From: Marinicella sediminis
GTDB taxonomy: Bacteria > Pseudomonadota > Gammaproteobacteria > Xanthomonadales > Marinicellaceae
Assembly: GCF_002000055.1 (NCBI RefSeq)
Contig: NZ_MVBD01000008.1
Coordinates: 124,001 to 188,000, forward strand
Length of the DNA stretch: 64,000 nucleotides
Direction of reading: 5' to 3'
Shown here: positions 1-64,000 of the stretch, in pieces
Layout of the letters: each line of letters opens with the position of its first letter
Position numbering within the stretch: position 1 is the first letter of the stretch
Notes under the pieces: generated by a model
The model's input: the letters and a program-made list of their open reading frames with translations, nothing else
What the model was told of the DNA's origin: nothing
Database searches by the model: none
Translations under genes and position numbers: made by a program

Positions 1-57
1 TTGTTATACATGAGCAGGTTCAATTCCTATCTTTTATGATAGTTATCCCGCTACTTT

Positions 58-85
58 GGCTCCTGCTTCCAGGAGCCATTTTTTT
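58..85 (+). terminator. Rho-independent terminator of a gene left of the window
   Basis: An 8-bp perfect stem, GGCTCCTG (58-65) and CAGGAGCC (70-77), has a CTTC loop and is followed by a T-run. The T-run is on the plus strand, so it should end a plus-strand transcript entering from the left. On the minus strand no T-run follows, so it does not serve sulP, whose stop codon lies in the T-run. Confidence 0.8.
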
Positions 86-1679
86 ATCCCAGGGCACTGT
101 CCGCCACTTTGTAGTCGGGGTCTTCGATCAGATTGACTTCCACCAGGTTACCGGCCTTGTTAAGTAGTTGCCTGCACTCAGGACTGAGGTGCCGGTAATG
201 CAAAGTCTTGCCATTTCGCTCATAGCGCTCAGCCAGTGAGTCAAGGGCTTCAATGGCTGAATGGTCATAGACCCTGGCATTGGCAAAGTCCACAATCACA
301 TCATCGGGATCAGTTCTGGGGGAAAACAGGTCCTGGAAATTTTGGATAGAACCGAAGAAAACCGGGCCATTGAGCAGATAAATTTTGGAACCGTTGTCGT
401 CTATGTGCTGTTCTGCAAAAATACGTTTGGCGCCTTTCCAGGCAAATACCAGGGCACTGACAATCACCCCGATAACCACTGCGATGGCCAGGTCCGCCAA
501 CACCGTGACGCCTGAAACCAGCACGATGATAAATACTTCTGATTTCTGGACTTTATTGATCATGCGCAGACTGGCCCATTCAAATGTGCCCAAAACAACC
601 ATGAACATCAAGCCCACCAATGCAGCCAGCGGCACCATTTCAATCCATGATGATCCGATCAGTATGAATAACAACAAAGCCACGGCAGCAGTGATGCCAG
701 ATAACCGGCCCCGGCCACCAGATTTGATGTTGATCATGCTTTGTCCAATCATGGCACAACCACCCATGCCGCCAAAGAACCCATTGGTGAAATTGGCCAG
801 TCCCTGTCCCAAGCATTCGCGGTTGCCCTGACCGCGGGTTTCGGTGATTTCATCGATCAATGTCATGGTCAACAGTGATTCAATCAGGCCGACTGCGGCG
901 AGGATCAGCGAATAAGGCAGGATGATTTTTAAGGTTTCCAGGTTCAATGGAACCGATGGAATCGCAAAAGTTGGCAATCCACCGGCAATGGTGGCTTGTG
1001 GGTTACCTGATTCTGAACGCACATAGTCAATGACGTTGGGGATGGGGATGTCAAGGGCAATCACCAGTCCGGTGACGATCAGGATGGCCGCTAATGAAGC
1101 AGGAATCGCCCGCGTCAGTTTTGGCAGGAAATGAATGATCATCATGGTCAGAACCACCATGCCCAGCATCCAGTACAATGTGGGTCCCTGCATCCATTGA
1201 TGTAAGCCTGTGGCATCCACCACTTTGAACTGACCCAATTGTGCCAGGAAAATCACAATGGCCAGGCCATTCACAAAGCCCAGCATAACCGGATATGGCA
1301 CCATCCTGATGAACATCCCCAGTTTAAAGACTCCAGCCAGCATTTGTAGCACCCCGGTCAGAACCACTGCTGCAAAAAGATACTGAACACCGTGTTCGGC
1401 AACCAGTGCAACCATCACCACTGCCATGGCACCTGTGGCGCCGGAAATCATTCCTGGCCGACCACCAAATACCGAAGTGATCAAACCCACCATAAAGGCC
1501 GCGTACAAGCCAACCAATGGATCAACTTTGGCAACAAAAGCAAATGCCACTGCTTCGGGTACCAATGCCAGGGCAACGGTCAGGCCAGAGAGCACATCAT
1601 TCTTGATGCTGTATCCCATCCTTTTGGAAATTAGATTGAACATGGTTGGATTACGTGGTTTGCAGAACAAGGCGCGCAT
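84..1679 (-). CDS. SulP-family inorganic anion transporter with STAS domain
   Basis: This 531-residue inner-membrane protein has the SulP layout: about ten to twelve hydrophobic segments in residues 20-420, then a cytoplasmic STAS domain at about 430-520. The N-terminal core has the family-typical run around '[16 protein letters not shown]' and a conserved '[15 protein letters not shown]' stretch. SulP proteins carry sulfate, bicarbonate or other anions, often with Na+ or H+; the substrate cannot be read here, and no carbonic anhydrase gene is adjacent to suggest bicarbonate. The first ATG (1679) adds 12 residues ahead of a second ATG at 1643 that gives the more usual N-terminus MFNLISKR; neither has a strong ribosome site. 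It appears monocistronic, 459 bases from alaA upstream. Confidence 0.9.
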
Positions 1680-2138
1680 GGTACACCATCCGCAGGCAAA
1701 GTCAATTGATTAAAGGCGTAATGTGGCATAAGCACACCAGCTTGCGATCAACCAATTTCTGCCAGCTTAGGTGCGTATCAGGGCGCTATGTGCCTCGGTG
1801 TTATTCAGGCCGTGTGGTGCCCACAGCCCGGATTTTCAATGGCAGATGATGATCCGGGAGATCACCAGGATTCTGGATGTGTAAAGCGAATTGAATGCCA
1901 CCAAATACCAGTTGTTGCGTAAAGCAGGTATAACCATTTCATGCTCACAAGGGGTGCTCATTTGAAAAAATAATCCAGTGACTTCATTGACCTTTGCTCC
2001 AGTCAAAAATTAATACTGGCCACGGCGATCATGTCGGGTGATCAAGGCAGGACCCTCTGATTCAACTTGGTTTGATTATCCAGGACGGTGGGTCGAATGG
2101 ATTTTCAACACGCCACTGCAAAGGTCAGCAGGTATTCA
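1680..2138. other. Gene-poor 459-base gap between alaA and sulP
   Basis: No full-length gene, RNA or clear terminator was recognised. The only protein-like stretches are short minus-strand reading frames near 1800-1961 in shifted phases (described separately). A promoter for sulP must lie here, but no convincing -35/-10 pair was found. Confidence 0.5.
1836..1961 (-). pseudogene. Possible remnant of a Rieske-type oxygenase N-terminus, or chance ORF
   Basis: A 41-codon ATG-to-TGA frame on the minus strand includes 'IPALRNNWYLVAFNSL'. This resembles the LRNAWY-x-A segment that opens Rieske ring-hydroxylating oxygenases. The match stops after about 30 residues and no Rieske C-x-H motif follows in this frame. 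In a neighbouring frame, over the same bases and a little beyond, a second protein-like stretch ends at a TAA near 1814. That pattern could be a frameshifted remnant, but the region is short and the resemblance may be chance. No ribosome site is visible. Confidence 0.2.
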
Positions 2139-3359
2139 TCATTGGGTTTGACGATAGCTTTTGAGAAAGTCTGCCAATCGTGAAAGAGCGTCTTCCAGAA
2201 CTTCATATTGTGGTAAAAATACCAGTCTGAAATGATCAGGTTCCGGCCAGTTAAATGCCGTGCCATGAACCAGCAGGATGTGTTTGTCAATCAACAGATC
2301 AAGGATGAATTGTTCGTCATCTTTGATGTTGAACCGCTCGGTATCAATCCGTACAAAACAGTACAGCGCTCCCTGCGGTAAGGTGGTAGATAAGCCCGGG
2401 GTGTTGTTGATCATGTCATGAGCCAGCAGGCGTTGGCGGTTCAGTCGGCCACTGTCACAGGTCAACTCAAATATACTTTGTTTGCCGCCCAGAGCCGCCT
2501 GTATGGCGAACTGGCTGGGCACATTGGCGCACAGGCGCATGGAAGACAGGATGTTCAGGCCGTCAAGGTAATCAGATGCCAGGTGGGTGTTGCCAGAGAT
2601 CACCATCCAGCCAGTGCGGTAACCAGCCACCCGATAGGTTTTGGATAAGCCATTAAAGGTGACAAACATGACGTCATCGGTCAGCGAGGCGATTGATGTG
2701 TACGGGGTGTTGTCATACCGAATCAGCTCATAAATCTCATCACTGAAAATGATCAGCTCATGTTTTCTGGCCAGTTCTATGATGGCCTCGAGCTGATCTT
2801 TGGTGTAAACCGAACCAGTTGGATTATTGGGGTTAATCAGCACCAGGCCACGGGTTCTGGATGAAATTTTGGCTTCCATGTCAGCCAGATCAGGTGCCCA
2901 GTTGCTGTTTTCATCACAACGGTAATGAACGGCCTGGCCACCGGATAAATTGACTGCAGCTGTCCACAGTGGATAATCGGGTGCCGGAATCAGCATTTCG
3001 TCACCGTCATTGAGCAGGGCTTGCATGGTCATGACGATCAATTCACTGACACCATTACCAATGAAAATATGGTCCAGGTTGAGGTTTTTGATTTTTCGTT
3101 GTTGATAATACTGGTGAATCGAGACCCGGGCAGGGTAGATGCCTTGGGAATCGCAATATCCTTCGGCCTGGGTGATGTTGTGCACCACGTCACGGACGAT
3201 TTCATCTGGGGCATCAAAGCCAAACGGGGCCGGATTGCCAATGTTCAGTTTGAGAACTTTACCACCTTGATCTTCAATCTGTTTGGCCGCACTCAGGACT
3301 GGTCCCCGAATGTCGTAACAAACCCCTTTGAGTTTGTTGGATTTGGCGATTCTTTTCAT
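2139..3359 (-). CDS. alaA: Alanine transaminase AlaA (PLP-dependent, fold type I)
   Basis: This 406-residue protein follows E. coli AlaA (405 aa) along its whole length. Shared landmarks are the N-terminal 'KSNKLKGVCYDIRGPVL', 'LNIGNPAPFGFDAPDEI', 'GNGVSELI', 'APDYPLWTAAV', 'NPNNPTG', 'SDEIYE' and the PLP lysine in 'NGLSKTYRVAGYRTGW'. The reaction is the interconversion of pyruvate plus glutamate and alanine plus 2-oxoglutarate in the cytoplasm. The ATG start is preceded by a GGAA ribosome site. It stands alone, with 92 bases to the upstream GTG-started propeller gene. Glutamate dehydrogenase in the same window supplies its amino donor, but the two genes are not linked. Confidence 0.95.
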   Translation of the reverse strand: MKRIAKSNKLKGVCYDIRGPVLSAAKQIEDQGGKVLKLNIGNPAPFGFDAPDEIVRDVVHNITQAEGYCDSQGIYPARVSIHQYYQQRKIKNLNLDHIFIGNGVSELIVMTMQALLNDGDEMLIPAPDYPLWTAAVNLSGGQAVHYRCDENSNWAPDLADMEAKISSRTRGLVLINPNNPTGSVYTKDQLEAIIELARKHELIIFSDEIYELIRYDNTPYTSIASLTDDVMFVTFNGLSKTYRVAGYRTGWMVISGNTHLASDYLDGLNILSSMRLCANVPSQFAIQAALGGKQSIFELTCDSGRLNRQRLLAHDMINNTPGLSTTLPQGALYCFVRIDTERFNIKDDEQFILDLLIDKHILLVHGTAFNWPEPDHFRLVFLPQYEVLEDALSRLADFLKSYRQTQ

Positions 3360-3451
3360 TTTGGTTCCAGCTGTTTATCTGACATGATCAGACTGGGATT
3401 GTAACGCATTGGGTGGTATTTTAAAGTCCTGATAAGGGATAAATCAGTTGT

Positions 3452-6400
3452 TCATTGGTCTGACGAGACCCGGTGTTCTGTTCCTGCCAGTTTGCCAGGT
3501 GTCCATGAAATGTGTTCCAGATGCCCATCAGCCAGAGCCCGCTGGGTGTCCAGTAGATATCGGTTGATTGATCTTTGCTGGTGGGGTTGTTTGATCAGAT
3601 AACCATGGGCTTGGTTGCGACCGTTTTGTTTGGCTTCATACAATGCCTGATCTGCCAATTGAATGGACTTTTCTATGAAGTCAGGAGTCTCAGTAGCTGC
3701 GGGAAGATCTGAACAATGGATGAATCCAACAGAACATCTGATGGCCACTTGATGGTTTTCTTCCGTCTTCAGGTTCAGTTTTTGGCAGGCATTCAGCAGG
3801 TGCAATACCAGGTCCTTCAAAGCTGGTAATGAGGTTTGGGGGCAGAGCACAACAAACTCTTCGCCACCCCATCTGGCGGTGGTGTGATGCTTGTCCACCA
3901 GACCTATGAGCATCGCAGAAAACTCCACCAATGCCTGATCACCGAGGGCGTGACCAAACTGGTCATTGATTTTTTTAAAATGATCCAGATCGATGATAAT
4001 GACACCCATGCTTGCAGTGTGTTTGGCGAGTGCAAAATCCTTGATGATTTGTTGCATATGGTGACGATTTGAAAGGCGGGTTAGGTTGTCGTGATTGGCC
4101 AGCCAGTCAAGTCCCTCATTGACGGTTTCCAGCTGTTGAGTTCGCTCCTGTACCAACTGCTCCAGATACATGGCATGTTTGCGGCTGCGGTAGCCGCGGT
4201 AAAACAGGGCCAACAAGGCAGCAAACAGGCTCATCAACAAGAAAGCCGGGGTGCGCCAGAATGGTGGTGTTACGGTAAAAGTAAAAGCAGCAGGCTCATT
4301 GTTCCAGGCGCCATTACCGATGCGTGCCGTCACTTCAAAGCGATAATCACCAGGTGCCAATGAGTTGATTTGAATCTGATTCAGGCGGGTTTCCCGCCAT
4401 GGAGTACTGTCATGTCTGGCCAGACGGTAGCGGTAATTAACATCAGGCGCGCGTTGAAAACTGATGGCTGTGTAGCTGAAAGTCAGGTTGCTGTCCTGTT
4501 GATTGATGGCGGCTTGTTTACTGGTGGACAATGCCCCTGTTTCATTGTTGACCGACAGCAGTTGCACCGGTGGTGGGTTAGCCGCACCTGGTTTAAAGTG
4601 GGCAGCAAACCGACTCACGCCTTCACCGGTGCCAAACCACAGGTTGCCATCGGCATCCCGGTATCCTGCACTGCGGTTGACCAAATCAAAAACCAAACCC
4701 TCCCGGGAGGTGATGATGGTGAAATTAATGCCGTCAAAGATGGCCACTCCACGGCTGGTGCCAATCCATATGTCACCATTATGACCGGGCAGTAAAGTGG
4801 TGGCATTGTTATGTGGCAGTCCGTCTTCGGTGGTCCAGACCCGGAAGTTTTGACCATCAAATGAGCTCAGTCCATTGTTGGTGGCCAGCCAAAGCAAGCC
4901 CTGTTCATCCTCATAAATGTCATTGATGAAATTGGCGGCCAGGCCGTCCCTGACAGACCAATTGGTGAAACGCTGATGATCCCATTTGGAAAGCCCATTG
5001 GAAGTACCCAGCCAAATGCTGCCATCCAGGCTTTCAAATACCCGGTTTATGCGGTTATCTGGTAAGCCATCGGCAGTGAAGTAATTGGTGAACCTGCCAT
5101 TCTTAAAATGACTGAGGCCATTGTTGGTGGCCAGCCACAATGAGCCATCACTGGCTTTGGTCATGTGATAGATCACCGACCCCATCAGGCCATCAGCTGA
5201 GTGGAGCAGTTTAAATTGTCCATCGACCAGATAGCTGATGCCCTGTAAGGTTCCAAACCAGGGGTTGCCATCATCATCGATCAGACTGGTCAGGACCTTG
5301 TTGTGCGACAAACCATTCTTTTGGGTGATGTGGGTCATTTGAGTCTCACACAATCTGGTGATGCCGTCACCGTTGGTGCCAAACCACATGCAGCCCTCCG
5401 CATCTTCACTGATCGCATACACATTTGGGTTGGGCATTTTTGCCTGTGCTTTCCAGTTCAGCACATTGGTGGTGCTTAACCGGGCAATGCCACCACCATA
5501 AGTGCCAAACCAGGTGTTGTGTTCGTTGTCCTGAAAGGTTTGGTTTACGCTGTTGTCAGGAAGGCCGTTGGTCATGTTAAAGTGTTGTAATAGCTGACCC
5601 TGGGGACTGAACTGATATGCCCCGTTGTCCCGGGTGCTGATCCAGATGTTTTGCTGGTGATCCTGGCTGATGGAGTTGATTGCCAGGTTGCTCATATCCA
5701 CCGGCAATGGTTTGGGCCGGAAAGCCCCATCCTGCAGATGTGCAATGCCATGACGGGTGCCCACCCACACGTCGCCATCTGGCAGTGCGAAGATGGCGCG
5801 GATTTCAGAAGATGCTGCTTGCCAGGGCATCACTTCAATGATGTTCTCACGGATGCGATAAATGTGTTCAGAATCACCAGTCCATACGGTACCATCTCCG
5901 GTGATGAGCAGGCTTCTGACTTTTTGGGACCGCAAACCATTGGTCTGATCAAAGCGGTTGATGATCCGTGGACTGCTGCTGATATCGATTTGAATCAGTC
6001 CCATGCCGTAGGTGGCCATCCACAAAGACCCGTCGGGCGCTTCTTTGATTGCTCTGCCTGAGACATTTTCAGGCCAGGAATCAACCAGCACCTGTTCAAA
6101 ACGTTGTCCATTGAACTTTGCCAGGCCGGCTTCTGAAGCGGCCCACAAAGTGCCGTCACTGGCTTTGAGTAAGTCCCTTACCAGGTTGTGTGGCAATCCG
6201 TCTTTGCGGTTGTAAGTCCAGAATTGGTTACCATCGAAGCGATTAACCCCAGTGCGCGTGGTGATCCACAAAAAACCGGTGTCATCCTGCTCAATGTCAA
6301 ATATCACCATGTCTTCAAGACCATCGGCGATGCTCAGCAGAGCGAATGGCATTTGTTGTGCCGCCACAGAACAGGTCATGAATGATAAGATCACCACAAA

Positions 6401-6460
6401 CCACAGTTGCTGTAACTGTCTGTTCAATCCCTGTTTGTTTGATGTTGGTTGATTTAACAC
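3452..6460 (-). CDS. Two-component-regulator propeller / Y_Y_Y / GGDEF sensor (putative diguanylate cyclase)
   Basis: This 1002-residue protein begins with a signal-like segment (residues about 20-35). More than a dozen propeller repeats of the 'DxxGxLWxGTxxGLxxFDG' type follow to about residue 640, with repeated phrases such as 'WLATNNGLS' and 'DGLPDN'. Next come a Y_Y_Y-like domain (about 650-740), one transmembrane helix near 750-770, a coiled linker and a GGDEF domain. The active-site loop reads GGEEF (near 863-867) with 'IDLDHFKKINDQFGH' upstream, so it should be catalytic and make cyclic di-GMP. The RxxD inhibitory site five residues upstream is not present. The periplasmic propeller probably senses a ligand, which is unknown; related hybrid two-component sensors often sense oligosaccharides. 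The start is GTG at 6460. Confidence 0.88.
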   Translation of the reverse strand: MLNQPTSNKQGLNRQLQQLWFVVILSFMTCSVAAQQMPFALLSIADGLEDMVIFDIEQDDTGFLWITTRTGVNRFDGNQFWTYNRKDGLPHNLVRDLLKASDGTLWAASEAGLAKFNGQRFEQVLVDSWPENVSGRAIKEAPDGSLWMATYGMGLIQIDISSSPRIINRFDQTNGLRSQKVRSLLITGDGTVWTGDSEHIYRIRENIIEVMPWQAASSEIRAIFALPDGDVWVGTRHGIAHLQDGAFRPKPLPVDMSNLAINSISQDHQQNIWISTRDNGAYQFSPQGQLLQHFNMTNGLPDNSVNQTFQDNEHNTWFGTYGGGIARLSTTNVLNWKAQAKMPNPNVYAISEDAEGCMWFGTNGDGITRLCETQMTHITQKNGLSHNKVLTSLIDDDGNPWFGTLQGISYLVDGQFKLLHSADGLMGSVIYHMTKASDGSLWLATNNGLSHFKNGRFTNYFTADGLPDNRINRVFESLDGSIWLGTSNGLSKWDHQRFTNWSVRDGLAANFINDIYEDEQGLLWLATNNGLSSFDGQNFRVWTTEDGLPHNNATTLLPGHNGDIWIGTSRGVAIFDGINFTIITSREGLVFDLVNRSAGYRDADGNLWFGTGEGVSRFAAHFKPGAANPPPVQLLSVNNETGALSTSKQAAINQQDSNLTFSYTAISFQRAPDVNYRYRLARHDSTPWRETRLNQIQINSLAPGDYRFEVTARIGNGAWNNEPAAFTFTVTPPFWRTPAFLLMSLFAALLALFYRGYRSRKHAMYLEQLVQERTQQLETVNEGLDWLANHDNLTRLSNRHHMQQIIKDFALAKHTASMGVIIIDLDHFKKINDQFGHALGDQALVEFSAMLIGLVDKHHTTARWGGEEFVVLCPQTSLPALKDLVLHLLNACQKLNLKTEENHQVAIRCSVGFIHCSDLPAATETPDFIEKSIQLADQALYEAKQNGRNQAHGYLIKQPHQQRSINRYLLDTQRALADGHLEHISWTPGKLAGTEHRVSSDQ

Positions 6461-6534
6461 CCGTACTTACCGCACAATCATATCTCCAATCATCATAGCA
6501 TCATGTAGCCCGGTCATCAATGCCTGGCGGAAGC

Positions 6535-8172
6535 TCAATGGTGAACCGGTAAGCCTCGCTGGGTCAGGTAATATGTGGCGAACGATCCCAGCCAGTGACC
6601 ACCAGCGTAATGTTCGCCAGTGACTCCGGCCAGTCCTGCAGAGGCATGTTGGTCAGCAATTTTCAGTAGTTTTTCACGTCTTTTGTCATTGTCAGGCAGG
6701 GCATATGCGATTCCTTCAAGCATCCAGGCTCTGGATAAGTTTAAGCCATCCAAGTGGGCCAGTTTGCCATCAATCCGATCGGTGACTTGTGCCACAGGTA
6801 ACCAGTTCTTGTCTTTCCTGATGCCTGGTAAAAAACGTTTCAACCAGATTTTGAACTCAGTGGCTGTCATCACCCGTCGCATCAAATCACCTTCGGCCAG
6901 GCACGGTGACAAAAAATCATGGCCAGATGGCTCATAGTTCACTGGACACCGGCGGTCACCGGCATACAGCCTGAGGCTGTGTTCATTAATTAATGACAAC
7001 AATGCCTGATCCCCGGTCTGACTGGCATAATCATGTGCCATGCCAAATGCAAACGCAGTTTGACTGTGTTCACCACCACGGATGGGGTATGCCAGTTTTG
7101 GTATCCAGTCTGATAATTGATGTACCACATGGTCCTTGAGTGGCTGCATGGCGGCGAGCCATTGTTTTGCCTGCGGATGTTGCCAGTTGTTGATTTCTGT
7201 GTAGAGCTGTAAGAACCAGGCCAGTCCGTAAGGTCGTTCAAATCCTTGTCTTCCAGGCTGCTGAAAGTACCGCAATTCAGCGGCCATTCGTTCGCTGGTA
7301 AAGTGATTATCCAGGCGTTGAATAATTGCCGCACTTTCCGGGTGATTGGGAAACAACCTGGCCACGCGAGCCAGTAACCAATGACCATGAACCGAGGAAT
7401 GCCAGTCAAAACAACCAAAAAAAGCCGGATACAGTTCATCAGGTGGTCGTGCATCCTCAGCAGAATTGAGAACATGCTTTACCGAATTGGGGTAAATCTG
7501 GTCAAGACATTTCAGGGCCAGTTGAGCCATTTTCATCACTGGTTCTGGAGAAGACAGCTTGGCGTTGTTGGTTTGCTGATTGTTGACACGCAATAACCAA
7601 TTTCGTTGGCCCATTTGACTCTGCAAGGAATCAAGCCCTATGGTGCGTCTGCGATTATTGACAGTTTGCAGGTCATCAATCGGATACAGGATTTGTTGTC
7701 CGTTGCTGGTTGATCGGGCCATCAAATGACCATAATGTTGAGGTGAGTTCCCGGACATCAGGTAATGATCGCTCAGCTCTGCGTACCATTGGGCAGGCAG
7801 GTTGTTTTGTTTAACTTGTTGCAAAACCATCGGCAGGTATTTGGCTTGTTGCTCCAGGGAAGACCTTTTAAAAAGAATCAAACTGATTTTAGCTGCCCCC
7901 TCACCAACATCCTGAATGCCGGGCCAGTGTCCCAATTCGTCAATCACCAGTTGTAACACCTGTTGATTGTGTTGGTCCAGTTCATGCTGACTGGCTTGCA
8001 GCTGAGTCATCAAATCCTGATTTCGGGATTCGCTGCGGTTCAGTTGACTTATGGCAGTCCGGTGTTTCTGGTCGTCATACAAGGCACTGATCAACCAGTT
8101 TTGTGGTGAATTGACAGGTTCTGCCTGGAGCAGCGTGGTCACAATTAACAGCAATAATGGGGCTTTATTCAT
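6535..8172 (-). CDS. Secreted DUF6624-DUF2891 fusion protein
   Basis: From ATG 8172 the protein has a clear signal peptide (MNKAPLLLLIVTTLLQA). A region at about 75-160 with 'LGHWPGIQDVGEGAA' and 'YLPMVLQQVKQ' resembles DUF6624. A long C-terminal half (about 255-545) matches DUF2891, with 'ELYPAFFGCFDWHSSVHGHW', 'RPYGLAWFLQLYTE' and a final 'AGGHWLGSFATYYL'. DUF2891 proteins look like alpha/alpha-barrel glycosidase relatives, but no activity is established. A GTG at 8232 overlaps the upstream SDR stop as GTGA and would add 20 residues; I prefer the ATG because of the signal peptide. It is the last gene of a three-gene minus-strand operon. Confidence 0.75.
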   Translation of the reverse strand: MNKAPLLLLIVTTLLQAEPVNSPQNWLISALYDDQKHRTAISQLNRSESRNQDLMTQLQASQHELDQHNQQVLQLVIDELGHWPGIQDVGEGAAKISLILFKRSSLEQQAKYLPMVLQQVKQNNLPAQWYAELSDHYLMSGNSPQHYGHLMARSTSNGQQILYPIDDLQTVNNRRRTIGLDSLQSQMGQRNWLLRVNNQQTNNAKLSSPEPVMKMAQLALKCLDQIYPNSVKHVLNSAEDARPPDELYPAFFGCFDWHSSVHGHWLLARVARLFPNHPESAAIIQRLDNHFTSERMAAELRYFQQPGRQGFERPYGLAWFLQLYTEINNWQHPQAKQWLAAMQPLKDHVVHQLSDWIPKLAYPIRGGEHSQTAFAFGMAHDYASQTGDQALLSLINEHSLRLYAGDRRCPVNYEPSGHDFLSPCLAEGDLMRRVMTATEFKIWLKRFLPGIRKDKNWLPVAQVTDRIDGKLAHLDGLNLSRAWMLEGIAYALPDNDKRREKLLKIADQHASAGLAGVTGEHYAGGHWLGSFATYYLTQRGLPVHH

Positions 8173-8228
8173 GGCGCACACTATGGCATAAAAAATGGCA
8201 GAGCTCAAGGTGCTACCCGACCTGCCAT

Positions 8229-8957
8229 TCACCAGGGTATGACATCACCCCGATAATCGATGAATACGGTACCTGCTGAACCCTGCTTCAGGTGTTGGTT
8301 GATTTGATTGAGCAACATACCGGCGGTTTCCTCAGGGCTTTGTAGTTGACCATCCGGAAGATTGCGTTGAAATGGTTTTGACAGATCGGTGTCAGTGGTT
8401 CCAGGGTGCAGTAACATGATCCGGGCTTTGGGGTATTTTCTGGCCCATTCGATTCCCAGTGTTTTCATGCCCTGGTTCAGGGCGGCCTTGCTCATCCGGT
8501 AAGCATGCCAGCCACCCAATTGATTGTCCTCAATGCTGCCGATGCGGGCAGAAATGGAGGCCACCAATGGATGTGCAGATTTCAACAGCAACGGGGCCAG
8601 GGCTTTGATCAATAATAAATGGCCGGTGCAATTGATTCTGAATGATTGCTCAAAACGTTCCGCTGTCCAATGCTGGAACGTTTTTTCTGGCTGAAATTGT
8701 TCATTGTGCAACACCCCGGCACAATTGATGACCCAGTCGAGTTGTTGCACCTGACCGAACAATTTTGCGGCGAAATGTTCAATGGATTGATCCGCCGCCA
8801 GATCCAGATTGGCTTCAATCAGTCCGGTGTCTTTTTGATGCCATGTCCTGGCGGTTCTGCTGGTGGCGATGACTTGATGTTGTCCGGATGCCCGTAATTG
8901 TTTGACCAGGGCTTTGCCGATGCCACGAAGGCCGCCTGCCACCAGAACGCTGCTCAT
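8229..8957 (-). CDS. Short-chain dehydrogenase/reductase (SDR)
   Basis: This 242-residue cytoplasmic oxidoreductase has the SDR fold: an N-terminal cofactor motif 'GGLRGIG' (residues about 8-14), 'NCAG' near 78, a catalytic serine in 'SISARIGS' and the YxxxK pair in 'YRMSK'. It resembles the C-factor/YbbO-like branch of classical SDRs. The substrate is unknown. Its ATG overlaps the stop of the upstream epimerase by four bases (ATGA), and its own stop overlaps a GTG in front of the DUF6624-DUF2891 gene, so translation is probably coupled. Confidence 0.85.
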   Translation of the reverse strand: MSSVLVAGGLRGIGKALVKQLRASGQHQVIATSRTARTWHQKDTGLIEANLDLAADQSIEHFAAKLFGQVQQLDWVINCAGVLHNEQFQPEKTFQHWTAERFEQSFRINCTGHLLLIKALAPLLLKSAHPLVASISARIGSIEDNQLGGWHAYRMSKAALNQGMKTLGIEWARKYPKARIMLLHPGTTDTDLSKPFQRNLPDGQLQSPEETAGMLLNQINQHLKQGSAGTVFIDYRGDVIPW

Positions 8958-9850
8958 GCCAGTGCATCGGTCAATGCGGATTTGAGGTCTGGGTTCTGAA
9001 ATCCAAAGCCGGCGTCAGTCAGTCGTTCAGGAATGACCCTGGCATCAGCCAGCAACAATTCATCAGCCACTTCGCCAAACACCAGTTTGACCAGCAATGC
9101 TGGTTGATGGAAAAACGCCGGTCTGTTCAGTAACCCTGCCAGTACCTTGGTGAAGTCGGCGTTGCTGACCGGATGTGGCGAGGTGAGGTTATACACCCCT
9201 TCACAGTCGGGGTGGTTGATCACAAAGCGCATGGCCCTGATCACATCTGTCAGTCCAATCCAGCTGTAGATTTGCTGACCGGAACCCATTCGGCCACCCA
9301 GCCCCATTTTAAAAGGCAACAGCATGTTCTTCAATGCACCCCCTGAGGCATCCAAAATCATCCCGAAACGGAATTTGATCAGTCTCACTGTGGCATCCAA
9401 CCGGTCAGCTGCAGCCTCCCAGTCACGGGAGATACGGGCCACAAAATTGTCACCTGATCCAGCATCCTCAGACAGTTTCTCACCGGGTCTGTGTCCGTAA
9501 AAGCCGATGGCCGAAGCGCTGATCATCAGATCGGGTTTGTCAGGTTGTTGATTGATTGTGTTGATCAGCCAGTTGGTGCCATTAATGCGGCTGTTGTAAA
9601 GCAGTGATTTGTGTTTTTCATTCCAGCGTTTGTCGGCGATGCCCGCTCCGGCGAGGTGAATCACGGCAAATGGTTTGCTGATTCCGCAGTCCCTCAAGGC
9701 CTGCTGATAGTTCCAGCGTGGTTGGGTTGGGTCGCTTTTATCTCTTTGCAATGCCACCACTTGAAACTCATCAGAAAGTTGTTCTTTGATGCGGGTGCCA
9801 ACCATGCCGGTGTGGCCAGTGATGAATATGACGGGTTTTGTTGAGTCCAC
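8954..9850 (-). CDS. TIGR01777-family epimerase (YfcH-like, NAD-binding)
   Basis: This 298-residue extended-SDR protein starts with 'ITGHTGMVGTRI', continues with 'VIHLAGAGIADKRWNEKHK', 'SASAIGFYG' and 'GGRMGSGQQIYSWI', and ends in the DUF1731-type tail 'LLADARVIPERLTDAGFGF'. E. coli YfcH and cyanobacterial/plant SulA-type relatives share this pattern; a sugar-nucleotide epimerase role is assumed for the family but not shown. The start is GTG at 9850 with no strong ribosome site. It is the first gene of the operon with the SDR and the DUF6624-DUF2891 protein. Confidence 0.88.
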   Translation of the reverse strand: MDSTKPVIFITGHTGMVGTRIKEQLSDEFQVVALQRDKSDPTQPRWNYQQALRDCGISKPFAVIHLAGAGIADKRWNEKHKSLLYNSRINGTNWLINTINQQPDKPDLMISASAIGFYGHRPGEKLSEDAGSGDNFVARISRDWEAAADRLDATVRLIKFRFGMILDASGGALKNMLLPFKMGLGGRMGSGQQIYSWIGLTDVIRAMRFVINHPDCEGVYNLTSPHPVSNADFTKVLAGLLNRPAFFHQPALLVKLVFGEVADELLLADARVIPERLTDAGFGFQNPDLKSALTDALA

Positions 9851-9905
9851 TATGTATGTGCGTATTTAAACCTCACATCCTAGTACTCAGCTGGTGAATG
9901 CCTCG

Positions 9906-10688
9906 TCAAAGGTAGTTGATGAATTGTTGAATTTCAGTGTCTTCTTTAACGTTCAGCAGCGAAACCTGAGTGGTTTCATCGCAGGCGTCATAAATGTCAT
10001 CAAAAACACGCTCAAAATCTGTGCAATCAGGAAACCTGAGCAGCACAACGGTTAATTCATTGATCGTGAGGTCATCATCCTGACGTTTTTTTTCCAGTTC
10101 AAAATAACGGTTAACTGATGTCTGATCACCCGGATCAACCACAAATAACAGGTGATCAAGAAAAATGATGTCCTCATCATTCAATACATCACTGAGGAAT
10201 TTAAAGTGCATGTTTTGTTCAGCTGATTTATGTTGATTGAGCATGCGGCAGAGAGATTCTGCTGCACCGCTGGGGTATCCGCTGAGTTTAATTTTTCTGG
10301 TTTTTAAGGGGGTGGCAGATTGCAGCTTTTGCTGTTTAACGAGGGTCAGTTTTCTGGCTGCCTGGTTGAGTTGTTTGATCAGTGAGTGCTCTTCGAAAGT
10401 GATGTTCATCTGGTCAACCACTGGCGGATTGAGGTTGGGTGCACTGGCGTACAGCTTCAGGATGATGACTGACTGGTCATTGTCTGCCTCCTGATAGGTG
10501 GCCACTGCATCGGCCTGACTGATGTCATCGGTGATGTGCCACTGTTGCTTCAGTTTGTTGGATAAAATCTGGCTGTAGGCTTTGAAGCGATTAACATGAA
10601 TCCGGTTGACACCGCGGAAGTAAATCTTGTTACTTTGTTTCATGGATTCTTCGTCAGGTTCCCAGTTGAATTTCAGCAGGTTTTTCAC
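9906..10688 (-). CDS. Conserved hypothetical cytoplasmic protein
   Basis: The 260-residue product has no signal peptide or membrane segment and no motif I recognise. It is rich in acidic and Asn/Gln residues. A Lys/Arg-rich central region around 'TLVKQQKLQS' is followed by 'KIKLSGYPSGAAESLC', then an acidic C-terminal half with 'LNDEDIIFLDHLLFVVDPGD'. Codon use looks like its neighbours. The start is GTG 10688; an ATG at 10643 (MKQSNKIYFRG) is an alternative. It lies 55 bases upstream of the TIGR01777 operon on the same strand and could be co-transcribed. No function is proposed. Confidence 0.7.
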   Translation of the reverse strand: MKNLLKFNWEPDEESMKQSNKIYFRGVNRIHVNRFKAYSQILSNKLKQQWHITDDISQADAVATYQEADNDQSVIILKLYASAPNLNPPVVDQMNITFEEHSLIKQLNQAARKLTLVKQQKLQSATPLKTRKIKLSGYPSGAAESLCRMLNQHKSAEQNMHFKFLSDVLNDEDIIFLDHLLFVVDPGDQTSVNRYFELEKKRQDDDLTINELTVVLLRFPDCTDFERVFDDIYDACDETTQVSLLNVKEDTEIQQFINYL

Positions 10689-10864
10689 GGATTCGGCTCA
10701 TCAGTTTAACACACCGCTGCATTTTAATTAAAAACGCCACATGGTAATGAATTATTCTGTGAACTATTGTGAAGTGGCGCACTGAATGAAACTTTTTATG
10801 ACTTCATTTCAGGCCTTTCAGGTGCATGGCGCTCAACCCATCAGAATGGTGAAAAACAAACCAA

Positions 10865-11752
10865 TCAGTGGCTCATCTGGATCACCACCAAGACACCAGA
10901 GATACTGATCACAGCGCCCACCACTTTGCGGGCATTCATGGGTTCTTTGAGGATCAGCCAGCCCAGAATCAGAATGAAAATCGATGCAGTTTCATTGAGG
11001 ATGGAGGCCACAGACGCCGAGGTGTATTTGTAGCCAGCGACCCAAACCATGGTGGACAGGTATTGACCCAGTAGTGCGCCAGCCAGTAACCAATAGCGGC
11101 CTTTGGAACGCATGATGGCCAATGGATTCAGGCTGCGTTGCAGTAAGGCATTGAACAGCAACATGGTCAGAACCCCTCCAATGGTGCGAATGAAAATGAT
11201 CCAGAAAAATGGCAGTTCTGCGGTGACTGGTTTAATGATGACGATGCCCAGTGCTGTAAAAAACACACCCAGTGCAGCAAATACAAACCCTTTGATGGGT
11301 GGGTGCTCAATGGTCAATGATTTTTTACGGTAACTGATGAATATCACCCCTATCAAGACCAGCGCCATGCCCATGATCTGCCAGCCGTTGAGTCGTTCGG
11401 CGAGAAAGAAAAAAGACAACACCACCACAAAAGGACTGTACAAACTGCCGGTCAATCCGGTCAGCCCGGCACCGATCAGTTGAAGGGCTCGGAGGTAAAA
11501 TAAATCGGCCAGCATGATGCCCAGAAAACCACTGAGTAGCAACAATCCCCAGTCCTCTGCCGTCAGTTCTGGCAGGTCAAAACCATCGGTGAAGTACAAA
11601 GTGGGCACCATCAAGATCAGGGTCAGGAATATCTTGAACAAATTCATCGCGCTGACATTGATGTGGTCACCGGCTTTGCGGTAACAAATCACTGCAAATG
11701 CCCACAACAAAGCACACAGAATTGACAAAAATTCACCCAGACCGATGGTCAT
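10865..11752 (-). CDS. DMT-superfamily EamA transporter
   Basis: This 295-residue membrane protein has ten hydrophobic helices in two EamA repeats (about 5-135 and 150-290), the standard DMT exporter plan. Typical phrases are 'LLSGFLGIMLADLFYLRAL', 'LTGSLYSPFVVVL' and 'ASVASILNETASIFILILGW'. Members export amino acids, nucleosides or other small metabolites; the substrate here is unknown. It is divergent from the propeller-amidohydrolase gene with 224 bases between the two starts. Confidence 0.88.
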   Translation of the reverse strand: MTIGLGEFLSILCALLWAFAVICYRKAGDHINVSAMNLFKIFLTLILMVPTLYFTDGFDLPELTAEDWGLLLLSGFLGIMLADLFYLRALQLIGAGLTGLTGSLYSPFVVVLSFFFLAERLNGWQIMGMALVLIGVIFISYRKKSLTIEHPPIKGFVFAALGVFFTALGIVIIKPVTAELPFFWIIFIRTIGGVLTMLLFNALLQRSLNPLAIMRSKGRYWLLAGALLGQYLSTMVWVAGYKYTSASVASILNETASIFILILGWLILKEPMNARKVVGAVISISGVLVVIQMSH

Positions 11753-11976
11753 CGCAGTTCAACTTCAGAAAATAGTCCCAAATTGTAAGCGAAATTGATC
11801 CTGATGAACGTATAATTATCCACTTTGTTTGAGTGGTTGTTCAGCCATGTTGCGCGACTGTCAAACAGCTGGAGTCTGTCCGCATACCTCCCTGGAATTG
11901 AGGGTTGCAGATTGACGAATCACAACGCACAAACAGCCAGAATAAACGGTTCTGGTTGTGCAATTGGGGAACATCA

Positions 11977-14900
11977 ATGAAAAGCCAATACCTGCCCATC
12001 ATCACACTGATTTTCTGTTCAATGACCATGACAGCCAAAACGGAGGAAGATCAAAAGTGGGATGTCAATAACCCACCTGGCGAAAAACAAATGGTCAGCA
12101 TCAACACCGAAACCGGCACCTGGATGAATCTGGATGTCAGTCCTGATGGTCGTCTGATCGTATTTGATATGCTTGGAGACATCTACACCATGCCTATCAC
12201 TGGAGGGGAAGCCAGAAACATCACCAACTCCATGGCCTGGGACATGCAGCCACAGTTTTCTCCGGATGGATCCCGTCTGGCGTTTACTTCTGACCAGGGT
12301 GGGGGGGATAACATCTGGACCATGAACATTGATGGCAGCCAAGCCACACAGGTTACTGATGAGTCATTCCGGTTATTGAATTCACCTGCATGGTCACCAG
12401 ATGGGAATTACATCGTCGCCAGAAAACATTTCACCGGCATGCGCTCTTTGGGAGCCGGAGAAATCTGGATGTACCACAAGTCTGGTGGCAAAGGCGTACA
12501 GTTGAATGAACGACCCAATGAACAAAAAGACCTGGGTGAACCGGTATATACACCGGATGGAAAGTACGTGTTGTTTTCACGGGATTCGACGCCAGGACAG
12601 TATTTTGAGTACTCAAAAGATGCCAATAATCAGATTTATGAAATCTTTGCGATTGAACTGGCCACTGGTGAGATCAAACCTTGGGTTTCGGGTCCGGGCG
12701 GAGCGGTCAGACCAACCCCATCTCCCGATGGTGACTCATTGGCATTTGTGAGGCGCATCAGAAACGACAGTGCTTTATTCATTCAGGATCGCCATAGTGG
12801 TGCCATCAAGCCCATTTACGTAGGATTGGAACGCGACATGCAGGAAACCTGGGCCATCCATGGGGTGTACCCAACCATGGCCTGGACACCAGATGGCGAA
12901 GGCATTGTGTTTTATGCCAAAGGCCGGATTCACCACATTGATGTGGCCTCCGAAACGGTCAAAAACATCCCATTCAAAGTCAATGACCAGCGGGAAATCC
13001 GCAAAGCTGTCACTGTGAAAAATGAGGTTGCACCAGAACAATTTGAGGCGAAAATGTTGCGTTGGCTTCAGGTCTCTCCGCAAGGAGATCTCGCGGTCTT
13101 TCAGGCCATGGGTTACCTCTACACAGTGGCACTCAAAAATGGAGAGATGGCAGATCAGCCCGAGCGCCTGACCAGTCAGAATGAACACTTTGAACTTTAT
13201 CCGGTTTTCAGTGCTGATGGCAAACAAATTGTCTATACCACCTGGCATGATGAGCAATTGGGTTCTGTGCGCATCGCCAACCTGCGGGGTAAATCAAAAG
13301 TATTGTCATCGCGACCCGGGCACTACATCAATCCCGCCATTTCCACCGATGGAAACACAGTGGTTTATCAGGCGGACTCCGGTGGTTACCTCACTTCCCC
13401 ATTGTATTCTCACGATACCGGTATTTTTGCAGTGGATGTGGACAGCGGAACAGTTCACAAATTGACTGACAATGGCAGTCAACCGTTTTTCACCAATGAC
13501 AACCAACGGGTTTATTATATTGGCCAGTCAGTGTCTGGAGAAGTGATCACCCGTCAATTGCAATCCATGGACCTGAAAGGCCACGATGTACAACACCATT
13601 ACCAGGGGGAATGGATCACTCAGTTCAAAGTTTCGCCTGATGAGCAGTGGCTTGCTTTTGTGCAAAACTACCAGGTATATGTGACCCCATTCGTGCGTAA
13701 TGGCAAACACATCAGCACCGGTTCAGGTGCCAGTAACCTGCCGTTGAAAAATTTCTCAGAGCATGCCGGAGATTACATCAACTGGAATCAAGCATCAAAT
13801 ACCCTGAGTTGGTCAATGGGTCCCAACCTGTATCAACAAAAACTGAGTGAGCGGTTTGACTTTCTGGGTGGTGAAATAAAAGTGGCTGAAGCATCCGAAG
13901 GTACACAACCTGCTGCCAAAAAAACCCGCGTTACTTTGGTGGTTGACAGCGACATTCCACAAGGGACCGTGGCGCTTGTGGGGGCAAAAGTCATCACCAT
14001 GGAGACGGTTGATGGTGAGCCATTAATCATCGACAATGGCGTGGTGATGATCAACAACAATCGCATCACTGCAGTGGGTTCGGCTGATCAAATCAAACCT
14101 CCAGCCAATGCCGAAGTCATTGATTTGAAAGATAAAACCATCATTCCTGGACTGGTGGATGTGCATTGGCACGGACCTTATGCCAATGGGCAAATCACTC
14201 CGCAAAACAACTGGAATGCCTATGCCTCTCTGGCATTTGGTGTGACCACCACGCACAATCCATCGGCTGATACAGCAGCGGTGTTCTCAGCTGCCGAAAT
14301 GCAAAAGGCTGGTCAGATCGTGGCCCCAAGGATTTATTCAACCGGTACCATTCTTTACGGAGCGACTCATTACTTCACCGCCAAAGTCAATTCGCTGGAA
14401 GATGCCATCGGTCATCTGGAGCGAATGAAAGCTGCAGGTGCGTTTTCGGTGAAAAGCTATAATCAACCCAGACGGGATCAGCGCCAACAGGTTCTGGAAG
14501 CCGCCCGGCAAACCGGTCTGATGGTGGTGCCAGAAGGCGGGTCATTATTCATGCACAACATGACCATGATCATCGATGGTCACACCGGTGTTGAACACTC
14601 CATCCCGGTGGCTGCAGTTTATGACGATGTCAAACAATTGTGGGCCGGCACCGAAACAGCTTACGTACCGACTTTGGGTGTGGGTTATGGTGGCATCTGG
14701 GGAGAACGATACTGGTATGACACCACAGATGTCTGGAAACACCCGTTGTTGACCCAATTCGTGCCTGCCAATGTGCTGGAACCGGTTTCTGTGCGACGCA
14801 CCAAGGCGCCGCTGGAAGATTACAACCACTTCAATAATGCCCGGGTCGCTACTGAACTGCAAAATGAAGGTGTGGATGTTTTAATGGGTGCCCATGGTCA

Positions 14901-15207
14901 GCGTGAAGGGCTGGCATCACATTGGGAAATGTGGATGTTTGCTCAAGGTGGTATGTCACCATGGAATGTAATCAAAGCCAGCACCATTGACGGTGCCAAG
15001 TACATTGGTATGGACCATGAGCTGGGTTCCATCAAGGCCGGTAAACTGGCCGATCTGGTGATCCTCGATGCCGATCCACTGGCAGACATCCAGAATTCTG
15101 ATCAGGTCAGTCATGTCATGCTCAATGGTCGCCTGTATGAAGCCGGTACCATGAATCAGGTGTTTCCTGAGCAGGTAGAACGACCCAGGTTTTATTTTCA
15201 ACAGTGA
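11977..15207 (+). CDS. Secreted TolB-like propeller fused to an amidohydrolase
   Basis: From ATG 11977 (ribosome site GGGGA) the 1076-residue protein has a signal peptide. PD40/WD40-like beta-propeller repeats run to about residue 640 (recurring 'SPDGxxLAF', 'TPDGKYVLFS', 'SADGKQIVY'). An amidohydrolase domain follows at about 660-1060. The amidohydrolase shows the strand 'TIIPGLVDVHWHG' with the HxH metal pair and ends with 'GKLADLVILDADPL', typical of imidazolonepropionase/dipeptidase-like members. It probably hydrolyses a peptide or cyclic amide outside the cytoplasm; the substrate cannot be read. An upstream in-frame TTG at 11905 was not used because it has no signal peptide. A TATAAT lies at 11811-11816 but has no good -35 element. 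Confidence 0.88.
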   Translation: MKSQYLPIITLIFCSMTMTAKTEEDQKWDVNNPPGEKQMVSINTETGTWMNLDVSPDGRLIVFDMLGDIYTMPITGGEARNITNSMAWDMQPQFSPDGSRLAFTSDQGGGDNIWTMNIDGSQATQVTDESFRLLNSPAWSPDGNYIVARKHFTGMRSLGAGEIWMYHKSGGKGVQLNERPNEQKDLGEPVYTPDGKYVLFSRDSTPGQYFEYSKDANNQIYEIFAIELATGEIKPWVSGPGGAVRPTPSPDGDSLAFVRRIRNDSALFIQDRHSGAIKPIYVGLERDMQETWAIHGVYPTMAWTPDGEGIVFYAKGRIHHIDVASETVKNIPFKVNDQREIRKAVTVKNEVAPEQFEAKMLRWLQVSPQGDLAVFQAMGYLYTVALKNGEMADQPERLTSQNEHFELYPVFSADGKQIVYTTWHDEQLGSVRIANLRGKSKVLSSRPGHYINPAISTDGNTVVYQADSGGYLTSPLYSHDTGIFAVDVDSGTVHKLTDNGSQPFFTNDNQRVYYIGQSVSGEVITRQLQSMDLKGHDVQHHYQGEWITQFKVSPDEQWLAFVQNYQVYVTPFVRNGKHISTGSGASNLPLKNFSEHAGDYINWNQASNTLSWSMGPNLYQQKLSERFDFLGGEIKVAEASEGTQPAAKKTRVTLVVDSDIPQGTVALVGAKVITMETVDGEPLIIDNGVVMINNNRITAVGSADQIKPPANAEVIDLKDKTIIPGLVDVHWHGPYANGQITPQNNWNAYASLAFGVTTTHNPSADTAAVFSAAEMQKAGQIVAPRIYSTGTILYGATHYFTAKVNSLEDAIGHLERMKAAGAFSVKSYNQPRRDQRQQVLEAARQTGLMVVPEGGSLFMHNMTMIIDGHTGVEHSIPVAAVYDDVKQLWAGTETAYVPTLGVGYGGIWGERYWYDTTDVWKHPLLTQFVPANVLEPVSVRRTKAPLEDYNHFNNARVATELQNEGVDVLMGAHGQREGLASHWEMWMFAQGGMSPWNVIKASTIDGAKYIGMDHELGSIKAGKLADLVILDADPLADIQNSDQVSHVMLNGRLYEAGTMNQVFPEQVERPRFYFQQ

Positions 15208-15224
15208 GGCCAGTCTGATCCAAA

Positions 15225-15890
15225 ATGGATAACAAACAGTACCGTAAAACATACCGGAAGGCACACATACCTGACTGGTATGTCGGTTACCTGCATCTGG
15301 GGTTTACGGTGCTGATGTCAGTGAGCATCATCACCTGGGGGATCATCCAGCTGGAGAATGTCAGGTGGTATGAGTGGTCAATGATCCCGGCTGCGTTCGT
15401 TTACGCCAACCTGATGGAGTACCTGGGGCATCGATATGTGATGCATGTGCCGCGCACAGGCCTGAAAGCAATTTATCTGCGGCACAGCAAACAACATCAC
15501 CGGTTTTTTACTGACCAACACATGCCCTTTGAAGGACATCAGGATTTTAAAGTGACCCTGTTCCCATTGTTGCTGGTGATTTTCTTTTTTGGTGTTTTTG
15601 GTACCCCGGTTTGGTTTTTGATTCACTTCCTGCTGGGGGCCAACATGACCTGGTTGTTTGTGATTGTGGCGGTGGCCTACTTTCTGAACTATGAATTGTT
15701 ACATTTTGCTTATCACTGTCGCGAAGATTCCTGGCTCATGAAAATCCCTGGATTCAGGCGAATGCGGCAACTTCATCTTCAGCATCATGTGCCTGAACTG
15801 ATGAATCGCTACAATTTCAACATCACTTACCCCATCGGCGACTGGCTGTTCGGGACTTATTTTTCAAGCAGAGACTCAACCAATGAATGA
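15225..15890 (+). CDS. Fatty acid hydroxylase / sterol desaturase superfamily membrane protein
   Basis: This 221-residue integral membrane protein carries the histidine clusters of the FA_hydroxylase superfamily: 'GHRYVMH', 'HSKQHHRFF', 'HFAYHC' and 'HLQHH'. These would bind a di-metal centre for O2-dependent hydroxylation or desaturation of a lipid. Four hydrophobic helices alternate with the clusters. The substrate is unknown; bacterial relatives act on fatty acids, carotenoids or sterol-like lipids. It starts 17 bases after the amidohydrolase stop and may share its transcript. Confidence 0.85.
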   Translation: MDNKQYRKTYRKAHIPDWYVGYLHLGFTVLMSVSIITWGIIQLENVRWYEWSMIPAAFVYANLMEYLGHRYVMHVPRTGLKAIYLRHSKQHHRFFTDQHMPFEGHQDFKVTLFPLLLVIFFFGVFGTPVWFLIHFLLGANMTWLFVIVAVAYFLNYELLHFAYHCREDSWLMKIPGFRRMRQLHLQHHVPELMNRYNFNITYPIGDWLFGTYFSSRDSTNE

Positions 15891-15997
15891 GGGGTTTGCT
15901 TTACTCAGGACAGTCCTTTGGTAAAAATAAGCCCATCTGTCACCAGATCCGGCAACGGCCTTGGTGAACGTAAATTTAATTTCAACAGGAGCAACCC

Positions 15998-16708
15998 ATG
16001 AATAAGCGGACATGGATGCCCCATACCGGCGTTGTATTTATATTGATGTTCAGTGCCACAGTCTCAGCTCTGGTTCCTGAGTCTCAACGTCAGGCTTTGG
16101 TGGATCTACACAATGCCACCGGCGGTCCGAACTGGTTGAATCAGCAAAACTGGCTGGACAATGACCCTTGTATGGATGAATGGTTCGGCGTTCAGTGTGA
16201 TGGTGATGACAACATCATCGGGCTGAGCCTGCCTGTCAATGGATTGAATGGTCAGATTCCAGCCAACATCACCCAACTTAGCTTCCTGGAAACTTTAGAT
16301 ATTTCTGAAAACTATCTGTCGGCGGTGACTCCCGAAATAGGTCAAATCAGTACCCTTAAAAACTTAAATCTGGCTTATACCTATTTGGATGTTTTTCTAA
16401 GCAATCAACTACTTTATTTCGGTTTTTCTGTCAGTTGTGAGGAGGCTTCGGTAAATACCAGCTGTCCTGTGATACATTCTTTTGATGATGATTTTACTTT
16501 GTCACTGAATATGCCAACTGATTCATGGATCAGGCTGAGGGTTGACAGCTTTCATTTTGGCAGTCCTGAACCTGGCAATTTTCCATATCATGTGATGCAC
16601 TTGCTGGCTCCCCTGGCAGAGGCTGACGAGGACTATGCTGACAACGAACGGGCGATTCATTTGCATGATTTCGTTTTTATTCATAATTTTGAAGAGTACC
16701 ATGCTTAA
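15998..16708 (+). CDS. Secreted protein with plant-type leucine-rich repeat N-terminus
   Basis: The 236-residue protein has a signal peptide (about 1-25) and a strong AGGAG ribosome site. It then shows the LRRNT-like opening 'LVDLHNATGGPNWLNQQNW', 'WFGVQCD', and two or three repeats of the 'LxxLxLxxNxLxGxIP' type ('LPVNGLNGQIPANI', 'LETLDISENYLSAVTPEI'). The C-terminal half has no repeats and is unknown. Bacterial proteins with this plant-like LRR form are usually longer, so this one may be a short version. The stop overlaps the maiA start by eight bases. Confidence 0.8.
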   Translation: MNKRTWMPHTGVVFILMFSATVSALVPESQRQALVDLHNATGGPNWLNQQNWLDNDPCMDEWFGVQCDGDDNIIGLSLPVNGLNGQIPANITQLSFLETLDISENYLSAVTPEIGQISTLKNLNLAYTYLDVFLSNQLLYFGFSVSCEEASVNTSCPVIHSFDDDFTLSLNMPTDSWIRLRVDSFHFGSPEPGNFPYHVMHLLAPLAEADEDYADNERAIHLHDFVFIHNFEEYHA

Positions 16709-17345
16709 ACTTTATACATACTGGCGCAGTACCGCGGCTTACCGGGTGCGCATTGCTTTGAATCTCAAGGGACTTGATTATGAGTCCGTACCGGTACATT
16801 TGGTGAAAGATGGCGGTGAGCAGCACAAAGCTGAATACCGGGCTTTGAATCCTCAGGGACTGGTGCCGGCACTGGTCACTGAGGGAGGAGAAGTGATCAA
16901 TCAATCGATGGCGATCATGGAGTATCTGGAAAGTACTTACCCGGAGATTGCCATAATGCCGACGGACACACTGGGACAGGCCAGGTGCAGGTCCATGGCG
17001 CAGATGATTGTCTCAGACATACATCCGCTGAACAACCTGCGGGTGTTACAACTATTGAAGAAAAGTTGGAATCAGACTCAGGTGGATGTGTGGTACGCGC
17101 ATTGGATTCACGAAGGGTTCAAAGCCCTGGAGCAAATGCTGAAGGGCTCGCAATTCAGTTTCATGAACCAAATGTTTCCCTGTGTTTCTGACATTTGTCT
17201 GGTTGCCCAGATTTACAATGCCAATCGTTTCAATGTCCCGCTGGGAGATTACCCCCGGTTGCTGGAAATCAACCAAAGGTGTTTGGAGTTGCCGGCTTTC
17301 AAAGCAGCGGCCCCGGAGGCACAATTGGGAGAAGTGGATGCATAA
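16701..17345 (+). CDS. maiA: Maleylacetoacetate isomerase (zeta-class GST)
   Basis: From ATG 16701 the 214-residue protein opens 'MLKLYTYWRSTAAYRVRIAL', with the zeta-GST SSxxxWRVRIAL-like active site (here RSTAAYRVRIAL), and continues with 'LNPQGLVPALV', 'INQSMAIMEYLE' and 'HPLNNLRVLQ'. It isomerises maleylacetoacetate to fumarylacetoacetate with glutathione, in tyrosine/homogentisate breakdown. No hmgA or fumarylacetoacetase gene is next to it, so the rest of the pathway would be elsewhere. It sits in an overlapping run: LRR protein, maiA, GNAT, with eight-base overlaps at both ends. Confidence 0.93.
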   Translation: MLKLYTYWRSTAAYRVRIALNLKGLDYESVPVHLVKDGGEQHKAEYRALNPQGLVPALVTEGGEVINQSMAIMEYLESTYPEIAIMPTDTLGQARCRSMAQMIVSDIHPLNNLRVLQLLKKSWNQTQVDVWYAHWIHEGFKALEQMLKGSQFSFMNQMFPCVSDICLVAQIYNANRFNVPLGDYPRLLEINQRCLELPAFKAAAPEAQLGEVDA

Positions 17346-17790
17346 GCTCAGGCTTGTGGATGAATCAGGAATGATTGAGGGTCTGGATGAATCCGCCCAT
17401 GAACAGTTACCTGAAATGATCAGGCAGGTCAATGATCAGATGGCTGATTTTTATGCCGGAGCGGGTTTTCAGCCACCGTGGATCGGCTATGTGACTGAGC
17501 ATGAGGGCCACTTTGTTGGTGGCGGGGCTTTTAAGTCTGTGCCAGACCAGGGGCGGGTGGAAATTGCATATTACACTTTGGCTGATATGGAAAATCAAGG
17601 ACATGCCACGGCCACAGCACAAGCCCTGATTGATCTGGCCATTCAACACGATGAGGAGTTGAGCATAGTGGCACAAACCCTTCCAGAAACCAATGCCTCC
17701 AATTACCTCTTGCAAAAACTGGGTTTCCAATTTCATGATGTGATTGATCACCCTGAAGATGGTCCGGTCTGGGAATGGCGGTTGTTTTGA
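17338..17790 (+). CDS. GNAT-family N-acetyltransferase
   Basis: This 150-residue protein begins MHKLRLVDESG at ATG 17338, after a GGGAGAAG ribosome site inside maiA. It has the RimJ/RimL-type pattern: 'GFQPPWIGYVTE', 'GGGAFKSVPDQGRVEIAYYT', an acetyl-CoA loop 'ENQGHATATAQALI' and 'NASNYLLQKLGFQF'. The acceptor is unknown. An upstream reading-frame extension into maiA was discarded because it lies wholly within that gene. Confidence 0.85.
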   Translation: MHKLRLVDESGMIEGLDESAHEQLPEMIRQVNDQMADFYAGAGFQPPWIGYVTEHEGHFVGGGAFKSVPDQGRVEIAYYTLADMENQGHATATAQALIDLAIQHDEELSIVAQTLPETNASNYLLQKLGFQFHDVIDHPEDGPVWEWRLF

Positions 17791-17826
17791 TGGCGGTTGT
17801 TCAATTCAGCCACGGGAAATGAGTTC

Positions 17827-19056
17827 ATGAGTCAGGCTAAGGCGTTTGATGTTGTTGTGCTGGGGGCTGGTGCAGCCGGACTGATGTGTGCACTGACAGC
17901 CGGGCAGGGTGGATGTCGGGTGTTGGTGCTTGAAAAGGCCAATAAACCCGGCAAAAAAATCCTCATGTCAGGAGGAGGGCGTTGTAATTTCACCAACTTG
18001 CACACCAGCCCGGGGCATTTTATTTCCAGTAACCCTCATTTTTGCAAGTCAGCATTGAGCCGTTATACCCCCTGGCACTTTCTCGAGTTGATCAATCGGC
18101 ATGAGGTGGCCTATCATGAAAAAGAGTTGGGGCAACTGTTTTGTGACCACTCTTCGAAAGACATTCTCAACCTGTTACTTGACGAATGCGCTGATGGGCA
18201 GGTTGATATCCGGTTGAACACGGATGTATCTGAGCTACAAACCGGCCAAACCATTCGGCTGGATACCAACCATGGCTCATTCACGGCCAAACATTTGGTG
18301 GTGGCCACCGGTGGGCTGTCCATTCCAAAAATGGGTGGTTCTGACTTTGGGTACCAGCTGGCCATGCAGTTAGGCTTAACGGTTTTGCCCAGGCGGGCAG
18401 GTTTGGTTCCATTGGTGTTCACCGATCAATACAAAGGTTTATTTGCTGAATTATCCGGCACAGCGATCACGGTTTCAGTACAAGTGCCTGAAAACAAAAC
18501 AGCACCGGGCTTTCACCATCAATTGCTGTTTACCCATCGGGGGTTGAGTGGACCGGCCATGCTCCAAATTTCCAGCTACTGGAGCAGTGGGCAGGTGCTG
18601 GAGATAAACCTGTTGCCGGGTGTCGATGCCGCCAGTGACTTATCCATTTGTAAAAGCAACACACCAGCGTGTTTATTACATCAGTGGTTGGCTGGTTACC
18701 TGCCCAAAAAAGCAGCACATGCCATTTTGGCTCATGAGTTCCCTGCATGGCATGATTTGCCCCTGCAAAACCTCACGGCACAACAATTGCAGCAGGTGGC
18801 CTCCACCTTGAATCGTTGGTGTTTGAAACCATCAGGAACGGAAGGGTATCGCACGGCTGAAGTGACCCTTGGTGGAGTCGATACCCATGCCGTTTCTTCA
18901 CAAACCATGGCTTGCTTGCAGCAATCAAATGTGTATTTTGTTGGGGAAGTGCTGGATGTCACTGGCCATCTGGGTGGGTTTAATTTTCAATGGGCCTGGG
19001 CTTCCGGGTTTGCGGCTGCCAAGGCAATTGGCCAGCTCGTTGAAGGTGCACACTGA
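17827..19056 (+). CDS. HI0933/YhiN (BaiN-like) NAD(P)/FAD-dependent oxidoreductase
   Basis: From ATG 17827 the 409-residue flavoprotein has the FAD dinucleotide site 'VVVLGAGAAGLMCAL', the family signature 'MSGGGRCNFTN' (near residue 50), 'LGQLFCDHSSKDIL', 'HLVVATGGLSIPKMG' and a C-terminal 'GEVLDVTGHLGGFNFQWAWASG'. This is the HI0933-like family, to which E. coli YhiN and clostridial BaiN belong; its physiological substrate in proteobacteria is not settled. It follows the GNAT gene by 36 bases. Confidence 0.92.
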   Translation: MSQAKAFDVVVLGAGAAGLMCALTAGQGGCRVLVLEKANKPGKKILMSGGGRCNFTNLHTSPGHFISSNPHFCKSALSRYTPWHFLELINRHEVAYHEKELGQLFCDHSSKDILNLLLDECADGQVDIRLNTDVSELQTGQTIRLDTNHGSFTAKHLVVATGGLSIPKMGGSDFGYQLAMQLGLTVLPRRAGLVPLVFTDQYKGLFAELSGTAITVSVQVPENKTAPGFHHQLLFTHRGLSGPAMLQISSYWSSGQVLEINLLPGVDAASDLSICKSNTPACLLHQWLAGYLPKKAAHAILAHEFPAWHDLPLQNLTAQQLQQVASTLNRWCLKPSGTEGYRTAEVTLGGVDTHAVSSQTMACLQQSNVYFVGEVLDVTGHLGGFNFQWAWASGFAAAKAIGQLVEGAH

Positions 19057-19093
19057 ATATCAGCTGATTTAACTTTTGTGTTAAAATCATGTG

Positions 19094-20743
19094 ATGTGTG
19101 CAGCAGAATTTCAATCTCCGGTCGATCGTTTGACTCATTGGGCGCGAAAGACGCCAGATGATGTATATTTAATTCAACCCATAGGCAATGAAGTGCTTGA
19201 ATACACCTGGTCTCAGGTGTTGCGTGAGGTCTCATGTGTGGCTCATTATCTGATGCGCTACCCCAAAGGCAGCCACATTGCCCTCATTTCTCTGAATTGT
19301 GCCCACTGGATCATGGCTGATCTGGCCATACAAATGGCAGGCCATGTATCCATACCAATTTATCCAACTGCTTCTGCAGGCACCATTGAAAAAATCTTAA
19401 GCCACTCAGAGTCCAAGGCGGTTTTTGTGGGCAAAATGTTTGCCCCTGAGCAAGCCCCTGAACTGATACCGGATGGTTATGATTGTTTGGGTATGTACCA
19501 ACCCTATCCCATGTGGCCATATTGGCAACAACTGGTGAATGATCAGAAACCAGTGACTGAACCCATCCCTAATCTACCCGATGAATTGTTGAGCATCATC
19601 TATACATCTGGAACGACTGGTGACCCCAAAGGAGTGATGATCTCTTTTCGGGCCGTTCAGGCCGCCATGAACCTGGTGAAAAGCATCATTGTCATCAATC
19701 AGCAGGACCGGTTTGTGTCGTACCTGCCGCTGGCCCATGTTGCAGAGCGTATGGCGGTGGAATGTGGCGCTTTATACAACGGTTCAACAGTGTCCTTCAT
19801 TCGTTCGCTGGAAACCTTTACCATCGATGTGAAAAACGCACAACCAACCATCTTCTTTGGTGTGCCCAGGATCTGGACCAAAATCAAATCAGCCATTGAA
19901 AGCAAGCTGGGTGGTCCCCGGGTGCTTGGCTGGTTATTGCAAACGCCTTTGTTGGGTAATTGGCTGAAAAAAGCATTGGTCAGGAAATTGGGTTTTCAGG
20001 ATGTTCGTTATGCATTGTGTGCCGCTGCTGCCGTGAACAAAGATGTGCTGCAATGGTTCGCTGACCTGGGCTTGAAGTTAAATGAAGCCTATGGGATGTC
20101 AGAGACCTGTGGCCTGTCGCACATGACCAAACAAACAGACACCTGTATCGGCAGTGTCGGCCGGGTGATTGACGGGTGTGAATGCCGGTTGTCAGACACC
20201 GGAGAAGTGTTGTTGCGAAATCCGGCAATGATGGATGGTTATTATAAACAAGCTGAGCTAACCGCCCGGACCATTGACGAGGACGGCTGGCTGCACACCG
20301 GTGACCTTGGAATGATTGACGAACAGGGGTTCCTGTACATCACAGGAAGGGTCAAAGACATTTTCAAAAGCAGCAAGGGTAAATACATCGCTCCATTGCC
20401 TATTGAGCAGGCCTTTCAGTCTGCACTGGGCATAGAGCAGCTCATCCTCATGGGTGAAGGGTTCACTCAGCCGTTCCTGGTGGTGTCTGCATTTGAATCT
20501 GCATACCAGGACGATTTGCAGGAGTTGGCGGCCCTGTGTGCACGGGTGGTGGCTACGATCAACCCGACCCTGGAGGCCCATGAGCGGGTCAGCCATGCAT
20601 TCATTACCCGTGATGCCTGGACCACTGAGAATGGCATGTTGACACCCACCCTGAAAATGAAGCGCAATGTCATTGAGGAGGCCTATCATAAAAAGGCCAG
20701 GTCATCCATGCAGTCATCAGCTGAGCAGGTCATCATTTTATGA
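19094..20743 (+). CDS. AMP-forming long-chain acyl-CoA synthetase
   Basis: This 549-residue adenylate-forming enzyme has the ATP/AMP motif 'IIYTSGTTGDPKGVM' (near 170), 'VSYLPLAHVAERM', the A5 motif 'LNEAYGMSETCG' and the A7/A8 region 'DGWLHTGDLGMID...GFLYITGRVKDIFKSSKGKYI'. The spacing and 'TGRVKDIFKSSKGKYIAP' match long-chain fatty acyl-CoA ligases of the AAE15/ACSL type. The likely role is activating fatty acids in the cytoplasm at the membrane. The ATG at 19094 follows an in-frame GTG at 19091. DUF3224 lies 25 bases downstream. Confidence 0.9.
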   Translation: MCAAEFQSPVDRLTHWARKTPDDVYLIQPIGNEVLEYTWSQVLREVSCVAHYLMRYPKGSHIALISLNCAHWIMADLAIQMAGHVSIPIYPTASAGTIEKILSHSESKAVFVGKMFAPEQAPELIPDGYDCLGMYQPYPMWPYWQQLVNDQKPVTEPIPNLPDELLSIIYTSGTTGDPKGVMISFRAVQAAMNLVKSIIVINQQDRFVSYLPLAHVAERMAVECGALYNGSTVSFIRSLETFTIDVKNAQPTIFFGVPRIWTKIKSAIESKLGGPRVLGWLLQTPLLGNWLKKALVRKLGFQDVRYALCAAAAVNKDVLQWFADLGLKLNEAYGMSETCGLSHMTKQTDTCIGSVGRVIDGCECRLSDTGEVLLRNPAMMDGYYKQAELTARTIDEDGWLHTGDLGMIDEQGFLYITGRVKDIFKSSKGKYIAPLPIEQAFQSALGIEQLILMGEGFTQPFLVVSAFESAYQDDLQELAALCARVVATINPTLEAHERVSHAFITRDAWTTENGMLTPTLKMKRNVIEEAYHKKARSSMQSSAEQVIIL

Positions 20744-20768
20744 ATTCACACACAGCGGGGTATTGCGC

Positions 20769-21161
20769 ATGAAGATCACCGGTACGTTTGAAGTGCAGAT
20801 GAGCCCATTGAAGACGACACTGCCAGAATGTCAGGGTGTTCAACTGGCCCGCATGGGCCTGGAAAAAAAATACCATGGTGAATTGCAAGCCAGCAGCCAG
20901 GGTGAAATGCTCAGTGCGGTGACCGATCTACCTGGTTCTGCAGGATATGTGGCCATTGAGCGCGTCAAAGGAAGTTTGTCCGGATACAGCGGTGATTTTG
21001 TGCTGCAACATTATGGCACCATGCGACAAGGCGTAAGTGGCCTGACCTTGGAAGTGGTGCCTGATTCAGGCACTGGACAACTCAAGGGTCTGCGTGGCCA
21101 AATGAACATCCGCATCGAAGAAGGCCAGCATTATTATGACTTTGATTTCCAGCTGGGATAG
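20769..21161 (+). CDS. DUF3224 domain protein
   Basis: The 130-residue product covers the whole DUF3224 fold: 'KITGTFEVQMSP', 'LARMGLEKKYHGELQASSQG', 'GSAGYVAIERVKGSLSG', 'FVLQHYGTM' and 'VVPDSGTGQLKGLRGQM'. Members are small beta-rich cytoplasmic proteins of unknown role, allene oxide cyclase-barrel-like. The start at 20769 was chosen because the family begins with this KxTGTFEV strand; an earlier ATG runs inside the acyl-CoA synthetase. Confidence 0.88.
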   Translation: MKITGTFEVQMSPLKTTLPECQGVQLARMGLEKKYHGELQASSQGEMLSAVTDLPGSAGYVAIERVKGSLSGYSGDFVLQHYGTMRQGVSGLTLEVVPDSGTGQLKGLRGQMNIRIEEGQHYYDFDFQLG

Positions 21162-21174
21162 CGCATCTGCTGCA

Positions 21175-21204
21175 TTGACAATGGCTTGACAGATCACCTG
21201 TTAT
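21175..21204 (+). promoter_or_regulatory. Candidate sigma-70 promoter for gdhA
   Basis: A perfect TTGACA (21175-21180) is followed 18 bases later by TGTTAT (21199-21204). A second TTGACA is at 21186. The -10 element is weak, so this is only a candidate, but it lies 30-60 bases upstream of the gdhA ATG, where a promoter is expected. Confidence 0.4.
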
Positions 21205-21235
21205 GCTCGGCTTTTTAAATACCCAGACTGAGCAC

Positions 21236-22573
21236 ATGAAAAACACCGAAGATATTCTGCGACAACTGCAAGATCAATACCCCGAACAACAGCAATTCAG
21301 GCAAGCGGTGGCAGATGTGTTTCAATCCATCGTCCCCTATGTTAACGCCACAGAAAAATATCAGACCTGTGCGTTGCTGGACCAGTTGCTGGTGCCGGAC
21401 CGGGTGATTGAGTTCAGGGTCAGTTGGCAGGACGGTGCTGGTGATTATCATGTGAACCGTGGGTGGCGGGTACAGCACAACAACGCATTGGGGGCTTACA
21501 AAGGTGGATTGCGGTTTCATCCCGCAGCCAACCTTGATACCTTCAAGTTCCTGGCTTTTGAACAAACCTTTAAAAATGCCCTGACGGGCTTACCCATGGG
21601 AGGTGGTAAAGGCGGATCTGATTTTGATCCCAAAGGTAAATCTGATGCCGATGTGTTGCGCTTTTGCCAGGCCTTTATGTTGAAACTGAATCGTTTTATA
21701 GGCCCGGAACAGGATGTGCCAGCTGGAGACATTGGTGTTGGTTCGCGGGAAATTGGCTATTTGTTTGGTGCCTACAAACAAATTTCCGGCGTGTTCAATG
21801 GAGTGCTGACCGGAAAACCCCCAGCCTCAGGTGGCAGCCACATCCGCAAAGAGGCCACTGGATATGGTTGCGTGTATTTTCTGCAAGCCATGCTTAAACA
21901 GCAGGACCTCTCATTAAAGGATCAGACCTTTGTGGTTTCGGGTGCTGGAAACGTGGCCATTTACACGGTGGAAAAATTGTTGCAACAACAAGCCCGTGTC
22001 ATCACCATGTCCGACAGCAGTGGCACGCTGCTGGCCAAAGATGGATTAACTGAAGCCCACCTGAAGGTCATCAAACAAACCAAAGAAGTCGAGCGAGGCA
22101 GTCTGACAGCTGTGGCTGATGAGTTTGCTGAAATCGACTTCATCAAAGGCAAAAAACCCTGGAGTCAGACCTGTGATGTGGCCATTCCATGTGCCACTCA
22201 AAATGAGTTGGAACTGCAAGATGCCAAACAATTGAAAAGCAACGGTGTACAGGTGATTGCCGAAGCCGCTAACATGCCTTTGACCTCTGAAGCGACCGAA
22301 TATTTGAAAGAACAGGGTGTTCTGCTGGGTCCATCCAAAGCGGTCAATGCTGGCGGCGTGGCAGTTTCAGGGCTTGAACGAACGCAAAACGCCCTGCTGC
22401 AAAGCTGGTCATCTGAAAAAGTGGATGAGCAGTTAAAAAACATCATGCAGGACATTCATCAGGCTTGTGTGACTCATGGCAAGGAGGAAGGTCGCATTGA
22501 TTACATCAAAGGCGCCAACATTGCCGCTTTTGTTAAACTGGCTGATGCCATGTTGTTTCAGGGTATTGGCTAG
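21236..22573 (+). CDS. gdhA: Glutamate dehydrogenase (hexameric, GdhA type)
   Basis: The 445-residue protein starting at ATG 21236 matches the length of E. coli GdhA (447). It shows 'NRGWRVQHNNALGAYKGGLRFHP', the catalytic-lysine segment 'GLPMGGGKGGSDFDPKGKS', 'QDVPAGDIGVGSREIGYLFG', the nucleotide fold 'VVSGAGNVAIYTVEKL' and 'EAANMPLT'. It reductively aminates 2-oxoglutarate to glutamate, probably with NADPH as usual for this subgroup. It is monocistronic and convergent with the TonB receptor gene, only 16 bases away. Confidence 0.95.
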   Translation: MKNTEDILRQLQDQYPEQQQFRQAVADVFQSIVPYVNATEKYQTCALLDQLLVPDRVIEFRVSWQDGAGDYHVNRGWRVQHNNALGAYKGGLRFHPAANLDTFKFLAFEQTFKNALTGLPMGGGKGGSDFDPKGKSDADVLRFCQAFMLKLNRFIGPEQDVPAGDIGVGSREIGYLFGAYKQISGVFNGVLTGKPPASGGSHIRKEATGYGCVYFLQAMLKQQDLSLKDQTFVVSGAGNVAIYTVEKLLQQQARVITMSDSSGTLLAKDGLTEAHLKVIKQTKEVERGSLTAVADEFAEIDFIKGKKPWSQTCDVAIPCATQNELELQDAKQLKSNGVQVIAEAANMPLTSEATEYLKEQGVLLGPSKAVNAGGVAVSGLERTQNALLQSWSSEKVDEQLKNIMQDIHQACVTHGKEEGRIDYIKGANIAAFVKLADAMLFQGIG

Positions 22574-22589
22574 GTGGCTGCCAGTCACT

Positions 22590-25055
22590 TCAGTCCCAAC
22601 TCAGGCTGATGCGTAAATCAGGCACCAATGGCAAACCGTATTTTTCGACAAAACCGAGACCGGATTCATCCAGAAAGTATTCCCGGCAGCAGGGGTTGTC
22701 GGTGTTGAGGGCATTGCTTAATTGTCCATCAATTTGCCACAAGCCAAGCCGCCCTTCCCACGACCTTTCGAAGCGAATACTGAGCTGATAAAAATCCTTT
22801 TCAGTGAGCTGGTTTCTGGTTTCTACCTGGTAACCGCCTTCGAAGGGGACGATCCGTGTCAAAGGCCAGCCGTTGTGAAAGCTGGCATTGAGGTTGAAGT
22901 TCCATTGGCCGACAGGTATACCCAGCATCAGTTTAAATGCATTGCGTTGGTTCCAGCTGCGGACAATGTCAAGTGAACCGATCTGGTCTGTGACATCAGC
23001 ATATGCATAACTGGCGGCCCAGCTGATGTTTCGTTGCTGACCACTCAGGGTCCATTCGATGCCCATGGCTCTGGCATCATCCGGATCCAGTCGGATCCGG
23101 TCATAAAACAAGTCGGGTAATACATGCAGGTGATTGAAGAGGTTTTCGTAATATGGATGGGTTGCACTGTATTTTTTCAGATACATTTCAGCCCGCAGAT
23201 ACCAGTCATTGCTGAATCTGTGGTTCAGCTCCAACACCGCCAGATCAGCAGAAGCCGGTTCGAAATACCCTGGTTCAGGGTCTTCGAGCAATAACTCATC
23301 GATGTGCTGGTTTTGTTGATGGCGACCGATTCCCAATCGCCAGGTGGTTTGTTCGCTGATAAAGTACGCCAGATTGAAACGGGGACTCAGTTTGCCGCCA
23401 TTGACCCATTGTTGATGTTGGTAATGTACCCCGAAATCAGCGGTCCATTGGCTGTTGAATTGATACCGGAGGTTGGCAAATGATTTGGCAGATACGCCAT
23501 GTTGATCAAATTCAAACGGCCTGTTCAATTGTCGGCCAAGGCCCAGTTCATTGACCAGCTCGCTGTTGTGGTTGAGCATGCGGTAAGACAGGATGCGGGT
23601 GTCTTCAACCGCCACATCAAAGCCGTAGTGCAACATCGTGGCATCATTCAATTGCCATTGATGGGTGAACTGAATGCCCTGGAAATGGCTGGTGATGTCT
23701 TCATCCACCGTGGACTGGCTGTTGTTATCCTGTAGCATGCCTTGCCTGCGGTCATGGCGACGGCTGCCATACAGCTGGATGTCCAGTTGATGTTGTTGCA
23801 GGTCATCATAGTTCCATTTGATCCAGATATTTTGGTCATGATAGGCTGCACGGGCTGTTTCTTCATCCTGATCAATGGATAATTCATCTCTGGAAACCAA
23901 CACGTGTTGTGACATTTGCCAGTGCTCGTTGAGCACCTGAGCGGCTTTGAAGTATGCATCGTCATATTCCGGATTGACGGACAGATCTTCAGCCAGGTGA
24001 CCGGTGAACAACTGGCCACCGGTTCTGAGGGCAAGGATCAGAGAGCGGTCAGCTGATGGATTCAGTGTCTGGAGGGTGTAAGAACTGGTCAATAAGCCAA
24101 AGTTCAGTTGATGGGTTTTTACTGGTGACCAGGGATTGGTTTGCACATCAAGTACCGAGCTGAGGCGACCGCCGTATTGCACCGGAAAAACGCCACTGTA
24201 ATGGTCAATTGAATCGACCACGGTGTCATTGATGGTAGAAAACAATGAGAAAAAATCTTTGAAATGATAGGGGTTTCGTAACTCACGGCCATCCAGCAAT
24301 ACCAGTGATTCGTTGAGGTTGCCACCACGGGTATGGACCTTGCCATTGATGCCATTGCTGGCACTGCCAGGTAATTGCTCCCGGGAACGCAGTGGATCCC
24401 GATTGATGCTGACCTGGCGATCAAGTTCTGCTCTGGAAAAACTGTGATGACTGTATGTGCCGGAGTTGTAATTGATCAGGCTGGTGGAGACCCGAATGTC
24501 TGACAGGGCCAAAGGCAAGGGTTGCATGTCAATGGTCAGGCTGACGGTTTTTCCCAGGATCAGGGGTTCGTCGATGTCAGCAGGGTAATACCCCGGGGCA
24601 ATCAGCCGGGCCTGTAAAAAGGTTCGTGTCAGACCTGTGAGCAGGATGGTACCTGCTTCACTATGCTGCGGAGTTGTAGCTGGCCATTGCAAACTGAACT
24701 GTTTGACAGGTGATTGTTGTGCTGAATCAAGGGCATGAATCAGTACAGTGGTGGTGGGGGTTGTCTTATGGGATTTGATGAGGTAAACCGGTTCACCGGA
24801 CCCCCGGTCATAGATGGTTTCCAGTTGCAAGGACAGGCGCTTGAGTACCTGGTTGAACTGGTGTGGCTCAAACCCGGACAGTTCAATGGGTTGGTTGAGT
24901 TTTTCAGGCGTCAGGAATTCACTGGAAGAAAACAGGCTGATGCCATCCTGCCTGAACTGACTGATCCATTGGTTGAGGGTTTTGATGTCAGCCTGGACCG
25001 GCCAGGTCAGCCAGCACAACACAAAGCACCACAACCAGCCTGGTGGGTTTTTCAT
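22590..25055 (-). CDS. TonB-dependent receptor with N-terminal signalling-type (STN-like) domain
   Basis: This 821-residue outer-membrane protein has a signal peptide (1-22), a secretin/TonB short N-terminal-like domain (about 23-95), a carboxypeptidase-regulatory-like beta domain (about 100-190), a plug (about 200-320, with 'VHTRGGNLNESLVLLDGREL' and 'VQYGGRLSSVLDV') and a beta-barrel ending in 'LVPDLRISLSWD', an aromatic C-terminus. Together with the FecR-like and ECF sigma genes just upstream it forms a Fec-type trans-envelope system, in which ligand capture would signal through the N-terminal domain. The ligand is unknown. The three genes run sigma, FecR, receptor on the minus strand. Confidence 0.88.
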   Translation of the reverse strand: MKNPPGWLWCFVLCWLTWPVQADIKTLNQWISQFRQDGISLFSSSEFLTPEKLNQPIELSGFEPHQFNQVLKRLSLQLETIYDRGSGEPVYLIKSHKTTPTTTVLIHALDSAQQSPVKQFSLQWPATTPQHSEAGTILLTGLTRTFLQARLIAPGYYPADIDEPLILGKTVSLTIDMQPLPLALSDIRVSTSLINYNSGTYSHHSFSRAELDRQVSINRDPLRSREQLPGSASNGINGKVHTRGGNLNESLVLLDGRELRNPYHFKDFFSLFSTINDTVVDSIDHYSGVFPVQYGGRLSSVLDVQTNPWSPVKTHQLNFGLLTSSYTLQTLNPSADRSLILALRTGGQLFTGHLAEDLSVNPEYDDAYFKAAQVLNEHWQMSQHVLVSRDELSIDQDEETARAAYHDQNIWIKWNYDDLQQHQLDIQLYGSRRHDRRQGMLQDNNSQSTVDEDITSHFQGIQFTHQWQLNDATMLHYGFDVAVEDTRILSYRMLNHNSELVNELGLGRQLNRPFEFDQHGVSAKSFANLRYQFNSQWTADFGVHYQHQQWVNGGKLSPRFNLAYFISEQTTWRLGIGRHQQNQHIDELLLEDPEPGYFEPASADLAVLELNHRFSNDWYLRAEMYLKKYSATHPYYENLFNHLHVLPDLFYDRIRLDPDDARAMGIEWTLSGQQRNISWAASYAYADVTDQIGSLDIVRSWNQRNAFKLMLGIPVGQWNFNLNASFHNGWPLTRIVPFEGGYQVETRNQLTEKDFYQLSIRFERSWEGRLGLWQIDGQLSNALNTDNPCCREYFLDESGLGFVEKYGLPLVPDLRISLSWD

Positions 25056-25086
25056 TCAATGACTGGGTTAAAAATCAACCCTCATC

Positions 25087-26082
25087 TTACTTTTTTTGCT
25101 GGCTGATTTGCAACTTCCCATTTGCAATCTGGTAGCGGTAACTGGTGGTGAGAAAAACCGTTTGAATGGCTTGCTCAGCATTCATGTTTTCAATGTTGCC
25201 TTGCAGCCGGACCCGCTTGCTCGGGCTCTCCAGTCCCTGCCAATCCACCTGCAACCCGGTTTGACGGGCATACCATTGGATGAATTCATGCAGTGATTTA
25301 TTGTGCAGATTAAATGCGGGTTGTGCCTGAAAGGTCCAGTCCCATAAGGCATCGTGTTTGCTGATGGGGCGGATGTTGGAGGTGCCTTGATCTGTCATGG
25401 CCATGACTTGATTTTCAATCAGGCGCTGGCCAGGTGTTGTCTGATGAACCGGGTGGATACTGACCTCGCCGGAGCGGACCGCGACTGTCAGCTGGTTGTT
25501 TTGCTTGCTGACCAGATAGCGGGTGCCAATGTGCTGCACCTCACCCAGTGAGGTATTGATTATCAGCGGAGCTGCGGTCAATGCCTCATCGGTGTCATGA
25601 TACAACTGGCCACGTTGCAGAAAAATGCTTTGGTCAGCGGTGGTAATCAGCGTTTTGGCTGCCAGCCTGATTTGACTGTTGTCTGCCAACCTGAATGACA
25701 GGTGACTGTCATCCGCGGTTTCAATCCGGCTGCCGCTGACAATTGATTGAGCGGGTTGCCAGGGTTGCCAATGTTGACCGGGAGGCTGTATGTTGACCTG
25801 ACCGCTGGCAGCCAGCAAGGTACCCCAAACAATCGGCTCAGCAGGACCTTGTTGGTGGTTCATATTAAGCAAAGAAAAGGTCACCATCAACATCACACTG
25901 GCAGCCATGGCCCACTGAAAGCGTACCCTGCGTTGTCTTTGTTGTCTTTTTACGGTCTGTTGCCAGTGTTTTCTCACCGCTGCTTTGCTGGTCGCACTGC
26001 GATCGGCTTCAGGTTCAGTCCTGGAGTTCAGTTGTCCTAACAGCTGATCAATATTGACTGCCTTATTGGGTTTATCAGCCAT
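25087..26082 (-). CDS. FecR-family anti-sigma / signal transducer
   Basis: This 331-residue single-pass inner-membrane protein has a cytoplasmic N-terminus (about 1-38), one transmembrane helix (about 39-60) and a periplasmic FecR domain with 'GSRIETADDSHLSFRLADNS' and 'TSLGEVQHIGTRYLV'. Its C-terminal STN-like (DUF4974-type) domain has 'LHEFIQWYARQTGLQVDW' and 'IENMNAEQAIQTVFLT'. In Fec systems this protein links the outer-membrane receptor to the ECF sigma factor. The start overlaps the sigma stop by eight bases. The N-terminal FecR_N domain is short, so control of sigma activity may differ from E. coli FecR. Confidence 0.88.
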   Translation of the reverse strand: MADKPNKAVNIDQLLGQLNSRTEPEADRSATSKAAVRKHWQQTVKRQQRQRRVRFQWAMAASVMLMVTFSLLNMNHQQGPAEPIVWGTLLAASGQVNIQPPGQHWQPWQPAQSIVSGSRIETADDSHLSFRLADNSQIRLAAKTLITTADQSIFLQRGQLYHDTDEALTAAPLIINTSLGEVQHIGTRYLVSKQNNQLTVAVRSGEVSIHPVHQTTPGQRLIENQVMAMTDQGTSNIRPISKHDALWDWTFQAQPAFNLHNKSLHEFIQWYARQTGLQVDWQGLESPSKRVRLQGNIENMNAEQAIQTVFLTTSYRYQIANGKLQISQQKK

Positions 26083-26710
26083 GTGTTGTCTCCTGTTGAC
26101 CCTGTAACAAATCCCTCAGGGTGTCATGTTGCAGCATGCTATGAATCACTGTCTGGAAGGCTTTTCTGGCCCGGGCCAGAACTGACTGGACGGCAATCTG
26201 CGTGGTGTTCATTTGGGTGGCAATTTCATTGACACTCAGCTGATCAATGTATTTCCAGGTCAGCACATCACCATAGTCGTTGGGCAAGTGGTCAAGAATT
26301 TCTTCCAGTAACTGCCTGAGTTGGCTGTTCATCGTGACCTGTTCCGGTTGTGTTCGATCATTCATGGCGATGTTTTCTAATTCGTTTCTCATTTCAGGTG
26401 AATCAGCCAATGGCATAACCACCTGACTTCTGCGATTGTGTTTAACAAAATGGGCATGAATCAGGCTGCGGCTGATCTGACACATCCAGGTGAATAAAGC
26501 GGCTTCACCACGATACCCATCAATTTTGTCGATGGCCTTACATAAGGTGTCTTGTGTCAGATCATGAGCCAGGTCATAGTCCTGGTTAACCCGGCTCATG
26601 ATGAACCTGAACAGCTTCGGATGGTTGTCGTCAAACAACCTGTTGAATGCCGTTTCGTCACCTTTCAGAACCGCTTTGGCCAATTTTATATCAGCTTTAT
26701 GTGCTTTCAT
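26075..26710 (-). CDS. ECF-family RNA polymerase sigma factor (FecI-like system)
   Basis: The 211-residue cytoplasmic protein has sigma region 2 with 'DYDLAHDLTQDTLCKAIDKI' and 'LFTWMCQISRSLIHAHF', then region 4 with 'LSVNEIATQMNTTQIAVQSVLARARKAF'. No region 3 is present, as in ECF factors. It is the first gene of the sigma-FecR-TonB receptor operon and probably drives that operon. A palindrome AACAATTGTT (26724-26733) lies just upstream of the ATG and may be an operator, but that is only a guess. Confidence 0.92.
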   Translation of the reverse strand: MKAHKADIKLAKAVLKGDETAFNRLFDDNHPKLFRFIMSRVNQDYDLAHDLTQDTLCKAIDKIDGYRGEAALFTWMCQISRSLIHAHFVKHNRRSQVVMPLADSPEMRNELENIAMNDRTQPEQVTMNSQLRQLLEEILDHLPNDYGDVLTWKYIDQLSVNEIATQMNTTQIAVQSVLARARKAFQTVIHSMLQHDTLRDLLQGQQETTHG

Positions 26711-26915
26711 TCAGTCCGTGTTTTAACAATTGTTTAACGCTTAGAGCAGATCAGCGGGCAGAATCAATCTCGCTTTTTTGACTTTTTTTCATTTTTTTTC
26801 TTCAACCAACGATTGATTTGCGTTTTTCATCAGCTCCTAGTAGTAAACGCACTGACTGTGAAGGTCAGGCGTCTGAAATTCATTATTAACTGAAAGCCAG
26901 ACCAAAGGAAGCTTT

Positions 26916-27599
26916 ATGACCACCCATATGATGACTGAATTAACCAACCAATCACCTGCAAACTGCAATCCGATCAATCAACCGCAGCCGCGGGCTTTCA
27001 GTGCAGAACAAGACCGAAAGCCGAATCAACCCACCCCGTATTCGATGGGTATCCAGTTGTTGCTGGTGTCACCAGCCGATGATCAGCGGGCAGCGGTTGA
27101 GCAATTCATTCAACAAGGTTATGAAAAGCACTTCGCCGCCAGGCTGGTTGAATTTTTCCCGGTTATTCTGGCGGTCAGAGACATGACAAGCCAACGCATC
27201 ATGGGAGCGGTGGGCATGCGCTATGCTGATGATCAGAACTTGTTTTCGGAGCGGTATCTGAACCAATCCATAGAAAGTCTGATCGCCAATCATGAAGCGG
27301 TGAATGTGAACCGCAACTCGATCATTGAACTGGGTCATTTTGCAGTGGATCGGCCGGCCGATGTGAACACCGTGATTCCCATGATCGGCCGGTTTTTGAA
27401 AAGCCTGGATGTCAGTTGGGCGGTGTACACCTTATCCAGGCCGATCAAAACGGCTTTTGCCAGGCTGGGCATACAGTTGACCCATTTACAACATGCCCAT
27501 CCGGGTGCATTGCAGAACAGCTTGTCAGACTGGGGTACATACTATGATTTCAAACCAGCGGTCTATTATTCCAGCATTCTGAACAACATGAATGCCTGA
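26916..27599 (+). CDS. Thermostable-hemolysin (T_hemolysin) family protein, acyltransferase-like fold
   Basis: The 227-residue protein has a disordered, Gln/Pro-rich N-terminus (about 1-42) and then the T_hemolysin pattern: 'GYEKHFAARLVEFFPVILAV', 'GAVGMRYADDQNLFSERYL', 'SIIELGHFAVDRP' and 'WGTYYDFKPAVYY'. Vibrio delta-VPH, named for haemolysis of blood cells, belongs here, but the family is related in fold to GNAT and autoinducer synthases. The 'ELGHFAVD' segment (about 138-145) resembles the ELSRFAVD block of LuxI enzymes. There is no signal peptide, so a secreted toxin is unlikely. It has an AAAGGAAG ribosome site and opens a five-gene overlapped operon, overlapping the ligase by eight bases. 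I infer an acyl-transfer step; this is untested. Confidence 0.85.
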   Translation: MTTHMMTELTNQSPANCNPINQPQPRAFSAEQDRKPNQPTPYSMGIQLLLVSPADDQRAAVEQFIQQGYEKHFAARLVEFFPVILAVRDMTSQRIMGAVGMRYADDQNLFSERYLNQSIESLIANHEAVNVNRNSIIELGHFAVDRPADVNTVIPMIGRFLKSLDVSWAVYTLSRPIKTAFARLGIQLTHLQHAHPGALQNSLSDWGTYYDFKPAVYYSSILNNMNA

Positions 27600-29022
27600 A
27601 GTCATGAATGAGTCCTTCATCCAAGCTCTTCTACGGGTCGTTTCAGATGAGCAATCGCATCGCCTGGCCATAGATCTGGACAATGGCCAGACCTGGCTTG
27701 AGATCGACCGCTGTGCCACCGAACTGGATTGGGTCATCATCCCGGTACCGGCTTTTTTTTCTATTGAACAACGAACCCATATGCTGGAACTAAGTGGTAT
27801 CGATGTGGTGTGTTGTGACCAACAAATGCTGCCATGGTGGCAGGCTCAGGGGTTTCAAATTGTGCACTGTGACAACGGTCAGAAGGCGCGTGTTTTTTGC
27901 CTTTACCGCACCGCGGAGCATGCTCCGGTTATCCCTGAGGGTACGCATAAAATCACCTTCACCTCAGGCACCACAGGTCAGCCCAAAGGGGTTTGTCTCA
28001 GTCAGGCCCATTTACACACCGTCGGACAATCATTGGCTCAGGCCATTGACCATCTGGGTTTAAGCAGACACATCAGTCTGTTGCCCTACAGTGTGTTGCT
28101 GGAAAATATGGCCGTCAGCTATGCCAATCAGCTCGCCGGTCTGGAAGTGATCGCGTTGCCCCTGGCAGAGGTGGGGATGACCGGTTCCGGACAACTCAAT
28201 ATGACCACCATGCTGGATGCCATCTGTCAGCATCGTGCGGACAGTATGATCATGATGCCACAAATGCTTAAGCAGTTGGTGATGATTCTGGATCAGCACC
28301 CCCGTGATCTGTCATTCATCAATTTTATTGCTGTTGGCGGAGCGGTTTGTTCCGCACAATTGATTGAGCAGGCCCAGTCCGTGGGCTTGCCGGTTTTTCA
28401 AGGTTATGGCATCAGTGAGTGTGGTTCAGTCATTTGCCTGGACCATCAGGCCAGTGCACCCGGTTCAGTGGGCCGGCCATTGCCGCATTGTCAGCTTGAG
28501 GTGGCTGCTGATGGAGAAATTCTGGTTCAGGGTCCACAACACCTGGGTTATCTGGAAGCACAGCAAGATACTGTCACAGACCCGCAAGTTCCGTTTGCTA
28601 CCGGTGACATCGGTCATTTTGATGAATCGGGTCATTTGTACATCAGTGGCAGAAAGAAACACCTCATCATCAACTCGTTTGGACGCAACATCCTGCCAGA
28701 TTGGATTGAGGGTGAATTACTGGCCATTGGTGGCATCTTGCAGGCGATTATATACGGTGAAGCTGAACCCTTTTTAACGGCCCTGTGTGTGACCCAGATG
28801 AAGCAACATGAATTGCATCAGGCCATCTCTGTATTGAACCAGCAGTTACCTGATTATGCGCAGCTCAAAGCGGCCGTGATCGTTCCTCCTTTTACCCCCA
28901 GCAATGGGCTTTTGACAGCTTCAGGAAAACCCGTCAGAAGTCAGATTTTTAACCAACATCAACCTTTATTGGAGTCCATTTATGCAACAAACACTTGCCC
29001 GGCAAAAGCCCACGCCATTTGA
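27592..29022 (+). CDS. AMP-binding (adenylate-forming) acyl ligase
   Basis: This 476-residue enzyme has the P-loop-like A3 motif 'ITFTSGTTGQPKGVCLS' (about 122-138), A5 'FQGYGISECGSVI', A7 'FATGDIGHFDESGHLYISG' and A8 'RKKHLIINSFGRNILP'. It is shorter than typical acyl-CoA ligases, and the N-terminal portion is reduced. It would activate a carboxylic acid as an acyl-adenylate and pass it to CoA, a carrier protein or another acceptor. No carrier protein gene is present here. The neighbours (acyltransferase-fold protein, diiron-type oxidase, SDR) suggest a small-molecule pathway. Its 3' end overlaps the next gene by 41 bases. Confidence 0.87.
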   Translation: MPEVMNESFIQALLRVVSDEQSHRLAIDLDNGQTWLEIDRCATELDWVIIPVPAFFSIEQRTHMLELSGIDVVCCDQQMLPWWQAQGFQIVHCDNGQKARVFCLYRTAEHAPVIPEGTHKITFTSGTTGQPKGVCLSQAHLHTVGQSLAQAIDHLGLSRHISLLPYSVLLENMAVSYANQLAGLEVIALPLAEVGMTGSGQLNMTTMLDAICQHRADSMIMMPQMLKQLVMILDQHPRDLSFINFIAVGGAVCSAQLIEQAQSVGLPVFQGYGISECGSVICLDHQASAPGSVGRPLPHCQLEVAADGEILVQGPQHLGYLEAQQDTVTDPQVPFATGDIGHFDESGHLYISGRKKHLIINSFGRNILPDWIEGELLAIGGILQAIIYGEAEPFLTALCVTQMKQHELHQAISVLNQQLPDYAQLKAAVIVPPFTPSNGLLTASGKPVRSQIFNQHQPLLESIYATNTCPAKAHAI

Positions 29023-29656
29023 AACCCTGTGTGCTGCCACTGTAGCAGAGCAACAGGCCTTGTATGACATTCCAGTGATCAGCCAGGCCATTCAGGGAAA
29101 CATCAAACTGACCACTTATGTGGCCTTTCTGACGCAGGCTTATCACCATGTGAAACACACCGTGCCATTGTTGATGCTGACCGGTAGCCGGATTTCGCAC
29201 CAGGATGAATGGTTGCGCACCGCCATGGCCGAGTACATTGATGAGGAACTGGGGCATGAACAGTGGATACTCAATGACATCAAAGCCTGCGGGGGTGATC
29301 CTGAACAAGTGGCGGCTTCTGAGCCAGCGTTCGCTACCGAGCTGATGGTTGCCTACACCTATGATGCCATCAACCGCATCAGTCCTCTGACTTTTCTGGG
29401 TTTGGTACATGTGTTGGAAGGCACCAGTGTGGCCTTGGCCACCCAGGCCGCCAAGGCCATCAAGAGCTCACTGGCTTTACCAAACAAGGCCTTTTCCTAT
29501 TTGATTTCACATGGTGACCTGGATCAGGGTCATACCCAATTTTTTGAAGAGTTGATCAATAAAATGACGCAGCAACAGCTGGCAGTGGTGATCAAGGCCT
29601 GTAAGCGGTTTTATCGACTTTATGCTGATATCTTCAGGAGCTTACCAACCTCATGA
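28982..29656 (+). CDS. Haem-oxygenase-like (TenA/PqqC/HDO-type) putative diiron oxidase
   Basis: The 224-residue all-helical protein belongs to the haem-oxygenase-like group annotated as iron-containing redox enzymes. Candidate metal ligands follow the HDO layout: E89 and H92 in 'DEELGHEQW', E146 in 'VLEGTSV', then H177, D181 and H184 in 'SHGDLDQGHTQF', with a His-rich first helix 'YHHVKH' (55-59). The known relatives UndA, CADD and SznF use a similar set to bind two irons and oxidise fatty acids or amines. The TenA thiaminase cysteine is not evident. ATG 28982 has a GGAG site and overlaps the ligase end by 41 bases. The substrate is unknown; a fatty acyl or acyl-amino compound fits the operon. 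Confidence 0.85.
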   Translation: MQQTLARQKPTPFETLCAATVAEQQALYDIPVISQAIQGNIKLTTYVAFLTQAYHHVKHTVPLLMLTGSRISHQDEWLRTAMAEYIDEELGHEQWILNDIKACGGDPEQVAASEPAFATELMVAYTYDAINRISPLTFLGLVHVLEGTSVALATQAAKAIKSSLALPNKAFSYLISHGDLDQGHTQFFEELINKMTQQQLAVVIKACKRFYRLYADIFRSLPTS

Positions 29657-30459
29657 GGATCCATTGGAAACAGCTGACGGTGGTGCTGACCGGGGCCTAT
29701 GGCGGACTTGGCCGGGCATTGGCAGGTGAGCTGGATCAGCTGGGTGCCCGGTTGATATTGGTAGGTCGTGATGATGAACAGTTGATGGCAATGCAACAGA
29801 TGTTGCATCAGCCAGCTCAGCGCATAGCGGGTGATGTCACCAGTGCAGAAACTTTGTCCGAAGTGGTTGCGTTGCTGGCCACAACAGGGGGGCAGCAACG
29901 CATGCTGATCAACAATGCCGCCCTCAGCCATGCAGGGTTTTTAATTCAACAATCTGCTGTGGATTTGCAGCAGATGATGAACGTCAATCTGACGGCCCCG
30001 ATGGTCTGGACTCAGGCTTTGATGCCCTGGCTGGAACAAGCGAAGAAGGGGTATGTGATCAATGTGGGTTCCAGTTTTGGTGGCATTGGCTATCCTGGAT
30101 TCAGTGGTTATTGTGCTTCTAAATTTGGCCTGAGGGGTTTTACCCAGGCACTGAACCGGGAATTGGTTGGTTCAACGATACAAGCCAGTTACCTGGCCCC
30201 CAGGGCCATGTCAACACCAATCAACTCAACGGCAGTGGATAAACTTAATGAACATTTGGGTAATCATGTGGATGACCCCCGGGACATTGCCAGACAAATC
30301 ATCAAAGCCATCAGTCAGCAACGTGAAGAACAGTTTTTTGGCTGGCCTGAGAAGCTGTATGTCAAACTCAATGCTGTGTTGCCAACTGTGATCAGCAAAG
30401 CCATCAGGAAAGACCAGTCAACCATTCAATCTTTATTAAACAACGAGGTTAAACCATGA
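29653..30459 (+). CDS. Short-chain dehydrogenase/reductase in the T_hemolysin operon
   Basis: This 268-residue SDR has the cofactor motif 'LTGAYGGLGRALA' (about 10-22), 'NNAALSHAG', catalytic serine in 'INVGSSFGGIGYPG', and YxxxK as 'YCASK'. A short hydrophobic helix near the C-terminus ('LYVKLNAVLPTVISKAI') suggests loose membrane contact, as in fatty-acyl-type SDRs. Its ATG overlaps the oxidase stop (ATGA), and the next gene overlaps its stop in the same way. It would reduce or oxidise a keto or hydroxyl group in the product of this operon. Confidence 0.88.
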   Translation: MRIHWKQLTVVLTGAYGGLGRALAGELDQLGARLILVGRDDEQLMAMQQMLHQPAQRIAGDVTSAETLSEVVALLATTGGQQRMLINNAALSHAGFLIQQSAVDLQQMMNVNLTAPMVWTQALMPWLEQAKKGYVINVGSSFGGIGYPGFSGYCASKFGLRGFTQALNRELVGSTIQASYLAPRAMSTPINSTAVDKLNEHLGNHVDDPRDIARQIIKAISQQREEQFFGWPEKLYVKLNAVLPTVISKAIRKDQSTIQSLLNNEVKP

Positions 30460-31118
30460 AGCAACATCACATCTTATATACCGCTTGTCTGCTGTTTGGC
30501 AGTTTAGCTGCCCAGGCAGAACTGACCGACGAAGTCAGGCAGATCCAAAGTCAGTGGGCAATGGTCAACTACCTGCCGACAGCCAGCAATGAACAACAGG
30601 AGGCCAAAGAAGCGGCCTTTGAAAAACTGGCACAAATGGCCACCCAGGTGGCATTGAAAGAAAGCAATCTGCCCGAAGCCCTGGTTTGGGAGGGTATAGT
30701 TTATTCCAGCTATGCCGGTGCCAAAGGTGGTTTGGGCGCTCTGAGCCTGGCCAAACATGCCCGGAAATCTTATGAGGCAGCCATTGAAATGGATGGTGAT
30801 GTGCTCAATGGTTCGGCCTATACCAGCCTGGGTGTGCTGTACAGCAAAGTGCCGGGTTGGCCAATCGGGTTTGGCAGTGATAAAAAGGCCATGGAATACC
30901 TGAAGAAAGGGCTGCAACTCAATCCCCGCGGTATTGATTCCAATTATTTTTTTGCTGCATTCCTGTTTGAGGAAGAAGGGGATTACCAGGCAGCCAAACA
31001 ATACCTGCTAACAGCCAGAATGGCGCCACCCCGTCCTGACCGTCCGAATGCCGATGCAGGCAGACAACAGGAAATCAGTCAGCTGATGGCTCAGGTTGAA
31101 AAAGAGCTGGCTGATTAA
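30456..31118 (+). CDS. Secreted TPR-like protein ending the T_hemolysin operon
   Basis: The 220-residue protein has a signal peptide ending in 'AAQAEL', then helical pairs that read like tetratricopeptide repeats: 'AKHARKSYEAAIEMDGDVLNG', 'AMEYLKKGLQLNPRGIDS' and 'GDYQAAKQYLLTARMAPP'. It has no catalytic motif. It resembles the TRAP-T-associated TAtT/TPR proteins in style. It probably acts in the periplasm as a scaffold or in product handling. Its ATG overlaps the SDR stop by four bases, so it belongs to this operon despite the change of compartment. Confidence 0.82.
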   Translation: MKQHHILYTACLLFGSLAAQAELTDEVRQIQSQWAMVNYLPTASNEQQEAKEAAFEKLAQMATQVALKESNLPEALVWEGIVYSSYAGAKGGLGALSLAKHARKSYEAAIEMDGDVLNGSAYTSLGVLYSKVPGWPIGFGSDKKAMEYLKKGLQLNPRGIDSNYFFAAFLFEEEGDYQAAKQYLLTARMAPPRPDRPNADAGRQQEISQLMAQVEKELAD

Positions 31119-31150
31119 ACACTAACCTCCGAAAATAAATTGCATCTGAA

Positions 31151-31183
31151 AACCACTGGTCTTAAGGGGTCGGTGGTTATTAT
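31151..31183 (+). terminator. Possible weak terminator after the T_hemolysin operon
   Basis: AACCAC (31151-31156) can pair with GTGGTT (31173-31178) around a 16-base loop, followed by ATTATTATTG. The stem is short and the tail is not a clean T-run. Confidence 0.35.
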
Positions 31184-31238
31184 TGTCTCTGAATCAGAGG
31201 ATTTGTTATGCTGTGCTTTTTAACTGAACAGGATCACC

Positions 31239-31778
31239 ATGATTTCAATGAAGGATGCTCAGCAGGACATGCGAACCGCTTATTTGGGTGGCGCCACCGG
31301 GATGTTGGTTTCCGGTCTGGTGTGGCTGACCGCGGGTCTGGTTGGCTGGCAACTAACGGTGAAAGCCAGTGTGTTGACCTTGTTCTTTGGCGGTATGCTG
31401 ATACACCCGCTGGGTGTGCTGCTGGACAAAGCGATGAAGCGTGCAGGCCAGCACCAAAAAGGCAATCCATTGGCACCGTTGGCGCTGGAGAGCACTGTGT
31501 TGCTGTTCATTGGTCTGTTCATTGCTTTTGTGGCGGTACAATCTCAGCCCACCTGGTTTTATCCCATCATGCTACTGACCATCGGTGGGCGCTATCTGTT
31601 GTTTCAGACGCTTTACGGCATGAAGGCGTATTGGCTCATTGGTGGTGCTTTACTGGCAGCTGGAGCGCTGTGCCTGGTGTACAAGACACCGTTTGTGACA
31701 GGAGCCTTTGTTGGTGCCGGAATTGAAATCGTTGGCAGTTGGCTGATATTCAGCCAGGTCCGTTTCAGCCAGTCGTGA
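31239..31778 (+). CDS. DUF7010-like integral membrane protein
   Basis: The 179-residue protein has about five to six hydrophobic helices and phrases such as 'YLGGATGMLVSGLVWL', 'GGMLIHPLGVLLDKA' and 'RYLLFQTLYGMKAYW', which resemble DUF7010 membrane proteins. An AGGA ribosome site sits nine bases before ATG 31239. Function unknown. The next small membrane gene starts on the base after its stop, so they form a pair. Confidence 0.8.
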   Translation: MISMKDAQQDMRTAYLGGATGMLVSGLVWLTAGLVGWQLTVKASVLTLFFGGMLIHPLGVLLDKAMKRAGQHQKGNPLAPLALESTVLLFIGLFIAFVAVQSQPTWFYPIMLLTIGGRYLLFQTLYGMKAYWLIGGALLAAGALCLVYKTPFVTGAFVGAGIEIVGSWLIFSQVRFSQS

Positions 31779-32108
31779 ATGAAGTTTTTGCATCGCCATT
31801 GTCCTGACTGTAAATCGGCCATCATGCCGGTCAGGCTGTTACATTACAGTAGCCGGATGGCGTGCCCTGCTTGTTTCAGCCAGTATGTTTACCCAACGGT
31901 CATCAGATGGGTGGTCCATTTAATTTATGCGCTGAATGTGTGTATTGCCATTGCCGTGGGATTGTATTTCAGTCGTGTATGGGTGTTTGCAGTGCTGTTG
32001 TTGACCGCACCGTTTATGATTGAATTTCTGGTTGCCAAGTGGTGCACTTTGCAACCTTCAGGTCGAAAGTACAGACGGCAAAAGATGAAGAAGACAAGGC
32101 GGCAATGA
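31779..32108 (+). CDS. Small membrane protein with N-terminal zinc-ribbon-like CxxC pairs
   Basis: This 109-residue product has two Cys pairs ('CPDC' near 8-11 and 'CPAC' near 29-32), typical of a zinc ribbon. Two hydrophobic helices (about 42-62 and 66-84) and a basic C-terminus follow. The start directly follows the upstream stop, and codon use matches its neighbour. Function unknown. Confidence 0.7.
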   Translation: MKFLHRHCPDCKSAIMPVRLLHYSSRMACPACFSQYVYPTVIRWVVHLIYALNVCIAIAVGLYFSRVWVFAVLLLTAPFMIEFLVAKWCTLQPSGRKYRRQKMKKTRRQ

Positions 32109-32336
32109 CTGATTCACCTCATGGTTACGCTTGTGTGATTGTTTGATTTAAGATTCAGAATCAAGGGCAGGTTTTCGTTGTGCCTTTGCTCGCAGCAACC
32201 ATTTGTGGATGATTTCCCGGGTCCTGACCGCGGGTCAGTGTGGTGCTGTCATTCAATTGTTTAGATGGCGGTTCAGCTGGTGATGGTTCACCGTGCTGGG
32301 TTGTTGGTGTTCACCTGACCAGTTCATTTATTTTTT

Positions 32337-32600
32337 TCAAGGCCTTTTCTGTTGGTCTCGCTGAGGCTTTTCATTGTCCTCTGGTGCTTCAGGAACGGGA
32401 TCAAAACCGCCTTCACACATGGGTTGGCAGCGGCCCAGTCTTTTCAGCCCCAAACCAGTGCCTTTGATGATGCCAAATCGTTGAACGGCCTGAATCATGT
32501 ATTCAGAACAACTGGGGTGAAACCGGCAGCGGTTACCCAGCATGGGACTGATGAGGTATTGATAGCCCCTCAATATTGATATGAATACACGTCGAATCAT
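32337..32600 (-). CDS. yidD: Membrane protein insertion efficiency factor YidD
   Basis: The 87-residue protein contains the full YidD core: '[27 protein letters not shown]', split by the conserved Cys residues, then '[17 protein letters not shown]'. It sits at the inner membrane and assists YidC in membrane protein insertion. In most bacteria it lies between rnpA and yidC; here it stands alone, divergent from dksA. An acidic/Gln-rich tail follows the core. Confidence 0.92.
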
Positions 32601-32609
32601 TAAAAATGG

Positions 32610-32638
32610 TTGCTCATTGGCACAGTTTCAGGTATAAA
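32610..32638 (+). promoter_or_regulatory. Candidate sigma-70 promoter for dksA-prfB-lysS
   Basis: TTGCTC (32610-32615), a 17-base spacer and TATAAA (32633-32638) fit a sigma-70 promoter with a good -10 and a moderate -35. It would give a leader of roughly 108 bases before dksA. Confidence 0.45.
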
Positions 32639-32752
32639 GTTCGCCTTAAATTTAAGTTGTCATGGGTGAATGAATCACACCATTGAAATAATAAATTCAG
32701 TCCATATTTTAGCACGCGCTGAATTTAAGCGTGGCATGACAGGAGATAAATA

Positions 32753-33211
32753 ATGGCAGAAAGAAGTATCAATGACTTACCAGAGGATTACATTCCATCT
32801 TTGGAATTACCTGATGGTTATGTGCCAACTGATAAAGAAGAATACATGTGCGATAAGCACCTGGAATATTTCAGAAGACGCATTGAGCAATGGAAGGAAG
32901 ATTTATTGATTGAATCCAGTGAAACCATTGCCAATTTACAAGCCGAAGCCAGAGACATCAGTGATGAAGCTGAGCGCGCATCGCGGGAAACAGAGAATAC
33001 ATTTGAACTGCGAACCCGTGATCGTTACCGAAAATTGTTGAAAAAAATCAACAAAGCCCTGGAGCGGTTCAATACCGGTGACTATGGTTATTGTGAAGAG
33101 ACTGATGAAGAAATTGGTTTGCCACGGTTGCTGGCCCGACCCATTGCTACCATGTGTATCGATGCACAGGAACGCTGGGAACTGAAACAAAAAATCACCC
33201 GGGAAGGTTGA
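32753..33211 (+). CDS. dksA: DksA/TraR-family RNA polymerase-binding regulator with reduced zinc finger
   Basis: The 152-residue protein has the DksA coiled-coil hairpin and a C-terminal zinc-finger region. The tip reads 'ISDEAERAS', so the first acidic tip residue (E. coli D71) is kept and the second (D74) is Glu. The finger reads C-E-E-T ... C-I-D-A, so only two of the four zinc cysteines remain, a form like alphaproteobacterial DksA. DksA binds the RNA polymerase secondary channel and works with ppGpp on rRNA and amino acid promoters. It has an AGGAG site, and prfB follows by four bases. This may be one of several DksA homologues. Confidence 0.88.
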   Translation: MAERSINDLPEDYIPSLELPDGYVPTDKEEYMCDKHLEYFRRRIEQWKEDLLIESSETIANLQAEARDISDEAERASRETENTFELRTRDRYRKLLKKINKALERFNTGDYGYCEETDEEIGLPRLLARPIATMCIDAQERWELKQKITREG

Positions 33212-33215
33212 AGCC

Positions 33216-34311
33216 ATGGAAATCGCACCACAAATCGCCCAATTAGATGACTTCCAGCAGCGCACCACAGCGCTGTGGAGGTATCTTTGACTATGATCTT
33301 AAGAAAGAACGTTTAGAAGAAGTCAATCTGGAAATGGAAGATCCTGACATTTGGAATGATCAGGAAAAAGCCCAGGCAATGAGCAAGGAACGCGCCTCAC
33401 TTGATCATGTCGTCAGTACCCTGGACGAACTCAAAGACGGCATCACCGATGCATCTGAATTTTTGCAAATGGCCAATGATGAAGATGATGAAGACAGTTT
33501 ACAGGAAGTCTTGAAAATGATTGCTGATCTGGAGAAAAAGATCGAGCAACTTGAATTCCAAAAAATGTTTTCCGGTGAAATGGACCCCAACAATGCTTTC
33601 GTTGATATCCAGGCAGGTTCCGGTGGTACCGAAGCACAGGATTGGGCAGAAATGTTGCTGCGCATGTACTTGCGCTGGATTGAATCACGTGGCTGGAAAT
33701 CAGAACTGATCGAAGTCTCAGCCGGAGATGTGGCCGGTATCAAATCTGCAACCATCAAAGTCGAAGGTGACTATGCTTTTGGTTGGTTGCGCACCGAGAT
33801 CGGCGTACACCGCCTGGTCAGGAAATCACCTTTTGATTCCAGTAACAAACGGCATACCAGCTTCGCTGCGGTTTTTGTTTCACCTGAAATTGATGACAGT
33901 TTTGAAATCGACATCAATCCGGCTGACCTGAGGATCGATGTATATCGGTCATCTGGGGCAGGCGGACAGCACGTGAATAAAACTGAATCTGCAGTACGGA
34001 TCACTCATGAACCCACCAACACCGTGGTCCAATGTCAGAATGGTCGCTCACAGCACCAAAACAAAGCCACGGCCATGCAACAGCTGAAAGCCAAGTTGTA
34101 TGAGCTGGAAATGCAAAAACGCAATGAACAATCACAATCCATGGAAGAAACCAAGTCTGACATTGGCTGGGGTAGTCAGATCCGTTCTTATGTGCTTGAT
34201 CAATCCCGCATCAAAGACCTCCGAACCGGAGTGGAAAACACCAACACCCAGGCTGTACTGGATGGTGATCTGGATAAATTCATTGAAGCCAGCCTCAAGC
34301 AGGGCTTGTAA
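33216..34311 (+). CDS. prfB: Peptide chain release factor 2 with programmed +1 frameshift
   Basis: Translation starts at ATG 33216, reads 24 codons to an in-frame TGA at 33288-33290, and must shift +1 at CTT TGA C to continue as D-Y-D-L-K-K in the frame ending at 34311. The full product is about 364 residues, as expected for RF2. It has the stop-recognition 'SPF' motif in 'RKSPFDSS' and the catalytic GGQ in '[14 protein letters not shown]'. It ends translation at UGA and UAA. Callers that ignore the shift would start at ATG 33247 and lose the N-terminus. It lies between dksA and lysS in the usual prfB-lysS order. Confidence 0.96.
33277..33291 (+). promoter_or_regulatory. prfB +1 frameshift (autoregulatory) site
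   Basis: A Shine-Dalgarno-like GGAGGT (33277-33282) sits three bases before the slippery CTT (33285-33287), followed by TGA and C. This is the classic RF2 autoregulation site: low RF2 slows UGA decoding and favours the +1 shift. Confidence 0.95.
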
Positions 34312-34342
34312 GCCATAACCATTAACCGAAACACCCAAAACC

Positions 34343-35821
34343 ATGACCGAAGACAATAAACTCATCGCAGAAAGACGCAGCAAACTGGATGCCATCCGCA
34401 CCCAGCGCAATGCCTACCCCAACCAATACAGACGCAGCCACCTGGCCGCCGATCTGCATGACAAGTTCGATGCCATGGACAAGGAAACTCTGGACCCGCA
34501 AAACATCGAGGTGGCGGTGATGGGCCGAATGATGAGTCAACGTCTGTTTGGTAAGGGTGGCTTTGCCGTACTCAGCGATGTGTCCGGTGCGATTCAATTA
34601 TTTGTTCAGCTCAATGCCATAGGTGAAGATGTTTTTTCAGACTTCAAAACCTGGGACATGGGCGACATTGTTTATGGTAAGGGCACCTTGTTCAAAACCA
34701 AGACCAATGAATTGTCGGTCAAAGTCACTGAGTTACGCATGGTCACCAAATCACTCAGACCTTTACCGGAAAAATTCCATGGCCTGTCTGACCAGGAAAC
34801 CCGCTATCGTCAACGCTATGTTGATTTGATTGTTAACCAGGATTCGGCTGACGTCTTTAAAACCCGGTCGAAAATGGTCTCACACATTCGCCGGTACATG
34901 GAAGACCTCGAGTTTCTGGAAGTGGAAACACCGATGATGCATGTCATTCCCGGAGGTGCCACTGCCAAACCATTTACCACCCACCACAACGCCCTTGATT
35001 TGGAGCTGTACCTGAGGGTGGCGCCTGAGCTGTTTCTGAAAAGACTGACCGTTGGAGGGTTTGAAAAAGTTTTTGAAATCAATCGTAATTTCCGCAACGA
35101 AGGGGTCTCGACCAAACACAACCCTGAGTTCACCATGATGGAATTTTACTGGGCATATGCCGATTACAATGACCTGATGGACCTGACTGAGCAGCTGTTC
35201 AGATCACTGGCTCAGGAAGTCAAAGGCACTGAACAATTTTCATATCAGGGGCATGACCTTGATTTTGCTCAGCCCTTCCGCAGACAATCCATGGCTTCTC
35301 TGGTGGCTGAATACAGTGATGGTTTGTCTGAAAAAGACTGCAATAATTTGTCACTTATGCAGCAATACTGTGACAACAAAGGGGTTTCTTACGATAAAAA
35401 ATGGAAAAAAGGTGAGTTATTGGCTGAATTGTTCGATTTGTATGTGGAGGAAAACCTCATACAGCCGACTTTTGTGACAGAATATCCCATAGAGATATCA
35501 CCTTTGTCACGCAGGAATGATGACAATCCGGAGATCACTGACCGGTTTGAATTATTCATTTGTGGCAACGAAATCGCCAATGGTTTCTCGGAGCTCAATG
35601 ATCCGGAGGACCAGGCTGATCGTTTCAGACAACAGGTCGCTAATCTCGAAGCCGGGGATGATGAAGCCATGCATTTTGATGCAGACTACATTCGCGCACT
35701 GGAGCATGGTATGCCACCGGCTGCCGGTGAGGGAATTGGCATTGATCGTTTGGTGATGTTATTCACAGACTCAGCGTCCATCCGCGATGTATTATTGTTT
35801 CCGTATATGAAACCCGAGTAA
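34343..35821 (+). CDS. lysS: Lysyl-tRNA synthetase, class II
   Basis: This 492-residue enzyme has the OB-fold anticodon domain (about 50-150) and a class II catalytic domain. Motif 2 is in 'FEINRNFRNEGVSTKHNPEF' (near 245-260), and motif 3 is 'GEGIGIDRLVMLF' (near 460). It charges tRNA-Lys with lysine. Thirty-one bases separate it from prfB. No strong ribosome site is seen before ATG 34343, which may mean coupling to prfB. Confidence 0.96.
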   Translation: MTEDNKLIAERRSKLDAIRTQRNAYPNQYRRSHLAADLHDKFDAMDKETLDPQNIEVAVMGRMMSQRLFGKGGFAVLSDVSGAIQLFVQLNAIGEDVFSDFKTWDMGDIVYGKGTLFKTKTNELSVKVTELRMVTKSLRPLPEKFHGLSDQETRYRQRYVDLIVNQDSADVFKTRSKMVSHIRRYMEDLEFLEVETPMMHVIPGGATAKPFTTHHNALDLELYLRVAPELFLKRLTVGGFEKVFEINRNFRNEGVSTKHNPEFTMMEFYWAYADYNDLMDLTEQLFRSLAQEVKGTEQFSYQGHDLDFAQPFRRQSMASLVAEYSDGLSEKDCNNLSLMQQYCDNKGVSYDKKWKKGELLAELFDLYVEENLIQPTFVTEYPIEISPLSRRNDDNPEITDRFELFICGNEIANGFSELNDPEDQADRFRQQVANLEAGDDEAMHFDADYIRALEHGMPPAAGEGIGIDRLVMLFTDSASIRDVLLFPYMKPE

Positions 35822-35827
35822 AAGTAT

Positions 35828-36178
35828 ATGAGTGAAAGTCAAGGTATCCGATACGCCAGAAAAAGCATTGAAGCCTCTTGTTTGTTGTTGTACAAGGGCA
35901 ATTCCTGTCTGACAGAGGTGAAGAACATTTCTGCATCCGGAATTTTGCTCGTGCCCCTGGATGAAGAGTGTATTGATGACCTGATGGTAGACTCAGTGTG
36001 TATTCTGGAAATCGTGGTCAATGACACATTCAATCTTCATGTGTCCTCCAAAGTCACCCGCATTGGTGATGATGGTCAGATTGCTTTGCACTACATTCAG
36101 ATTCCGGAAGAAAAGCAAGTGGCGCTGTGGCAGTTACTCGGTGACCATGTTCATGAAGTGGAAGTCTTCGACACCTGA
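35828..36178 (+). CDS. PilZ-domain protein (putative c-di-GMP receptor)
   Basis: The 116-residue protein looks like a single PilZ domain: an N-terminal 'RYARKS' (RxxxR-like) and 'EVKNISASGILLVPL' (NxSxxG-like, where PilZ usually has DxSxxG). It would bind cyclic di-GMP, perhaps that made by the GGDEF protein in this window. It lies six bases downstream of lysS. Confidence 0.75.
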   Translation: MSESQGIRYARKSIEASCLLLYKGNSCLTEVKNISASGILLVPLDEECIDDLMVDSVCILEIVVNDTFNLHVSSKVTRIGDDGQIALHYIQIPEEKQVALWQLLGDHVHEVEVFDT

Positions 36179-36194
36179 TTTGCCGGCTTAAGCT

Positions 36195-36812
36195 TTGACC
36201 GGCTACCTCAGTTTTTTTATCACATCCGTGCTGCTGGCACTGACTCCCGGTCCTGACGTTTTACTGGTGGTTGCGATTGCCGCCAAAGAAGGTTTTACCA
36301 AAGCCCTGCAACTGACTCTGGGATTGGCCAGCGGTGTCATTGTTCACACCACGCTGATTATCCTGGGTTTCTCTGCGATGATTTCTGCCAGTCCATTGGC
36401 AATGAAGCTGATTGCGCTTTTTGGCGCTGGTTACCTGATTTACCTGGCGTGGTTGACCTGGCGGCATCGTCATGACCATCTACAGCTGGCAGAAGACCGC
36501 CCATTTCCTGGTTCATATTACTGGCGTGGGGTGATCATGAACATTTCTAACCCCAAAGTGTTGTTGTTTTTTCTGGCTTTATTCCCACAATTTGCTGTCT
36601 TGGATGAGCCGGGTTATCACCTGCGCATTGCAGTCCTGGGTGGTTTGTTCATCCTCGCCACATTAATGGTGTTCGGTGGCCTGGCCTGGGTGATGGCCCG
36701 CACCACGCAAAACATCATGCAAAAACCAGGCTTCAAACTCACCATGGACTGGATTACCATGGGTATCTTTGTGCTGCTCGCAGGGCTGTTGGTTTACTCG
36801 GTGGTGAGGTGA
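36195..36812 (+). CDS. LysE-family amino acid exporter
   Basis: The 205-residue protein has about six hydrophobic helices and the LysE/RhtB opening 'LALTPGPDVLLVVAIAAKEG', plus 'WRGVIMNISNPKVLLFFLALFPQF'. Members export amino acids or homoserine lactones. The likely start is TTG 36195 because the family begins a few residues before the TPGPD motif. It overlaps the next gene by four bases. Confidence 0.9.
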   Translation: MTGYLSFFITSVLLALTPGPDVLLVVAIAAKEGFTKALQLTLGLASGVIVHTTLIILGFSAMISASPLAMKLIALFGAGYLIYLAWLTWRHRHDHLQLAEDRPFPGSYYWRGVIMNISNPKVLLFFLALFPQFAVLDEPGYHLRIAVLGGLFILATLMVFGGLAWVMARTTQNIMQKPGFKLTMDWITMGIFVLLAGLLVYSVVR

Positions 36813-37420
36813 CTGTAGTGCATTTTAAGCCCGGCGTGAGCAGCTCATTGGTTAGACCGATGTTGTTGATGTCGTTGCTTTTATGGAATCATTCACTGCC
36901 TGCTGCCGATGACGCATTCGCTCATGATCATCAGACCATTGAGCATCAGGGCATCCAGCTCATTGGTACCACCCGTTTTACCGGGCAGGTTCAATCGTGC
37001 CTGGATTTGCTGGCAGAAAAAACACCAGAAGACCTGGCATTTATCCAGCAATACATTGGGGTAATCAAACAACATAAGAAAAGTGGTATGGTGGCCTGGG
37101 CCAATCCACCCCGTTATGAAATGAGCGCTAAAACAGCCTTTTACTCAATCACCTGGTGTGCCAGCACGATCGCCCATGATGCGATGCATTCCAGGCTGTA
37201 TCAAAAATACCGACATGTGCAGAAGGGACAGTTATTGCATAAGCTGTGGGCCGGTTTCAAGGCTGAATCACGAGCCATTCATTTCCAGACACAGGTGGCC
37301 AAACGGTTAAGCGCGCCCGAAGAGGAGTTGCACTACCTCAGGAACCTGAAAGGTACCCATTCAGATCTGGATGGTGACAGAAAACTGACCAACAAAGATT
37401 ATCAAAAACGCGATTGGTGA
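36809..37420 (+). CDS. Secreted or membrane-anchored hypothetical with HDAMH motif
   Basis: The 203-residue product starts at GTG 36809 (overlap GTGA with the LysE stop) and has a signal-like segment (about 16-32). The region 'TWCASTIAHDAMHSRLYQKY' holds an HxxxH pair followed by 'AESRAIHFQ', which recalls a zinc metallopeptidase layout, but the pattern is not a standard HExxH. The C-terminal 'LDGDRKLTNKDYQKRDW' looks like an EF-hand-like acidic loop. I do not recognise a named family. Confidence 0.65.
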   Translation: MTVVHFKPGVSSSLVRPMLLMSLLLWNHSLPAADDAFAHDHQTIEHQGIQLIGTTRFTGQVQSCLDLLAEKTPEDLAFIQQYIGVIKQHKKSGMVAWANPPRYEMSAKTAFYSITWCASTIAHDAMHSRLYQKYRHVQKGQLLHKLWAGFKAESRAIHFQTQVAKRLSAPEEELHYLRNLKGTHSDLDGDRKLTNKDYQKRDW

Positions 37421-37425
37421 ATCTG

Positions 37426-39180
37426 TCAAACCTGACCAGTCTGAATGTGCCACAATTGCTGATAGCGCCCTTGCAGTTGTAACAGCTTTGAATGGGTGCC
37501 TGATTCAACAATTTGACCGTGATCCAGCACATGAATCTGATCGGCATGGACCACCGTTGACAGGCGATGAGCGATCAGGATGATGGTTCGCCCGGCAGCA
37601 ATTTTTTTCAATGACTTTTGAATGGCCGCTTCGGTCTCGTTGTCCACGGCCGATGTGGCTTCGTCGAGGATCAGAATTGGCGGGTTTTTCAGCAGCGCTC
37701 TGGCCAGAGCGATGCGTTGAATCTGACCGCCTGACAGTTTGACCCCTTGCTCGCCCACCAGTGTCTGATAACCCTGGTCCAGCCGGGCAATGAAGTCATC
37801 GGCTTCAGCCAATTGTGCGGCTTCTCTGACCTGAGTTTCAGAGGCATTGTCATTGCCATAGCGGATGTTGTCATAAATGCTGGCATTGAACAGGAAAGTG
37901 CTTTGTGAGACCAGTCCAATCTGTGAGCGTAGGGTGGTGATGCTGATGTCTTCGATCGACCGACCATCCAGGTTGATTTGGCCATTTTGAGCATGGTAAT
38001 AACGCATCAGCAATTTGATGATGGTGCTTTTGCCAGAACCGGTTTGCCCGACAAAGGCCACTGTTTCACCTGCTTTGATGGTCAGGTTGATGTCTTGCAG
38101 GGCAGGTTTTGACTGTGATTCATAGGTAAAAGTGATGTCCCTGAGGTTGATGCTGCCAGAAAGTACGGTGTCTGCTGCCTGATGATGGTCTTTGATGCGG
38201 ATCGGTTCATCCAGCAAACCCAGGATGCGCCTGGCCGAAGCCATACCGCGTTCGTACAAATCCATGGTATTGGCCAGATCGCGGAATGGCCACAGCAGAC
38301 GTTGGGTCAGGAACACCAATACGCCATAGGCTCCGACCGCCAGTTCGCCATTCAAAGTATCCAGACCGCCAATAATGAAGGTGGCCAGAAAACCCGTCAG
38401 TATGGCCATCCTGATCACCGGCGTAAAGGCTGAGCTGATGCGAATGGCCGATTCGTTGGCTGCCACATACTGTTGAGAAATATCGGCGATGCGTTGTTGT
38501 TCATGGTCTTCTTTGGTGAAGCTTTTGATGGTTGCTACACCAGCGATGTTGGTGTTGATCGCTGCGGCAATTTGTCCGGCTTTTTCGCGCACTTCGGCAT
38601 ATCGCGGCTCTGCTTTGCGCTGAAAATAAAAAGCACCAAAGATGATCACCGGAATGGGGGTGAAAGCCAGTAGGGCCAGTTTGGTAGAGATCAGAAAGAA
38701 CACCGCCCCAACTGCCACCACAGACGTGACAACCTGCAGAATGTCATTGGCGCCAATGTTCAGAAAGCGTTCCAGTTGATTGACGTCGTCATTGAGGATT
38801 GCGGTCAGTCGTCCTGTGGACTGATCTTCAAAAAAACGCATGTCCATTTTTTGGATGTGGCCATAACAATCAACCCGGAAGCGGTGTTGGATTTTTTGTG
38901 CCAGCTCACGCCAGTTGCGCAGGTAGAGGTATTGAAAGATGGATTCTCCTGCCCAGATCAGGAAGGTCATCACACCCAACAGGTATAACTGTTGTTTGGG
39001 GTCGGTGATACCCAGGGCTGCAACAAAGGAGTCTTCCTGGTTGATCACCACATCAATGGCAATGCCAATCAATATCTCAGGAGCTATGTCAAACAGCTTG
39101 TTGACCACTGAGCAAATGCTGGCCCAAATGGCTTGTCCCTTGAATCCTTTACCGTATGAGAGTACTTTGAATAGGGTCAT
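37426..39180 (-). CDS. ABC exporter, fused permease and ATPase (MsbA/MdlB-like)
   Basis: The 584-residue half-transporter has six transmembrane helices (about 15-320) and a nucleotide-binding domain with Walker A 'GQTGSGKST' (about 376-384), Q-loop 'LVSQSTFLFN', signature 'LSGGQIQRIALARAL', Walker B 'ILILDEATSAVD' and H-loop 'IAHRLS'. It should work as a homodimer at the inner membrane. Lipid or drug export is possible; the substrate cannot be told. It lies nine bases downstream of the DUF3301 gene and is convergent with the HDAMH gene. Confidence 0.92.
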   Translation of the reverse strand: MTLFKVLSYGKGFKGQAIWASICSVVNKLFDIAPEILIGIAIDVVINQEDSFVAALGITDPKQQLYLLGVMTFLIWAGESIFQYLYLRNWRELAQKIQHRFRVDCYGHIQKMDMRFFEDQSTGRLTAILNDDVNQLERFLNIGANDILQVVTSVVAVGAVFFLISTKLALLAFTPIPVIIFGAFYFQRKAEPRYAEVREKAGQIAAAINTNIAGVATIKSFTKEDHEQQRIADISQQYVAANESAIRISSAFTPVIRMAILTGFLATFIIGGLDTLNGELAVGAYGVLVFLTQRLLWPFRDLANTMDLYERGMASARRILGLLDEPIRIKDHHQAADTVLSGSINLRDITFTYESQSKPALQDINLTIKAGETVAFVGQTGSGKSTIIKLLMRYYHAQNGQINLDGRSIEDISITTLRSQIGLVSQSTFLFNASIYDNIRYGNDNASETQVREAAQLAEADDFIARLDQGYQTLVGEQGVKLSGGQIQRIALARALLKNPPILILDEATSAVDNETEAAIQKSLKKIAAGRTIILIAHRLSTVVHADQIHVLDHGQIVESGTHSKLLQLQGRYQQLWHIQTGQV

Positions 39181-39189
39181 TGATGACAG

Positions 39190-39519
39190 TTATGATTTGA
39201 TGAAATTGAAGGTTTGAATTTCATTGTCACGAAAATATTTGATTTCAGTGACCACCCCGCCATGATGAGTGATGGTGCCCCGATAGCGCCTGGCATCGGG
39301 GTCGGAGAACTCAAATTGAAACTCTCTGAACAGTGACAGCTTGCCTCTTCTGGACTTGATCCTGAGGCGGACCTGAATCAGCGAGTCATCCAAAAAAGCC
39401 CAGCCTTTTTGTTGTGTCAGTTTTTTACCGGTCAGCCTGCAGATGTCCAGTGCACTGGTTTGGTTGTGCCAGTAATAGCCGATCAGGCCCATGATCATGA
39501 GGAGGGTCAGTTCTGTCAT
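39190..39519 (-). CDS. DUF3301 small membrane protein
   Basis: From ATG 39519 the 109-residue protein has one N-terminal hydrophobic helix and then the DUF3301 pattern: 'ICRLTGKKLTQQKGWAFLDDSL', 'VRLRIKSRRGKLSLFREFQFEF' and 'RRYRGTITHHGG', each a short fragment. Function is unknown. A TTG at 39549 is an alternative start. It precedes the ABC exporter by nine bases, so they form an operon. Confidence 0.85.
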   Translation of the reverse strand: MTELTLLMIMGLIGYYWHNQTSALDICRLTGKKLTQQKGWAFLDDSLIQVRLRIKSRRGKLSLFREFQFEFSDPDARRYRGTITHHGGVVTEIKYFRDNEIQTFNFIKS

Positions 39520-39653
39520 TGCTGTTAAAAATGGAAGTGAGGTGACCAATTATCTGAAAGAGGTGATTATATGATGATCCGGCGGTCATTATTCAACCAA
39601 TGATCAGAATATTGTCCCAGATGTTGTCAGTCAGAACCCGCTGATCCTGCCGA

Positions 39654-39683
39654 CTGGCATTTTTAATCATGCACAGGTATAAT
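39654..39683 (+). promoter_or_regulatory. Candidate promoter upstream of a short hairpin and ppnN
   Basis: CTGGCA (39654-39659), an 18-base spacer and a perfect TATAAT (39678-39683) point to the right. Transcription would start near 39690, only about 10 bases before a terminator hairpin, which is unusual. The remaining non-coding DNA in 39520-39924 shows no other recognisable element. Confidence 0.45.
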
Positions 39684-39698
39684 ATCAGGCATTCACTG

Positions 39699-39722
39699 AG
39701 CCAGCTTCTATGCTGGCTTTTT
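39699..39722 (+). terminator. Orphan plus-strand terminator between DUF3301 and ppnN
   Basis: AGCCAGC (39699-39705) pairs with GCTGGCT (39712-39718) and is followed by TTTTA. The genes to the left are on the minus strand, so it has no obvious upstream gene. It may end a short RNA or attenuate ppnN. Confidence 0.65.
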
Positions 39723-39924
39723 AGTCAAAATGACATGGCCACTGATTAACATGGCTGGTCAGTCGTTTCCACCTGCTCAAAGGTGGCAAATGGCGGCACG
39801 TGACGTGTCGCGAATTTCTTGATGACTTCATTGTCAGGCAGAAACCACACAGGTTACTGTCAGGATGCTTTGACCCCTCAGGAAAATTCAAAGATTGATA
39901 ATAATAATAAAAAAGGAAAACAAG

Positions 39925-41307
39925 ATGAATAACGAAAATAATTTAAAAGTCATTGAAAAATGCACCATTGCCGCCCGGGGCGGTATGACCCTGTTGTCGC
40001 AGGAAGAAGTGAACATGATGATGGAAGTCGGTAAAGGCGGCGTTCATGAACTGTTCCGGAAATGCTGTCTGGCTGTACTTAATTGTGATGCCAAGGAAGA
40101 CGACGCGATGGCTGTTTTAGAGCGCTATCCGGATTTTGATGTCACCCTCATTCCACGTGAAAGGGGCATCCACTTGCGCTTCGTCAATGCCCCTGCACAG
40201 GCTTTTGTTGATGGCAAGATGATTTCAGGTATCCGTGACTCGATCTTTTCCGTGTTGCGTGACATTGTGTTTCAAAGCACCGAAAAAGGGGAAGGTCATT
40301 ACAACCTTGAAGAGTCATTTGACATCACCAACTTTGTGTTTGAAATATTGCGCCGTGGCGAAGTTCACCAGTATGGTGCTGAACCGAATCTGGTGGTTTG
40401 CTGGGGAGGGCATTCCATCAATCGTGATGAATATCAATACACCAAGGACATTGGCTATCAGTTGGGGTTACGTGGGGCTCACATTTGTACCGGTTGTGGT
40501 ACAGGGGCCATGAAAGGGCCAATGAAAGGTGCCACCGTGGGTCATTCCAAACAACGGATCAAAGACGGTCGTTATATTGGCTTGACTGAACCGGGTATCA
40601 TTGCTGCTGAAGCACCCAATCCAATCGTCAACCACCTGGTGATCATGCCGGACATTGAGAAACGCCTGGAGGCTTTTGTCCGTTTAGGTCATGGTATCAT
40701 CGTATTTCCTGGTGGTGTGGGTACGGCCGAAGAAATTCTGTACCTGATTGGTATCTTGTCACACGAGAAAAACAAAGGCGTGCCTTTCCCGTTCATCATG
40801 ACCGGGCCTAAAGAGTCGGCTGAATACTTTCACAAGATTGATGAATTCATTCGTTTCGCCCTGGGTGATGAAGTGGCTGATATGTACGAAATCATCATCG
40901 ATGATCCGGAAGAAGTGGCCGTGAGAATGATGGCTGGTATGGATGCGGTTAAACTGTATCGAACGAAAAACAGAATCAGCTATTACTTTAACTGGGGATT
41001 GCACATTGACAGTTCATTCCAGTTTCCGTTTATCCCTTCTCATGAAAACATGGCCTCTTTGGCGTTATACAAAGACCGCCCTGTTGAAGAGTTGTCAGCA
41101 TCTTTACGACGCGCTTTTTCAGGCATCGTGGCTGGAAATGTCAAGGAATATGGCGTACAGCAAATCAGAGAACATGGGGTCTATAAGATCAAAGGTGATA
41201 AAGACCTGATGGAAAAGCTGGATGATTTATTACAGTCCTTTATTGAACAAAAACGCATGAAACTGCCTGGCAGTACATATGTGCCGGTATTTGAAGTGGT
41301 CAGGTAA
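39925..41307 (+). CDS. ppnN: Pyrimidine/purine nucleotide 5'-monophosphate nucleosidase PpnN (YgdH)
   Basis: The 460-residue protein resembles E. coli PpnN (454). Its LOG-type core has 'GTGAMKGPMKGATVGHSKQR' and the nucleotide loop 'FPGGVGTAEEILYL'. It hydrolyses nucleoside monophosphates to base and ribose-5-phosphate, and in E. coli it is stimulated by (p)ppGpp. A GGA site precedes ATG 39925; ten extra residues from an upstream ATG were left out. A strong bidirectional terminator follows. Confidence 0.95.
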   Translation: MNNENNLKVIEKCTIAARGGMTLLSQEEVNMMMEVGKGGVHELFRKCCLAVLNCDAKEDDAMAVLERYPDFDVTLIPRERGIHLRFVNAPAQAFVDGKMISGIRDSIFSVLRDIVFQSTEKGEGHYNLEESFDITNFVFEILRRGEVHQYGAEPNLVVCWGGHSINRDEYQYTKDIGYQLGLRGAHICTGCGTGAMKGPMKGATVGHSKQRIKDGRYIGLTEPGIIAAEAPNPIVNHLVIMPDIEKRLEAFVRLGHGIIVFPGGVGTAEEILYLIGILSHEKNKGVPFPFIMTGPKESAEYFHKIDEFIRFALGDEVADMYEIIIDDPEEVAVRMMAGMDAVKLYRTKNRISYYFNWGLHIDSSFQFPFIPSHENMASLALYKDRPVEELSASLRRAFSGIVAGNVKEYGVQQIREHGVYKIKGDKDLMEKLDDLLQSFIEQKRMKLPGSTYVPVFEVVR

Positions 41308-41325
41308 TTGACTGTCTGCCGTCCG

Positions 41326-41355
41326 AAAAAAAACCGCCTTAATGGCGGTTTTTTT
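41326..41355. terminator. Bidirectional terminator between ppnN and the DUF748 gene
   Basis: AAACCGCC (41331-41338) and GGCGGTTT (41344-41351) form the stem, with an A-run to the left and a T-run to the right, so it can end transcripts on both strands. Confidence 0.9.
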
Positions 41356-41383
41356 GCTTTTTGAGGATGCCTCAGGAGCGGTT

Positions 41384-44104
41384 TCATTGACTGACGCCCA
41401 GTTTGACCAGAGATATACTCAGTTCTGAGGGTACAAGCTGTTCTGTGAAAATTCGCTCAGCGGCAATGTTGTGCTGATGAACCAACTGGTTTTTGATGGC
41501 CAGAACCCGCTGCCCGTTCAGTGAAGTATGCTGTTCAGGAAGAATGCCCTGACGTTGCAGCAAGGCCTTCCAGATGCTTTGGTGATCGATGGTACCGTTG
41601 GCCTCAAGGTGGGTTTGCAATTCCTCAGGAACCAGCTGTGCTTCCAGCCACTGCTTTGTCAGTTCATCAGTCAGATCCAGTGTCGAGAATGGGGCTTTTT
41701 CCAATAATAAAACCTGCTGTAATCCCAGTTCGTCATATGCCAGATTCGTCATTGGGTTGAGTTGTAGATTCAAATCAGGTTTTTGATGCATGATCGCTGC
41801 AATTTGAGTCAGCTTATGTAGTTCGGCAGGGAGCAATTCTGCCTGGCCGGACTGAAACTGGATGTCACTGAGGTTGGGGTCCGGGTTTGGTATCAATGCA
41901 CCCAAAATTTTGAATGGTGAGGCGACGATGTTGGTGATCAGTTTGAAGATGGCCTTGCCGACCAGGCTGCCATAACTGAACTCCGGGTCATTGAGGTTGC
42001 CAGAAACCGGTAAATCAATGTGCATTTCACCCTGTCCATTGGTCAATAAACTGACAGCCAGTTTCAAAGGCAGGTCAATGGCATCGGGTGAGTCGGTTTT
42101 GTCGCCCAGTTTAAACTGCCGGAAGATCATTTTGTTGTCCCCTTTCAGTTCATGTTGATTGAGCGAATATGCCAATTCGAGATTCAGCTTGCCACCCAAG
42201 ATAGGAAAAGCCACATGTTTTTGGGCATAGGGAGAGAAAGCCAGTAAATCAAGGTCATCTACCCGGATGGTCAGATCGGTGAAAGCTGCGGAACTCAGTG
42301 GATTAATTTGTCCGGCAATTTGAACCGGTGAAAACTGATTGAATCTGCCGGCCAAATCCACATCAGCCCGACTCAAAGTGGCCGAGGACAGTCCGGTGAT
42401 GGCACCGTTCAGACCCGACAAACTGGTGGTCACTGCTGGATTGATGCTTTGATCGATCAATGCCGTTTCAGTGTCTGTGATTTTGATTGTGCCAATTTCA
42501 ATGACCCATGGTGGTTCACTGTTATCCGTGGTTGCCGCCTTATCAGTCTCTGTTGGCGGCTGATTGAGGTTTTGCATGTTGAGGTTTTGGTTGGGGTCTA
42601 TGATCAGGCTGCCACTGGCCTGATCCAGGGTGATCTGATCAATCAGGATTGACCTTTTCCCACTGTCGATGGTGCTGGCAGCCACGTCAAGCGTACCGAT
42701 GTTTGCAATGGATTGCCCCTGGGCATTATTGAGCTGCAATTGACGGAGGGTCCATTGTCCATCCAACATCAGTCCGGTGGCACGGCTGGTCAGTTGATGA
42801 GCGCTGCTCAGGGTGCCGTTTGCCACCGACAAATTCGTTTGTTGCTGCAGCCATGGACTGAATGGTGCCAGCGCCAGTTGGTCTGTTTGCAGTTCGCTGG
42901 TGAAGTCCAATGAATCGTCCAGGGTTTGCACTTCAGCGCTGAGTATGCCGCCAGCTGCCAGTTGCCATTCGCTGTTGGTGGAGATGACCTGATTGGTGTT
43001 GTTGAGGTTAGTCAGTTTGAGGTGATTCAGTTGTCCAAGCAGCTGACCATTCACTGAACGGTCAGTGAAACTGACTGGCCAGTTTTCCAGGGTGATGTGA
43101 GCAACGTGCACTTTCCATGGATCTGTCGATTGAGTTGACGCTTTTTCGGCAGTGGGCAACATCATTGGCCAATAGAGTTGCCAGTCCGCCTGATCACTGA
43201 GCAGCTGTTGCAGTTCAATGGTTCGTTCATTGGCATCAATTCGCAGGCCTTCCCAATTGGCCTGCAGTTGGTTGACGGCTGCGTTGTCTGCCCAGGCAAT
43301 TTGCCAGTCAGTCCAATGCGCCTTATCTATGCTCAGGACTGGTAAAGCATCAAGCGACCATTGTAACTGGCCGGAAGCCGAGAGTGACCCTTGTTCAGTG
43401 GTCATTTCCAATGACTCAGGCAGCAATTGAAGCAGGGTAGATGATTGCCAGTTGGTCAACTCCAATGCTGTGTTGATGATGGCCTGGGGATGGTTGTAAA
43501 GACCGGTCAGTTGTAGTTTTTCATCATGTTGAGTGATGATGGTTGCACTGAAAGCGGTGTCTATGTCATTCGGGTTGAGTTGTTCGTGAGACAATTCGAG
43601 CTGTTTGATGTTGAGGGCAAAATCCTGTCTGACCTGACCGGCTTCAAGGGCCATTGATCCGCCGTTGATTTGAATGTTGGCGATGGCGTAATTGGGTGCT
43701 GATGATTCTTCAGTAGCAGACTCCGGTAAAGTGAAATATGGTGTCAACAACCCTCCTTCAGGCGCCGTTTTGATGGTCAGTCTGGGTTGTGAAAGGAGCA
43801 GTTCAGAAATGCGCCACTGGCCACTCACCAAGTATAAGGGGTCAAAATTAATGCGCAGTTTGCTGGCTTGAAACCAGTTTTTCTGGCGGCCATCAATCAC
43901 TTCTATGTTGTGCAGTTCAGTGACAAAAGTCAAAGGGTTGAAATGCACTTCATTCACTTTTGCGGTCATTCCCAGTTGTTGTTTCAGTTGCTGGCTGAAT
44001 TGCTCAGAGATGATTCCGGGAACATAAAAAAAACCCAGCAGCAGGTAGCTGAGAATCATCAATGCCAGCCAAAAACGTTTGTGATGGTGTATTTTTTTCG
44101 TCAT
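41384..44104 (-). CDS. DUF748 (AsmA-like) envelope protein
   Basis: The 906-residue protein has one N-terminal transmembrane anchor (about 10-30) and a long beta-rich periplasmic part with the DUF748 pattern: 'FNPLTFVTELHNIEVID', 'LLSQPRLTIKTAPEG', 'LALAPFSPWLQQ', 'VDDLDLLAFSPYAQKH' and 'PVSGNLNDPEFSYGSLVGKA'. This is the AsmA-like family implicated in lipid transport or envelope integrity. It is 17 bases from the WYL regulator gene, probably in the aacS-WYL-DUF748 operon. Confidence 0.88.
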   Translation of the reverse strand: MTKKIHHHKRFWLALMILSYLLLGFFYVPGIISEQFSQQLKQQLGMTAKVNEVHFNPLTFVTELHNIEVIDGRQKNWFQASKLRINFDPLYLVSGQWRISELLLSQPRLTIKTAPEGGLLTPYFTLPESATEESSAPNYAIANIQINGGSMALEAGQVRQDFALNIKQLELSHEQLNPNDIDTAFSATIITQHDEKLQLTGLYNHPQAIINTALELTNWQSSTLLQLLPESLEMTTEQGSLSASGQLQWSLDALPVLSIDKAHWTDWQIAWADNAAVNQLQANWEGLRIDANERTIELQQLLSDQADWQLYWPMMLPTAEKASTQSTDPWKVHVAHITLENWPVSFTDRSVNGQLLGQLNHLKLTNLNNTNQVISTNSEWQLAAGGILSAEVQTLDDSLDFTSELQTDQLALAPFSPWLQQQTNLSVANGTLSSAHQLTSRATGLMLDGQWTLRQLQLNNAQGQSIANIGTLDVAASTIDSGKRSILIDQITLDQASGSLIIDPNQNLNMQNLNQPPTETDKAATTDNSEPPWVIEIGTIKITDTETALIDQSINPAVTTSLSGLNGAITGLSSATLSRADVDLAGRFNQFSPVQIAGQINPLSSAAFTDLTIRVDDLDLLAFSPYAQKHVAFPILGGKLNLELAYSLNQHELKGDNKMIFRQFKLGDKTDSPDAIDLPLKLAVSLLTNGQGEMHIDLPVSGNLNDPEFSYGSLVGKAIFKLITNIVASPFKILGALIPNPDPNLSDIQFQSGQAELLPAELHKLTQIAAIMHQKPDLNLQLNPMTNLAYDELGLQQVLLLEKAPFSTLDLTDELTKQWLEAQLVPEELQTHLEANGTIDHQSIWKALLQRQGILPEQHTSLNGQRVLAIKNQLVHQHNIAAERIFTEQLVPSELSISLVKLGVSQ

Positions 44105-44121
44105 GCGTACCGTTTCAATGA

Positions 44122-45069
44122 TCAGTCATAAACTGACTGTATGTCCCTGAGTTGTGTTTTAAACTGTTTCCTCAGTGATTCCGGAGCCAACACTTGTGCG
44201 GCTGGCCCCAAACGCATCACATCGGCAATCAGTTCCCTGTTGTCATTGTAAGGGATGTGCAGCAGGATGTGTGAGCCATCCAGTTTTTCCATGTGTTGCT
44301 GTGAATGCCAGTGTTCAAACACTGTCCATGGTGCCATGTCTGTGTTGATTTTGATTTCGGCTGTGTGTTTCATCGGACCTGAAAAAATACCGTAACTGTC
44401 GGCATAGTGGGCCCTTAATTCAGCGGTGCTCACTTCCCTGGCTTGTTCCACGTCGATACTGATGTGTTGGATTTGCTCCAGCGCAAACAAACGGATGTCA
44501 TCGCGCAAATGGCACCAGGCATCGAGATACCAGGCGTTGCGGTAACTGGTCAGCCGCAAAGGAGAAACCAATCTTTCGGTGTGTTCTTGCTGTTGCCGGT
44601 TTTGATAGCTGATGTTGAGTTTTTTTTGTTGTTGTAAGCCAGTCATCACCTGCTGAAACACATTGGGGTCCGGCTTTCTCGACAAGGCTGGAATGATTTG
44701 AATCATGCGGCGGTTACGGATGCCTTTTTGTTGCAATACCTTGTCTATGCCATCCAGAATCCGTTGCATGGGTTTTTGCAGTGAGTCAGATTGCAGGTCT
44801 TCCAGTAATTGGGCGGCCATCAGCAGACCCTGGGTTTCTTCGGCATTCAGACGAATACCTGGCAAATCAAATTGCGCTGAGCGATCATAATAAACCCCGT
44901 TCTCATCTGAATTGATGGGTGCGTTGAATTCATCCCGCAAGGTGGCTATGACCCGGTAAACTGTGGCCTGAGAGCATTCCAGACGTTCTTTCAGAGCGTC
45001 CACTGATATGGGTGTGCGGCGTTCTTTAAGGATTTTATCCAGCACATATATGCGGTCTATTTTTTTCAT
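44122..45069 (-). CDS. WYL-domain transcriptional regulator (YafY-like)
   Basis: The 315-residue protein has an N-terminal winged helix-turn-helix (about 1-60, 'ISVDALKERLECSQATVYRVI') and a WYL-type ligand domain with 'LRLTSYRNAWYLDAWCHLRDDIRLFALEQI' in pieces (about 160-200). WYL proteins bind DNA and can sense nucleic acids or nucleotides. Its ATG shares one base with the aacS stop (TGATG), indicating coupled translation, so it may regulate aacS or an unlinked target. Confidence 0.9.
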   Translation of the reverse strand: MKKIDRIYVLDKILKERRTPISVDALKERLECSQATVYRVIATLRDEFNAPINSDENGVYYDRSAQFDLPGIRLNAEETQGLLMAAQLLEDLQSDSLQKPMQRILDGIDKVLQQKGIRNRRMIQIIPALSRKPDPNVFQQVMTGLQQQKKLNISYQNRQQQEHTERLVSPLRLTSYRNAWYLDAWCHLRDDIRLFALEQIQHISIDVEQAREVSTAELRAHYADSYGIFSGPMKHTAEIKINTDMAPWTVFEHWHSQQHMEKLDGSHILLHIPYNDNRELIADVMRLGPAAQVLAPESLRKQFKTQLRDIQSVYD

Positions 45070-47021
45070 CAGTCCTGTAATTCAGGGAGGTTGGCGAACA
45101 ATTTCAGCGCACCTGGATTGGCCAAAGCATCGGTGTTGGCGACTTGTTTGCCATGAATGACATCACGCACCGCCACTTCAACAATTTTACCACTGATGGT
45201 TTTGGGGATTTCATCAACGGCAATGATTTTCGCGGGCACATGTCTGGGAGTGGTGTTCTGGCGGATGGTCTGACAAATTTTTTGTCGCAGGTCATCATCC
45301 AGTTGATGGCCGGGTTGCATCACCACAAACAACACCACCCGGGTGTCATCTTGCCATTCCTGACCAACCACAATGGATTCAGTGATTTCATCCAGAGATT
45401 CCACCTGGCGGTAGATTTCTGCGGTGCCAATGCGTACCCCGCCTGGATTGAGGGTGGTATCGGAGCGTCCATAGATCACCATGCCACCCTGGGCGGTGAT
45501 TTCAGCCCGGTCAGAGTGGCACCAGATGTTGTCAAACACATTGAAATAGGCTGCTTTGTATTTTTTATGGCCAGGATCTTGCCAGAAGCTCACCGGCATG
45601 GAGGGGAAGGCTTTGTCACAAGCCAGTTCGCCGGGCTGGCCAATCACACTGAGTTGATTTTTATCCAGTATTTTAACTGCCATGCCCAGTCCCAGGCACT
45701 GTAACTGCCCCCGGTAAACCGGTAAATTGCTGTTTCCCAGCGCAAAGCATGAACAGATGTCTGTACCACCGGAAATCGATGACAAACACACATTGGCTTT
45801 GACATCCCGGTAGACAAAATCAAAACTTTCCGGCATCAATGGAGAACCCGTTGAAAAAATCGTTTCCAGTTGCTCAAGCCGGTGACTGTTGCGCGGTTTG
45901 ATGCCGGCTTTTTCAACCGCAGAAATCCATTTGGCAGAGGTCCCGAAATGACTGATTCTGTGTTTGTCGACCAGGTCAAACAGACGGTTTCCATCCGGGT
46001 AAAAAGGTGATCCATCGTACAGCACGAGGCTGGCTCCGGTGGCCAGGGTAGAGGCCATCCAATTCCACATCATCCAGCCGCAGGTGGTGAAATAAAATAA
46101 GCGTTTGCCTTCGGCCACATTGCCATGCAGCATCAGTTCCTTGAGGTGTTGTAACAAAATACCGCCTGTGCGGTGCACGATGCATTTGGGTTTGCCTGTG
46201 GTGCCTGATGAATAGAGGATATACAGCGGATGATCAAATGGTACCGCGGTGAACGTCAGTGGCTGGTCGGGATCGGTGCCATCGAGCCAAGAGGTGAAAT
46301 CTGTTGTGCCCGCAGGCAAGTCCCTGTCATGGTTTACAAAGTCTACCACCACCGTGTGTTCAATGCTGGCAATTTGCTCCGCTATCTGCTGTACTTTATT
46401 CAGGCAGTCATGGGTTTTACCATTGTATTCATAGGCATTGGCGGTGAACAGCACCTTGGGCTCAATCTGACCAAAACGATCAACCACACCATTGATGCCA
46501 AAATCAGGAGAGGTTGATGACCATACAGCACCCAAAGAAGTTGTGGCCAGCATGAAGACAATGGTTTCGGGAATATTGGGCATGAAACCTGCCACCCGGT
46601 CACCTTGCTGCACCCCGCATTGCTTGAGTTTTTGTTGAACCCTGGCGACTTGACTGCGCAGTTGGTCATGACTGATTGATTGGGTATTGGCCGACTCTGA
46701 CTCAAAAATCAGTGCATTGTCACTGCCCTGGTGACGCAGCAGGTTTTCGGCAAAGTTCAGGGTCATGCCAGGAAACCATTGAGCGGCTGTCATGTGCCCC
46801 TGATCAATCAGGTTGGTGTCACTGTCCTGATGCACGATGACACCACAAAAATCCATCACTGCCCGCCAAAAGTCGCCCCGCTGATTGATTGACCAGTCAT
46901 GCAGTTGGTTATAATCAGTCAGGTTTAGTCCACTTTGTTCTTTGAGTTGTTGGATGAATTGAGACAATTGGGTGTTTGCCAGATCAGCTGAACCGGGTTG
47001 CCAAAGCATGGGGTCTGTCAT
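45069..47021 (-). CDS. aacS: Acetoacetyl-CoA synthetase (acetoacetate-CoA ligase)
   Basis: This 650-residue enzyme has the length and landmarks of acetoacetate-CoA ligases: 'WFPGMTLNFAENLL', the ATP motif 'YILYSSGTTGKPKCIVH', 'FYFTTCGWMMWNWM', 'SPLMPESFDFVYRDVK' and 'GTDICSCFALGN'. It activates acetoacetate to acetoacetyl-CoA with ATP, for ketone body use or polyhydroxyalkanoate and sterol precursors. It is separated by 128 bases from the secreted unknown and heads the aacS-WYL-DUF748 operon. Confidence 0.94.
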   Translation of the reverse strand: MTDPMLWQPGSADLANTQLSQFIQQLKEQSGLNLTDYNQLHDWSINQRGDFWRAVMDFCGVIVHQDSDTNLIDQGHMTAAQWFPGMTLNFAENLLRHQGSDNALIFESESANTQSISHDQLRSQVARVQQKLKQCGVQQGDRVAGFMPNIPETIVFMLATTSLGAVWSSTSPDFGINGVVDRFGQIEPKVLFTANAYEYNGKTHDCLNKVQQIAEQIASIEHTVVVDFVNHDRDLPAGTTDFTSWLDGTDPDQPLTFTAVPFDHPLYILYSSGTTGKPKCIVHRTGGILLQHLKELMLHGNVAEGKRLFYFTTCGWMMWNWMASTLATGASLVLYDGSPFYPDGNRLFDLVDKHRISHFGTSAKWISAVEKAGIKPRNSHRLEQLETIFSTGSPLMPESFDFVYRDVKANVCLSSISGGTDICSCFALGNSNLPVYRGQLQCLGLGMAVKILDKNQLSVIGQPGELACDKAFPSMPVSFWQDPGHKKYKAAYFNVFDNIWCHSDRAEITAQGGMVIYGRSDTTLNPGGVRIGTAEIYRQVESLDEITESIVVGQEWQDDTRVVLFVVMQPGHQLDDDLRQKICQTIRQNTTPRHVPAKIIAVDEIPKTISGKIVEVAVRDVIHGKQVANTDALANPGALKLFANLPELQD

Positions 47022-47106
47022 GTTTTAATGAGGTCTGTGAAAGACCCCGATTCTAACAATTTTTAAACCATCTGACGAAGAAAATCAGTTACTTGTTGAA
47101 ATACCG

Positions 47107-47132
47107 GGCCTGACAACTTCAGTTGCCAGGCC
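47107..47132. repeat. Inverted repeat downstream of the secreted unknown
   Basis: GGCCTG-A-CAAC-TTCA-GTTG-C-CAGGCC forms an 11-bp stem with one mismatch and a four-base loop. Neither strand has a T-run after it, so it is not a clean terminator; it lies 17 bases past the 47150 stop on the minus strand and may stabilise the 3' end. Confidence 0.5.
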
Positions 47133-47149
47133 AATGGGTATCTATCTCC

Positions 47150-47692
47150 TTATTGTTTATGGATTAACTCATCCAGTTGAAACATTTTGTATTCAAAAGC
47201 TTGGATGTTTGACTGGTATCTTTGTTGCAAATCACGCAGTTCCTTATTGTACTGGTCGATGCCGAATGCTTTGACATAGCCGGAGACATCGGCAACATGA
47301 TCAGGATACAGCTGCTCAATGATGCGCAGGTCTTCAAGCCATGGGCAGCTCAGGCAGACGGGTGGAGTCGGGAATTCAGGCCACAGTACCAACCCAGGAT
47401 GCAATTCATATGAGGGTGCTGTGGGAGAGCGGTAGATGAACATGGGGACACAGGATTGCGTGCCATCCCGGCCATGATACAGACCAATGGTGCCGCGTGG
47501 ATCAACTTCCATGACTTTGTCATCAAAAGCAGCGTCACAGGCTGCCTGGGTTGGACCTGAAACCGGATGACGGCTGCCATCCTGTAACACCACCAAACCT
47601 TCATATCCGACAACTCTCAGGGATTGACTGTGCCCTGCAAAACTGATCATCAGCAGACCAAATAACCATAATTTAATACCAATTGATTTCAT
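47150..47692 (-). CDS. Secreted hypothetical protein with several cysteines
   Basis: The 180-residue protein has a clear signal peptide (about 1-23) and an AAAGGAG ribosome site. Residues 'QAACDAAFDDKVMEVDP' and 'PPVCLSCPWLEDL' hold cysteines that may form disulfides, and the C-terminal third is helical ('ELRDLQQRYQSNIQAFEYKM'). I do not recognise the family and propose no function. It is divergent from the lipoprotein-pilin gene. Confidence 0.75.
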   Translation of the reverse strand: MKSIGIKLWLFGLLMISFAGHSQSLRVVGYEGLVVLQDGSRHPVSGPTQAACDAAFDDKVMEVDPRGTIGLYHGRDGTQSCVPMFIYRSPTAPSYELHPGLVLWPEFPTPPVCLSCPWLEDLRIIEQLYPDHVADVSGYVKAFGIDQYNKELRDLQQRYQSNIQAFEYKMFQLDELIHKQ

Positions 47693-47863
47693 TTTCTTTA
47701 CTCCTTTGATTAAAAAAATTTACCAACCCAGAGGGGTCAGTTATGTCAGCATTCGTATGATCCTGCAATTTTCTGACGCGTTAAGACGGCCTTCATGCCC
47801 AATTGAGAAGTACCTCACATTATCTGTATGGATTGAGTCATGGCAAAGGTTTGTCCTTGATGA

Positions 47864-47892
47864 CTGGCTGAAAAAAAGAATGCGTTTATAAT
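47864..47892 (+). promoter_or_regulatory. Candidate promoter for the lipoprotein-pilin gene
   Basis: A perfect TATAAT (47887-47892) lies 17 bases after CTGGCT (47864-47869), a weak -35. It would give a short 5' leader of about 24 bases before ATG 47923. Confidence 0.45.
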
Positions 47893-47922
47893 GCTTATTT
47901 TTAAATAACAGGAATAACAGTC

Positions 47923-50055
47923 ATGTACAGCAAAGGAATGATTCTGCTGGTGATGTTGGTCTCACTCACCGGTTGTGATGAACACATCAGCAAAGAACAG
48001 GTTTTAACCGACGTCAATCGTGACACCCAGCCGGTTAAACAAGCGTGGTTAAGAAACCATTTACCCGATCATACCCTGGGCTATTTAAATGTGCCTACGC
48101 CGTGGAATTATTTGTTTGATGCCAAAAATGATGTGTTGCATCAGGTTCAGTCAACGGCTGTTCATCAACAACAAACCAGAGACATCATCCAGGGATATCG
48201 GGATAATTACCTTCATCTGGTACCGGCTCAGTACCAGGAGTTGATTGAGTTGGTACTTGTTAAGATGGATACTTCTCTGGAGCTGGCGCTGATCAATTAT
48301 GCAGAGGCTGCTTTGTTACCGAATGTGGCTGTGGGGACCCGATTTAAAAACCTCAGCGCAACACAGCTGTTGACTCAGGTTGAACAGTTGTTGGCCGTGA
48401 TGGCTCCGGGAACCATCATAGAGGCGGTTGATGGTGAATCCATATGGTCATTCAAAATCAATGCGATTCAAAGCTGGATGCGCTACGATGAATCGACTGG
48501 GCAAATGTTGATACTCAGTGGTATGGGAGCCAACGCACAGCGTTTGTCAGCCTTGTGGACCGAACCTTCGGGAGATCGCCTGCAAGCCATTCAAAATCTG
48601 GACATGCAATCTGATCCCAGTGGCCTGAATTTCAGGAGCTGGTGGGCACCTGCTCGAATATATCAATTGGCTGGCGCTTTTGTGCCCCCTGATGATCATC
48701 AAAAAATTGCATACTTGGGGCTTGATCAAATTGATTATGTTTGGGTGGGCAGTGAATCAGCCAGAGGTCAGGCAGCCCTGGCGATGCATCTGCTGATGCC
48801 AGAGACCGGTTTCCGTCTGGCTTTACCCCGGGCGGAGGACTGGTATGACATTGAATTGGCAGGAATACCTGATTCGGTGATACAAATCACCATGCCCACC
48901 ACCGGGCAAGTGGCACAAGCCAAAACGTTCCTGAAAACTGATCAATGGAATGTGTCAGAGGCCGCATACGACGAGTTGGCTTTTTTCCGGGACTTTGAAG
49001 AACTGATGGGGTTTGGGTTTGCTGATATGTTTGATGCCTATGAACAGCAATTTTATGTGGTCAGCGATCAGTCAGGGTCATGGATGGCAGTGAAGATCCG
49101 TGATCGTACGCTGTATGCAGAGCTGGACAGCCAGTCCAATCTGGCCTTGGGCATCTCACCCAGTCAGCGGTCATTGTCAGGTGTGATGATCAACGAGGCC
49201 CATTTTTCGTTATGGCAAAAAGTCTTTGCCGGAAGTACCTCAGCTGCCAACAATAAAAATGCTGAACAAATCAGTCAGTTTCTTGGCTTATTCAAAGACC
49301 ACATTTATTGGTATGAAGCGGATGATGTGGTCTATCTGAGTTACCTCCCACAGGTATTGGCTGAAAAGAAATTGAGCAAGCATAAGGTTAATTTGTCTGC
49401 CTGGCTGACGGCTAATCAAGGGTCGAACTGGAATGCAGCAATACTGGCATTCGGTAAGGATGTCAAAGGATTGCCCAGAGACATTTACCACCGTTACCTG
49501 AGGTTGATTCAGGCCCTGGCTGATTTGGCACAGGTGGAGGTTGATTTGTTTGCCTTTCCTACGGCCCGTGAACTGAATTTGCCGGACAGTGGACGAATTA
49601 ATCTGACTGTGTCCTCAGATGCAGAAAAACTCAGTTTGCGATTTGCCTATGAGCATTCATTTGCTGAAGGCTTGTTTTATGGCGAAGGAACGGTTTTACT
49701 GGCCACCGCTGGCATCCTGGCGGCCACCGCGATCCCTGCTTACAATGACTACCTGTTGCGGGCGAAAATCGGCAATCGCCTGACTGCATTGGCGGACACC
49801 AAAACAAGCATTAATGAGCACTTTATCAGCAGACAATCCTTCACAGGGGTCAATGAATCACTGAACCTATCCGCACAAGGACTGTTGTTTGATGAAGAGC
49901 AAGCCGTTTTGATGGTACCTCTGGTTGATTTAGATGAACGTTTCGGAACTGATGATTATATCTACATGAAAGCCGATGGAACTGAGTCGTTTGTCATTGA
50001 GTGGGTTTGTTACAGTGACATTCAGCAAAATTTACTACCAGCTGCCTGCCGCTAA
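47923..50055 (+). CDS. Large lipoprotein with a C-terminal type IV pilin-like domain
   Basis: The 710-residue protein has a lipobox, 'SLTGC' (Cys at about 18), and a long N-terminal region of about 560 residues that I cannot assign (it has a DUF3352-like feel). Residues 583-710 look like a type IV pilin. The hydrophobic helix 'GILAATAIPAYNDYLLRAKI' (597 onward) matches the PilA alpha1, an upstream Gly583 and Glu588 fall at the -1 and +5 positions of a prepilin site, and 'EWVCYSDIQQNLLPAACR' ends with the pilin disulfide loop (Cys696 and Cys709). There is no leader directly before the helix. ATG 47923 has an AGGA site. The pilin body within a lipoprotein creates a topology puzzle. Confidence 0.8.
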   Translation: MYSKGMILLVMLVSLTGCDEHISKEQVLTDVNRDTQPVKQAWLRNHLPDHTLGYLNVPTPWNYLFDAKNDVLHQVQSTAVHQQQTRDIIQGYRDNYLHLVPAQYQELIELVLVKMDTSLELALINYAEAALLPNVAVGTRFKNLSATQLLTQVEQLLAVMAPGTIIEAVDGESIWSFKINAIQSWMRYDESTGQMLILSGMGANAQRLSALWTEPSGDRLQAIQNLDMQSDPSGLNFRSWWAPARIYQLAGAFVPPDDHQKIAYLGLDQIDYVWVGSESARGQAALAMHLLMPETGFRLALPRAEDWYDIELAGIPDSVIQITMPTTGQVAQAKTFLKTDQWNVSEAAYDELAFFRDFEELMGFGFADMFDAYEQQFYVVSDQSGSWMAVKIRDRTLYAELDSQSNLALGISPSQRSLSGVMINEAHFSLWQKVFAGSTSAANNKNAEQISQFLGLFKDHIYWYEADDVVYLSYLPQVLAEKKLSKHKVNLSAWLTANQGSNWNAAILAFGKDVKGLPRDIYHRYLRLIQALADLAQVEVDLFAFPTARELNLPDSGRINLTVSSDAEKLSLRFAYEHSFAEGLFYGEGTVLLATAGILAATAIPAYNDYLLRAKIGNRLTALADTKTSINEHFISRQSFTGVNESLNLSAQGLLFDEEQAVLMVPLVDLDERFGTDDYIYMKADGTESFVIEWVCYSDIQQNLLPAACR

Positions 50056-50075
50056 AGATTATTCATGACATCACT

Positions 50076-50111
50076 GCACCTGGTCATCATTTTTTGGCCG
50101 GGTGCTTTTTT
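50076..50111 (+). terminator. Terminator after the lipoprotein-pilin gene
   Basis: GCACCTGG (50076-50083) pairs with CCGGGTGC (50098-50105), one G-U pair, 14-base loop, followed by TTTTTT. It shows that the sigma gene downstream should have its own promoter. Confidence 0.8.
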
Positions 50112-50241
50112 ATTAAGCGATTGCAGTTTTTTTACTTCACTGGCGTTACTTTTTTTGCCAGTCCACGTTTCCGGCCATAAGATAGAGATTGACACACAGT
50201 CAAACAACCGGAGCAGAATCATCGTTTCAGACAACCAAATC

Positions 50242-50793
50242 ATGATGCAGGTCAAAGCAGGGCAGACAGCCATGTTGGGGCTGTTGTATGAGAGGCACAA
50301 AAAGGCGTTGTTTGGTTTCTTCTACAAAATGTGTCGTTCGACCACTGTCAGTGAAGATTTGGTGCAAACAGTTTTCATCAAGATACTGCATGGAAAAGAA
50401 GGCTTTATGGGACATGGCCAATTCATCACCTGGATGTTCCACATCGCCAGAAATGCTTTGCATGATCACTACCGCAAACAAAAAAACAATCACCTCGAAT
50501 TACTTGAATCAGGGCCAGACTCGGTGGCAGGAAGTGCTGATGTGGCTGCCAAATATGACAGTGAACAAACCATCAGCCAGTTGTTTTCAGCGATCGATTT
50601 GTTGAGCGTTGATAAAAAGGAATTACTTGTAATGAGCCGCTTTCAACACCTGAAATACAAAGAAATAGCCACCATCACCGGCAGTACTGAGGGTGCGGTC
50701 AAAATGAAAATGCGTCGCACCTTGATTGAATTGCGGGATCGGTTTAATGAGTTACAAAACGGAGGCATACATGTCACGTCAAAAAAACAGTGA
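50242..50793 (+). CDS. ECF-type RNA polymerase sigma factor
   Basis: From ATG 50242 the 183-residue protein has sigma region 2 ('LGLLYERHKKALFGFFYKM', 'SEDLVQTVFIKILH', 'FITWMFHIARNALHDHYRK') and region 4 ('LKYKEIATITGSTEGAVKMKMRRTLIELR'). Upstream frame to 50065 crosses a terminator and reads as non-homologous hydrophobic sequence, so it was dropped. A GGAG (50210-50213) lies seven bases before an in-frame ATC at 50221 (then VSDNQIM), which might be a rare start; ATG 50242 has no ribosome site. Its stop overlaps the anti-sigma start by 23 bases. Confidence 0.85.
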   Translation: MMQVKAGQTAMLGLLYERHKKALFGFFYKMCRSTTVSEDLVQTVFIKILHGKEGFMGHGQFITWMFHIARNALHDHYRKQKNNHLELLESGPDSVAGSADVAAKYDSEQTISQLFSAIDLLSVDKKELLVMSRFQHLKYKEIATITGSTEGAVKMKMRRTLIELRDRFNELQNGGIHVTSKKQ

Positions 50794-51616
50794 GCAGCTG
50801 GAGTTGCTGATGATGGATTACCTGTCGGGCAAAATGTCTGCCAGTGAGCAACAGCAGTTTCAGTGCTTGCTTGCATCACATCCTGAACACAGCCAGGAAT
50901 TGCTCGAATTAGAACACATGTTGCTTGTGTTTGATCAGCATCAACAACAACCGGTACCTAAGCCTTCAAGCGCGATGGATGACCGGTTTTACGGTATGTT
51001 GCATGAGCACATTCATCAGCAACAAGTCCAACCTGCAACTTCAGTTTCACAGTGGCACCAGCGAATTAGACAATGGTTCAGCTGGCAATCATTGAAACCG
51101 ATCGGCTTTGCTTTCAGCATGCTGGCAGTCGGGGTGTTAATCGGGCAAAACCGACAATTAAAAGAAGAGCAGCAACACTGGCAGGCCAACCAGGTTGATC
51201 AGCAACAACAGCAGATTCAAGCCCTCACTGTGCTCGCCATGTTGGATATGCCTTCTGCCAATAAACGTATGATGGCCCTCAATTTAGCGGCCATGACACA
51301 ACAACCAGGTGAGTCCTTGATAGAGGCTTTGTTGATCACGCTGAAACAAGACAACAACGTCAACGTGAGGCTGCAGGCATTGGATACCCTGACCACCTGG
51401 ATCAACAATGATAACAGCAACAGCTTCCTCAGAAATGGACTGGTCAGTGCCATTGATCATCAGCAGTCGCCCATGGTGCAAATCGCCATGGCTGACCTGA
51501 TGCAAAGAATTGGAGAGCCTCAGGCAGTGAAACCCTTACAGAAACTGCTTGAACAAGAACCGTTGATCGAACCAGTGAGAGAAAAACTCACAGCTGCAGT
51601 CGATCAATTGATTTAA
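50771..51616 (+). CDS. Putative anti-sigma factor with one membrane helix and HEAT-like repeats
   Basis: The 281-residue product starts at ATG 50771 with a perfect GGAGG. It has an N-terminal 'LELLMMDYLSGKMSASEQQQF' typical of anti-sigma zinc-finger-type proteins but no zinc Cys/His set, one membrane helix (about 108-124) and a C-terminal region of HEAT-like repeats ('NNVNVRLQALDTL', 'SPMVQIAMADLMQRIG'). It probably sequesters the sigma factor just upstream. The two DUF4097 genes follow at 24 bases. Confidence 0.8.
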   Translation: MSRQKNSEQLELLMMDYLSGKMSASEQQQFQCLLASHPEHSQELLELEHMLLVFDQHQQQPVPKPSSAMDDRFYGMLHEHIHQQQVQPATSVSQWHQRIRQWFSWQSLKPIGFAFSMLAVGVLIGQNRQLKEEQQHWQANQVDQQQQQIQALTVLAMLDMPSANKRMMALNLAAMTQQPGESLIEALLITLKQDNNVNVRLQALDTLTTWINNDNSNSFLRNGLVSAIDHQQSPMVQIAMADLMQRIGEPQAVKPLQKLLEQEPLIEPVREKLTAAVDQLI

Positions 51617-51640
51617 TCAAACCAACAACAGGAAATTAAC

Positions 51641-52543
51641 ATGAATTACATCCATTCCATCTACACCAGTTTGCTGGGGATGGCGGTGCTGACACTGTTC
51701 AGCACCACTTCCATCCATGCTGGTGAAGTCGCATTATCAGAGCGTGCTGTCATCAAACGACAAGACTCATTTGCTGATCCGCAAGGACAAAATACACTGA
51801 TAGTGCACAATATTTTTGGTGCCATTGATGTGCAGGGTCATGCCGGTGATGACATTCAGATAGTGGCCAGCAAATCCATTTATGCGGAGAACCGTGCTGA
51901 TCTAAAGCAGGGCATGGAAGAAGTGGAATTGCGGGTTGAAAACCTGGGCAATCAACTTTATGTGTTCCTTGACTTGCCGCTGGTATCATTCAATGCCACC
52001 ACTGGCGAGATCAGTTATGAGGGCTACTGGCAACGAGACAAGCACCGGCATACGGGTTATCGACATCTGCTGGACATTACCATCAGAATTCCCAGGCACA
52101 CCAGTCTGAAGCTGTCGGCGATCAACGACGGAGCCATTACAGTCAATGGTATTGATGCGGATTTTTTGAATGTGTCAAACATCAATGGAGCCATTGAGTT
52201 GGTGGATGTGGCTGGTCAAACACGCGTGAATGCAATCAACAAAGACGTCCACATTGCTTACCGCAGCAATCCCCCGGCAGAATCCAGTTTTGAAACCATC
52301 AATGGTGATCTGAACATCAGCTTCGCTGGCACACCGGATGCAGAAGTCATCTATCAGACCATGCATGGGGATTTGTATACGGCTTATGACGTAACCCCCA
52401 TGAAGCCACAGGTTGAGGTGCAAAATAAACAACGCAACCGTGGTATCAAATATCAACTCAACGCAGACAGTCGCCTGCAATTGGGGGCCGGTGGTGCTGT
52501 ATACCGGTTCAAAACCCTCAATGGTGACATCAGATTACAATGA
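51641..52543 (+). CDS. DUF4097 beta-helix-like secreted protein
   Basis: The 300-residue protein has a signal peptide (about 1-27) and then repeated short strands of the DUF4097 type: 'LIVHNIFGAIDVQGHAGDDI', 'LKLSAINDGAITVNGI', 'VSNINGAIELVDVAG', 'FETINGDLNISF' and 'FKTLNGDIRLQ'. DUF4097 proteins often follow ECF sigma/anti-sigma pairs and may act as surface or periplasmic adhesin-like partners. It is a paralogue of the next gene and is close enough to share its transcript. Confidence 0.88.
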   Translation: MNYIHSIYTSLLGMAVLTLFSTTSIHAGEVALSERAVIKRQDSFADPQGQNTLIVHNIFGAIDVQGHAGDDIQIVASKSIYAENRADLKQGMEEVELRVENLGNQLYVFLDLPLVSFNATTGEISYEGYWQRDKHRHTGYRHLLDITIRIPRHTSLKLSAINDGAITVNGIDADFLNVSNINGAIELVDVAGQTRVNAINKDVHIAYRSNPPAESSFETINGDLNISFAGTPDAEVIYQTMHGDLYTAYDVTPMKPQVEVQNKQRNRGIKYQLNADSRLQLGAGGAVYRFKTLNGDIRLQ

Positions 52544-52554
52544 ACAAGGAGCCA

Positions 52555-53379
52555 ATGATGAAAAAAATGAGATATGTAATGTATTTATTGATATTGAGCC
52601 CGCAGTTGTGGGCCCAGTTGGACGAGGAGATGGTTGAAGAGCTGGTCATCCCATTGAGTCAGCCTGGTAAGCCAGGAATCTTGGAGGTCAATCAGATTTA
52701 TGGTGGAATTACCGTGACTGGGTATGATGGCAATGAGGTGATCATTGTGGCCCGCCAGAAAAAAATGCATCGCACTGAGCCCATGAAAAATGGTCTGCGG
52801 CGAATTCAGAATAACAGCATGGCATTGGAAGTTGAAGAGGCTGACAACCATGTCGAAGTGGTGTCGAAAAACTGGGGCAGCGATGGCCGCGCGGTGCTTA
52901 ATCTGGAAGTGCAGGTGCCACGGAACTTTAACCTCAAATTGAAAAACATCAATGACGGAGCAACCCATGTTGAACAAGTCAGGGGTGATTTGGAAATCAG
53001 TAACATCAATCATGACATCATTTTGATGGATGTTTCCGGATCAGCAGTGGTCGACAGCATCAATGGCACCATCAAGGCGGTGTTCAATGAAGTCAGCAGT
53101 GACAACCAACTGGCATTCACCAGTTTCAATGAAGATGTTGACATTACCTTGCCGGCTGAAGTGAAGGCAGATTTCAAGTTACAGACTGAGTATGGTGAAA
53201 TTTACACAGGATTTGACATTGATTTTTCAGCCACAGCACCGCAGATTAAACGAGAAAAGGGCAGCGGCAGTTATAAAGTCAAACTGGAGAAATGGGTGTC
53301 CGGTCAAGCCAATGGTGGTGGGGCAGGGATTGTACTGAAAAGCCATTCTGGCGATCTGATCATCCGCACCGATGAGTGA
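52555..53379 (+). CDS. DUF4097 secreted protein (paralogue)
   Basis: From ATG 52555, after an AAGGAG site, the 274-residue protein has a signal peptide and the same strand pattern: 'ILEVNQIYGGITVTGYDGNEV', 'LKNINDGATHVEQVRGDLEISNINHD' in short pieces and 'LKSHSGDLIIRTDE'. An ATG at 52540 overlaps the upstream stop and adds five residues. It ends the ECF module and is followed by a terminator. Confidence 0.87.
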   Translation: MMKKMRYVMYLLILSPQLWAQLDEEMVEELVIPLSQPGKPGILEVNQIYGGITVTGYDGNEVIIVARQKKMHRTEPMKNGLRRIQNNSMALEVEEADNHVEVVSKNWGSDGRAVLNLEVQVPRNFNLKLKNINDGATHVEQVRGDLEISNINHDIILMDVSGSAVVDSINGTIKAVFNEVSSDNQLAFTSFNEDVDITLPAEVKADFKLQTEYGEIYTGFDIDFSATAPQIKREKGSGSYKVKLEKWVSGQANGGGAGIVLKSHSGDLIIRTDE

Positions 53380-53405
53380 TGTTTTCAGTTGAGTCAAGAA
53401 AGCAT

Positions 53406-53435
53406 AAAAAAGCCGCTTCGATCAGCGGCTTTTTT
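53406..53435. terminator. Bidirectional terminator after the DUF4097 genes
   Basis: GCCGCT (53412-53417), loop TCGATC, AGCGGC (53424-53429), with an A-run to the left and T-run to the right. It can also end the minus-strand small ORF. Confidence 0.9.
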
Positions 53436-53473
53436 GATTATCGAACCGGAAAGCTGTTCCCGGAAACCTGCGG

Positions 53474-53620
53474 TCAGTGCCTGGTCTTCAACCAGTTCAT
53501 TAATTGTTGGCACCAATGGCTGTGACGATCACCTGACAAAGGGTGGTAAGCAGGGTAAGGAGTGAATGCTTCTAAGCTTTCGTCAATGGTGGTATGGGTT
53601 GGTTTTTGTTCTGTATGCAT
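53474..53620 (-). CDS. Small ORF of 48 codons, hypothetical
   Basis: ATG 53620 to TGA 53474-53476 encodes 48 residues with Trp, His and Tyr and a protein-like composition: it begins MHTEQKPTHTTIDESLEAF and continues 'YPAYHPLSGDRHSHWCQQL'. Its codon use resembles nearby genes, and a bidirectional terminator lies 38 bases past its stop, which supports a real gene. No strong ribosome site was seen. No function is known to me. Confidence 0.5.
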   Translation of the reverse strand: MHTEQKPTHTTIDESLEAFTPYPAYHPLSGDRHSHWCQQLMNWLKTRH

Positions 53621-53734
53621 AAATCACCAGATGGTTATTTAGATGCCACATATTTTAAGGATAAGACTAGAGTAAAACACCCAATAAGGATTTTCTTTGG
53701 GTTTTGTTCAGATTGGGTTCAGGTAAAAAAAAGA

Positions 53735-53821
53735 TGGTGCCGAGGGCGAGAATCGAACTCGCACTCCCGTAAAGGAACCGGATTTTGAATCCGGCGCGTC
53801 TACCAGTTCCGCCACCCCGGC
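53735..53821 (-). tRNA. tRNA-Leu (anticodon CAA)
   Basis: The 87-base cloverleaf on the minus strand has acceptor GCCGGGG paired with CCCTCGGC, an anticodon loop TTCAAAA (anticodon CAA, decoding UUG), a long variable arm as in tRNA-Leu, the T-loop GTTCGAT and an encoded CCA end (53735-53737), followed by a T-run. A TTGCCA-N16-TATACT promoter is just upstream. Confidence 0.97.
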
Positions 53822-53833
53822 ACAGGGTTGACA

Positions 53834-53861
53834 AGTATATAAGATTTTGGCTTGATGGCAA
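53834..53861 (-). promoter_or_regulatory. Sigma-70 promoter of tRNA-Leu
   Basis: On the minus strand TTGCCA (53861-53856), 16-base spacer and TATACT (53839-53834). The start site would lie about six bases upstream of the mature tRNA 5' end. Confidence 0.7.
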
Positions 53862-54033
53862 GTGATTTTTTAAGATAATCCTGGCTGATGGGTATCCTTA
53901 GGCGGCCAGTATTGCACAGTGAACGGACAGATGACCCTGCTGATTGTGTAAATAGCGTTCGATTTTGTTTGAAAAGTGAATCATTGACCACAGAATATAC
54001 GCATCAAAACAACCAATCCTGAGGAGCTCAGAT

Positions 54034-54345
54034 ATGCAAATACAAGTCAATACCGATCATCACATCCAGGGTGGAGACGCCTTAACCCAACATGTGGAAA
54101 CCCTGCTGAATGATGCTTTGAATAATTTCAAAGATGAAGTGACCCGGGTTGAAGTGTTCATTGCCGATGAAAATGGCCACAAAGGTGGTGATGATGATTT
54201 GCGTTGCACCATGGAAGCACGCATCAGAGGATTGAAACCGTTGGTAGTGACTCACCATTCTGACAACATCCATACCGCCATCGATGGTGCTGCAGAACGG
54301 ATCATCAGGTCGGTACGCAAAACCGTTGAAAAGCGGCGGGGTTAA
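54034..54345 (+). CDS. HPF/RaiA-family ribosome-associated protein
   Basis: The 103-residue protein is the short (single-domain) HPF/RaiA type: 'VETLLNDALNNFKDEVTRVEVFI', 'LRCTMEARIRGLKPLVVTHH' and 'IHTAIDGAAERIIRSVRKTVEK', each in short pieces. Such proteins bind the small ribosomal subunit, stop translation or dimerise ribosomes in stationary phase. A GGAG site precedes ATG 54034, and a terminator shared with the convergent dps gene follows. Confidence 0.88.
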   Translation: MQIQVNTDHHIQGGDALTQHVETLLNDALNNFKDEVTRVEVFIADENGHKGGDDDLRCTMEARIRGLKPLVVTHHSDNIHTAIDGAAERIIRSVRKTVEKRRG

Positions 54346-54355
54346 ATCGACGCAA

Positions 54356-54388
54356 CAAAAAAACCAGCCACCAGGGCTGGTTTTTTTT
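54356..54388. terminator. Bidirectional terminator between the HPF/RaiA gene and dps
   Basis: AACCAGCC (54362-54369) pairs with GGCTGGTT (54375-54382), with a T-run on the right and an A-run on the left, so it works for both genes. Confidence 0.9.
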
Positions 54389-54405
54389 GGTCTTAGAGTT
54401 GGTGA

Positions 54406-54873
54406 TTAGCCCAATAAAGATCTGATCATCCAGGCATTTTTTTCATGAAATTCCATGCGTTGGGTCAACAAATCTCCACTGACTTCATCGGTATCAATGG
54501 CTTCACTCTGCAACAATTCTCTGGCGTGTCTGATGATCACTTCGTGTGATTCGAGCAGGTTTTTAAGCATGTTCTCTGCATTGGGTACGTCTGTCTCTTC
54601 TTTGATTTCAGTCAGTTTTGCAAATGCCTGATACGAACCCGGGGCGAATTCACCCAAAGCACGGATGCGTTCAGCAATGATGTCTACAGCAGTCGCCAGT
54701 TCTGTGTATTGCTGTTCGAACAACGCATGCAGTGAGGTGAACTGGGGGCCGGTGACGTTCCAATGGTAATTATGGGTTTTCAGATAGAGGGTATAGGTAT
54801 CTGCCAGCAGACGACTCAATCCATCGACGATGGTTGAACGATTTTCAGTGTTGATTCCTATGTTGATGCTCAT
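54406..54873 (-). CDS. dps: Dps-family DNA-protecting ferritin-like protein
   Basis: The 155-residue protein has the Dps ferroxidase signature in 'LYLKTHNYHWNVTGPQFTSL' and 'HALFEQQYTELATAVDIIAERI'. The family forms a 12-mer that oxidises and stores iron with H2O2 and protects DNA in stationary phase. The N-terminus is short, without the Lys-rich tail of E. coli Dps, so DNA binding may be weaker. Confidence 0.93.
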   Translation of the reverse strand: MSINIGINTENRSTIVDGLSRLLADTYTLYLKTHNYHWNVTGPQFTSLHALFEQQYTELATAVDIIAERIRALGEFAPGSYQAFAKLTEIKEETDVPNAENMLKNLLESHEVIIRHARELLQSEAIDTDEVSGDLLTQRMEFHEKNAWMIRSLLG

Positions 54874-55011
54874 AATGATGTACTCATATTGATTAAGAGC
54901 TTATATTTTAACCATAGGCGGGGCAGATGTACATTTGAGTTAATTGATCACATCAATCGACAGAATAGAATGAAGGTTTAATTGTGATCATTAATATCGA
55001 TTGATGGCCGG

Positions 55012-56892
55012 TCAATATTGCATCGTTTTTGCCACCCTGAAACCCAGCCGTGGATCAGTGAGGGTGGTGCTGGCGCTGATGCGATGTACGGTGCGGTATT
55101 CCTCTTGTGAGCTGCCCCAGTTGCCGCCCCTAATCACCCGGTTTTCACAACCGCGGTTAACCCATGCACTGCCATCTGTGGGGGCTCGGGTATAAGAATC
55201 ATGCCAGCAATCATCAACCCATTCCATGACATTCCCACTGAGGTCATGCAAGCCATAAAGGTTAGCCACGAATGTACCAACCGGTGCAGGTCCCCAGAAC
55301 CCATCTTCGTAATCAGGAAAACCTTCGCGCCACCGAATCCGGCTGCGCTTGAATTTATCTTTGGCCCCTGAATAGTTGCCCAAAACCTGACTGGGCGCAT
55401 CATTGCCCCAGGGATAAAGGGTTTCATTGCCAGCTCCCAGCACATATTCAAATTCGCTTTCACTGAGCAAACGATATGGTTGTTGGGTACTGCTGCTGAG
55501 CCAATTGGCATAGGCCTGTGCATCTTCCCAGGAAACATGAATCACCGGTGCAGCAGGGTCAGCGGCTTTGCCCAGGTAATCATGCCGCCAATTGATGTTG
55601 AATTTGTCCTTAAAACGACCGGTTTTCTCATCGTAAATCTTAGCCCGGTTGTTGCGTTCTGCGGTGGTCTGATATCCCGTGTTTTCGACGAATTTGCCAA
55701 ATGCCTCAACGGTGACTTCAAATTTACTGATGGCCAGGCCATAACTGATGTTGACCTGATGTCTTGGGCGCTGGTGTTTGGGACCGGTTTGGCTGCCCAT
55801 GTTAAAAGAACCGGTGGGCATCACCACCATGGTCGGACCACTGGTTCCATTGCCCAATAAGTCGTTGAACTCATCTGCGATCTGATAAGGACCGTACAGC
55901 CTGGTTCTCTCAAAAACAAGGCGATAACCATTCATTTGCGGCCTGGCAATTTCCAGTTCACTCAACTCATCCATCATGTCAGCGGCTCGCAGCAGGTTGA
56001 GGTTGTTAATGGCCCGGTAGAACTGTTCATCGAGGTAAGCAAAGCGTTTTTGTTTGAGTTGTTGAATCTCCTGGCTGACGTTGATGGTCAGTGGGTGGGT
56101 CTCATTTAACTCAGCCATTCTTTGCCACTGCAGGTCAGCAATGATGAAATCCTGCTCGTTGGCAGCCAACAAGGCCTGATCCTGTAAGTTGCTGAGAATC
56201 TGTAACTCCAAATCTTGGAGTGGCGGGTAAAATGGATCCAGGTTTTTGGCCACAATCAGGGTGTGCAAAGCATCTTTTTGATCATCCTCATACAGGCGGT
56301 TATTACTGATGTGTGCAACAATTTCATCCTGTAATCGTTGTAGGGTATACATGACACTGATCTGATCGGTATAAACCGGGATTTTGCTGTCACCGGCATC
56401 GATGGACTTGAGTCTGGCGGTCAATGCAGTGAGGGTCTGGGCATCATAATCACGGATCGCCTGATCGGCCTGGTCATACAATGAGGCGTGAACGGTGGTC
56501 ATCAATTCATCAATTTCTGCAGATTCAACACCCAGTTCACGGGCTTTGAGCAAATAGAATAAGGTGTTCTGATTATCCGGAAAAAAATCATGGTCCTGCT
56601 CATGAGACAACCTGGCCAGTTCCAGCAAATCATCCAGGGTCAGATTGGCATCATCAAAATCGCCTTTGTTGTCCAGCCAGTCAGGTATTTTCACCTGTTC
56701 AATCACAGCCTGAGGTAAGGTCTTTGGGTTTTCTTCGATGGTGGTTTCGGAAATGACAGCTGTGACATTACTGGAACTGGAGTTGTCTGCTCCTGGTTGG
56801 ACAAACAGGTTGTCATGGGTTTTCAGGTAATACAGGCCGTATATCAACAAACCACCCAGCAACAACATAAATGATTCTTTAAAGCTGATCAC
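55012..56892 (-). CDS. Membrane-anchored SUMF1/FGE-sulfatase-domain protein
   Basis: The 626-residue protein has one N-terminal membrane helix (about 7-25), a long helical region (about 60-340), and a C-terminal SUMF1 domain (about 350-625): 'VVMPTGSFNMGS', 'VIHVSWEDAQAYANWLS', 'YRLLSESEFEYVLGAG', 'NLYGLHDLSGNVMEWVDDCW' and 'VIRGGNWGSSQEEYRTVHR'. The catalytic cysteines of true formylglycine-generating enzymes are not in the matching loop, so a sulfatase-maturase role is unlikely. It overlaps the nucleotidase gene by four bases. Confidence 0.85.
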   Translation of the reverse strand: MISFKESFMLLLGGLLIYGLYYLKTHDNLFVQPGADNSSSSNVTAVISETTIEENPKTLPQAVIEQVKIPDWLDNKGDFDDANLTLDDLLELARLSHEQDHDFFPDNQNTLFYLLKARELGVESAEIDELMTTVHASLYDQADQAIRDYDAQTLTALTARLKSIDAGDSKIPVYTDQISVMYTLQRLQDEIVAHISNNRLYEDDQKDALHTLIVAKNLDPFYPPLQDLELQILSNLQDQALLAANEQDFIIADLQWQRMAELNETHPLTINVSQEIQQLKQKRFAYLDEQFYRAINNLNLLRAADMMDELSELEIARPQMNGYRLVFERTRLYGPYQIADEFNDLLGNGTSGPTMVVMPTGSFNMGSQTGPKHQRPRHQVNISYGLAISKFEVTVEAFGKFVENTGYQTTAERNNRAKIYDEKTGRFKDKFNINWRHDYLGKAADPAAPVIHVSWEDAQAYANWLSSSTQQPYRLLSESEFEYVLGAGNETLYPWGNDAPSQVLGNYSGAKDKFKRSRIRWREGFPDYEDGFWGPAPVGTFVANLYGLHDLSGNVMEWVDDCWHDSYTRAPTDGSAWVNRGCENRVIRGGNWGSSQEEYRTVHRISASTTLTDPRLGFRVAKTMQY

Positions 56893-58496
56893 ATGCAGTC
56901 ATCCCTGCTGGTATTGCAGATACGAAAATCACGCCTGGCATTCAAGCCATTGGGTAACAGCGGCAAATAATCGCTCATCAGTTGCTTCAGTTCAGTGCCA
57001 TTTGATGAGCATGCCTGTTGCATGGATTCATTGAGCATGGTGTAGCCATCCTGGTCACCACCTTCAGCAATCAGGTAGTAAGGTACCACCGCCCTGATGG
57101 TGTCCGGGAGGGTGGTTGAGTCATGCTTTTTGAGATGCACATGACTGGCAGTTTGTTCAACAGGATTGTGAATATAGGCAAATCCTGCGATTTGCAACCA
57201 ATGTCCATTGGCTGTCCAGCTGGAGATGCTGTGATTCAAAATGCTCTGAAACAAGCCGCTGTCAAATTCAATCAATCGCAGGTCGCTGGGATAGGGGAAC
57301 ATTTCTTCAAGGTGCTTGACCGTGATGCTGGCTCCGGCCGGGATGTTTTGGTTCAGGCGGATTGATCCTGAATTCAGCAATACCACATCAGCCTGGCAGC
57401 TGGCGAATGTTGTCATGACCAGATCAGCCAGTACGTTGCCCAAATTGGTTTCGAAGCGACGGATTTCAGTTTCTTCTGCAATCAATTGGGTTTGGGTCAT
57501 CCCCAGGGTCTGATACAGACAATCATCAGGTAACTGCCGTTGTTGGCAGTATGAACGGTCAGTCTGCCGGACCAGTTGTTGGATTAATTGAGCTGTTGGC
57601 GGATCTTCAGGAAAGGCTGCACCCAATTCCACAACTGCGGGAGTCACACTGAATCCAGCTTCACTGAAGACCACTTCTGCGACAATGGCTGAAGCGGCAT
57701 CTGCATCGGCTTTCAGTACCCAATGGCCATCCACCTGTTCTGTTTGTACGTAGTGTTCGTGCCCACCAAATATCATGTCAGGCCGGTGTTCATCAGGCAA
57801 CTTCATCATGGCCAGATCATCCTGCAGCCATTGATGGGTCAAGCCGATGACCAGGTCTGCGCCTTGTGACCTCAGCTGCGGGACAAATTGACGGGCAGTT
57901 GCTGGGTAGTCACCGAATGAGTCGATGTATTCAGGGTGCGCCATGCCTGTGGTGTGAGAAAATATACCCACCTTAATGTCACCAAATTGAAGCAGCAGTT
58001 GATTGCGCATTCTTGCTGAAGATAAGCTTCCGGGTTTCCAGTTGATGTTGCTGCCCAGCCAGACAAATTCTGACTGGTCCAGTAATTGATTCATCAGGGG
58101 CACATGTTTCATGCCGCCTTTATCAAATTCATGATTGCCCCAGGTCACCACCATTTGTTCATCAAATACATCCGCCAGTCCATCCATCATGTTGAGGGTT
58201 TGAATCATGGCTGTTCCGTTGTCTTGTTTACTGATGAATGACGGATGCAGGAAGTCCCCGGCATGCAAAAACAACACGTGGTCATACTGATCCATCAGTT
58301 GAGTCCTTAAGGCCCTGACGCGGGCCAGGCCGCCCGTGCGGCCTTCATCGATGCCGGCAATCCGGTAGACATCATTGATTGACATGATGGCCAGCGTTGA
58401 CTGTGGTTGTTTGATGGATGATTTGATTGTGTTTGCCTGTTGACAGGCTGAACACACAAGGGCTATGGTAGCAAGGCTTAAAAAACGAAGATTCAT
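56889..58496 (-). CDS. 5'-nucleotidase/UshA-like metallophosphatase lipoprotein
   Basis: From ATG 58496 the 535-residue protein has a lipoprotein-like signal (cysteine in 'ALVCSACQ'), then calcineurin-like motifs: 'SINDVYRIAG', 'HAGDFLHPSF', 'WGNHEFDKGGM', 'GLTHQW' and 'GGHEHYVQTE', and a C-terminal 5'-nucleotidase domain ('RFETNLGNVLADLVM', 'LNSGSIRLNQNIPAG'). It would hydrolyse nucleotides or UDP-sugars in the periplasm. Its start codon overlaps the divergent rnd start by two bases. Confidence 0.88.
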   Translation of the reverse strand: MNLRFLSLATIALVCSACQQANTIKSSIKQPQSTLAIMSINDVYRIAGIDEGRTGGLARVRALRTQLMDQYDHVLFLHAGDFLHPSFISKQDNGTAMIQTLNMMDGLADVFDEQMVVTWGNHEFDKGGMKHVPLMNQLLDQSEFVWLGSNINWKPGSLSSARMRNQLLLQFGDIKVGIFSHTTGMAHPEYIDSFGDYPATARQFVPQLRSQGADLVIGLTHQWLQDDLAMMKLPDEHRPDMIFGGHEHYVQTEQVDGHWVLKADADAASAIVAEVVFSEAGFSVTPAVVELGAAFPEDPPTAQLIQQLVRQTDRSYCQQRQLPDDCLYQTLGMTQTQLIAEETEIRRFETNLGNVLADLVMTTFASCQADVVLLNSGSIRLNQNIPAGASITVKHLEEMFPYPSDLRLIEFDSGLFQSILNHSISSWTANGHWLQIAGFAYIHNPVEQTASHVHLKKHDSTTLPDTIRAVVPYYLIAEGGDQDGYTMLNESMQQACSSNGTELKQLMSDYLPLLPNGLNARRDFRICNTSRDDCM

Positions 58497-59556
58497 GACC
58501 AAGATTTTATCAAATTTTATTTGGGTAGATGACAAAGATGCGGTATTAAATTTACTGGATCAGTTATCAGCCGATAATGATTATGCTGTTGACACAGAAT
58601 TTGAACGCAGCAGAACGTTCTACCTTAATCCGGCATTGTTGCAAATCAGTTGTGCTGACAACTGTTATCTGGTGGACATCGCCATTGCTGAGCTGGCTGA
58701 ATTGTTGTTGCCAGCGATCAAAGGGTTGGTCTTGCATTCCGGTTCTGAAGACCTGGAGTTGTGGTATCAGGTGACTGGTAAAAAGCCAGCGCGGGTATTT
58801 GATACCCAAGTGGCTGCGGCTTTGTGTGGATTCTCCCTGCACACTTCTTATCTGAACCTGGTCAAAGCTTTGATGGATGTGGAGCTGGACAAAGGGCAAA
58901 GCAGATCAGATTGGCTGGCCAGACCATTGAGCAACGCTCAGTTGACCTATGCAGTAGAAGACATCGCCTATCTGGATGCTTTGAAAGACCAATTGAGCCA
59001 AACCATGGAGCAGCGAGGCATGCTGCCTTTATTCACAGTCCTGATGGATCAGTTGATTGCTCAAATTGATCAGGACCATCACAATGACAAGATGTATCAG
59101 AAGTTGGTCAAGGCAGAGCGTCTTAACAAGGAACAGGCTCACAAGTTGTGGTTGATTTTGCTGTGGCGTGATCAATTGGCCAAGCAACGCAACAAACCCA
59201 GAAACTGGATACTCAATCCGAGGCAGCTAGCAGCAGTGGTTCGTAAAGTTAACCATTACAGTGACTTGTATCATTTGGGTCTGCATCCTAAATTCGTTAA
59301 GCTCAATGGTCAGTCGCTGATCAAGGCCATGGCTGATGATTCGCCCCTGGCAGCAAATCCATTACCACAGAAATTGGTGCTGAGCGGCCAGCAAGGCAGT
59401 CACATGAAAGACATGAAGCAACGTCTTGTGGAGGTTTGTGAGCGGAAAGACATCGACCCGGCCATCATCATCAACACCCAGGCCCTGAAAAAACTGGCTG
59501 CCTCAGGTGGAGATCTGGAGTCATTGCCGACCTGGCAGGCTTTAGTGGGTGTCTGA
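58495..59556 (+). CDS. rnd: Ribonuclease D
   Basis: From ATG 58495 the 353-residue enzyme has the DEDD exonuclease domain: 'DTEFER' (D33, E35), 'VFDTQVAAALCGF', 'YLNLVKALMDVELDKGQSRS' in part and 'YAVEDIAYL', followed by an HRDC domain (about 205-285). It trims 3' ends of tRNA and other RNAs. Another ATG at 58465 would add ten residues within the nucleotidase gene. It is divergent from the nucleotidase gene. Confidence 0.93.
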   Translation: MTKILSNFIWVDDKDAVLNLLDQLSADNDYAVDTEFERSRTFYLNPALLQISCADNCYLVDIAIAELAELLLPAIKGLVLHSGSEDLELWYQVTGKKPARVFDTQVAAALCGFSLHTSYLNLVKALMDVELDKGQSRSDWLARPLSNAQLTYAVEDIAYLDALKDQLSQTMEQRGMLPLFTVLMDQLIAQIDQDHHNDKMYQKLVKAERLNKEQAHKLWLILLWRDQLAKQRNKPRNWILNPRQLAAVVRKVNHYSDLYHLGLHPKFVKLNGQSLIKAMADDSPLAANPLPQKLVLSGQQGSHMKDMKQRLVEVCERKDIDPAIIINTQALKKLAASGGDLESLPTWQALVGV

Positions 59557-59865
59557 ATCGCCTTCAGGGCAGGCGTTAAAAGCACAGTTGTTGTATGGAT
59601 CCCGGCCAACATAACTGCCATCAGGACAACGCTTGACTTCCTGTGTACACATCATGGGTTCCTGTGAGGACTCAAGGTCAGGTCCATCACAGGGGTAAAA
59701 TGCGCATTGGTTTTCCGGATCTCTGCCAACCTGTTGTCCGTTTTCACAGGTTTTCAGATCGTTGGCACATGTTTCAGACTGTGATTGAGCGGATTCATTG
59801 TGCTGATTGACTGGCTGACAAGCTGTGATGAGACCGCAGAAAATCAACAGCAGACATGTTTTCAC
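59542..59865 (-). CDS. Cys-rich lipoprotein with two internal repeats
   Basis: The 107-residue product has a lipobox 'LITAC' (Cys about 16) and two copies of a C-x4-KxC-x2-G-x2-VGRDPxNxCxFxxC repeat (about 33-59 and 73-99). The repeats likely form small disulfide-bonded domains. The start is GTG 59865, overlapping the GNAT stop (GTGA). Function unknown. Its 3' end overlaps the convergent rnd end by 15 bases. Confidence 0.8.
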   Translation of the reverse strand: MKTCLLLIFCGLITACQPVNQHNESAQSQSETCANDLKTCENGQQVGRDPENQCAFYPCDGPDLESSQEPMMCTQEVKRCPDGSYVGRDPYNNCAFNACPEGDSDTH

Positions 59866-60344
59866 AGTGATTTTTCCCAGAACATGGCAGCCCCGTTGGC
59901 ATCATCCAGCTGATATTGCCTGAAGCCATATTGTTCATAAGCCGACTGGGCAATGGAGTTGCCTTCCAAAACTTCCAGGGTCAGCTTGCAACAACCCCTT
60001 TGATTGGCGATGTCTTCCACCAGATCAAACATTTTACGGCTCACACCCATGCGGCGATATTCGCTGGCCACAACCACATCATGGATGTTGATCAATGGTC
60101 TGCAGGCGAAAGTAGAAAAGCCTTCAAAGCAATTGGTCAATCCAGCAGGCTGGCCATCAACATATGCAATCAGGCTGAAGGCATCAGTTCTTTTGGCCAG
60201 CTCAGGGACCAGGTTTTGTGCGGTGAAGTCGCTCAAAGCCACACCACCGCCCATTGGGTCGGTGGCGTAGCAATCAAGCAATTCGATCATGTGCTTGGCA
60301 TGTTCAGCATCATGGTAATCAATTTGTATGACTTCAACTGACAC
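59862..60344 (-). CDS. GNAT-family N-acetyltransferase
   Basis: The 160-residue protein has the GNAT pattern: 'LINIHDVVVASEYRRMGVSRKMF' in short runs (acetyl-CoA loop 'RRMGVSRK'), 'CCKLTLEVLEGNSIAQSAYEQYGF'. The acceptor is unknown. GTG 60344 has a GAGG site and follows the Bax inhibitor-like gene by ten bases. Confidence 0.87.
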   Translation of the reverse strand: MSVEVIQIDYHDAEHAKHMIELLDCYATDPMGGGVALSDFTAQNLVPELAKRTDAFSLIAYVDGQPAGLTNCFEGFSTFACRPLINIHDVVVASEYRRMGVSRKMFDLVEDIANQRGCCKLTLEVLEGNSIAQSAYEQYGFRQYQLDDANGAAMFWEKSL

Positions 60345-60354
60345 CCGCGGATCC

Positions 60355-61131
60355 TCAGTCTTGCTGGAACCTGGCCAGTAAGCGCAGTAACTCGATATAC
60401 AGCCATACCAGAGTCACCATGAGGCCAAATGCACCATACCATTCCATGTGTTTAGGGGTGTTTTGTTCTGCAGCACGTTCGATAAAATCAAAATCCATCA
60501 CCAGGCTCAGAGCCGCGACACCAACGATGACCAGATTCAGGCCAATGTTAAACAGACTGTTATTGCCCATTTCGAAGTAACTTGGAGCCGCACCAAAAAA
60601 GCTGGCTATGAAACTCACCAGATAGAACACCCCGATACCCATAATGGCAAAGGTCATGATTTTCTTAAAGGTGCCGGTGACTTTAATGATGCCGGTGCGG
60701 TAACAAAATAACATGGCAAACATCACCGCCACAGTCAGGCCCAAAGCCTGAACAACCAGACCCGGATAACGCATTTCAAAAACAGCCGAAATGGCGCCGA
60801 CGAACAAGCCTTCAAATCCGGCGACTATGGGGGCGCCAATTGGGGCAGTGGTGGGTTTAAAAGAAACCACCAGGCTGGCAATTAAAGCACCGATCACACC
60901 CGTGATGGCCAAACCATAACCCAATGAGGGGTTGGTTAAAATGGTGTTCCAGGAGAAAGCGCTGACAGCGATCACAATGGCCAGCAGGATGCCGGTTTTG
61001 TTGATCGTGCCGTTAACCGTCATGCGTTGTGAGTCGTCAACAATAAATTCATCCACCGGTCCCAGGCTCATGGCCTGTGATTCAAATTTACTCATTGCCG
61101 GATTGGATGTTTTCATGTCCTTAAAATTCAT
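60355..61131 (-). CDS. Bax inhibitor-1/YccA-family membrane protein
   Basis: The 258-residue protein has a hydrophilic N-terminus (about 1-45) and about seven transmembrane helices. Landmarks are 'PIVAGFEGLFVGAISAVFE', 'VVQALGLTVAVMFAML' and 'MDFDFIERAAEQNTPKHMEWYGAFGL' in part. The 'DFDFIE' and 'KHMEWY' segments are typical of the YetJ/BI-1 Ca2+ leak channels. It probably gives calcium or proton leak, with a role in membrane stress. First gene of an operon with the GNAT and Cys-rich lipoprotein genes. Confidence 0.9.
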   Translation of the reverse strand: MNFKDMKTSNPAMSKFESQAMSLGPVDEFIVDDSQRMTVNGTINKTGILLAIVIAVSAFSWNTILTNPSLGYGLAITGVIGALIASLVVSFKPTTAPIGAPIVAGFEGLFVGAISAVFEMRYPGLVVQALGLTVAVMFAMLFCYRTGIIKVTGTFKKIMTFAIMGIGVFYLVSFIASFFGAAPSYFEMGNNSLFNIGLNLVIVGVAALSLVMDFDFIERAAEQNTPKHMEWYGAFGLMVTLVWLYIELLRLLARFQQD

Positions 61132-61283
61132 GGGTATTCCTCAGTTTAATTGATTCAATGATTATAACAATGATTCAGCTTGACCCTCAAGGAAAACTGA
61201 ACCGATACGAATGAATAGTGGGGGTCCGTGATTTTTTTTCAAGTTGATTGTAACTGTTTGCCGGACGCTTCGTTTATCAGGTA

Positions 61284-62381
61284 TTAAGTCCTTTGATTCA
61301 TGTACTTTCTGGCCTGAGTCATGATGTTGACAAAGGCTGTTTGGTTGTTTTGATGAACCATCTGAATGATGCGCTGAACGGCATCAGATAAAGCGTTCAA
61401 TGTGGAAGGGCTGTAATGGTTCAGTTTTTGAATCTCAAAATACAAATTGGGGTTCTCTGCAGATACATTGCCGGCGATATTCAGTTGGGCATCAAAGGTG
61501 GTACTTGAAAGCTGTGCCAACGCATCGGCGGCTTCACCGGATTCGGACAACACCGTCATAAATGCAATGTTGACCACATGCGATAAGCCAAGCACATAAG
61601 CAATGAGGCGGTCATGATCTTCAAATTTCATGTCAATCCGTTCTGCCATGGTCGGTTGAAACAGCTGTTTGACCTGATTGACCGCTTCTTCATTGCCCAT
61701 ATCAATGAACACCACATGTTTGCCTGACATCAATTGAATGTCAGGGCCAAACATAGGATGAATCGAAACAACGCGGCAGCCACTATCGGCCAGTTGTCTC
61801 AGTGGCAGACGCAGTGGACTTTTGATGGAGCTGATGTCGAGTACAATCCCACTGGGCTGCAAGTCACACAGTTCAATCAGGATTTCGGCACTTTTTTGAA
61901 TGGGGGTGGCAACGATGATGTAATCATGACTCAGTTCAATCTGACTGATGTCTGCGATAAAATTATCCTGATTGCTGAATGGTTCAAGGTCATTGATGAA
62001 GACGTCGAAATGTTGAGATGACAGGAATTGAGCAAACCATTGTCCCATTTTGCCGTTTCCGCCTATGATCAGTGCTGACTTGTTGGCGCCATATCCTGAC
62101 TGCCGGACTTTCTGAATTTCCTGCTTACTCAGTGACGTTTCAATGATCAGTTCAAAAATGTGTTGGGCAACTTCTGGATCCAGCCCCTGGCCCGTGGCAT
62201 GATCACGAATTTTATCAATGACCTGTTTTTCGCGCTGATAATCCCTGGTGGGCGAATTCGTGCTCAACTTCACATTTCCGATTTGTTCCACATTAAACTG
62301 ACGTTCAGCGATCAGCGATATAATGTGCTCATCAATTTCATCCAGTTTTCTGCGCAATTGGTCAAGTTTTTTATTATCCAT
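61284..62381 (-). CDS. tyrA: Bifunctional chorismate mutase/prephenate dehydrogenase (T-protein)
   Basis: The 365-residue protein fuses a chorismate mutase domain (about 1-90, 'LDQLRRKLDEIDEHIISLI') and a prephenate dehydrogenase domain ('ALIIGGNGKMGQWFAQFL', about 103-120; 'SIHPMFGPD'). It converts chorismate to 4-hydroxyphenylpyruvate, for tyrosine. This fusion is typical of enteric and related gammaproteobacteria. It stands alone, divergent from the CsgG-like gene. Confidence 0.95.
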   Translation of the reverse strand: MDNKKLDQLRRKLDEIDEHIISLIAERQFNVEQIGNVKLSTNSPTRDYQREKQVIDKIRDHATGQGLDPEVAQHIFELIIETSLSKQEIQKVRQSGYGANKSALIIGGNGKMGQWFAQFLSSQHFDVFINDLEPFSNQDNFIADISQIELSHDYIIVATPIQKSAEILIELCDLQPSGIVLDISSIKSPLRLPLRQLADSGCRVVSIHPMFGPDIQLMSGKHVVFIDMGNEEAVNQVKQLFQPTMAERIDMKFEDHDRLIAYVLGLSHVVNIAFMTVLSESGEAADALAQLSSTTFDAQLNIAGNVSAENPNLYFEIQKLNHYSPSTLNALSDAVQRIIQMVHQNNQTAFVNIMTQARKYMNQRT

Positions 62382-62461
62382 GATTGAATGTCAGCAAAAA
62401 TAGGAGTAGATTGTTACAGTATATGCAACATTAATCAAACAATTTATATGGGAGAAAAATC

Positions 62462-63163
62462 ATGAAAAAGGTGTGTTTAATAGTGGTCGCAATGGTCATT
62501 TCCGGGAGCGTGATGGCGAAGGATCGTGCTGTGGTAGCCGTTCTGGATTTCACCAATGAAACGCGTGCTCATTGGTGGCAAACCGATGTGGGCCGGGAAT
62601 TGGGCGGCATGCTGGCCAATGAACTGGTTTCAACGGGTGCTTTTAAAGTGGTGGAGCGTGAGCGACTGGACAGTGTGTTGGGTGAACAAGACCTGGGTGC
62701 TTCAGGGCGGGTTTCCAAATCCACAGCAGCTAAAATGGGCCAGGTTACAGGTGCTCAATACCTGATCACTGGTAAAGTGGCTGCCTATGAAGAGAATACC
62801 TCTGGCGGTGGTGGTGGTATCAGCTTCAAAGGTATTTCAGTGGGTGGCAAGAAGAACAAGGCTTATCTGGCCATTGACCTGCGGGTGGTCAATGCCAATA
62901 CCGGCGAAGTTGAATATGTCCGAACCGTGGAAGGTCATTCCAAGGGCGGTGGGATGAGCCTGGGCTTTTCAAGAAGTGGGTTCGGAGGTTCGTTGGGCGG
63001 ACACAAGAAGACCCCAGCAGGCAAAGCCATACGTGCGGCTCTGATTGAAGCGACAGATTACCTGGCTTGTGTGATGTATGATCAGGACAGCTGCATGAAA
63101 GAATACCGTGACAAAGAACGCAAGCGTCGCGAAAAATCCAAATCATCCTTGTCCCTGGATTAA
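62462..63163 (+). CDS. CsgG/HfaB-like secreted protein
   Basis: The 233-residue protein has a signal peptide (about 1-19) but no lipobox, then the CsgG-like pattern 'VAVLDFTNE', 'LGGMLANELVSTGAFKVVERERLDSVLGEQ' in part, 'GQVTGAQYLITGKVAAYEE' and 'IDLRVVNANTGEVEYVRTVEG'. It is likely periplasmic or outer-membrane associated. CsgG itself exports curli; no curli subunit genes are near, so a simple export role is not supported. It has a GGGAG ribosome site. Confidence 0.87.
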   Translation: MKKVCLIVVAMVISGSVMAKDRAVVAVLDFTNETRAHWWQTDVGRELGGMLANELVSTGAFKVVERERLDSVLGEQDLGASGRVSKSTAAKMGQVTGAQYLITGKVAAYEENTSGGGGGISFKGISVGGKKNKAYLAIDLRVVNANTGEVEYVRTVEGHSKGGGMSLGFSRSGFGGSLGGHKKTPAGKAIRAALIEATDYLACVMYDQDSCMKEYRDKERKRREKSKSSLSLD

Positions 63164-63177
63164 GGATCGACCCTGGA

Positions 63178-63210
63178 CAAAAAAAGACCGGACATTCCGG
63201 TCTTTTTTTT
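63178..63210. terminator. Bidirectional terminator between the CsgG-like and fasciclin genes
   Basis: AAAAAGACCGG (63181-63191), loop ACATT, CCGGTC plus T-run (63197-63210). Strong and usable on both strands. Confidence 0.92.
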
Positions 63211-63235
63211 GGTCAAAATTATGTAGCCGTTTTAA

Positions 63236-63751
63236 TCAGGGAGTAGCTGGTGGCAGGATCACAGTGTCAATCACGTGAATCACACCATTGCTGGTTCCAA
63301 TGTCAGTTTTCACAACGTTGCTGTTTCCGTTGAGTACCACACCACCGTCTTTGATCATGATGTTAACGTCACCACCTTGTACTGTGGTGGCTGAATTCAG
63401 CTTAACCACATCTTTGGCTTTTACTTTACCAGATACGACATGATAGGTGAGGATGGCTGCCAGCTGATCTTTATTTTCAGGTTTCAACAGGTTTTCTACA
63501 GTGCCAGCAGGTAATTTGGCAAACGCTTCATCAGTCGGTGCAAATACAGTAAAAGGACCATCGCCTTTCAAGGTATCTACCAGACCGGCTGCTTTAACTG
63601 CGGCCACCAGGGTGTTGAAAGATCCTGCAGACACGGCGGTGTCAACGATGTCTTTCTGCTTTTTGTAACTGCCACCAGCCATGGCTGAGACTGTGAACAT
63701 GGCCAGGATCAGTACGGCCAGGGTTTGCATTGCTTTGTTCATGGTTTTCAT
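63236..63751 (-). CDS. Secreted fasciclin-domain protein
   Basis: The 171-residue protein has a signal peptide ending in 'SAMA' and one fasciclin (FAS1) domain: '[24 protein letters not shown]', '[17 protein letters not shown]', '[10 protein letters not shown]' and '[12 protein letters not shown]'. FAS1 proteins mediate adhesion or matrix contact. An ATG at 63763 adds four residues; MKTMNK at 63751 is preferred. A terminator shared with the CsgG-like gene follows. Confidence 0.92.
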
Positions 63752-64000
63752 ATGTATTCTCATTAAATGTGTGGATAAAAAGTCGTTGTTTTTTTAATTG
63801 TTTCTTAAAAACAGTGTCCATCATAAGCACGGTCTTGTCTGGATTGTGTGATGAAAAGCCCTGAAATGGTTCACAGGAAATTCACGATTCAAAACCACAG
63901 TGATTGTTTGTTTGTTCAGAATAGCGGAATAACAATTGCAGAACATTTTGTGTGTGGAAGTGTTTGTATGTTCACTGACCAGTTGAATTCATCAGCGTCA

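What the first reader, a model, noticed from the sequence alone, without database searches (positions are those of the whole stretch)
47923..50055. Lipoprotein carrying an apparently complete type IV pilin body at its C-terminus
Seen: a lipobox at the N-terminus; at residues 583-710 a pilin-like helix with a Gly at -1 and Glu at +5 in the right spacing, the AIPAYNDY segment and a final disulfide-loop pattern. This does not fit ordinary pilins, whose leader is N-terminal and cytoplasmic. If both features are real, the pilin helix would enter the membrane from the wrong side or be packed within the protein. Inferred: gene fusion or a periplasmic pilin-like domain used for assembly or binding.
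Basis: partly seen in the sequence, partly recalled or inferred. Interest (0 to 1): 0.75.

Follow-up and report, generated by a model that had tools for sequence, protein, structure and literature searches.

The report
Lipid-anchored protein with inverted pilin module
A family of exported, lipid-anchored bacterial proteins carries the fold of a pilus subunit at the wrong end; the part that would enter the membrane is weakened and the processing site is not kept, so it is probably a pilus look-alike held in the periplasm rather than a true pilus subunit.

Summary

The 'prepilin site' looks like coincidence: Gly-1 with Glu+5 occurs in 1 of 62, this one. The topology paradox mostly dissolves: alpha1N is far less hydrophobic than in pilins or membrane-protein pilin fusions, so probably not a span. 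Three genomes have small lipoproteins with the pilin body and no alpha1N. In two relatives the head seems replaced by one like pilin modules of the same genome.

Best reading: a lipid-anchored periplasmic pilin mimic that docks on type IV pilus parts. Anatomy is well supported; the pilus link is inference: 47 of 48 carriers have PilB or PilQ, but most of the class has PilB and most of those lack the gene.

The parts
47923..50055 (+). lipoprotein with C-terminal pilin module, 710 aa (stop included)
   Evidence: architecture in 62 complete family places
47923..47973 (+). lipoprotein signal peptide, residues 1-17 (MYSKGMILLVMLVSLTG)
   Evidence: read from sequence; lipobox in 59 of 62 complete members by motif search
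47974..47976 (+). Cys18, predicted lipidated residue, followed by Asp19 (+2)
   Evidence: invariant in A1, 29 of 29; Asp at +2 in 17 of 23 lipobox members of the window's taxonomic family versus 1 of 18 other lipoprotein candidates in 864 kb of the own genome
48031..49650 (+). N-terminal alpha/beta domain, residues 37-576; best fold match TP0453
49651..49734 (+). linker and weakened alpha1N helix, residues 577-604
   Evidence: pLDDT under 50 at 580-593 and 595-597 in the full model; low hydrophobicity
49669..49686 (+). pseudo prepilin site: G583 (-1) to E588 (+5)
   Evidence: pair present in 1 of 62 members
49735..50052 (+). pilin body (alpha1C and head), residues 605-710
50008..50010 (+). Cys696, first cysteine of the presumed disulfide loop
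   Evidence: at least two body cysteines in 62 of 62; column invariant in A3, 41 of 41
50047..50049 (+). Cys709, second cysteine of the presumed disulfide loop
   Evidence: as for Cys696

Best explanation
It is an exported lipoprotein whose C-terminal module is a type IV pilin fold that has lost the means to be a pilin: no N-terminal class III leader, no conserved Gly-1/Glu+5, and an alpha1N no longer hydrophobic enough to be a normal membrane span. Steps: (1) the protein is exported and lipid-anchored at Cys18 [from sequence, strong]; in the window's lineage Asp at +2 suggests retention on the periplasmic face of the inner membrane [inferred from the E. coli Lol rule, recalled]; (2) the pilin head folds in the periplasm and closes its disulfide [strong inference from the conserved Cys pair]; (3) the lipid anchor takes over the anchoring job that alpha1N has in a pilin, so a pilin-shaped head is presented to the periplasm without being polymerised [inferred]; (4) this head docks on type IV pilins or pilus-machine parts, while the TP0453-like N-domain binds another partner, perhaps a lipid [inferred, weakest step].
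For: Pilin homology and fold. Conserved architecture: 62 complete of 66 family places; lipobox 59, ordinary-looking signal peptide 3, two body cysteines 62. Weak alpha1N: 62 members, mean Kyte-Doolittle 19-residue maximum 1.80 (1.14-2.45) and insertion-scale sum +2.96 (1 of 62 below zero), versus 11 true pilins 2.98 and -2.91 and 13 membrane-protein pilin fusions 2.89 and -2.26. Small lipoproteins with the pilin body and no alpha1N: G004 and G008, directly downstream of the long gene (2 of 18 genus genomes; the G004 copy scores 37.6 bits to PF00114, cut-off 22), and G023, on another contig than the long gene. Heads that seem replaced stay pilin-like: in G025 the head is 59% identical (80 aa) to a pilin of its own genome but 22-32% to heads of five same-genus relatives whose N-domains are 36-43% identical; in G981 67% to a pilin fusion and 55% to a pilin of its own genome. 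Of 48 carriers tested, 47 have PilB or PilQ over the curated cut-off; the one tested genome with no match to either (G018) lacks the gene.
Against: No pilus neighbours seen: of 19 proteins beside the gene that were scanned (16 loci, a choice and not all neighbours), none matched a type IV pilus family, one is a type II secretion K protein, one PilZ/YcgR-like, two matched nothing; few neighbours recur outside the genus. Four of the five non-carriers tested are piliated by both markers (G001, G002, G011, G020). In the class sample PilB is in 257 of 369 genomes and in 13 of 14 carriers (hypergeometric P 0.04, kinship ignored), so 244 of 257 PilB genomes showed no full-length relative (only the three best candidates per genome were scored). 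Asp+2 is not kept outside the window's family (4 of 36). One member (L027) has an alpha1N within the range of the membrane fusions. R/K residues after the helix would by the positive-inside rule (recalled) favour a span with the head in the cytoplasm. Nothing shows binding.
Confidence: 0.42

Rival explanations
1. The pilin fold is a repurposed structural or membrane-touching domain with no tie to type IV pili: the residual alpha1N rests on the membrane or packs on the N-domain, and the protein works on its own, e.g. as a lipid-binding lipoprotein like TP0453.
For: N-domain fold closest to TP0453, described as inserting amphipathic helices into membranes and proposed as a lipid carrier (PMC5421087, passages). 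No pilus gene among 19 scanned neighbours. Gene absent from four piliated genomes tested and from 244 of 257 PilB genomes of the class sample.
Against: The TP0453 match is partial (220 residues, rmsd 5.6). Small lipoproteins in 3 genomes keep the pilin body without the N-domain. Apparent replacement by same-genome pilin-like heads would be odd if head identity did not matter, though chance gene conversion would also do it.
Confidence: 0.36
2. alpha1N is a real membrane span entered from the periplasm, so the pilin head lies in the cytoplasm.
For: Acidic residues often precede the helix and R/K follow it, which the positive-inside rule (recalled) would favour.
Against: Insertion-scale sum positive in 61 of 62; two body cysteines in 62 of 62; lipoproteins with the head and no such helix exist.
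Confidence: 0.06
3. It is a real minor pilin: prepilin peptidase cuts at G583 and the released C-terminal part joins the pilus.
For: G-1 and E+5 in the right spacing in the window protein.
Against: The pair occurs in 1 of 62 members; +1 is Leu; the helix is weak; the site would face the periplasm, whereas cleavage is catalysed at the cytoplasmic side (PMC10191384, passages).
Confidence: 0.03
4. The 3' end serves as a recombination partner or store for pilin sequence variation.
For: Heads of L026 and L130 fall among pilins in the tree (support 97/86 and 83/2) and most resemble pilin modules of their own or a same-genus genome. The lipoprotein label needs 7 changes on the tree, at least 3 forced by well-supported branches, so further swaps are possible.
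Against: Of 7 genomes whose own pilins were fetched for comparison, 5 (G000, G019, G021, G023, G028) have heads closest to other lipoprotein heads; two cases can be incidental gene conversion.
Confidence: 0.06
5. Assembly or frameshift artefact joining two genes.
For: None found for the window; one relative (G887, L146) loses the frame before the pilin part.
Against: 62 complete places in separate genomes share the join.
Confidence: 0.01

Closest known systems
Type IVa pilins (PilE/PilA, PF00114)
   Same: Pilin fold, AIPAY(N/Q)DY motif, C-terminal two-cysteine loop
   Different: No N-terminal class III leader, no conserved G-1/E+5, weak alpha1N, preceded by a ~540-aa exported domain and a signal peptide, mostly with a lipobox
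Modular pilins (S. sanguinis PilB and PilC; CofB; PMC8179133, passages)
   Same: A pilin module joined to an unrelated domain
   Different: Order reversed: there the extra domain follows an N-terminal pilin module; that survey searched for an N-terminal IPR012902 domain, so it would not have picked up this arrangement
Membrane-protein pilin fusions of related genomes (GYF, RDD, M48-like, TM2 and zinc-ribbon types; labels are my reading of the sequences)
   Same: Pilin module at the C-terminus, no prepilin site
   Different: There alpha1N is a strong hydrophobic stretch (13 examined, mean Kyte-Doolittle 2.89) and what precedes it looks cytoplasmic or membrane-embedded (inference); here the preceding domain is exported and alpha1N is weak
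TP0453 of Treponema pallidum (PMC5421087, passages)
   Same: Predicted fold of the N-domain; putative lipoprotein
   Different: 287 aa, far shorter, no pilin module known to me; similarity is of fold only (7-8% identity, rmsd 5.6-5.8 in the two best rows)
Pilus-associated lipoproteins PilF/PilW (PMC10191384, passages)
   Same: Lipoproteins working with the pilus; an analogy of place only
   Different: No comparison with them was run here

Membership tests
type IV pilin | pilin fold (alpha1 plus antiparallel sheet head) | tested here: met
type IV pilin | N-terminal class III signal peptide (called invariable in PMC10191384, passages) | tested here: not met
   N-terminus is a lipobox signal in 59 of 62 and an ordinary-looking signal peptide in 3 of 62
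type IV pilin | Gly-1 and Glu+5 | tested here: not met
   both in 1 of 62 (the window protein, where the letters are present); not a family feature
type IV pilin | alpha1N hydrophobic enough to span the membrane | tested here: not met
   62 members 1.80 and +2.96 versus 11 pilins 2.98 and -2.91, no overlap with the pilins; scales recalled, simple sums
type IV pilin | C-terminal disulfide loop | tested here: met
   two body cysteines 62 of 62; the bond itself not tested
type IV pilin | polymerises into a filament | not testable with these tools
   -
bacterial lipoprotein | signal peptide with lipobox ending in Cys | tested here: met
   motif search by regular expression, no dedicated predictor available
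bacterial lipoprotein | lipidation and signal peptidase II cleavage | not testable with these tools
   -
modular pilin | N-terminal pilin module with an extra domain after it | tested here: not met
   order is reversed
TP0453-like lipoprotein | same fold of the N-domain | tested here: inconclusive
DUF3352 (PF11832) | match to the Pfam model | tested here: not met
   no match at E <= 10 in the own genome, the only one searched; the control matched in 3 of 14 genomes, 2 over the cut-off

The most novel reading that the evidence does not exclude
A new class of 'lipopilins': pilin modules that have swapped their membrane helix for a lipid anchor (directly, as in the small lipoproteins, or through a TP0453-like domain) and so display a non-polymerising pilin head at the site of pilus assembly as a decoy, receptor or brake, with the head refreshed by recombination from the genome's own pilin genes so that it keeps matching them.
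Probability: 0.22. Interest if true: 0.85.

Novelty: new variant of a known kind. Interest (0 to 1): 0.6.

Why it matters
A review describes prepilins as invariably starting with a class III signal peptide (PMC10191384, passages). Here is a conserved family in which the pilin module sits at the far end of an exported, mostly lipid-anchored protein, with its membrane helix weakened and no conserved processing site. If right, the pilin head can be separated from filament assembly and kept for something else, and the natural variants (small lipoproteins with no alpha1N, swapped heads) make it possible to ask what the head binds.

Tried and rejected
Assembly or frameshift join: rejected, 62 complete places share it. 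Prepilin processing: rejected as a family property. DUF3352 for the N-domain: no match in the own genome. Neighbourhood theme: 19 neighbouring proteins scanned, no common function beyond a GSDH-type protein upstream in two related genomes. Plasmids: no match to the whole protein. Pilus co-occurrence as proof: too weak (P 0.04 on 13 of 14 by PilB alone, kinship ignored). Literature: searches (two returned no paper) listed none that, by title or start of abstract, describes a lipoprotein with a C-terminal pilin module; three papers were opened, by passages only; preprints are not held and most subscription papers are missing. One search aligned a badly chosen stretch and was not used. The first lipobox count (42 of 61) used too strict a pattern, misplaced one helix (L138) and dropped L021 by a filter fault, with a looser pattern, replaces it. 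Rows dropped before the count of 62: re-fetched copies of genomes already present (L033-L042, L150, L151), three places cut by contig ends (L016, L147, L153) and one with a lost frame (L146). In the tree 'fusion_L059' is a contig-cut pilin wrongly labelled; the tree has few columns and 42 of 104 inner branches open, so a single origin of the lipoprotein heads is not shown, and L130's place there (83/2) is weak and rests on identities.

Full report
What is there. The frame at 47923-50055 (+) is intact and encodes 710 aa with a lipobox at Cys18, a ~540-residue N-terminal part without a Pfam family, and a C-terminal pilin-like module ending in C696 and C709. The pilin likeness is not chance: phmmer of residues 560-710 finds two Neisseria PilE sequences at 3.9e-7 and 4.2e-7, D. 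nodosus FimA at 3.6e-6 and PAK pilin at 5.7e-4 (names partly). The own genome has separate ordinary pilins with normal leaders.

Relatives. The N-domain was found in 15 of 18 genomes of the genus (G016 a fragment, G009 cut by contig ends; absent from G001, G002, G011) and in 54 of 250 genomes of the order; full-length relatives in 14 of 369 of the class sample; the N-domain in 2 of 398 of the phylum sample, the window's genome and one more of its order. In the class and phylum searches only the three best candidates per genome were scored. I collected 66 distinct family places, 62 complete, the window's included. Of these 62, 59 have a lipobox, 3 (L047, L048, L054) an ordinary-looking signal peptide, and 62 at least two cysteines in the pilin body. 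No complete place lacked the pilin module; one genome (G887) has lost the frame before it. In alignment A1 (29 rows) C18, A601, P605, Y607, Y610, C696 and C709 are among the invariant columns.

The prepilin signature. In the family G-1 occurs in 2 of 62, E+5 in 1 of 62, and both only in the window protein. The +1 residue is Leu. With an exported N-terminus the site would also face the wrong side for the peptidase, which acts at the cytoplasmic face (PMC10191384, passages).

The helix. If the N-domain is exported and alpha1N spans the membrane, the head would be cytoplasmic. I compared alpha1N across groups with two simple scales (values recalled). Family, 62: mean 19-residue Kyte-Doolittle maximum 1.80 (1.14-2.45), insertion-scale sum +2.96, below zero in 1. 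True pilins, 11: 2.98 and -2.91. Pilin modules at the end of membrane proteins, 13: 2.89 and -2.26. The family does not overlap the pilins and overlaps the fusions in one member, L027. With the conserved cysteines this argues that alpha1N is not a span and the head is periplasmic. The positive residues after the helix would favour the opposite by the positive-inside rule; I count this as weak evidence against my reading.

Natural dissections. Directly downstream of the long gene in G004 and G008 lies a small lipoprotein made of a lipobox, a short non-hydrophobic stretch and the pilin body (2 of 18 genus genomes; PF00114 37.6 bits for the G004 copy). G023 has another, on another contig than its long gene; its body is closest to the long proteins of its genus (36% identity to L017; Pfam 21.8-21.9 bits, just under the cut-off of 22). 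The own genome also has a 258-aa protein with an N-terminal hydrophobic segment, a probable coiled coil (my reading) and a pilin body without alpha1N (PF00114 49.4 bits). So the head occurs on several anchors.

Swapped heads. In a tree of 107 pilin modules (61 lipoprotein, 30 pilin, 14 membrane fusion including one mislabelled pilin, 2 small lipoproteins) the heads of L026 (97/86) and L130 (83/2, weak) fall among the pilins; the lipoprotein label needs 7 changes, at least 3 forced by well-supported branches, against 34.7 when shuffled, so a single origin is not shown. L026 (G025) has an N-domain 36-43% identical to those of five same-genus relatives but a head only 22-32% identical to theirs, 59% over 80 aa to its own genome's pilin and 48% over 132 aa to a pilin of G019. 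L130 (G981): N-domain 41-46% to L031, L133, L131 and L136, head 32-43% to theirs, 67% over 125 aa to an RDD-type pilin fusion and 55% to a pilin of its own genome. For comparison, L018 and L020 are 50% (N-domain) and 57.5% (head). Own-genome pilins were fetched for only 7 genomes; in the other 5 (G000, G019, G021, G023, G028) the best matches of the head are other lipoprotein heads. Replacement by recombination is the simplest reading for the two.

Link to pili. Among 53 genomes chosen (48 carriers, 5 non-carriers), PilB passes its cut-off in 44 of 48 carriers and PilQ in 44 of 48; 47 of 48 have at least one, the exception being G010 (about 530 contigs). Non-carriers G001, G002, G011 and G020 have both; G018 has neither. 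In the class sample PilB is in 257 of 369 genomes and in 13 of 14 carriers (P 0.04; the fourteenth, G135, has PilQ), without correction for kinship; 244 of 257 PilB genomes showed no full-length relative. Few neighbours are shared outside the genus and the 19 scanned have no pilus theme. The link is therefore suggestive only.

Place. In 864 kb of the own genome (800 kb fetched plus the window) a motif search gave 19 lipoprotein candidates; Asp at +2 occurs in 1 of the 18 others. In the window's taxonomic family it occurs in 17 of 23 members (Fisher P 1.7e-5, relatedness ignored), but in only 4 of the 36 members outside it. By the E. coli rule (recalled) this would keep the protein in the inner membrane in this lineage.

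Comparison with what is known. Modular pilins carry their extra domain after an N-terminal pilin module, and their survey searched for an N-terminal IPR012902 domain (PMC8179133, passages). Prepilins are said to have an N-terminal class III peptide invariably (PMC10191384, passages). This family fits neither, so it is not filed as a pilin, though its C-terminal module is a pilin by fold and sequence. Searches of the paper library listed nothing on this arrangement by title or start of abstract; preprints and most subscription papers are not held.

Verdict. Observation confirmed; fusion and periplasmic pilin-like module supported; 'complete pilin' and a functional prepilin site not supported. 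Function: most likely a lipid-anchored pilin mimic docking on the pilus system, with a pilus-independent lipoprotein as a close rival.

Noticed in passing
loci L091, L092, L094-L097, L099, L100, L102-L105, L107: In related genomes pilin modules recur at the C-terminus of other proteins (GYF-, RDD-, M48-like, TM2- and zinc-ribbon types, some without a domain I recognise), with alpha1N as a strong hydrophobic stretch and no prepilin site. Labels are my reading of the sequences; no family scan of them was completed.
   Followed up: partly
G000:C1:144137 region, L179:1036-1809 (+): 258-aa protein of the own genome: N-terminal hydrophobic segment, probable coiled coil, then a pilin body without alpha1N (PF00114 49.4 bits).
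   Followed up: partly
L008:909-1325 (-) and L004 (+ strand, open frame from 3605): Small lipoproteins made of a lipobox plus a pilin body, directly downstream of the long gene in two genomes of the genus.
   Followed up: yes
L168 (G025:C72): The pilin frame ends in VSYTHLRAHETGRNL, which looks like an adapter-derived tail (recalled pattern); the identity to L026 was taken over 80 aa only.
   Followed up: no
L146 (G887): A relative whose frame is lost before the pilin module; described only.
   Followed up: no
window 50065-53379 (+): Downstream of the gene: an ECF sigma factor, an anti-sigma-like protein with HEAT repeats and two DUF4097-like proteins. Of six other genus loci, two (L037, L090) show this block within the genes displayed and four (L033, L038, L039, L040) do not.
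   Followed up: no
L076 (G275), 5645-6724 (+): A type II secretion K protein lies 152 bases upstream of the family gene on the same strand, the only secretion-type neighbour among the 19 scanned.
   Followed up: no
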